DNA of 32,463 bases from Candidatus Kuenenbacteria bacterium CG08_land_8_20_14_0_20_37_23 (GTDB lineage Bacteria; Patescibacteriota; Patescibacteriia; UBA2196; GWA2-42-15), in NCBI GenBank assembly GCA_002778965.1, contig PEXX01000050.1:1-32463 (forward strand). Reading direction: 5' to 3'. Below are positions 1 to 32,463 of the stretch, piece by piece; positions within the stretch are counted from its first letter, which is position 1, and every line of letters begins with the position of its first letter. The notes under the pieces are model-generated. The model had not been told where the DNA came from and searched no databases. It saw nothing but the letters and a program-made list of their open reading frames with translations. The position numbers were made by a program, and so were the translations under genes.

Positions 1-1
1 T

Positions 2-724
2 GACGAAAACACTTTTGAGATTGGGGAGACTTACGCTACGATCAACTGGACGACAAGTAAACCGGGGACATCGCGCGTAATTTATGATACTTTTTCTCGT
101 CAGGATATCAGTTATGAACACGGCCCTAATTATGGTTATATGTTTTCCACCAAAGAAGATGCCAGTTTGGTGATAGGACATTCGCTGGTTATTTATAATT
201 TAATCCCGGACACCACTTATTATTTCCGGCCAATATCCCATAGTTCTCCTGAAAAAATAGGCGAAGAATTGTCGCTGACAACTCTTGGAAGAAGCGTTGA
301 AGAGGTTGAGCAAGAGTTGCCGGCCGTGAATTTAAATGGTTCAAGAGCGATTGACGAAGAGAAAAATTTTTCATTGGACCACCCGGTTGCTTCAAACTCC
401 AATCTTATCTTGGAACAAGCTGACGAACAAAGCGGCAGAACAAATTTGAAGGATTTTGCGATGATGGCGGAGTTACCCGCAACATTGGAATTAAATAGCA
501 CAGATTTTCCGATAAAAAGAGTAGCTGGAGCCGTTGTTGATAATTCTTGCAAACAAAAACAATGGTGGATGTTTGTTCTTGTTTTGTTCGGCTACTTGCT
601 CACCCTTGGTTCATATTATAGATATTTAAGCAAGAAAAAATTTAAACATTGGATTTATTTTCCAATTATTTTAAGTATAGCGGTGATTTTATTGATTATA
701 GCGCTGACGAGATGTTTAATATGA
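2..724 (+). CDS. Fibronectin type III-like surface protein with C-terminal transmembrane segments (5' partial, runs off window)
   Basis: The frame is open from base 2 (DENTFEIGETYATINWTTSKPGTSRVIYDT...YNLIPDTTYYFRPIS), an Fn3/purple-acid-phosphatase-N-like beta pattern, followed by two hydrophobic helices (MFVLVLFGYLLTLGSYY; IYFPIILSIAVILLIIAL). Confidence 0.6.
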   Translation, partial: DENTFEIGETYATINWTTSKPGTSRVIYDTFSRQDISYEHGPNYGYMFSTKEDASLVIGHSLVIYNLIPDTTYYFRPISHSSPEKIGEELSLTTLGRSVEEVEQELPAVNLNGSRAIDEEKNFSLDHPVASNSNLILEQADEQSGRTNLKDFAMMAELPATLELNSTDFPIKRVAGAVVDNSCKQKQWWMFVLVLFGYLLTLGSYYRYLSKKKFKHWIYFPIILSIAVILLIIALTRCLI

Positions 725-850
725 AAGAATGAAAAAATATATTGATTTTGATATGATATTTCAGAATTTGCCGAAAAGTGTTAGAATAAAGGTGTGGACA
801 AAATATCTTGTAGAATTCTTACATTATTTGGTTGAGAAGTTTTTTGGTAT

Positions 851-3652
851 TTGAGTTTATCTATGGCGCTAAACAACTATTTCGGGAAATATTTTATGCC
901 GCAAAGCAAATACAAAAATAAACTTGAAAAAGATTTGGAAAAACTGTCATGGGAGTTTGTTTTGGATGCGGACAACATGGGAAAAGATGAGAATGAGATT
1001 TTTTTAGAGGAGAATTATGAGGACGATACGACTGATTTTACGAAAAAAAAGAAAGCAATTGACAAGAAGACCGAGAACATTCATAGGGATTTGAATATAG
1101 AGAGTCTTTACGGTAAACGCGATGATTTATTTTTGAATATAAATGAACTTAATAGAAATTCAAGCATAATTTTTGACGAAAAAAAGCTTCAGGCTAATAA
1201 AATTACTGAATGGACAAAAGCCCCGCGATTGAGAGAACCGCTTATTAAAAAAGCACTTTGCGGATTATTAAGGGTATTAGCATATCCAGGCGCGCTTTCT
1301 GTCAAAATCATATTCAGTTTATCCAAGAATTCATGGATTGCGGCAAAGAGCATAGGTTTATCAATCTATAGATTGGTTAAAATGATAGTTTCTTTCCCAT
1401 GGCAGATTTTGTTGGCTTTGCGAGCATCTTTTATTTATCTTTTTGGAGATTTGAGTTGGATCAGTATAAACAAAACAGCGTTAGCAGATGTCATGCCAAA
1501 TGAAGGCAATATTTTTCCTTACCGTCGTTTAAGAGCCATGGTGTTTTTTGTTTTTGTTGCTTTGGTTTTAGTTTTGCCGATACAGGGCTATGTATTATAT
1601 AAAAAAAGTCAGGACACAAAAGGGCATGTAATGGGCGCATCGCTTGAGGGCATTGAACATATGAAACTCGCTAGTGCGCTTGGCTTGGATTATGATTTTA
1701 GCGGAGCCGGAGATAAATTTAGGTTGGCCGAAAATGATTTTTTGGAAGCGGAGAGAAGTTTTGGCGAGTTTCAAGACACAGCAAGCAGATTATCTTTTCT
1801 TATTCCGGAAGTAAAAAGCGGGCGTGAGCTCCTAGAGATTGCTAAAAAATCAGCGCAGATTGGCATTCATTTAAGCATGGTGGCAGATGCTCTCGGATTA
1901 ATAGATATTGGGAATGTGAAACTGGAAACTGGAAAGGAGGAAAACGAATTGATTTTGGCCATTGATAAAAATCAATCAATAAAAGAACAAGAAACAGCAG
2001 GACAAGAAAACAACAATTTTAGCGCTATTGATCAAGAATTGAAGCTGGCGCTGGGCGAGGCAATGGAGATAAATGATATTTTGGGAGAAATTGATTTGTC
2101 CGACACCGATTTTGGAGAATATCAGGGAGAGTTTGAGAACATAAAAAAAGAATTTCCGCGGCTTATCGCGTTTTTGGACGAAAGTAAAAATATTTTCAAA
2201 ATCATAACGTATTTTTTGGGGAGCGGCGAGCCAAGAAGATGGATGCTTGTTTTTGAGAATAATAGAGAACTGCGTCCAACAGGCGGGTTTATGGGCTCAT
2301 ATGCGATTCTTGATGTGAAGGATGGCAAAATTAAAAATATTGAAGTGCCTGGAGGAGGATTTTATGATTTAAAGGGATCAATGCAAGTCAAAGTTGACGC
2401 GCCATATCCATTTCATCTTTTTTCTCCAATATGGCAACCATGGAATGCAAATTGGTTTCCGAATTGGCCGGATTCAGCAAGAAAAATAGCGTGGTTTTAC
2501 GAAAATTCAGGTGGAGCGACGATTGACGGGGTGATTGCTTTCACTCCGAAAGTACTTGAAGATTTGCTCGCGTTGACTGGAGAGATTGTGATGCCAGAAT
2601 ATGAAACAGCGGTCAATAGTGAAAATTTTGTGCGTATGGCGCAGATGGAGGTGGAGATTGAATATGACAAAGAAGAAAACAAACCAAAGAAATTTATCGG
2701 AGATCTTTTACCAAAGGTGATTGATCGCATATTTAGCTTGAAGGACGATAGAATGTTGGAAATATTTGAAGTAATTGGCGATGCATTCATGGAAAAACAT
2801 TTGTTGGTATATTTTTATGACAATCAATATCAGGAGCTTGCTCGCAAGCTATCTTTTGCCGGCGAGATTAAGGAGACTTCGTCTGATTATTTGAGCGTAG
2901 TGCACACTAATATTGCCGGCGGCAAGACTGATATGGTCATGATGACGAATATTAATCATAAGATAGAGATTATGGAAGACGGATCATTGCTTAGCGAAGT
3001 AATCATCAGTAAAAAACATAATGGATCGCGAGATGATATATTTGAAGGCCAGCGGAATATAGATTATCTGCGTGTTTATGTGCCGCTAGGAGCCGAACTG
3101 CTTGAAGCGAGCGGGTTTGACAAAATACCGAAAGATCGTATTTTTCAGATAGCCGCTGTTGATGACAACATAGCCGCTGATAACGATTTGTCCAGAATTG
3201 AAACTAATTTAAGAATTGATGGGAAAAGCGGGACGCGCGTAACTGACGAATTTGGTAAAACGGTTTTTGGTAATTGGATGATTGTCGGCCCGGGAGAAGA
3301 AAAAAGCGCTAAAGTAAAGTATCTTTTGCCTTTTAAGTTTGCAGAGATTAATAATAAACCGCAAAAACTTGGATTTTTAGGGCTGGTTAGACAGTATTTT
3401 TTTGGAAAACAAAAAGAAGAGGTAAAAAATTTTATGGCGCGAGAGAAATATGTTTACAGCCTATTAGCCCAAAAGCAGGCTGGAACTGAAAATGACAAAA
3501 TTAAGAGCGAAATAGTGGCAAGTCCGTATTGGGAAATCGCCAATTATTTGCCGAAAACTGGCGAGATTATTTTTTCAGAGAATGGTTTTACTTATGCAAG
3601 CGAGCTTAGAACAGACAGATATTATGGGGTTGAGGTAGTTAGGAAACAGTAA
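851..3652 (+). CDS. DUF4012 domain-containing membrane protein (start may be ATG 863)
   Basis: 933 aa; DUF4012 hallmark 'NNRELRPTGGFMGSYAILDVKDGKI'; TM segment MVFFVFVALVLVLPIQGYVLY; family common in CPR genomes. Confidence 0.85.
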   Translation: MSLSMALNNYFGKYFMPQSKYKNKLEKDLEKLSWEFVLDADNMGKDENEIFLEENYEDDTTDFTKKKKAIDKKTENIHRDLNIESLYGKRDDLFLNINELNRNSSIIFDEKKLQANKITEWTKAPRLREPLIKKALCGLLRVLAYPGALSVKIIFSLSKNSWIAAKSIGLSIYRLVKMIVSFPWQILLALRASFIYLFGDLSWISINKTALADVMPNEGNIFPYRRLRAMVFFVFVALVLVLPIQGYVLYKKSQDTKGHVMGASLEGIEHMKLASALGLDYDFSGAGDKFRLAENDFLEAERSFGEFQDTASRLSFLIPEVKSGRELLEIAKKSAQIGIHLSMVADALGLIDIGNVKLETGKEENELILAIDKNQSIKEQETAGQENNNFSAIDQELKLALGEAMEINDILGEIDLSDTDFGEYQGEFENIKKEFPRLIAFLDESKNIFKIITYFLGSGEPRRWMLVFENNRELRPTGGFMGSYAILDVKDGKIKNIEVPGGGFYDLKGSMQVKVDAPYPFHLFSPIWQPWNANWFPNWPDSARKIAWFYENSGGATIDGVIAFTPKVLEDLLALTGEIVMPEYETAVNSENFVRMAQMEVEIEYDKEENKPKKFIGDLLPKVIDRIFSLKDDRMLEIFEVIGDAFMEKHLLVYFYDNQYQELARKLSFAGEIKETSSDYLSVVHTNIAGGKTDMVMMTNINHKIEIMEDGSLLSEVIISKKHNGSRDDIFEGQRNIDYLRVYVPLGAELLEASGFDKIPKDRIFQIAAVDDNIAADNDLSRIETNLRIDGKSGTRVTDEFGKTVFGNWMIVGPGEEKSAKVKYLLPFKFAEINNKPQKLGFLGLVRQYFFGKQKEEVKNFMAREKYVYSLLAQKQAGTENDKIKSEIVASPYWEIANYLPKTGEIIFSENGFTYASELRTDRYYGVEVVRKQ

Positions 3653-3724
3653 AAAGGCAAGAAATAAAATTATAAAGTTGGGAAGTTATTTAATTTTAGG
3701 AAGTTGAATAAAATTGATAAATAG

Positions 3725-3747
3725 GGTGTTTTATTAACGCCTTTTTT
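3725..3747 (+). terminator. Rho-independent terminator after DUF4012 gene
   Basis: ggtgtt-ttatt-aacgcc (one G-U) followed by tttttt. Confidence 0.6.
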
Positions 3748-3804
3748 ATTTTGGCTAATCTTAGTATAATGTTATATTTTATAATGTTTTTGACATCAGA
3801 CAGC

Positions 3805-3833
3805 TTGACAAGTTTTCAAATGTATGCTATTAT
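3805..3833 (+). promoter_or_regulatory. Sigma70-type promoter with extended -10
   Basis: TTGACA (3805-3810), 17-nt spacer, TATTAT (3828-3833) preceded by TGn; predicted start ~3840. Confidence 0.75.
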
Positions 3834-3839
3834 CATATG

Positions 3840-4214
3840 ATATTTAAAATTGTGGATAAGTATGGCTATTTTATAAAAACAGTAATTAAAGATGACTGCT
3901 TTTACAAAATAGCTATAAGCCCAAGCATTGGCGATGATGAATATTTCTTCATACATTGCCTTGCTTGGTCGGCTATTTGACACTGTAGTTAAGCTTGAAA
4001 ATTTGGAGGTTAGGCGTTATCTTGACTTGGTTTTTATCCGGTTCCGACTGGATAATCCCATTTATTTAACGTCAATGAATAAAACAGTTTTGCTGTATTT
4101 ATTCTCTTACCATGCTTTTACATGGTTATTTTCTCTGATTCAGCGGAGAACATAACCTCCAATTTTTCCAGCAAAAACTCGCACAAAAATCCGACCGCTT
4201 GCGGCCGGATTTTT
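3840..4214 (+). ncRNA. Candidate structured non-coding RNA or long regulatory leader of unknown family
   Basis: Lies between a near-consensus promoter and an intrinsic terminator. Hairpins at 3865-3913, 3921-3968, 4034-4055 (UCCG loop), 4077-4104 and 4109-4126; long-range helix ~4001-4012/4153-4165 (GGAGGTTA...TAACCTCC). Confidence 0.65.
4185..4214 (+). terminator. Rho-independent terminator
   Basis: aaaaatccgaccg-cttg-cggccggattttt: 13-bp stem with one A/C mismatch, ending in a T run. Confidence 0.85.
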
Positions 4215-4266
4215 AAATTGCGTTTAAATACGAAATTTGAATTTTTCTGTATTTTTGGTAAGCTAA

Positions 4267-5343
4267 ATGCATATGAAAATCGTTATTTTCGCTGGAGGAA
4301 TCGGCACAAGATTGTGGCCATTATCGCGGAAAAATTCACCAAAACAGTTTTATAAAATTTTTGACGGCAAATCAACCCTTGAGCTTGCTTTTGAGCGTCT
4401 GCGTAATTTTGGCGTGGAAAATATTTATGCGCAGACAATTCAAAAATTTTCAAGCATCATCGCGCAACAACTGCCTGACTTGCCTTGCGAAAATATTTTT
4501 ATTGAACCGGCTATGAGAAACGTTGGCCCCGCAGTGGCGCTTGCAGCGCAAAAATTGAAGGCGCTTGATTATTCAGGGCCAATCGCCATCATTTGGGCAG
4601 ATCATATTATGAAGCGGCCGGAAGAGTTTACGGAGAAGCTGGAAATAGCGGAAAGGCTGATAGAAAAAAATTTTAACAGATTTATTTTTTTAGCTGAACA
4701 ACCGCGTTTCGCCAATAATAATCTTGGCTGGATACGCATTGGAAGCAGAATAGGCGAGACTGATTGCGTTGATCTTTTTGAGTTCAAGGGATGGAAATAC
4801 AAGCCCGATCAGGTGAAATGCAATCAGATGTTTAAATCAGGAGAATATTTTTGGAACCCTGGCTATTTTGTCAGTTCAATTGATTTTATTCTTAGTCAAT
4901 ATAAAAAATTGGCTCCGCGGATTTTCACGGCAACGCTTGCTGTCGCAAGGAGCAAAGACAGCCGAAAATCCGCTGATATTTATTCAAACCTTGAAAAAGA
5001 ATCATTTGACAGGTGCTTGATTGAAAAAACAGATTTTAAAGACGCAATCGTCCTGAAAACTGATATGGGCTGGAGCGATCCAGGCACTTTGTATGCGCTG
5101 AAAGAAGCTCTGCAAAAAAGCTTTGAAGAGAATGTTGAGATTGGAAAAGTTTTCAATTATAGTTCCAAAGATTCTCTGATTTATAATTTGGAAAATAAAA
5201 AATTGGTTGCCACTGTTGGGCTTGATGGAATGATTGTAGTTAATACGGAAAACGCCATAATTGTTACTCGTAAAGATAAAGTCAAAGAGATAACTGGACT
5301 AGTTGAGCAATTGGAAAGATTCGGCTATGGGGAATATTTATAA
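4267..5343 (+). CDS. manC: Mannose-1-phosphate guanylyltransferase-like nucleotidyltransferase (start 4267 or 4273)
   Basis: N-terminal 'MKIVIFAGGIGTRLWPLSRKNSPKQF' signature; 'IIWADHIM', 'FWNPGYFV' and 'DMGWSDPGT' motifs of the GMP/ManC family. Confidence 0.8.
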   Translation: MHMKIVIFAGGIGTRLWPLSRKNSPKQFYKIFDGKSTLELAFERLRNFGVENIYAQTIQKFSSIIAQQLPDLPCENIFIEPAMRNVGPAVALAAQKLKALDYSGPIAIIWADHIMKRPEEFTEKLEIAERLIEKNFNRFIFLAEQPRFANNNLGWIRIGSRIGETDCVDLFEFKGWKYKPDQVKCNQMFKSGEYFWNPGYFVSSIDFILSQYKKLAPRIFTATLAVARSKDSRKSADIYSNLEKESFDRCLIEKTDFKDAIVLKTDMGWSDPGTLYALKEALQKSFEENVEIGKVFNYSSKDSLIYNLENKKLVATVGLDGMIVVNTENAIIVTRKDKVKEITGLVEQLERFGYGEYL

Positions 5344-5347
5344 ACTG

Positions 5348-5377
5348 ATTATTATACCCGTTGCGTAATAATTTTTT
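5348..5377 (+). terminator. Possible rho-independent terminator after manC-like gene
   Basis: attatta-N11-taataat followed by ttttt. Confidence 0.45.
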
Positions 5378-5434
5378 ATGCAGCAATTTGAAATTTTGGC
5401 TGTAAATTATTCATATTAAAGGAATTTCGCGATT

Positions 5435-6511
5435 ATGCGCTTAAGCAATATTTATTATAAACAGGAACTAGCGAATCATAAAACGCGATTGTCACGCAAG
5501 TTTTTTGGAATTTTAGTAGTGTTTGTTCTAGTAATAGGATTTATCTTAAGCGTCTGGTTTGTCTTTGCGATTACTGTTCCGCAAAAACTTGAGCATGGAA
5601 CCGGCTTTACTATTATTAAGGGAGAGGGGGTTAATCAGATAAGCCGCAATTTGAAAGATCGGGGAATTATAAAAAACAGTCTAATGTTTGAAGTTTATGC
5701 TTATTTGAAAGGCGTTGAGCGTTGTTTTCAGGCCGCGGAATATAGTTTGCCTGAAATTTTAAATGTCAAGAGACTTGTTGAAATTCTTACCACAGGACAG
5801 AGAGCCGATGAGTGGGACCTGATAGTGATTGAAGGCTGGAGCGCAAAAAATATTGATTCGAAATTGAAAGATTTAGGCAGATTTCAAGCAGGAGAATTAT
5901 TGCGGATGATTGAAGTGATATCCGATAAGACAAGCAGTTTGGCTGGCGGGCAATATGGATTTTTATCAGATAAGCCGGAAAAGGCCGGCTTGGAAGGCTA
6001 TCTTTTCCCTGATACTTACAGATTTTTTGCCAACGCGACCGCAGAAGACGTGATTGTGAAAATGCTTGATAATTTTGATCGCAAGTTGACGCAAGAGATG
6101 AGAGATGAAATCGCGCGCCAGGATAAAACCATTTTTAACGTGGTGATTATGGCCTCAATTATTGAGCGCGAAGTCAGAACTGAAAATGATCGGCCAATTG
6201 TCGCTGAGATTTTCTGGAAGCGCCTTGATAGCGGCATGGCTCTTGAGGCTGATTCTACTATTAATTATATCTCCGGGAAAAATACGCCGTCCGCTTCCTA
6301 TGAAGATCTGCAGATTGACTCACTTTATAATACTTACAAATATCCCGGTTTGCCGCCGGGGCCAATCAGCAATCCTGGCATTGAAGCGATCAAGGCCGCG
6401 ATCTATCCGCAGGAATCGGATTATTGGTTTTTTTTGACTGACAGCAAAGGCAACGTGCATTATGCCAACGATTTTGAAGAACACATTAGGAACAAGAATG
6501 AATATTTGTAA
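5435..6511 (+). CDS. mltG: Endolytic transglycosylase MltG (YceG-like)
   Basis: N-terminal TM helix; 'LEGYLFPDTYRF', 'MASIIEREV', 'ADSTINY', 'YNTYKYPGLPPGPISNPGIEAIKAAIYP' motifs. Confidence 0.92.
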   Translation: MRLSNIYYKQELANHKTRLSRKFFGILVVFVLVIGFILSVWFVFAITVPQKLEHGTGFTIIKGEGVNQISRNLKDRGIIKNSLMFEVYAYLKGVERCFQAAEYSLPEILNVKRLVEILTTGQRADEWDLIVIEGWSAKNIDSKLKDLGRFQAGELLRMIEVISDKTSSLAGGQYGFLSDKPEKAGLEGYLFPDTYRFFANATAEDVIVKMLDNFDRKLTQEMRDEIARQDKTIFNVVIMASIIEREVRTENDRPIVAEIFWKRLDSGMALEADSTINYISGKNTPSASYEDLQIDSLYNTYKYPGLPPGPISNPGIEAIKAAIYPQESDYWFFLTDSKGNVHYANDFEEHIRNKNEYL

Positions 6512-6540
6512 AATGGGAGATATGGGAGACAGATGTTGAA

Positions 6541-7071
6541 AATCCAAGCAAATCATAAGCCGGATTCTGTTCTATTTTGCGCCGTAGCGCGATAGTGTGG
6601 TCATCTATCTTAGCGAGCTGTCTTTGAGCTCTTGCACCAGGCAGGGTTTTCCGCATTTCTATGTCGCCATAGAGATGTGTGGGCTTTTACCCTCTTGAGA
6701 CAAAAGCTCAAGATTCCGCATTTTACAACGGAACGCATTTTCACCCTTACCCTTCACGTATTTTTCTTCTTGATAATTGAGATTCTGTAAAACAAAAAAG
6801 AAAAATATGTGAAGGGCGGTATATTTTCTGTGGCACTTTCCCTGGGTTTTAAAGTTGTCCGATAAAAAATTACGATCGTATATCTTTTATCGTACTTCTT
6901 ATACTCGGTCGCTTTTACGACTGCCATGACTCCGATTTTGGATCGGAGGGTGTCCGGACTTTCCTCCCCTCGCATAGTCTCTGCTATCCAATATTTTTTA
7001 CTGGTTGAATCATTTATTTGACTGAAGAAGCGAAGACTATGCGAGGGGCAACCACTTGATTTGCTTGGATT
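6541..7071 (-). ncRNA. rnpB: RNase P RNA, bacterial type A-like, with expanded helices
   Basis: Minus strand contains GAGGGGAGGAAAGTCCGGACA, AGGGAAAGTGCCACAGAAAATATACCGCC and the 3' ACAGAATCCGGCTTAT. The ends pair as a perfect 14-bp P1 (AATCCAAGCAAATC/GATTTGCTTGGATT). Confidence 0.95.
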
Positions 7072-7077
7072 ATTAGT

Positions 7078-7106
7078 ATAATATTAAAAATATTATATTT
7101 TGTCAA
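7078..7106 (-). promoter_or_regulatory. rnpB promoter
   Basis: Minus strand TTGACA (7106-7101), 17-nt spacer, TATTAT (7083-7078); predicted start coincides with the 5' end of P1 at ~7071. Confidence 0.85.
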
Positions 7107-7123
7107 TTTTCTATTTTTTTTCT

Positions 7124-8518
7124 ATGAAAAAATCAGAAATTATATTTTCCATAATTCTTGTTCCGTTGGATTACGCGCTTTTAGTGCTAGCAGGCATTTC
7201 GGCATATTTCACGCGTTATTCTCAAATCTATGAAGAAAATATCCGCGAAGTGGTTTTTAGCTTGCCGTTTGGAAATTATCTTAAATATGTTTATGGTTTT
7301 GCTTTTTTGTGGATAATAATTTTTGCTATCTCCGGACTTTTTTCCATGCGTCCCGCGAAAAGTATGTTTGGCGTGTTAAATAAAATTTTTTTGGCTTGTT
7401 CTACGGGAGCTTTGGCTGTAATTGTCGTCTTCTTTTTTTCACGCGAGCTCTTTTCATCGCGCTTTATCGTTTTAGCGGCGTGGGTTTTGAGTATTTTTTA
7501 TACATTTATCGCGCATTTGCTTCTTCGTTATCTGCAAAAAGCTGCTTATAAAAAAGGTATTGGCGTGCACCGCATTGCGCTGATTGGCACTGACAAAACT
7601 AGCAACGAGCTTGCTCTTGCTTTTGCGAGCCAAACCAAGCTTGGCTATAAAATAGTTTGCCAGTCAGCAGGTTTTGATCGCGGGCTTGAAGCGCAAGTGA
7701 GAGAATTAAATGAAAAAAATCTGCTTGATGAAATAATTCAAACTGATTCAAACCTATCTCGCGAAGAAGTCATTAAATTGATTGATTTAGCTAATGAATA
7801 TCATCTTGATTTCAAATACGCGGCAGACTTGCTCGGTGCTCATCGCACGAATATTGATGTAAAAACTATTATTGGAATTCCTATCATTGAAATTAAAAAG
7901 ACCCCGCTTGACGGATGGGGCAGGGTAATAAAGAGAATTTTTGATATTTTTGGATCAATTTTGGCAATGATTGTTTTAGCGCCATTATTTCTTGTTTTGC
8001 CTATAATCATCAGCATTGACTCGCCAGGGCCGGTTATTTACAAAACAAATAGAGTTGGCGCGACTGGAAAAAAATTTTATCTTTATAAATGGCGTTCAAT
8101 GGTAGATGGCGCGGAAAAGATGAAAAAAGAGTTGATGGATAGCAATGAACGAGCTGGAGGGCCTTTGTTTAAAATGGTTAATGACCCGAGAATCACCAGA
8201 GTAGGCAAATTTTTGCGCCGCACAAGTCTTGACGAAATTCCAAATTTTTGGAATGTGTTATTTGGCAATATGAGTCTTGTCGGTCCGCGGCCGCATGAGC
8301 CAGCCGAGGTTGAAAAATATGAAAAGCATCACAAAAAATTGTTGGATATTAAGCCTGGGATTACTGGCATGGCGCAGATTTCTGGCAGATCAACGCTTGA
8401 TTTTGACGAAGAAGCGAAGCTGGATACTTTATATATTGAAACATGGAGCATAAAGCTGGATATTATTATTTTATTTAAAACGCCATTGGCTGTTTTATTT
8501 TCAAAGACAGCAGCGTAA
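7124..8518 (+). CDS. Polyprenyl-phosphate sugar-1-phosphate transferase (bacterial sugar transferase / WbaP-like)
   Basis: Multi-TM N-terminus; C-terminal 'KRIFDIFGSILAMIVLAPL', 'GPVIYKTNRVGATGKKFYLYKWRSM', 'LRRTSLDEIPNFWNVLFGNMSLVGPRP', 'KPGITGMAQISGR'. ORF track start 7100 is TTG; ATG 7124 preferred. Confidence 0.92.
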   Translation: MKKSEIIFSIILVPLDYALLVLAGISAYFTRYSQIYEENIREVVFSLPFGNYLKYVYGFAFLWIIIFAISGLFSMRPAKSMFGVLNKIFLACSTGALAVIVVFFFSRELFSSRFIVLAAWVLSIFYTFIAHLLLRYLQKAAYKKGIGVHRIALIGTDKTSNELALAFASQTKLGYKIVCQSAGFDRGLEAQVRELNEKNLLDEIIQTDSNLSREEVIKLIDLANEYHLDFKYAADLLGAHRTNIDVKTIIGIPIIEIKKTPLDGWGRVIKRIFDIFGSILAMIVLAPLFLVLPIIISIDSPGPVIYKTNRVGATGKKFYLYKWRSMVDGAEKMKKELMDSNERAGGPLFKMVNDPRITRVGKFLRRTSLDEIPNFWNVLFGNMSLVGPRPHEPAEVEKYEKHHKKLLDIKPGITGMAQISGRSTLDFDEEAKLDTLYIETWSIKLDIIILFKTPLAVLFSKTAA

Positions 8519-8591
8519 GAGCTGGTTGGACAGAGAAGGCATTATCATATCTGCTTACCAATTTTTATCTAAATGTTATTTTTAAAATAAG

Positions 8592-10079
8592 ATGACTTAT
8601 CGCACGAAATATCGTTTGCTTGAAATTTTTCCGGCCGCTATGGTATGGGCTACTTTTATATTGATAATATTGTTGTCATTTTTTCGGCCAATCTGGGCAA
8701 TTTATATTGTGATTGTTTTTGATTTTATTTGGATGTTGCGCATTGTTTATTTTGTTATCTATGTTTTTATTTCATGCAAACGTTACGTCCAAGCCATTAA
8801 AGTGAACTGGCTTGAGAGGCTTAAAAAAATGCAAGGCTATGAAGATATATATCATTTTGTTTTGCTGCCAACCTATCTTGAGCCCAAGGAGGTTATTTAT
8901 GGAACAATGGATGGTTTAGCAAAATCAAAATACGATACGAAGAAAATTATTGTGATTTGGACGCGCGAAGAAAGGGGAGAAACCAGTGAGTATAAAAAAT
9001 GGGCGGAAGATTTAAAGGAAAAATACAAGGATATTTTTTTTGCTTTAGAATTTTATATTCATCCTTTTCCGCAGGCAAATGAATTGCCAGCCAAGGGATC
9101 CAACGCTCGCTGGGCTGCCAAAAAAGCGCAAAAAGAAATTTTAGATGTCAACCATATTGCCTATAATAAAGTCATTCTATCTTCGTTTGACAGTGATACT
9201 ATTCCGCATCCATATTTTTTTGCCTGCTTGAGTTGCATATATTTAGATCAGAAAAATCCAGTGCAGACAGCGTATCAGCCAATAGCGCTGTATATCAATA
9301 ATATTTGGGACGCGCCTTCTTTTAGCAGGGTTGTTTCAAATTCAACCACCTTTTGGCTGATGGCAGAGCTTAGCCGGCCGGATCGTTTAATGACATGTTT
9401 TTCTCATAGTATGAGCTTTGAAGCGTTGGTCTCGGTTGATTTTTGGGATACAACTTGCGTTGTGGAGGATTCAAAAATTTTTTTGCAATGCTTCTATTAT
9501 TATGAAGGAGATTTTACAACAGTACCAATCTACATTCCTGTATCTATGGATACAGTCTTGGGCGATAATATTTGGGAGACAATTAAATACCAATACAAAC
9601 AAATGCGCCGTTGGGCTTCAACTATTGAGCATTTTCCTTATGAAGTATTTAATTATTTTAGGCATAGAGAGATAAGCGCCTGGAAAAAAATCAGATTTTT
9701 ATTTCTTAGACTTGAGGGCGTGTATTCATGGGCCACGGCCCCGATTATTATCACCATACTTGGCTGGCTGCCTTTGCGCGTGGCGTCGCATATGAATATG
9801 ACGCAAGTATTAGTGCAAAAAGCGCCATTTATTTTGGAGAAATTAATGACTTTTTCTATGCTTGGTATGTTGGTTTGCGCGTTTTTGGGGTTGACTTTTA
9901 TGCCAAAAAAACCGTGTTGTAAGCGCGGTTTTTGGCGCTGGCCAATGATCGCGCTGCAGTGGTTATTGGTGCCCATTACGATGGTAGTTTTTGGATCTAT
10001 ACCAGCGATTGAAGCGCAGACAAGACTGGCTTTGGGTAAATATTTAGGGTTTGACGTTACCAAGAAAAGCAGGAGATAA
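8592..10079 (+). CDS. Membrane GT2-type glycosyltransferase, processive-like
   Basis: TM-flanked GT domain with '[14 protein letters not shown]', '[11 protein letters not shown]' and 'QMRRW' (Q-x-x-R-W type motif), plus C-terminal TM helices. Confidence 0.8.
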
Positions 10080-11087
10080 ATAAACGGCCATATATCCATT
10101 GATAAAACTTGGAGCATCCATTTCTTTTTTGTCTTGAGGCTGTAATTTTAATATTTCAAGAAAAGTTTCCCCCCCGCATTTTACAAGGAGTTTTTTGTTT
10201 TCCACGAAAAATTTGCCGGAAGCGATATTTTTTTTTGTCATAATATTGCCATGAATGGCAACTTGCAATAGTTTAATTATATTTTCTTGCTCTATTATTT
10301 TTACGCCTGACGGTTCTTCTTTTCGGCCGGGGCTAATTTTCTTTTTTGGTTGATTGCTTTGGTGTTTTGTTGCTTTGATGAATATTCCAGGCCATTTTAT
10401 GTATGCTCTCCACTGGTTATATATTTCTCCAGATGTTTTATCACAGTTTATAAGCCCATCTTCTTTTCTTATCATTTGTGTATAGGTAGCTTTTTTATGA
10501 TTTTGTTTTTTAGATTTGATTTTGTCGGCAATATATTCTGGCATTATTTTAATTAACAGACCAGCTCCTATTTTGGCCAATTTTTCAGATAATGTTATAA
10601 ATGTGTCTTCATTGTTTATTATTAATTTTTTATTTTTAATTATTTTCCCATGATCCATTTTTCCATCCATTTTTATAATTGTTACTCCGGTTTCCATATC
10701 TCCATTAAGGAGCGCGGTTTGAATAGGGGATGGTCCCCTGTATTTTGGCAAAAGCGAAGGGTGGATATTAAGAGCGCCAAATTTTGGCATGGCTAGGATT
10801 TTTTTTGAAATTATTTGGCCATAATCAGCCGTTATAAAAATATCGGCTGCTGGCAGAATATCATTTTTGAATATTTTTAAGTTTTCTGGTTGAAAAACCG
10901 GAATTTTATTTTTTTCCGCCAAAATTTTGACAAGCGGGGGAGTGAGAATTTTTTTTCTGCCAATAGGCTGATCAGGTTTGGTAACAACGCCCAAGATAGA
11001 AAGTTTAGCCTCAACTAGTTTGTTTAAAATAACAGCGGCAAAATCCGCTGTGCCGAAAAATATTATTTTCGTATGTGCTTGATCCAT
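10044..11087 (-). CDS. fmt: Methionyl-tRNA formyltransferase
   Basis: '[18 protein letters not shown]', '[13 protein letters not shown]', '[33 protein letters not shown]'. Confidence 0.95.
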
Positions 11088-11570
11088 TTATTTTAAAATT
11101 CTATCAATAAATAAAACGCCATCCAAATGGTCTATTTCGTGTTGCAAAATTCTGGCCGGCATTTTGTCAAATTTTTGTCTTATCTTTTCTCCTTGCTTGT
11201 TTAAATATTCCACCAATATTTTTCTGTGTCTTTTAACTTTGCCAAAAATTCCAGGAATTGATAGACACCCTTCTTCCATGGTACTTGTTAGCAATGATTT
11301 TTTTAGTATTTTCGGATTGATAAATATTTCAATTTTATCGCCATTTACGCTGCTTGACGTTGCAAGCGTATTGACAGCTATGACTCTTATCAAACGTCCG
11401 ACTTGTGGCGCAGCCAAGCCAATGCCGTCGGACGCGCGCATTGTTTTTTCTAAGTTTTTAAAAAAATTTTGCATTTCACAAGAAATAATTTTGTCAATTA
11501 CAATTTCCTCTGATTTTTGGCGCAGAGTTTTCTCGTTATTGTGGATAGTTAGAATCTTTAAAATGGGCAT
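11088..11570 (-). CDS. def: Peptide deformylase
   Basis: 'GIGLAAPQVG', 'EEGCLSIPG', 'QHEIDHLDGVLF'. ATG at 11570 gives MPILKILTI; the ORF track start at 11603 is likely too early. Confidence 0.95.
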   Translation of the reverse strand: MPILKILTIHNNEKTLRQKSEEIVIDKIISCEMQNFFKNLEKTMRASDGIGLAAPQVGRLIRVIAVNTLATSSSVNGDKIEIFINPKILKKSLLTSTMEEGCLSIPGIFGKVKRHRKILVEYLNKQGEKIRQKFDKMPARILQHEIDHLDGVLFIDRILK

Positions 11571-11571
11571 A

Positions 11572-13458
11572 TTAATCCGAGAGTGTTTTCGCATCAACAT
11601 CAATCAACCAGTCATTCGGTACATATTTGACCAAAGAGTTGAAGTTCTCAAGTTTTTCTAATTTTAAAATTATGTTAAATTTATATTTACCTCTGATTTT
11701 CTTGCGTGTAATAGGCATTGGAGAGCTCAAGCTTATTTTTTTGTTGTTTGCCAAAATTGTTTTTATTTTTGAATATACTTTATTGGCATTGTCCGCGGCT
11801 TTCTTTTCCGACTTATTAAGAATGCTTAATTTTATCAAACTAACAAACGGCGGGTAGCCAAAATTTTTTCTTAAGTTAAGTTCTTCACTATAAAATATCT
11901 TTGGATTTTTCTGGTAGATTGATTTTATAATAAAATTATTAGGAGTGAAAGTTTGGATAATAACTTTAGTATTTTCATGAGTTGAAGTCAAAATTTTGGT
12001 CAGTAAAGCATAAGCTATCGCATTGGTATTAAATTCGCTATGTTGCCACAATTGGTCCGCATTGATTATGGCAATCAGGCCTGTTTTTTGCCAGTCTATT
12101 TTATCCAAAGCAAATTCAGTACCCAAAATAACTGATGATTCGCAACTGCCGATTGGCAACTTTTGGACTGTTTTATCAATTTTAGTAATTTTTATGTCAG
12201 GCAAAATTTTTTTTAGATTTTTTTCAATTTTTTCTATGCCAAGACCGCTTGATTTGAAATTCGGTCCTTGGCATTTTGGGCAAAAAGGCGGCAGTTCATT
12301 CTTATTATTACAGTGGTAACAAATTAATTTGTCATTTTTGTATTTTATCAAAGGCATGCCGCACTCCGTGCAGATAAATGTGTAGTGGCAGTCTTTGCAG
12401 ATAGTATTGGTTGATTCGCCTTTTTTATTAATAAACAAAAAAGTTTGTTTTTTATTTTGAATAGTTTTCTTAATTTCCACTTCTAATTTTTCGCTAATAA
12501 ATGAATAGTTTTTTTTTGTGAGTTCATTGTTCAGGTCTTGAATAATAATATTTTTTTGTGTTTTTGCGCTTATCGACTCCTCTTTGCCTTGTCGTGGTAA
12601 ATTGTGTTTTTGTGATTTATAGTAGTTCTCCATTGATGGCGTCTGGCTGGATAAAACGACTTTGCCACCGGCAATGTCAACTAATTTTTGAGCTGCGAGT
12701 CTTACATCATATCTTGGATTCATATCATATTGCTTGTGATTTATAGAATCTTCCTCGTCTATAATTATCGTTTCCAGTTGCGTGAATGGATAAAAGATTG
12801 CCGAACGTGTGCCAATAAAAATTTTGGCATTGCCGGATAAACATTCATTCCATAGTTTTAGCTTTTCCGGTTGTTTTAGCTTGCCGTGTATTTGGCTGTA
12901 TTGTCTTGATTGGAGTCTAATATTTTCAGCCATGGTATAAATCTGATAAACCCTTGGCACAATGATTAAGAGTTGTTTTTTATTTTTTTGGGCCAGCCTT
13001 TGATAATATTTATTTCTCTCCCCATAATTTTTCCACCAAAAATATGCCAATTTTATTTTTTTTATTTTTTTATCTGTTAGCCGTTCTTTTAGGCCGCGGT
13101 CAGTTTGTTTTTTTATTTCGCGCATTTTCGTGTCGCTTGGCAGATTATGACGCACGAATAGAGAAGCTGAAATGAAGCAATATTTAGCGAGTTCTAAAAA
13201 TAACTTGATTTGATTTTCAGTAAACAGCGCTTCAAAGGAAACTAATCCAATGATGCTTTTAAGATATTGCGGATTGAGATTTACTTTTTCTGAATTCAGA
13301 TTAATTTTAGATACTACGCCAGCGGCAATTGAATTGCGCAAGGGGATTTTTACCAATTGTCCGACTTTGATTTTATGCGCCAAATCAGCAGGCACTTTGT
13401 AAGTCAGAACCGACAACTGTCTTGGCATTTTTTTGGTTGGAATTACGTCAATTAGCAT
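11572..13458 (-). CDS. priA: Primosomal protein N' (PriA) homologue with degenerate helicase motifs
   Basis: PriA-like regions: 'IFIGTRSAIFYPF', 'IIDEED', Zn-binding 'CKDCHYTFICTECGMPLIKYKNDKLICYHCNNKNELPPFCPKCQ', 'GLGIEKIEKNL', 'YPPF', 'LIDVDA'. Sits in the conserved priA-def-fmt order. Walker A GxGKT absent. Confidence 0.85.
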   Translation of the reverse strand: MLIDVIPTKKMPRQLSVLTYKVPADLAHKIKVGQLVKIPLRNSIAAGVVSKINLNSEKVNLNPQYLKSIIGLVSFEALFTENQIKLFLELAKYCFISASLFVRHNLPSDTKMREIKKQTDRGLKERLTDKKIKKIKLAYFWWKNYGERNKYYQRLAQKNKKQLLIIVPRVYQIYTMAENIRLQSRQYSQIHGKLKQPEKLKLWNECLSGNAKIFIGTRSAIFYPFTQLETIIIDEEDSINHKQYDMNPRYDVRLAAQKLVDIAGGKVVLSSQTPSMENYYKSQKHNLPRQGKEESISAKTQKNIIIQDLNNELTKKNYSFISEKLEVEIKKTIQNKKQTFLFINKKGESTNTICKDCHYTFICTECGMPLIKYKNDKLICYHCNNKNELPPFCPKCQGPNFKSSGLGIEKIEKNLKKILPDIKITKIDKTVQKLPIGSCESSVILGTEFALDKIDWQKTGLIAIINADQLWQHSEFNTNAIAYALLTKILTSTHENTKVIIQTFTPNNFIIKSIYQKNPKIFYSEELNLRKNFGYPPFVSLIKLSILNKSEKKAADNANKVYSKIKTILANNKKISLSSPMPITRKKIRGKYKFNIILKLEKLENFNSLVKYVPNDWLIDVDAKTLSD

Positions 13459-13478
13459 ATTGTAAATAAAGTTTACAG

Positions 13479-14834
13479 CTATTTGACGATTTTAACTGTT
13501 TCGCCGTCGTCATGCAAGGCAAGTACTTTATTACTGACACGAATTACGTTTTTGAATTTGTAGCCCAGTCCCAAGAAAATTTCTTCAGAATCAAATGGCC
13601 TTTTGAGTCCATCGGAGATGACATAGACCGTAGGACTATTTTCTCCGACAACAAGTTCACCATCTCTAAGTATAACAGCGCTTCCTGTATCGTATTTTTC
13701 CAGTTCTTCTGGTAAAACCGGAGTAATTTTTTTTGAACTGTAGTAAATTTTTAGTATTTCTCTGGCTATAATAGGTTGTTTGACGCCATTGGCGACATAA
13801 TATACGCCGCCTGTGGTTTTGTCTTGAAGCAAGGCGCCGGTGGGATAAGCATTTTTAGCTGTGATAGCTGTGCCTATTTTGTATGGGAAAATATCTTTGC
13901 TGGCAACGGAGATTATTTCTTCAGGGTTAAAGCCTAATAGCCGGAAAGTTTCTTGCGAATCAATTGGCCGCAGAGTATCATCATCAAGCAAGTATATGCC
14001 ACCCGTCGGAATCTGAAGCAATGAGTAGTTTGGATGTTCAATTGGAGAGCCAGTTGGATATTTGTCTAGATCGGCTGGAGTGGCGGGCAGGACAAGATCA
14101 AAAGATGGATATCTGGAAAGATAAGCTGATTTTGAACGAAAAGGATGTTTTACGTTGTTTTTGATAAGCCAAATTCCGCCATCCTCCGTGTTTTGCAGTA
14201 GCGATCCGTTAAAGTAAGATATTGAAAACCATTTTTGCCAAATATTAAAAAGGTTTTCATTGCCATGCAGATGGGGTGTGTAAATATAGAGGCTGCGAGT
14301 AGCATGGTTTTTTATGACTATTTTAGTATTATCAATAGTATATGTTTCGCCAATTTGATATTTGAATTCGCTTGGATTGTCAAAATAGTAGCGCGTGCCG
14401 CCTGTTCCCCAATCTACTTGATTTGAAAAACCTTTGTATTTTTGTACTTTTAAGTCTGTTTTTTTACAGTCATCGCATATTCCATAGCCAGTTGCCCAAT
14501 CATATTGATCCTTGTCTGGATGATCATCCAGCACCAAACTTTGTTCTTTTTGCAAAAGCGCTAAGATGTATTGAGGATTTATTTTATGCGTTCTTGCAGA
14601 ATCATAGATTATTTGCGATGCTGTTATTTTTATGTTTGGATCAACGTAAGACGCTAAATTGCTGTTTTTGCTGGTTAGAAAAGATTGTATTTGCTCCATA
14701 TTCATACTTTGATAATTTGTCAGTTCATGATCTGAAATTATGAAATTAGGATCAAATCCGGCTAGCGTTTGCAATGAAGAATATATGAAAATTAGAAAAA
14801 TTACAATTAGATTTAAAAATATTTTGTATTTCAT
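13479..14834 (-). CDS. Secreted SLT/lysozyme-like protein with C-terminal ~55-65 aa repeats
   Basis: Signal peptide; 'ASQIIYDSARTHKINPQYILALLQKEQSLV' resembles the SLT-type catalytic helix. Four imperfect C-terminal repeats of the form 'G-x-L...GG(I/V)Y-x(2)-(D/N)...(L/V)(R/K)xPI'. Confidence 0.65.
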   Translation of the reverse strand: MKYKIFLNLIVIFLIFIYSSLQTLAGFDPNFIISDHELTNYQSMNMEQIQSFLTSKNSNLASYVDPNIKITASQIIYDSARTHKINPQYILALLQKEQSLVLDDHPDKDQYDWATGYGICDDCKKTDLKVQKYKGFSNQVDWGTGGTRYYFDNPSEFKYQIGETYTIDNTKIVIKNHATRSLYIYTPHLHGNENLFNIWQKWFSISYFNGSLLQNTEDGGIWLIKNNVKHPFRSKSAYLSRYPSFDLVLPATPADLDKYPTGSPIEHPNYSLLQIPTGGIYLLDDDTLRPIDSQETFRLLGFNPEEIISVASKDIFPYKIGTAITAKNAYPTGALLQDKTTGGVYYVANGVKQPIIAREILKIYYSSKKITPVLPEELEKYDTGSAVILRDGELVVGENSPTVYVISDGLKRPFDSEEIFLGLGYKFKNVIRVSNKVLALHDDGETVKIVK

Positions 14835-14870
14835 AAATGCGTCTATTTTTTAATTTTTATTGGCAGTTTT

Positions 14871-14879
14871 ATTATATCA
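14871..14879 (-). promoter_or_regulatory. Possible extended -10 promoter for the SLT-like gene
   Basis: Minus strand TGATATAAT, ~37 nt upstream of the ATG at 14834. Confidence 0.4.
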
Positions 14880-15007
14880 GATTTTTTAAAAATAAGAAGT
14901 GCAGTAGTTTTATGTTGCCAGTAATAGATAATAAATGTTAATATGTTAATGGATTAATTGGCATACGCAAAATTTGTTTTTATGATTTTTGTGTTATTGG
15001 CGTAGCT

Positions 15008-15910
15008 TTGGATATTAATTGTGATTTTATGGTTTCTATTATTATCACCTCTAAAAATGAGGGAAAATCCATTGGTCAAGCGATTCATGCTTTTTTAAAG
15101 CAGGATTTTCATCAGCATACTTTTGAAATAATCGTTGTTGCTCCTGACGAAGAGACTCTGCAGGGTGCGCAAGCGCTTGGTTCTGATTTGGTGACAACTA
15201 TAAAAGACACTGGAGTTGGCAAAGTTCAAGCGCTTAATCTGGCGATCAGCAGAGCCAATGGAAATATTTTGATCTTTTCAGACGGCGATGTGGTTGTTGG
15301 CAATTTAGCGGTGGCCGCGTTGCTGGCCAAATTAGAGACTGGCGTTGTGAGTGGGCGCCCAATAGCAGAGAAAAATAGCGTTAATAAATATATTTTTTGG
15401 CAAAATTGTCTTTTTGACAGCGCGCATAAGATGCGCTTGCGCAGAAGCGCGGAGAACAAGTTTATAACGCTGTCAGGATATCTTTTCGCATGCAAGAAAG
15501 AGTTGCTGCGCGGATTTGTTTTTCCGCAAGATATTTTGACAGAAGATGAATACTTGTCATACTATCTTTTTAATCGCAGCATCAGGATAGCTTATGCTCC
15601 GCTAGCTAAAGTTTTTGTTAAAGCGCCTAAAAATTATTCCGATTGGTTAAAGCAAAAAGTAAGAACGCTTGGCGGCTCGTATCAGATTCCTGTCGGTTGG
15701 AAAAAAAATATCGCTATGCGATCGTTTAGCAAGGAAAGCGCGCATGTTTTTTCTTTGCTCTCAAATTATGGCAAAAATTTCAGGCAACAGTACTGGCTGC
15801 AACTGTTATTTTTTGCGCGGCTGTACGCGTGGATAAAGGCTTTTTTTTTAGTTAAAATTTTAGAAAAAAACAGCAGGTCTTTGTGGATAAGAGTTATCAG
15901 CACAAAATAA
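15008..15910 (+). CDS. Family 2 glycosyltransferase (start likely ATG 15029)
   Basis: 'MVSIIITSKNEGKSIGQAIHAFLKQDF', 'ILIFSDGDVVV', 'LTEDEYLSYYLF'. Confidence 0.85.
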   Translation: MDINCDFMVSIIITSKNEGKSIGQAIHAFLKQDFHQHTFEIIVVAPDEETLQGAQALGSDLVTTIKDTGVGKVQALNLAISRANGNILIFSDGDVVVGNLAVAALLAKLETGVVSGRPIAEKNSVNKYIFWQNCLFDSAHKMRLRRSAENKFITLSGYLFACKKELLRGFVFPQDILTEDEYLSYYLFNRSIRIAYAPLAKVFVKAPKNYSDWLKQKVRTLGGSYQIPVGWKKNIAMRSFSKESAHVFSLLSNYGKNFRQQYWLQLLFFARLYAWIKAFFLVKILEKNSRSLWIRVISTK

Positions 15911-15928
15911 TAATTTTATGCTATTTAT

Positions 15929-15956
15929 AAAATTAGCCAATGTTAGCTAATTTTTT
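15929..15956 (+). terminator. Rho-independent terminator after GT2 gene
   Basis: aaaattagc-N8-gctaatttt plus further T residues. Confidence 0.65.
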
Positions 15957-15960
15957 AATA

Positions 15961-15989
15961 TTGACAAAATAAATAGATTATATTAGTAT
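15961..15989 (+). promoter_or_regulatory. Probable greA promoter
   Basis: TTGACA (15961-15966), 17-nt spacer, TAGTAT (15984-15989). Confidence 0.6.
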
Positions 15990-16022
15990 GTCTAGCATTG
16001 CTTGTGATTTATTTTAAAATAT

Positions 16023-16493
16023 ATGGATAACAATCAATTATATTTAACTGCGGAAGGTTTAGAAAAACTTAAAAAGGAACTTGATTTTTTGATACACACA
16101 AAAAGAAAAGAAGTTGCTAATCGCATTGAATCAGCTAAAGAACTTGGAGATTTAAGCGAAAACGCCGAATATTCTGATGCCAAAGACGAGCAAGCATTTT
16201 TGGAAGGCAGAATTTCAGAATTAGCAAATGTGGTGCGCCATGCTGTTATTATTAAAAATTCCAGCGCTAAAAAATATTTTGTTGATATTGGTTCTATTGT
16301 TGAAGCCAAAAATGAGAAAAACGATATTAAGACTTACAAGATTGTTGGCAGGCAAGAGGCTGATCCGGGCGTTGGTTTTATTTCTAATGAATCTCCAATC
16401 GGCAGAGCATTTCTTGGGAAAAGAGTTGGCGACACAGTGGAATTTCAAGCGCCAAAAGGCAGTGTTAAATTTGTTGTGGCCAGTATCAAGTAG
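16023..16493 (+). CDS. greA: Transcription elongation factor GreA
   Basis: 'LTAEGLEKLKKELDFL', 'RIESAKELGDLSENAEYSDAKDEQAFLEGRISEL', 'ESPIGRAFLGKRVGDTVEF'. Confidence 0.96.
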   Translation: MDNNQLYLTAEGLEKLKKELDFLIHTKRKEVANRIESAKELGDLSENAEYSDAKDEQAFLEGRISELANVVRHAVIIKNSSAKKYFVDIGSIVEAKNEKNDIKTYKIVGRQEADPGVGFISNESPIGRAFLGKRVGDTVEFQAPKGSVKFVVASIK

Positions 16494-16519
16494 CAAAATT
16501 TTCCTCTTGCGTATAAATA

Positions 16520-16528
16520 TGCTATAAT
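16520..16528 (+). promoter_or_regulatory. Extended -10 promoter for a predicted leaderless transcript
   Basis: TGCTATAAT (TATAAT at 16523-16528); expected start ~16535 coincides with the ATG. Confidence 0.55.
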
Positions 16529-16534
16529 TAAAAT

Positions 16535-17419
16535 ATGCGACGAGAGGAGCAAAATTTAATCAGCGGACAAATACCGGAGTGGAAGATGAAACTGTCGTAT
16601 TTTTACGTTAACAATAAAACTCTAATGAAGCGGGGTTTTGTTTTTTTGTTCTTTCTTTTGGATGTAATCATTGTTTTTCTTTTTGGGAGAATATTTCTCA
16701 ATTATCAAGCATTGTCCGAAGCCAATGACACGCAAATGCGATTGATGTCTGTCAACTTAATCAACCATGAGATAGTTAAACTGATGATTGAACCAGACCC
16801 ACTAATAATAGGCAATACATATTCAATAAAGACGAAGGATCAATACTATGATTTATTGGCGCTTGCGCAAAATAGCAGTAAAAATTGGGCTATAGTTGAG
16901 ATAGGGTATACTTTTATTGTAAATAAGAAGGAGCTTGGCAGCAGAAGTACTTTTATTTTGCCAAATAGCAGCAAATATTTGACAGCATTTAATGTTCTTG
17001 GCGGCCAAGACGCCGAGTGTAAAATTTTATATACAAACTGGAAAAGAACTACGGATTATACGTTGCTTAGCTATAAAGACAGCATCAAGTCGTCTGGCGC
17101 GAATTACGCTTATTCTAGTTCTAATTCTTTGGGCGGGCAAGCCGCATTCACGCTAATCAATGAAAGCCCCTATGGTTTCTGGGAAGTAGGATTTGAGATA
17201 GTTCTCTTTAATCGGTATCAAGAGCCGATAGGGATCAATTATTTATCTGTGGATAAGTTGATGGCGCGTGAGACAAGAGATATTAAATTTGGATGGATAA
17301 ACGGTCCAAGCGCGCCTGTCGCCAAAATAGAAGTTTATCCGGAAATCAATTTTTTAAACAGCGATGACATTATGAAAATAGATGCGCCGATTGGCTCTCC
17401 ACCGGGGAGAGATAATTGA
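16535..17419 (+). CDS. Conserved-looking membrane-anchored protein of unknown function
   Basis: Single N-terminal TM (GFVFLFFLLDVIIVFLFGRIFL) followed by a large extracytoplasmic beta-rich region; coding-like, TGA stop. Confidence 0.7.
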   Translation: MRREEQNLISGQIPEWKMKLSYFYVNNKTLMKRGFVFLFFLLDVIIVFLFGRIFLNYQALSEANDTQMRLMSVNLINHEIVKLMIEPDPLIIGNTYSIKTKDQYYDLLALAQNSSKNWAIVEIGYTFIVNKKELGSRSTFILPNSSKYLTAFNVLGGQDAECKILYTNWKRTTDYTLLSYKDSIKSSGANYAYSSSNSLGGQAAFTLINESPYGFWEVGFEIVLFNRYQEPIGINYLSVDKLMARETRDIKFGWINGPSAPVAKIEVYPEINFLNSDDIMKIDAPIGSPPGRDN

Positions 17420-17436
17420 TTTTAAAGGCAATAACC

Positions 17437-17460
17437 AAACGAGCCCTAACTCGTTTTATT
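17437..17460 (+). terminator. Probable rho-independent terminator
   Basis: aaacgag-cctaa-ctcgttt region followed by tattatta. Confidence 0.55.
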
Positions 17461-17500
17461 ATTATTTTAGATATAAAATTTCGCGCTTCGCTATATTAAT

Positions 17501-18604
17501 ATGAATATTGCAAGTTATTCAATTAATTTAAAGAAGTTTGATTTTATGCTTTTTGCTCCTGTTTTGCTACTGGTTATTTTCGGGCTTTCATCTATTTACA
17601 GTATGACGTTGAATGTGGAAAATCCTGATCTGACTTTGTTCAACAAGCAAATTATTTTCGCGATAATTGGATTCGTACTTTTGTTTTTTTTTAGTTTTTT
17701 TGACTATCGCTTTTGGAAGAATTATACTGTTTTTTTATACTTGTCCGCGAATATTTTTTTGGCGGCTGTTTTATTTTTCGGACAAACAATCAGAGGAACT
17801 AGCGGATGGTTTAATTTTTGGGGAATTAGTTTCCAGCCGGTTGAATTTGCAAAATTCAGTTTAGTTATAGCTTTAGCGCATTTTTATAATCTGAAATATA
17901 AAAAATTGGGTTTGACCAGTTTATTTTTTTTTAGCGGATTGATTGCCATATTACCGATTGCGCTCACAATTTTTCAGCCAGATTTCGGATCGGCTTTTAT
18001 TTTAATTATTATTTGGTTCGGTTTTTTTATTCTTTTTGGTATCAAAAAAAAGCAGTTTTTATATTTTTTGGCATTAATTGCGACGGTCGCGCTCATTCTT
18101 TGGAATTTTATTTTATTTGATTATCAGCAGAATAGAATTTTGGTTTTTGTTGATCCGGGGCGTGATCCTTTGGGTAGTGGATATAATGTCCGCCAATCAA
18201 TTATCGCGGTCGGATCTGGAAAATTTACTGGCCGAGGTTTGGGGCTGGGGACGCAAAGCCAATTGCGTTTTTTGCCCGAAATAGCCACTGATTTCATTTA
18301 CGCCAATATTTCAGAAAGTCTTGGTTTTTGCGGTGCGGCCATGGTGGTTGTTTTTTTTACTTATTTTTTCGCAAAGCTATTATTAATAATCAAAAAGGCA
18401 AAAGATGATTTTGGGGCATATTTGGTTTATGGTTTTTTGATAATATTTTTTTCGCAAACAGTCATTAATATCGGCATGAATATCGGACTTTTTCCAGTGG
18501 CTGGATTGCCATTGCCGCTGGTAAGTTATGGCGGTTCGTTTCTAGTGGTGTGCCTTGTCGGCATAGGCATTGTTGAAAGCGTAAGCATAAGCGAGAAGCA
18601 GTAA
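17501..18604 (+). CDS. rodA: FtsW/RodA/SpoVE family SEDS glycosyltransferase, RodA-like
   Basis: Polytopic; 'QPDFGSAFILI', 'GSGYNVRQSIIAVGSGKFTGRGLGLGTQSQLRFLPEIATDFIYANISESLGF', 'GLFPVAGLPLPLVSYGGS'. Confidence 0.9.
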   Translation: MNIASYSINLKKFDFMLFAPVLLLVIFGLSSIYSMTLNVENPDLTLFNKQIIFAIIGFVLLFFFSFFDYRFWKNYTVFLYLSANIFLAAVLFFGQTIRGTSGWFNFWGISFQPVEFAKFSLVIALAHFYNLKYKKLGLTSLFFFSGLIAILPIALTIFQPDFGSAFILIIIWFGFFILFGIKKKQFLYFLALIATVALILWNFILFDYQQNRILVFVDPGRDPLGSGYNVRQSIIAVGSGKFTGRGLGLGTQSQLRFLPEIATDFIYANISESLGFCGAAMVVVFFTYFFAKLLLIIKKAKDDFGAYLVYGFLIIFFSQTVINIGMNIGLFPVAGLPLPLVSYGGSFLVVCLVGIGIVESVSISEKQ

Positions 18605-18650
18605 GCGACAAATCTAATGCAATGTCAAGGCGCATAGAAGCATATTAAAT

Positions 18651-18679
18651 TTGACATTTGTTTTATTGTTATTTATACT
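18651..18679 (+). promoter_or_regulatory. Consensus sigma70-type promoter
   Basis: TTGACA (18651-18656), 17-nt spacer, TATACT (18674-18679), 23 nt before the ATG at 18703. Confidence 0.8.
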
Positions 18680-18702
18680 AAAAGTAATGCAAAAATAAAA
18701 AT

Positions 18703-19059
18703 ATGCCGTCAATTATAAATATATTAAAGAAGGAAATAATTATTTATTGCCCGCTTTGCAATGGGAGTTACAGTCCTAGAGACATTGCCACCATTGAACA
18801 GACAGGCAACGTCGCGCTGATTCACAGTAAGTGCCCAAAATGCGCTGGTTCTGTTTTATCTCTTTTATACAAGGATTTGTTGGGTATTACTCTTCTTGGA
18901 ATGGCGACTGATATGGACTTTAATGATGCGCTAAGATTGAAAGATGCTGACTATATCAACGAAGATGATGTTTTGGAAATTTATCAAATGTTAAATCCAG
19001 TTGATTTAAATAACAGGGCAGAATCAATAAAACCAATTGGACAGAGTTGGAATTTATAA
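18703..19059 (+). CDS. Small putative zinc-ribbon protein of unknown function
   Basis: 'CPLCNGSYSPRDIATIEQTGNVALIHSKCPKC' (two CxxC pairs); own promoter; upstream of the bL25 gene. Confidence 0.65.
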   Translation: MPSIINILKKEIIIYCPLCNGSYSPRDIATIEQTGNVALIHSKCPKCAGSVLSLLYKDLLGITLLGMATDMDFNDALRLKDADYINEDDVLEIYQMLNPVDLNNRAESIKPIGQSWNL

Positions 19060-19079
19060 ACAATACCGCGATTATATAT

Positions 19080-19769
19080 ATGTCAAATATCAAATTACAG
19101 GCGCGATTAAGAAATAGAGTAGGCAAAAAGGGCAGGGCATTTTTGGATTTTAAAAATATTCCAGCTGTCATTTACGGGCCTAAATCAAAAAATAGGAATT
19201 TAGAAATTGGGCGCGCGGAGTTTAATAGGGCATTGGAAATCTCCGGGCAGTCAAGTCTGGTTGATGTGTATATTGGCGAAGAAAATCCGGTCAAGGCGAT
19301 TATCAATGATGTAGCCAGGGATCCTTTGAGCGGCAATGTCATTCACGCGGATTTTTATGAGTTAGATATGAATAAAAAGTTGAAAATTGACGTGGAACTC
19401 AATTTTATTGGTGAATCTCCGGCTGTTAAGGAGAAAGGGGCTGAACTTATAAAAAATTTGGACAGGATTGAAGTGGAGTGTTTGCCAAAAGATCTAGTTC
19501 CTGAAATTGACGTTGATATTTCGTCGCTGCAAGAGATTGGCGATCATATTTTTACCAAAGATATTATTTTGCCGACAGGTCTTGAGTTTGTTACACATCC
19601 TGGGTTGGCGGTAGCCAGCGTTGAGGAGATTAAAGAAGAAATTATTATGGAGCCTCAAGCGGCAGTTGCCGGGCAGACAAGCGAAGATAAGAAAAAGGAT
19701 GAAGATGGCGATGGCGTGGAACAAAACAAAGTCAAAACAGATGAAGATAAAAATAAAGGAAAAGAATAA
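19080..19769 (+). CDS. rplY: 50S ribosomal protein L25 (bL25/Ctc type with TL5-like C-terminal domain)
   Basis: 'RVGKKGRAFLDFKNIPAVIYGP', 'INDVARDPLSGNVIHADFYELD', 'PAVKEKGAEL'. ATG 19080 preferred over ORF-track 19047. Confidence 0.9.
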   Translation: MSNIKLQARLRNRVGKKGRAFLDFKNIPAVIYGPKSKNRNLEIGRAEFNRALEISGQSSLVDVYIGEENPVKAIINDVARDPLSGNVIHADFYELDMNKKLKIDVELNFIGESPAVKEKGAELIKNLDRIEVECLPKDLVPEIDVDISSLQEIGDHIFTKDIILPTGLEFVTHPGLAVASVEEIKEEIIMEPQAAVAGQTSEDKKKDEDGDGVEQNKVKTDEDKNKGKE

Positions 19770-19772
19770 TAC

Positions 19773-19892
19773 AGGACTTTCGTGTTTGGATGCGGTTTGG
19801 GGCAGAACCAAGTAATGAGCGAGCTGTATTGCTAACACGGCGAGCGAAAGACGCGGATTTTAACGGAAAAATGCGCCAAACGCGAAAGTCCT
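19773..19892. ncRNA. Candidate structured RNA or inverted-repeat element of unknown family
   Basis: 17-bp terminal inverted repeat aggactttcgtgtttgg/ccaaacgcgaaagtcct (one G-U), with internal hairpin cgcggatttt-aacgg-aaaaatgcg. Confidence 0.5.
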
Positions 19893-19949
19893 AAAAGAAT
19901 AAATGCGAAGATGAATTGAGATGATTGCAAATATGAATCATTAACGAGT

Positions 19950-19976
19950 AACGGCGGCGTAGAGATATGCCGTTTT
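19950..19976 (+). terminator. Possible terminator hairpin
   Basis: aacggc-N13-gccgtt followed by tt; short T run. Confidence 0.35.
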
Positions 19977-20015
19977 GCTGTATTGATAATGATAATATTT
20001 GTAAATTTTATTTAT

Positions 20016-21104
20016 ATGAAACTTGAGTTTAAATACGCCGTAAAATTTAATTTTTATATTTTGTTTGTTGTATTTTTAGCGATTGAAGCGTTACTTACGC
20101 GTAATTTATTTTTTTTATTGGAAGAAAATGGCATGTCGAAAAATGATATGAAGATTATTGTAAGTGAAGAAAATACAGAGGTAGATATTGCGATTAGAAG
20201 AATTGACGGGACACCAGCGAAGATCGGCAATGATAATTTATTTCCGGTAGCGGTGATTATAGATAATTATCAAGATGCGCGTCCTAACTACGGCCTGTCG
20301 CGGGCCAGTCTGGTATATGAAACCTATGTTGAGAATGGGACTACAAGATTTTTAGCATTATATACTCCTGGCACAGATAATGAAAATAAAACAGAAAAAA
20401 TAGGCCCGGTGCGTTCCGCAAGGCCATATTTTTTGGAAATAGCCAAAGAATATGATGCTTTACTGGCTCACTCAGGAGGATCTTCTGAAGCGCTTGAGAA
20501 AATTAAAGAATGGCGAGTGCATGATCTTGAGGAAATTGCTTGGTGGGGTCCGGATTATTTTTGGCGAGTTTATTCACGCGTATCTCCACATAATTTATTT
20601 ACGTCGGAAGAGAAATTAAGACAGGCCGTAACTGACTTTGAACTGGCAGACAATACGCCTGATTATATGGCATGGAGATTCGGAGAAGGAATAAAAAATA
20701 ATTACGTTGGAGATGCGCATGATATATATATTGATTTTTCTTTGGGTACGGATTTTGACGCTAAGTACGTATATGGCGCGTCAACCGGAAAATATCTGCG
20801 TTTTCAGGGGAACGAGAAACACATTGACGCGTTGAACGGCCAACAGATAGTTGCGGATAATATTGTTGTTCAGTTTGTGCCAAAAGAAAAGATATTGGAT
20901 GCCAATGGACGAATTTCTCTCAGTCTGCATGGGATTGGGAAAGCATTGGTTTTTCGCGATGGAAAAAAGATTGAAGCCAATTGGGCAAGAGGAGAAGGTG
21001 CGAAGTCCAGAACTGTGTTTTATGGAAAAGAAGAAATTGTTTTTAAACAGGGGAATATTTGGATAGCGATAGTACCAGATGACCGGGATGTTGCGGTGGA
21101 TTAG
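20016..21104 (+). CDS. DUF3048 (YerB-like) domain-containing protein
   Basis: 'PVAVIIDNYQDARPNYGLSRASLVYETYVENGTTRFLALY', 'KIGPVRSARPYFLEIAKEYDALLAHSGGS', 'NLFTSEEKLRQA'. ATG 20016 preferred over TTG 19983. Confidence 0.9.
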   Translation: MKLEFKYAVKFNFYILFVVFLAIEALLTRNLFFLLEENGMSKNDMKIIVSEENTEVDIAIRRIDGTPAKIGNDNLFPVAVIIDNYQDARPNYGLSRASLVYETYVENGTTRFLALYTPGTDNENKTEKIGPVRSARPYFLEIAKEYDALLAHSGGSSEALEKIKEWRVHDLEEIAWWGPDYFWRVYSRVSPHNLFTSEEKLRQAVTDFELADNTPDYMAWRFGEGIKNNYVGDAHDIYIDFSLGTDFDAKYVYGASTGKYLRFQGNEKHIDALNGQQIVADNIVVQFVPKEKILDANGRISLSLHGIGKALVFRDGKKIEANWARGEGAKSRTVFYGKEEIVFKQGNIWIAIVPDDRDVAVD

Positions 21105-22162
21105 AATTGTATATTTGACACTACTAATCTATTTCGCCCAGCTAGGTCTTTTTTTATCTCCGTAATCGCGCGCGGCAGGTATTTTTTTATTAATTTTGTT
21201 ATTGCCTTGGTTTGCTGCGGATCAATTTCAAAAAAAATTGAAAGTTGGAAATTGAAAGTTGAAAATTTTTTAATTTGTTTTATCAATTTTTCGTATAATG
21301 CCAGTCCATTTTTTTTAGCCAAGAGCGCTCTTTTCGGTTCAAACTTCAAAATGGCATGATTTTCCCGATATATTTTCTGCGATAGATATGGGAGATTGGC
21401 TGTGAGGATGATGTTCCAATTGTTCCATTCTCCCATTGTTTCATTGTTAAATTGTTTTATAATAGGCTCCAACAGATTGCCGCGGAAAAATTTAATTCTA
21501 TTATTTAAGCCATGTGAGACCGCGTTTTTTTGAGCGACACGAAGAGCTAATACGGAAATATCAAAGGCGTAACAGTCGGTAATTGGTGATTGTTGATTAG
21601 ATTTAAGATTTTTGATGATCGCGATTGGAATGCATCCTGAGCCTGTTCCAGCGTCAATTAAGATTAGTTTAAAGTTAGAAAGTTTTAAAGCGGAAAGTTT
21701 TTTTATTTGTTCAATAACACTTTCAACCATCAATTCCGTCTCCGGTCGTGGGATTAAAACATTTTTATTGACTAAAAAATCCAAGCCGTAAAATTCTTTA
21801 TGATGAGTGATATAGGCGATGGGTTCGCCTTTGGCGTGGCGATATATGTAATTTTTAAATATTTTTACTCGCGCTGGAGTTAATTCGTATTCTGGATGGC
21901 CATAGAGCCACGCACGATCATCCACCCGATTTTTGTTTGGATCCAGATTCAATTTTTTGGTCATTATGCCAATATTGCGCTTTGGCTCATCCGCACGTGG
22001 ATGTGGAGACATCCGTAAGGCATGCGCCAATAAAATTTCCGCGTCAAAAATTATGTCATTTTTACGCTTATCGCGTTCTGTTTTTTTATTTGTGCAGCTT
22101 AATTTTTTTATCGCCGAATCTAGAGCCAATTTAATATTGATTTTGCTTTTATTTGCCTTCAT
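21101..22162 (-). CDS. prmC: Release factor glutamine methyltransferase PrmC/HemK
   Basis: 'GEPIAYITHHKEFYGLDFLVNKNVLIPRPETELMVE', 'DAGTGSGCIPIAI', 'ANLPYL'; next to prfA. Confidence 0.92.
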   Translation of the reverse strand: MKANKSKINIKLALDSAIKKLSCTNKKTERDKRKNDIIFDAEILLAHALRMSPHPRADEPKRNIGIMTKKLNLDPNKNRVDDRAWLYGHPEYELTPARVKIFKNYIYRHAKGEPIAYITHHKEFYGLDFLVNKNVLIPRPETELMVESVIEQIKKLSALKLSNFKLILIDAGTGSGCIPIAIIKNLKSNQQSPITDCYAFDISVLALRVAQKNAVSHGLNNRIKFFRGNLLEPIIKQFNNETMGEWNNWNIILTANLPYLSQKIYRENHAILKFEPKRALLAKKNGLALYEKLIKQIKKFSTFNFQLSIFFEIDPQQTKAITKLIKKYLPRAITEIKKDLAGRNRLVVSNIQF

Positions 22163-22320
22163 GATGTTATTATAAAGATTCAAGCAAACATTGCCAGCTT
22201 TAATTATTCAATACGGGCTATGCGGATAAAATTTTCGGTCTTTGGCAAGTGGTGTTTTATAATAAAAAAAGTGTTATATTAGGTTATCAGCCATTTATTA
22301 ATTATAGGATTTTGAAATAA

Positions 22321-23421
22321 TCAGTTAGAATTTTGTTGATCTACTTTTTTTAATTCTTCAATAATTTTTTTAATATTTCCATCCAGAATTTGGTCTAATC
22401 CAAACCAGGTTTTTTTGATACGGTGATCTGTCAAGCGATCTTGCGGAAAATTGTAAGTGCGGATTTTTTCCGAGCGGTCTCCGGAGCCGATTTGCGAGTT
22501 GCGCTCCGCTGATATTTTTTTCTTGCGTTCTTCCTCTATAACTGCCAAAATTCTTGATTTGAGAACGCGCATTGCTTTTTCTTTATTCTGCACTTGTGAA
22601 CGTTCATCTTGGCACGAAACAACCGTATTGGTAGGCAAATGCGTGATGCGCACAGCCGAATATGTAGTGTTGACAGATTGTCCGCCATGTCCGCCCGCGC
22701 AAAAAGTATCAATACGCAAATCTTCAGGTTTGATTGTAACATCTACGTCTTCCGCTTCCGGCATTATGGCAATAGTAACGGCTGAAGTGTGGATTCTGCC
22801 GGATTTTTCAGTTGTTGGAATCCTTTGAACGCGATGAGTACCGCTTTCGTATTTTAGCAGGCCATAAGCTCCGTTTCCGTTGACTTCAAAAATAATTTCT
22901 TTAAATCCGCCGATGCCGATTCTATTGGATGAGGCAACATCAATTTTCCATTTATTCATTTCAGCTAGCCTAGAATACATACGGAAAAGATCAGCGGCAA
23001 AAAGAGCCGATTCATTTCCTCCGATGCCTGCGCGTATTTCCATAATAGCTGATTTTTTATCAAGCGGACTTTGTGGATTAAAATATTCATCCAAGTATTC
23101 CTCCAAATTATTTTTATCGTTATCCAGTCCGGAATTTTCTTCCAGCGCCAGACTTTTAAGCTCATCACTTTCTTCAGAGGCGATAATGATATTATTTTCT
23201 CCCATCATCCTTTTTATTTCTTGCAATTTTTTCAACTCATCCAATACTTTTTTGGTTTCGTAAAACTCTTTATTGGCTGAGCTCATTTTTTTAGGATCAT
23301 TTAAAACAGACTGATCCGCCAGGGTCGCCTGAAGCTGTTTTATCTTTTTTTCAAATGTTGGAATTCTATGAAGATAGTCCATAAGAATTATTTTCCGGCA
23401 TTGGTCTAAGCGCTCCATCAA
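22321..23421 (-). CDS. prfA: Peptide chain release factor 1
   Basis: '[22 protein letters not shown]', '[29 protein letters not shown]', '[25 protein letters not shown]' (GGQ). Start may be the internal ATG 23382. Confidence 0.95.
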
Positions 23422-23496
23422 AAGATATACGCTGTTCGTACTAAAACCAAAAACCTACTATTTCCATTATAGCAGGCTTTGGCAAGCAGATAAATG

Positions 23497-23850
23497 TTAT
23501 TTTTTATCTGATATATTCTTTTCATTCTTTTTTTTTGTCTTGGTTGCTGGTTGGCGATCAATCCTTACTTTTTGCTCTTTGGCTTTTCTTTGCGCTCTTC
23601 TTAGAGTTTGTTTGACTTTTTTTCCTTTTCTCGTTTTTGATTCAATTGCGGTTTTCGCTTTTTTGGCTTCAAATTTTTCAACCCGTCTGGCTGTATCCAC
23701 AAGTTTTTGGGTGCCTGTAAAGAAAGGATGGCAGTTGCTGCATATTTCCACGTGAATATCATCTAGAGTTGAACCAACCTCAAAATGGTTGCCGCATGTG
23801 CAACTTACTTTGGCATTGGTGTTATATTTTGGGTGTATGTCTTTTTTCAT
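23497..23850 (-). CDS. rpmE: 50S ribosomal protein L31 with basic C-terminal extension
   Basis: '[60 protein letters not shown]'. ATG 23850. Confidence 0.93.
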
Positions 23851-23963
23851 GGATATTATGTATAATAATATTCTTTTTTGCCAGTTTGATTCTCGTGATG
23901 TACGACCAGCAGGCAAGAATTAAAAATATTGCATTAATTAAACTTTAACATATATTTAAATAT

Positions 23964-23992
23964 TTGACAAGTATAAGAATGCTTGATAATAT
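23964..23992 (+). promoter_or_regulatory. Probable promoter of rpsB-tsf-pyrH
   Basis: TTGACA (23964-23969), 17-nt spacer, TAATAT (23987-23992). Confidence 0.5.
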
Positions 23993-24067
23993 GTTATTGA
24001 TAATTTATCATTTATACAATTTTTATTTTAAATATTTTTTTGTTTTGATTTAATAATTTATTTCTCA

Positions 24068-24109
24068 TACTCTCAAATTTTTCCTGCTCCTTAGAGGAGT
24101 CAGAGAGTA
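24068..24109 (+). promoter_or_regulatory. Hairpin in the rpsB 5' leader
   Basis: tactctc/gagagta enclosing ctcc-ttaga-ggag, just upstream of rpsB. Confidence 0.45.
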
Positions 24110-24129
24110 GGGGCTAGAAAGGAAAATAT

Positions 24130-24867
24130 ATGAAATTGCCGGAATTAAAGGAAATGATGGAAGCTGGCATGCATTTTGGCCATATGCCGTCAAAATGGAA
24201 TCCAAAAATGAGCAAATATATTTTTGGAGTGCGCAATAATGTGCATATTTTTGATCTTGAGAAAACCATAGAGACTCTGGCAAGAGCTCTTGGCGTTGTC
24301 AAATCTACGGTTGCCAACGGTGGTGTTGTTTTATTTTTGGGCACAAAAAAACAAGCGCGCTGGATTGTAGAAGAGCAGGCGAAAAACGTAGTTATGCCAT
24401 ATATTGTGGAGCATTGGATAGGCGGGACAATTACGAATTTCGTTGAGATCCATAAGCTTGTTAAAAAATTGGAAATTCTTGAAAAACGATCTGCGGATTT
24501 GGATTATGAAAAAAAATATACAAAGTGGGAAAGATCTCAGTTTGCAAAAGAGATTGAAAAGCTGAATAAAAATATTGGCGGGATACGTTATATGAAAAAA
24601 ATCCCTGACTTGGTTTATATAGTTGGCATTAAAGACGAAAAAACAGCGGTAGCAGAAGCTAGGGCCAAGGGCGTGAAAACGGTCGGCATTGTTGATACTA
24701 ATGCTGACCCGGATGACGTTACTTATCCTATCGCCGCGAATGATGATGCCATTAAGTCAATCACAATGATAACTAAATTGGTTGCGCAAGCCGTGGAAGA
24801 AGGCAAAGGCGAAGTAAGCATCGCGAGCGCTGAAAAGCCAATTGAGCAGAAAGAGAAAAATAATTAA
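24130..24867 (+). CDS. rpsB: 30S ribosomal protein S2
   Basis: 'MMEAGMHFGHMPSKWNPKMSKYIFGVRNNVHIFDLEKT', 'WIGGTITNF', 'DLVYIVGIKDEKTAVAEARAKGVKTVGIVDTNADPDDVTYPIAANDDA'. Confidence 0.97.
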   Translation: MKLPELKEMMEAGMHFGHMPSKWNPKMSKYIFGVRNNVHIFDLEKTIETLARALGVVKSTVANGGVVLFLGTKKQARWIVEEQAKNVVMPYIVEHWIGGTITNFVEIHKLVKKLEILEKRSADLDYEKKYTKWERSQFAKEIEKLNKNIGGIRYMKKIPDLVYIVGIKDEKTAVAEARAKGVKTVGIVDTNADPDDVTYPIAANDDAIKSITMITKLVAQAVEEGKGEVSIASAEKPIEQKEKNN

Positions 24868-24945
24868 AAGTAACCGCTCGCGTTACGCAAAGCGTATATT
24901 TAACACGTGTATATTTTGCGCGACATTAATGAGCCATAAAATAAT

Positions 24946-25548
24946 ATGCGAAAAATTGAGATTGGTCAGATTCAAAAATTACGAGAAAAAACATATGCTG
25001 GCGTGATGGACGCTAAAAAAGCGATTGAAGAAGCATGTGGAGATGAAAATAAAGCTATAGAAATTTTACGCAAAAAAGGACAAAAGATTGCCGCTAAAAA
25101 GACATCGGAGAGAATTACTAGAGAAGGATTGGTGGAGGCGTATGTTCATAACAATGGCAAAGTCGGAGCCATGATTATTCTTGCATGCGAAACTGATTTT
25201 GTTGCAAAAAATGAAGAATTCAAAAATTTGTCCCACGAGATTGCCATGCAAGTCGCGGCAATGAGGCCAGAATATATTTCATCTGAAGATGTTCCGAGTG
25301 ATGTTGTTGCCAAGGAAGAGGGTATTTATAGAGAACAGATTACAAAAGATGGCAAACCGGCTCAAATGGCTGATAAGATTATTATAGGCAAGTTGAACAA
25401 ATTTTATGAACAAGTTTGTCTTTTGAATCAACCATATATCAAAGACGAGGACAGAAAGATTAACGATCTCATCATTGAGGCCACGGCTAAATTGGGAGAA
25501 AAGATTGAAGTGAAGAAAATGATTGTGTTTGATTTGTTATCATTATGA
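24946..25548 (+). CDS. tsf: Elongation factor Ts (short form)
   Basis: 'IQKLREKTYAGVMDAKKAIEEACGDENKAIEILRKKGQKIAAKK', 'VEAYVHNNGKVGAMIILACETDFVAKNEEF'. Confidence 0.96.
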   Translation: MRKIEIGQIQKLREKTYAGVMDAKKAIEEACGDENKAIEILRKKGQKIAAKKTSERITREGLVEAYVHNNGKVGAMIILACETDFVAKNEEFKNLSHEIAMQVAAMRPEYISSEDVPSDVVAKEEGIYREQITKDGKPAQMADKIIIGKLNKFYEQVCLLNQPYIKDEDRKINDLIIEATAKLGEKIEVKKMIVFDLLSL

Positions 25549-26243
25549 ACAAAAAAATTCTCATTAAAATATCTGGCGAGCTCTTCAAATCAGACAGAGA
25601 AGCCTTGGACAGTGAAAAAGTATTAGCAGTTGCCGAAGAGATAAAGAAAGCCAAAAGGGACGATTATGATATCGGCATTGTATTTGGAGCTGGCAATATT
25701 TATCGCGGAAGAAATGTTAAAGAGCAAGGCCTTGATATGTCTTTGGCCCACTATACCGGGATGATGGCCACGATTGTTAATGCCTTGGCTTTTAGAAACG
25801 CGTTATCATCCCTTCAAATCAATTGCCGTATTGTTTCGAAGATAGGTTTTCCGGATGTTTTTGGCTCAAGTAATCCTCTTGATATACAGAAGTATTTTCA
25901 GCTAGGCGAAGTATTAATTTTTGCGGGTGGAACAGGCAATCCTTATGTTACGACTGACACCTGTGCGGTTGTGCGCGCTCTTGAGATGAGGGCCGATTTC
26001 ATTTTGAAGGGCACTGGCGTAAGAGGCGTTTATGATGCGGATCCGCGCAAGAATCCAGTAGCTGTAAAATTTAAAGAGATGGACTACGCGACTTTTTTGT
26101 CGATGAAGGAATCAACTATATTTGACAAAACAGCCATGGTTATGGCATATGAAAATAGATTGCCGATTTATATTTTTAAATGGGATAAGGGGAGCCTTAG
26201 GAAAGCGATAAAATTGAAGGCAGGCGGAACACTAATAAAATAG
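25545..26243 (+). CDS. pyrH: UMP kinase
   Basis: 'KILIKISGELFKSD', 'GIVFGAGNIYRGR', 'GTGNPYVTTDTCAVVRALEMRADFILKGTGVRGVYDADPRKN'; ATGA overlap with tsf. Confidence 0.96.
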   Translation: MNKKILIKISGELFKSDREALDSEKVLAVAEEIKKAKRDDYDIGIVFGAGNIYRGRNVKEQGLDMSLAHYTGMMATIVNALAFRNALSSLQINCRIVSKIGFPDVFGSSNPLDIQKYFQLGEVLIFAGGTGNPYVTTDTCAVVRALEMRADFILKGTGVRGVYDADPRKNPVAVKFKEMDYATFLSMKESTIFDKTAMVMAYENRLPIYIFKWDKGSLRKAIKLKAGGTLIK

Positions 26244-26284
26244 TAAATATTAAGCTTTGCATGATAAGTTAATTTAAAAAATTT

Positions 26285-27283
26285 ATGAATGAAAAAAGAG
26301 TGGCGATTAATGGTTTTGGCCGTATCGGCAGAGCCGCGTTCAAAATAGCTTTGGAAAAGAAAAATATTGAGATCGCTGCCATAAATGATCTTACTGACAA
26401 CGAGATTTTGGCGCATCTGTTGAAATATGACACGGTTTATGGCACTTATGATAAAAAAGTGAATGTGGATAAAAGTAATTTATATGTTAACAATAAAAAA
26501 GTTCCAGTGTATAACATAGCTGATCCGAAGAAATTACCATGGAAAAAAATGGCGATAGACGTTGTCCTTGAGTGCACTGGCAGATTTGTTAAAGACGGCG
26601 CCGCTGAAAGCCATATTAAAGCCGGGGCCAAAAGAGTGATAGTTTCAGCTCCGGCAGAGGGGGAAGGCAATATTACGACTTGTTTATTGGGAGTCAACGA
26701 TGATGCCATTAATGACACAAAAGTTATTTCTAACGCGTCATGCACGACAAACTCCATCGCGCCAATAACTGCGGTGATTGATGAAAATTTTAAAGTTTTA
26801 AAAGCTGTATTGACAACGATCCATTCATATACAGCTGATCAGAATATTGTTGACGGCCCGCACAGGGATTTGCGCAGGGCTCGCGCCGCAGGGCAAAATA
26901 TAGTGCCGACGACAACTGGCGCGGCTATAGCTATAACTAAGATTTTACCACATTTAGAAGGCAAGTTTGACGGTATCGCGGTGCGGGTGCCGACAATTTG
27001 CGGATCATTGTCCGACTTGACTTATGTTGTTGAAAAGTCAGTTACGGTTGGGAAGGTGAACGCGGTTTTAAAACGCGCCAGCGAAAAAATATATTTAAAA
27101 GGAATTTTGGGTTATACCGAAGAGCCGTTGGTTTCAAGCGATATTTTAAAAACAAGTTATTCGGCAATTATTGACGCTGGGATGACAAGGGTGGTTGACG
27201 GCACTCTTATCAAAATACTTGCTTGGTATGATAATGAATGGGGTTACGCCAACCGCCTGGTGGAAATGGCTGGGCGAATTTAG
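26285..27283 (+). CDS. gap: Glyceraldehyde-3-phosphate dehydrogenase, type I
   Basis: 'VAINGFGRIGRAAFKIAL', 'SNASCTTNSIAPI', 'HSYTADQNIVDGPHRDLRRARAAGQNIVPTTTGAA', 'WYDNEWGYANRLVEM'. Confidence 0.97.
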   Translation: MNEKRVAINGFGRIGRAAFKIALEKKNIEIAAINDLTDNEILAHLLKYDTVYGTYDKKVNVDKSNLYVNNKKVPVYNIADPKKLPWKKMAIDVVLECTGRFVKDGAAESHIKAGAKRVIVSAPAEGEGNITTCLLGVNDDAINDTKVISNASCTTNSIAPITAVIDENFKVLKAVLTTIHSYTADQNIVDGPHRDLRRARAAGQNIVPTTTGAAIAITKILPHLEGKFDGIAVRVPTICGSLSDLTYVVEKSVTVGKVNAVLKRASEKIYLKGILGYTEEPLVSSDILKTSYSAIIDAGMTRVVDGTLIKILAWYDNEWGYANRLVEMAGRI

Positions 27284-27310
27284 GATTTTTGATTTTTTTG
27301 TTAAGATTAT

Positions 27311-28033
27311 ATGCGTATGAACAAACTCGTAATTGACATTGAAACAGTCGGAAAAAACATGGAGGACACTGACGATATTGCCAAGGACTATTTTCGCGAG
27401 TGGGCGGAGAGTTCGGCAAAGGAAGAAAAAGATATCGCAGTTGAGCTTGAAAAAATCGAGGAGGGTTTCAGTTTTTCGCCGTTGACAGCGGAAGTTGTGT
27501 GCATTGGAATGCTGAATCCTGTCACGAACAAGGGCAGGGTTTATTATCAGGAGCCCGGGAATGAAGGTAAAAAATTTAATGACAATGGCATTGAATTTGA
27601 AGCAATGGCAGAGCCGCGAATGCTTGAAAAATTTTGGGCGGATATTTTAAGCTATGTAGAGTTTATCACTTTCAATGGCCGCGGTTTTGATATTCCTTTT
27701 TTAATGATAAGATCAGCTGTCCATAAGATAAAACCAACGAAAAATTTAATGTCCAACCGCTATTTAAATAGCCAATTTAGCGGCTCAAGGCATATTGATC
27801 TGCAGGATCAATTTCAATTTTATGGCGCTGTTTGGGGCAAGCGCGGTTATAATCTGCATATGTTTTGCCAAGCTTTCGGCATTATCAGCCCAAAAAGAAA
27901 AGGAGTTTCCGGCAGCCACGTTAAGGAGATGTTTCAGGCTAAAAAATATGAGGACATTGCCCGCTATAATGTGGATGATTTATATGCCACAGCCGCGCTT
28001 TATAAATATTGGCAAGAATATATTGACGTTTAG
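27311..28033 (+). CDS. Predicted 3'-5' exonuclease, RNase H-like/PolB-associated DEDD fold
   Basis: 'LVIDIETVG', 'FITFNGRGFDIPFL', 'HIDLQDQFQFYG', 'YNVDDLYATAALY' (DED...D motifs). Confidence 0.85.
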   Translation: MRMNKLVIDIETVGKNMEDTDDIAKDYFREWAESSAKEEKDIAVELEKIEEGFSFSPLTAEVVCIGMLNPVTNKGRVYYQEPGNEGKKFNDNGIEFEAMAEPRMLEKFWADILSYVEFITFNGRGFDIPFLMIRSAVHKIKPTKNLMSNRYLNSQFSGSRHIDLQDQFQFYGAVWGKRGYNLHMFCQAFGIISPKRKGVSGSHVKEMFQAKKYEDIARYNVDDLYATAALYKYWQEYIDV

Positions 28034-28111
28034 TAAAACAAAAATTCATACCAATAGAAGGTATGAGTTTTTGGATTTGAAAAAAACAACCGAAAATGAT
28101 ACTTTTAAAAC

Positions 28112-28765
28112 ATGAAAATATCAGCCATTGTGCCGGTCTATAATGAAGATCAACGCGAATTAAACATCTTGTTGCAAGAACTAGACGGTTTTGTCGATAG
28201 TGTCATAATTGTTGATGACGGCTCTATTCCGCGATTGGATTTTAAAAATTACACGCTTCTAAGACACGCAATCAATCGCGGACAGGGAGCAGCCCTGCAG
28301 ACAGGCACGGATTTTGCCATTGCTCACGGCGCCAATATTATTGTTCACTTTGACGCTGACTGTCAGCACAGGCCAGTGGATATTGTTGCTTTAATCAAGC
28401 CCATTCAAGATGGTCAAGCAGATTTTGTTTTTGGCTCCAGGTTTCTTGGCGAAAAAAATGACATGCCATGGAGCAAAAAATATTTTATCCATCCGCTTGC
28501 CAGGATTATCAACCTCATTTTTACGGGTCTGAAGCTTTCCGATGTTCATAATGGTCTGCGCGCTTTTAGTTCAAGTGTCGCGTCTCGCGTTCATCTATCC
28601 CAGGATAGAATGGCACATAATACCGAATATTCTTATTTGGTTAAAAAAAATAAAATTAAATATTCCGAAGTACCAGTTAGAGTAATTTACCATAGATACG
28701 GTCAGACCGCTATTGGGGGTTTTAAAATATTGAAAGAATTATTTTTAGGAAAATTATTAAAATAA
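28112..28765 (+). CDS. Dolichyl-phosphate mannosyltransferase-like GT2
   Basis: 'ISAIVPVYNED', 'VIIVDDGS', 'NRGQGAALQTGTDFA', 'VHFDADCQHRPVDI', 'FGSRFLG'. Confidence 0.9.
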   Translation: MKISAIVPVYNEDQRELNILLQELDGFVDSVIIVDDGSIPRLDFKNYTLLRHAINRGQGAALQTGTDFAIAHGANIIVHFDADCQHRPVDIVALIKPIQDGQADFVFGSRFLGEKNDMPWSKKYFIHPLARIINLIFTGLKLSDVHNGLRAFSSSVASRVHLSQDRMAHNTEYSYLVKKNKIKYSEVPVRVIYHRYGQTAIGGFKILKELFLGKLLK

Positions 28766-28769
28766 ACAT

Positions 28770-29108
28770 ATGTCTTTGATACAAATTCTCGCGCTTGTTT
28801 TTTGCCTTTTCGCCTTATGGCGCGTCATCCTGAAATTTCGTCGCCAAGAGCTCAAAATCACGGAATTTTTCATGTGGCTTATTTTTTGGCTGGCAGTCGG
28901 TGTGGCTTTTGTGACACCAGAGTCTTTGACCAGATTAGCTAACGTGCTTGGTATTGGCAGGGGCGCGGATCTTGTCCTGTATGTCGCGGTGGTGGTCGTC
29001 TTTTATCTTATGTTCCGTATTTTCGTGCGCCTAGAAAACATGGAAAGAAATATTACCAAAATCGTCAGAAAAGACGCGCTAAAGGATAAAGACAGCCAGA
29101 ACGAATGA
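28770..29108 (+). CDS. DUF2304 family membrane protein
   Basis: 'KITEFFMWLIFWLAVGVAFVTPESLTRLANVLGIGRGADLVLYVAVVVVFYLMFRIFVRLENMERNITKIVRKDAL'; next to GT2, as is typical. Confidence 0.85.
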   Translation: MSLIQILALVFCLFALWRVILKFRRQELKITEFFMWLIFWLAVGVAFVTPESLTRLANVLGIGRGADLVLYVAVVVVFYLMFRIFVRLENMERNITKIVRKDALKDKDSQNE

Positions 29109-29110
29109 TA

Positions 29111-29180
29111 CAAAAAACAACCCATTTTACACAATAACTTTTTAAAAAAAGATACAGTGAAAAATAAGGGTTGTTTTTTG
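29111..29180 (+). terminator. Long imperfect hairpin, probable terminator of the GT2-DUF2304 unit
   Basis: caaaaaacaaccc (29111-29123)/gggttgttttttg (29168-29180), extended by attttacac/gtgaaaaat; ends in a T-rich stretch. Confidence 0.55.
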
Positions 29181-29219
29181 GTTTGGTTTAATTTTTTTAA
29201 TTTTTTATTTAATTCAATA

Positions 29220-29290
29220 ATAGACTTTTTGTTTTAGTTTGTATTCGATCCCGCCAGTACGGGACAAATACATTATCGTACAAAGTCTAT
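29220..29290. repeat. Nested imperfect palindrome
   Basis: atagacttt/aaagtctat outer arms, tttgt/acaaa middle arms, tcccg-ccagta-cggga centre. Confidence 0.6.
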
Positions 29291-29313
29291 GTGAAAACAA
29301 AAATTAAGTTGCT

Positions 29314-29335
29314 GATTTACGCAAACGCGTAAATC
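29314..29335. repeat. Perfect 9-bp hairpin
   Basis: gatttacgc-aaac-gcgtaaatc. Confidence 0.7.
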
Positions 29336-29344
29336 CTAATAGGA

Positions 29345-29381
29345 GTCAGACCATCGGGGAATTTTTCCCCGACGATCTGAC
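29345..29381. repeat. 17-bp imperfect hairpin downstream of the C25 peptidase stop
   Basis: gtcagaccatcggggaa-ttt-ttccccgacgatctgac, two mismatches; no U-tract on either side. Confidence 0.65.
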
Positions 29382-29402
29382 TTACCCGTCAAAAAAGTCA
29401 TC

Positions 29403-32400
29403 TTAACGTAACAGCATCATCTTCATCGTTTTGCTGTAATCGCCAACTTCCAGACGGTAGAAGTAGACGCCACTTGTCAGGTCGCTAGCATCAAAAGTAA
29501 CTTTGTAGGTATTGGCAGTCTTGTGTTCATTAACCAAATCCGCTACTTTCTGACCAAGAACATTGTAAACACTGAGTTTTACTATGCCAGCTTTAGCAAT
29601 GGTGTAATTGATCAATGTTTCCGGATCGAATGGATTCGGATAGTTTTGGAATAATGAAAATTTGACCGGCACAGCAGTTTCAGCCGACGCCCAAACTTTA
29701 ATGCGGGCTGAAGCGCTCAATTTTTCATCAGCATTGATCCGGTAACTGTCCAGTTTCAATTCACTCACCTTTCCGTAGTTGCCAATGACCGAAAATAAAA
29801 TTTCCAAATATTCGCCGTGTTCTTTTAACGGTTTCAATGAAAAACCGGTAACTAATAATTTCCCAGATTCAACTTCATTCTGATAAACTTCAAAATTGCT
29901 GCCGTAATCGATTTTATTTATCCGGTCAAATTTCAATGCGCCTACATCAAAGGTCAGACAAATATCAAACGAATAAATCATCTGCTCTTTTTCAGCAACG
30001 ATTGGAATGCGGACAGTTTTTCCGGGCTGTGCCTCAGTATCTTTTAAATAGGAATATTTCATATTTGTCGAGGCAGCTTTGGCTAAATTTCCCGAATACG
30101 ACCAGTTGCCATCGACGTCACCCAGAATGACAGCATTAAAATCTTGATTCGATTCATCGCAACTCAATGCTGGATAAGATCGCTTATTCGGATTAAATTT
30201 CCAATCACCAATATAACAACTGGAACCGGGAGAAATTCCAACTGCATACTTGGCGATTAATGATGCGTCATACATCAGGACCGCCCCGTTTTTATCCACA
30301 TCCGCTGCAATTCTCTGTTCATCGCTGACATCCGGCAGCAGCCCCACAGCAATTCTTGCTGCCAAAGCAGCATCATATCCGAGGATACAGGGCTCGGTGA
30401 CAGGGGTGGTTTTCTCAGCCGAAAGAGTATAACTTGCTCCGTCTTGTAATGAATTGAAACTGAATGTGCCACTGGTTCCGGTTGTTTGCGATTGCGATGT
30501 ATCCCCGCTGATACTGACCACAGAATGGCTGAGCGGATTTCCCGAGCTAAAATAAGCGACATTGCCTGATAAAGTATGCGCAGCAACCGGATTTAATCCC
30601 GGTCTGTATAGCGACGGATCGCCGTACAAATTGAAATCAAACATATTTTGCCAGCCCACATAGCCCCAGGAACTGTACATAAAATGCGTTGAATAATAAA
30701 CTTTGGAATTAAACAGCGCATCGCCAACCTTATCGTCGCGATTAATTAAATAATAAAAGAAGTAATAGTCCAGAGAGGCGTTGCCCCCATGGTTTTGGTG
30801 GCACCAGCCAATGCTGTACCAAGATAACCGGCTCGAAGCCACAATTCCGGATGATCCGCGTTTAATCATTTCTTTGCCTAAGTTTGTGCTTTCAGGCCAA
30901 CCATTGTTACAGGAACAAGCAAAAATAACTGGTGAATAAGTATTACTCAATGATCCGCAATCGCCGGCAGAAATCATCGCATCAAAACTGAGTTCTCCAG
31001 CACTGGTCTCTGGTACGCCGTCTCCATCATCAGAACGCCACCATTTTCGGTAAGCTGAAGTTTTGCTGCCGTGCGCCCACCAGTTGATCGTGCCGTATTG
31101 TCCATCAGACCAGTCATTAACGACATTATTGTGAGTCAAGGATTTTGTGCAGGAATAGGCACTGGCATCCAAACCGGCTTTTTCATACATGGTTGTGTAA
31201 CTACCGCTGATGTTTTGAATCAAAACTTTATGAATCTCCATCAGAGTAGCGCCGTCGGTTTTGGCGTAACCGCGGTTATCTTCGTTAGTGTAATTGATCA
31301 TTGCCCCTAGTAACAAAGCATTTTTTTTCCACGATCCTCGGTTACTTTCAAAATTGATTAATTTGTTACATATCATGGAAACGGTGGAAGCATCGCTCCA
31401 GGGAATTCGTCCCACGATAACTTCCGGGACCCAATCAACATTGTCCTGACCATATTCACCGTAACGACTGTCTCCATCTGAATTCCAGTTGCCGGTTAAA
31501 TCAGCATAATAATAATCTGTTGGCGTATCTTCGCTGGTTGTGTCTGGTTTTGGACTGCACATGCGCATCGGAATATCTGAAACATCACCAATGATCAGCA
31601 CATACTCAATTCCGCACTCTGAATATTTATCAATTAAAAAATTCCTTATTTTTTGCGGCAGATCCGAGCCGCTGTAATTACTGTTAATCCAGGTCACTGT
31701 TACAACGTTTACCGAATAGCCAACGCTCTGCTTCCAATTCACGAATGACGTTACTGTATTTTGTAAAGCATCGGTGGTAATAATAACGTAATCATAGTAT
31801 GATGAACTGCTGTTAGGTTCAAAATACTTTTGATACCATTGTTTTGCTTCATCGTAATTATAAATCAAAATAGAAGCATTTCTGCCGGTCGGACTGTCTG
31901 CTAAATTTTGTTTTAAGGGAGAATATTTTTGTTTTGCAGCCGTTAAAGTATATTCAACTCTTATTGACGCGCTTTTAAAATAGACCAATTGTTGCGTAAC
32001 CGGATTGTAAGCAAAAGGTGTGAAATTTATGCGGACAAATTGGAATTGGCGATAGTTGCCCTCCCCGTCAAAAATTACAGCTTCCTGCGGATAAAAAGAA
32101 TCGGTAGAATAAGCAACTCTTTTATTCTCCCGAAAAATCCGCACTGCTTCATCGGACAGGACTGGATCGCCATCCATCGGGAGCATCATGGGAGCAGGCA
32201 CAATCCTATACTTACCATCAAGTAATTCTTTGTCCAAACTTACAATATTTATCGAATTGAATTCAGCGCCCGGCGGAACCGCTACCAAAAAAGTCTTGCT
32301 GGGGAGCATCGGTTTTCCCGGTGTCAGGGTGTTGCCAAAATTGTTCATTCGAATTTCCTGGGAGCTATCAGGCAGGTTGACTATTTCATAATTTTCGGCT

Positions 32401-32463
32401 GTCAAATCAACTGTCAATTGTTCAGCTTTTGCGTTGGAAGCCAATACGCATAACAAGACGAGT
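29403..32463 (-). CDS. C25 (gingipain-like) secreted peptidase with dockerin-like, cohesin-like and type IX secretion C-terminal sorting domains (5' partial)
   Basis: Catalytic-type 'WWAHGS' and 'VIFACSCNNGW'; dockerin-like 'DVDKNGAVLMYDASLIAKYAVG'; T9SS type A tail 'FQNYPNPFDPETLINYTIAKAGIVKLSVYNVLGQKVADLV...LTSGVYFYRLEVGDYSKTMKMMLLR'. Frame stays open to the window edge (LVLLCVLASNAKA, signal-peptide-like). Confidence 0.88.
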   Translation of the reverse strand, partial: LVLLCVLASNAKAEQLTVDLTAENYEIVNLPDSSQEIRMNNFGNTLTPGKPMLPSKTFLVAVPPGAEFNSINIVSLDKELLDGKYRIVPAPMMLPMDGDPVLSDEAVRIFRENKRVAYSTDSFYPQEAVIFDGEGNYRQFQFVRINFTPFAYNPVTQQLVYFKSASIRVEYTLTAAKQKYSPLKQNLADSPTGRNASILIYNYDEAKQWYQKYFEPNSSSSYYDYVIITTDALQNTVTSFVNWKQSVGYSVNVVTVTWINSNYSGSDLPQKIRNFLIDKYSECGIEYVLIIGDVSDIPMRMCSPKPDTTSEDTPTDYYYADLTGNWNSDGDSRYGEYGQDNVDWVPEVIVGRIPWSDASTVSMICNKLINFESNRGSWKKNALLLGAMINYTNEDNRGYAKTDGATLMEIHKVLIQNISGSYTTMYEKAGLDASAYSCTKSLTHNNVVNDWSDGQYGTINWWAHGSKTSAYRKWWRSDDGDGVPETSAGELSFDAMISAGDCGSLSNTYSPVIFACSCNNGWPESTNLGKEMIKRGSSGIVASSRLSWYSIGWCHQNHGGNASLDYYFFYYLINRDDKVGDALFNSKVYYSTHFMYSSWGYVGWQNMFDFNLYGDPSLYRPGLNPVAAHTLSGNVAYFSSGNPLSHSVVSISGDTSQSQTTGTSGTFSFNSLQDGASYTLSAEKTTPVTEPCILGYDAALAARIAVGLLPDVSDEQRIAADVDKNGAVLMYDASLIAKYAVGISPGSSCYIGDWKFNPNKRSYPALSCDESNQDFNAVILGDVDGNWSYSGNLAKAASTNMKYSYLKDTEAQPGKTVRIPIVAEKEQMIYSFDICLTFDVGALKFDRINKIDYGSNFEVYQNEVESGKLLVTGFSLKPLKEHGEYLEILFSVIGNYGKVSELKLDSYRINADEKLSASARIKVWASAETAVPVKFSLFQNYPNPFDPETLINYTIAKAGIVKLSVYNVLGQKVADLVNEHKTANTYKVTFDASDLTSGVYFYRLEVGDYSKTMKMMLLR

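Follow-up and report, generated by a model that had tools for sequence, protein, structure and literature searches.

A covarying five-way-junction RNA of Kuenenbacteria and a hairpin module that recurs in a second RNA of the class

In the window, the whole 32,463-nucleotide stretch of a Kuenenbacteria (Patescibacteria) genome analysed here, positions 3751–4214 between a DUF4012 gene and manC hold a putative RNA gene together with an upstream palindrome; apart from this palindrome, all features of the RNA given below lie on the + strand. The sequence-only reading of this DNA had described a promoter, a series of hairpins and an intrinsic terminator at this position, and both transcription signals were borne out. 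The promoter, of sigma-70 type with an extended −10 element (TTGACA-17-TATTAT with TGC; 3805–3833), matches the consensus at 11 of 12 positions, and the terminator (4185–4214) is evident in both the sequence and the minimum-energy fold, although a simple terminator scan missed it because of one mismatch. Promoter and terminator together predict a transcript of about 375 nt (3840–4214). At the far end of the window, positions 29403–32456 encode a 1017-residue protein with a Peptidase_C25 (gingipain-like) domain, a propeptide and a Por secretion tail domain, which is unusual for so small a genome.

Folding of positions 3834–4214 gave −130.8 kcal/mol, compared to −78.1 ± 5.1 kcal/mol for dinucleotide shuffles (z = −10.4), with none of 100 shuffles folding as well, and the core described below (3998–4167) alone reached z = −7.3. 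The hairpins noticed earlier, at 3861–3917 (H1), 3918–3974 (H2), 4035–4054 (with a UCCG loop), 4077–4104 and 4109–4126, all exist in the sequence and form in the minimum-energy fold. H1 and H2 are lineage-specific, having no conserved counterpart: the 5′ parts of homologues vary widely in length and sequence, and this part of the RNA is not conserved between genera. The proposal of a structured element of about 375 nt is thus upheld by its folding, whereas the conserved part is smaller, comprising 170 nt (3998–4167) and excluding the 5′ hairpins.

This conserved core, delineated by covariance model R1 and by covariation, is a five-way junction in which a 14-bp closing stem, P1 (GGAGGTT/AACCTCC), carries four arms. 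The 5′ strand of P1, AAAATTTGGAGGTT (3998–4011), contains a Shine-Dalgarno-like GGAGG and is paired in 95.5% of cells of alignment A4; its 3′ strand, AACCTCCAATTTTT (4154–4167), was placed by the covariation alignment. A long-range helix between GGAGGTTA (4005–4012) and TAACCTCC (4153–4160), which had been reported to enclose three arms, is indeed present, but it belongs to this longer stem and encloses four, P5 having been overlooked. Arm P2 spans 4013–4073, as supported by covariation and by model R3 (see below), and 16 of its 18 outer pairs covary; the stem previously seen at 4034–4055 is real but merely forms the tip of this arm. The tip, TATCCGGT-TCCG-ACTGGATA (4035–4054), is a GGY...RCU module whose G.U and G-C pairs are invariant in all eight homologues of the RNA, hereafter type A, and in 33 of 33 sequences of a second RNA, type B. 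Fold and covariation alignment place P3 at 4077–4104 and P5 at 4131–4150, both being imperfectly aligned in some members, and the alignment places P4 (ACCATG-CTTTTA-CATGGT; 4109–4126), with a near-invariant CCATGC.

We examined the eight sequences for compensatory changes. Standard pairs occupy 87.1% of cells, and two-sided changes occur in 33 of 63 pairs, compared to 13.8 ± 2.5 in shuffles and 9–16 in a control with partners slid, where the alignment is fitted to the model, kinship inflates the shuffle tests and the slid control retains kinship. Compensatory base changes across homologues, the general mark of a structured noncoding RNA family, are therefore present. They extend to P1, in which GGAG is retained in all eight strands and the stem of a sister-family genome (G006) reads GGAGAUU/AAUCUCC, a compensated change. 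This retained GGAG, which recurs as GGAGG in other multi-branch RNAs of the class, could also fit a ribosome-directed switch, in which the GGAGG of P1 would alternate between CCUCC and the 16S tail and would sense or modulate free 30S subunits; a palindrome held in common with translation genes (see below) points the same way. However, P1 is a stable 14-bp helix, and the compensated change in G006 favours structure over a fixed Shine-Dalgarno sequence, so that we consider such a switch improbable.

A blastn search of 95 relatives returned one clear homologue (G004), which directly follows the same DUF4012 gene, and otherwise short matches, for which reason we used synteny with DUF4012 and covariance models instead. 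Scanning downstream of DUF4012 in family members recovered the RNA in all six genomes examined, and R1, trained on those six, scored 117 bits in the window and 118–172 bits in six other Kuenenbacteria-family genomes. RA.bin79 and G006 both lay outside the training set and scored 149.5 and 45.8 bits, respectively, the latter match again being downstream of DUF4012. The eight type A homologues thus comprise seven genomes of the Kuenenbacteria family, this one included, and one of the sister family, and those of them whose records bear a name are Candidatus Kuenenbacteria. In 384 genomes of the class, R1 found no further strong member, and R2, a model retrained with RA.bin79 and G006, found none in the two other sister-family genomes. 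R1 scores of 21–33 bits were not counted as type A, since the reverse strands of true members reach 32.8 bits, and several matches in this range turned out to be type B. A pattern scan of the genome collection returned four true members; five other matches there, and four in the viral collection, lay inside ORFs and were discarded as chance.

One additional locus, L099 in G012, is a candidate member only: its stem contains GGAGGU, it has a tip resembling that of P2, and the palindrome lies some 54 bp ahead of its −35 element. In other families, loci L103–L108 contain multi-branch RNAs (type C) whose closing stem bears GGAGGA and which also have a CCCRAACAYGGG and a UCCGGUUUCGACUGGA hairpin; L104 and L108 apparently carry two such domains in tandem in one transcript, most of these loci show similar palindromes and promoters upstream, and no Rfam match was obtained where searched. 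Type C and L099 may be distant relatives of type A.

The upstream gene, DUF4012, is kept at the locus within the family and in G006, and the downstream genes are manC here (4267), hrcA-grpE-hsp20-dnaK in relatives and lepA in G006. The promoter layout (TTGACA-17-TA...T) is common to all eight homologues, the window sequence included, with TG ahead of the −10 element in each by inspection, and in the other homologues from the Kuenenbacteria family the core is followed by terminator-like hairpins. Varying downstream genes, combined with promoters of their own in 8/8 homologues and with the Kuenenbacteria terminators, argue that the RNA is a separate transcription unit, not a manC leader. The earlier description, structured noncoding RNA or long leader, is accordingly supported in its first half and disfavoured in its second. 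The case for a cis-acting leader or riboswitch of manC is the position of that gene directly downstream of the RNA in this genome; on the other hand, manC in relatives is located elsewhere and lacks the RNA there, the terminator is kept in Kuenenbacteria, and the constant downstream gene or operon that marks a cis-regulatory element was not found. Synteny with manC was dropped for this reason, and a leader role, largely refuted already, retains a very small probability. At L057 and L058, the interval that separates the type A terminator from hrcA contains a candidate compact hairpin transcript, AAAAGGCTGCCG ... CGGCAGCCTTTTGG, which has no Rfam match, is perhaps 6S-like and adjoins type A in several relatives.

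Similarly, a 75-aa ORF at 3928–4155 would allow an mRNA for a small protein, yet it exists in this genome only and has no Pfam match. None of the other seven homologues has a counterpart, an absence that takes the place of dN/dS, which requires a conserved ORF. Additionally, core indels are not in multiples of three. The ORF therefore does not look like a protein, as had been suspected, and the probability of an mRNA is practically negligible. Membership in a mobile or defence element (omega RNA, tracrRNA, retron or intron) would suit the variable 5′ part; however, none of the window proteins that we checked contains the domain of a transposase, a nuclease or a reverse transcriptase, the phage and plasmid records searched gave no match, and the RNA is inherited with DUF4012 at one locus, both in the family and in G006, making such an origin hardly credible.

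Upstream of the promoter, we found a palindrome, TTGGCTAA-TC-TTAGTATA (3751–3768), 54 bp from the −35 element. Its consensus is TTGGCTAA-N2-TTAGCCAA, with an exact TTGGCTAANNTTAG at 3751–3764, and with mismatches it lies either 43–45 or 54–55 bp upstream of the −35 element in all eight homologues. Among 300 shuffles of each sequence, at most one scored as well in six of the eight homologues, compared to 11 in G001 and 6 in G003. Class I activators such as CRP bind at sites spaced by helical turns; the two distances observed here are one helical turn apart and thus phased like an activator site, and from its position alone the palindrome is likely to be one. In G002 and G004, it could also serve as the terminator of the upstream gene. 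The TTGGCTAANNTTAG pattern occurs at 122 sites in 38 genomes, compared to 15 for a reversed control. In the family, the sites accompany what are presumably rpmH/dnaA, mraZ and tuf, ruvA and a spoT-like gene, as well as genes for ribosomal proteins and a tmRNA gene, although some fall inside genes and may be due to chance; these are names that we read from protein starts and gene order, not from a family search. We regard these sites as a candidate class-wide regulon.

The locus matches no known RNA family. A scan with all of Rfam (Rfam 15, 4227 families) gave no match above the gathering threshold at the locus, sub-threshold matches being noise, and likewise none at the homologue loci; in the literature searched, we found no description of the RNA. 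The only family above threshold in the window is RNase P, at 6541–7067 on the opposite strand, in agreement with the earlier placement of rnpB elsewhere in the window. At 527 nt compared to a 367-position model, this RNase P RNA gene contains large insertions.

The absence of tmRNA, SRP RNA and 6S RNA signatures, noted from the letters of the DNA, was confirmed, as RF00023, RF00169 and RF00013 all lack a match at the locus. A divergent housekeeping RNA of one of these three kinds would nevertheless account for two observations: the P2 tip of homologues (UCUGGUUUCGACUGGA) resembles the tmRNA 5′ motif UGGUUUCGACGGG, and RF00169 detects no SRP RNA among 18 genomes of the class at E ≤ 0.001, a result that leaves absence unproven, the Bacillus subtilis control also having been missed; overall, RF00169 was positive in 11 of 14 control genomes. 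Against such an RNA, the genome has a separate tmRNA with a different D-loop at C27:9938–10336 (94.9 bits, RF00023; G000, L125:430–850, G000 being this genome), and the resemblance of the P2 tip was dropped as a lead once this gene had been located. Covariation supports a five-way junction, not the single long hairpin, opened by a large central bubble, that marks 6S RNA, and the core contains no SRP domain IV sequence. Together with the lack of Rfam similarity, these observations make a divergent housekeeping RNA very unlikely. ARAGORN reported no tmRNA in the window, and it also missed the gene at C27:9938–10336, which is without the usual GGUUUCGAC motif. SRP RNA may be divergent in the class or replaced by another RNA, for which type B is a candidate.

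Type B emerged from a search for the P2 tip, whose pattern gave 22 matches in 384 genomes of the class compared to 10 in a control, nearly all within long hairpins, and many of these belong to a hairpin of about 92 nt with a bulge (ACGAYRAGCAUGG), a tip of the form GG(U/C)-loop-(A/G)CU and a UUCUU strand (for example L212:1501–1592, L222:965–1056 and L226:1501–1591). Two-sided evidence supports this structure, with covariation in 21 of 30 pairs among 11 sequences and 197 two-sided cells compared to 52 in shuffles among 33 sequences. Model R3, trained on type B alone, found it in 335 of the 384 genomes (~87%), mostly once, a count that takes in the P2 arm of G004. At the best-scoring loci, type B usually lies downstream of a clpP-like gene; it has its own promoters in many genomes and no match in Rfam 15. 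The CCAUGCU of type A P4 (4110–4116) is complementary to the AGCAUGG of the type B bulge, which may reflect pairing or coincidence.

R3, a model that had seen no type A sequence, selects P2 at the correct place and strand in 8/8 type A RNAs. In this genome, 4013–4073 is its only match, as is P2 in G004, and a separate type B RNA was not found by R3 in either genome. Several other genomes carry both RNAs, which argues that type A is not a simple replacement of type B. R3 scores on P2 range from 15.8 to 30.1 bits, with E down to 2.1e-4 per genome, and such modest scores mean that the shared module could reflect convergence on a stable UNCG hairpin.

Sequence comparison shows that type A has a conserved core but no conserved ORF, that it is bounded by a terminator and by a promoter, with a phased palindrome upstream, and that the hairpin module of its P2 arm also occurs in type B. 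We place the probability that it is a real, independent and undescribed family of noncoding RNA at roughly 0.95. As to function, type A would be stable and abundant, and its level would follow growth, because the palindrome is common to replication, division and translation genes. P2 would present the GGY...RCU hairpin to the partner of type B, probably a protein, and type A would work in trans, either as a second scaffold or as a sponge that competes for that partner. Where type B was not found as a separate RNA, namely here and in G004, type A may also stand in for it. Such a shared-partner mechanism has, in our judgement, about even odds. The chief alternative accepts a real trans-acting RNA and ascribes the likeness of P2 to type B to recurring stable UNCG hairpins, type A then being an RNA-only or differently bound scaffold. 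Its multi-junction shape, high stability and lack of an obvious antisense region are consistent with this, as are the low R3 scores on P2 in several genomes. Nevertheless, both RNAs carry GGY...RCU, with its invariant G.U pair, in the same setting, and P2 is the best R3 match in G000 and G004, so that we hold this alternative to be rather unlikely, if worth keeping in mind. Returning to a shared partner, we suggest tentatively that the class has an undescribed ribonucleoprotein system to which both type A and type B belong. In it, a near-universal, single-copy housekeeping RNA, present in genomes that yielded no standard SRP RNA, and lineage-specific multi-branch RNAs would use the same binding module and would be tied to growth genes by the palindrome.

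A covarying RNA family unrelated to 4227 known ones, from bacteria that are reduced, mostly uncultured and barely characterised in their RNA biology, is useful in itself, and type A also led to a second Rfam-absent RNA, present in ~87% of the genomes sampled from the class, and to a candidate class-wide palindrome. Genes retained in such small genomes are usually important, and both RNAs therefore point to basic cell functions. What is new is an RNA family and an architecture without known relative, rather than a proven new mechanism.

Compared to type B, type A has the same apical GGY-UNCG-RCU hairpin module but is a five-way junction instead of a single hairpin of about 92 nt, and is confined to one family and one sister genome, whereas type B is class-wide. 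With tmRNA (RF00023), it has in common a stretch, in several homologues, similar to the 5′ motif GGUUUCGAC; type A is, however, without tRNA-like ends, and the motif there forms a UNCG hairpin whose closing pair covaries. Cryo-EM structures have been reported for the large ornate bacterial RNAs GOLLD, ROOL and OLE (PMC12286853). Type A is likewise free-standing, strongly structured and multi-junction, with no conserved ORF, but its core is smaller (about 170 nt), its host lineage is different, and homology to these RNAs is not indicated, no Rfam family being matched. The protein-sequestering RNAs of the CsrB/RsmZ type carry many GGA loops, where type A has one copy of its module, and the two are unrelated in sequence and structure; the mode proposed here for type A would nonetheless be similar to theirs, in that a hairpin motif is presented to a partner that also binds elsewhere.
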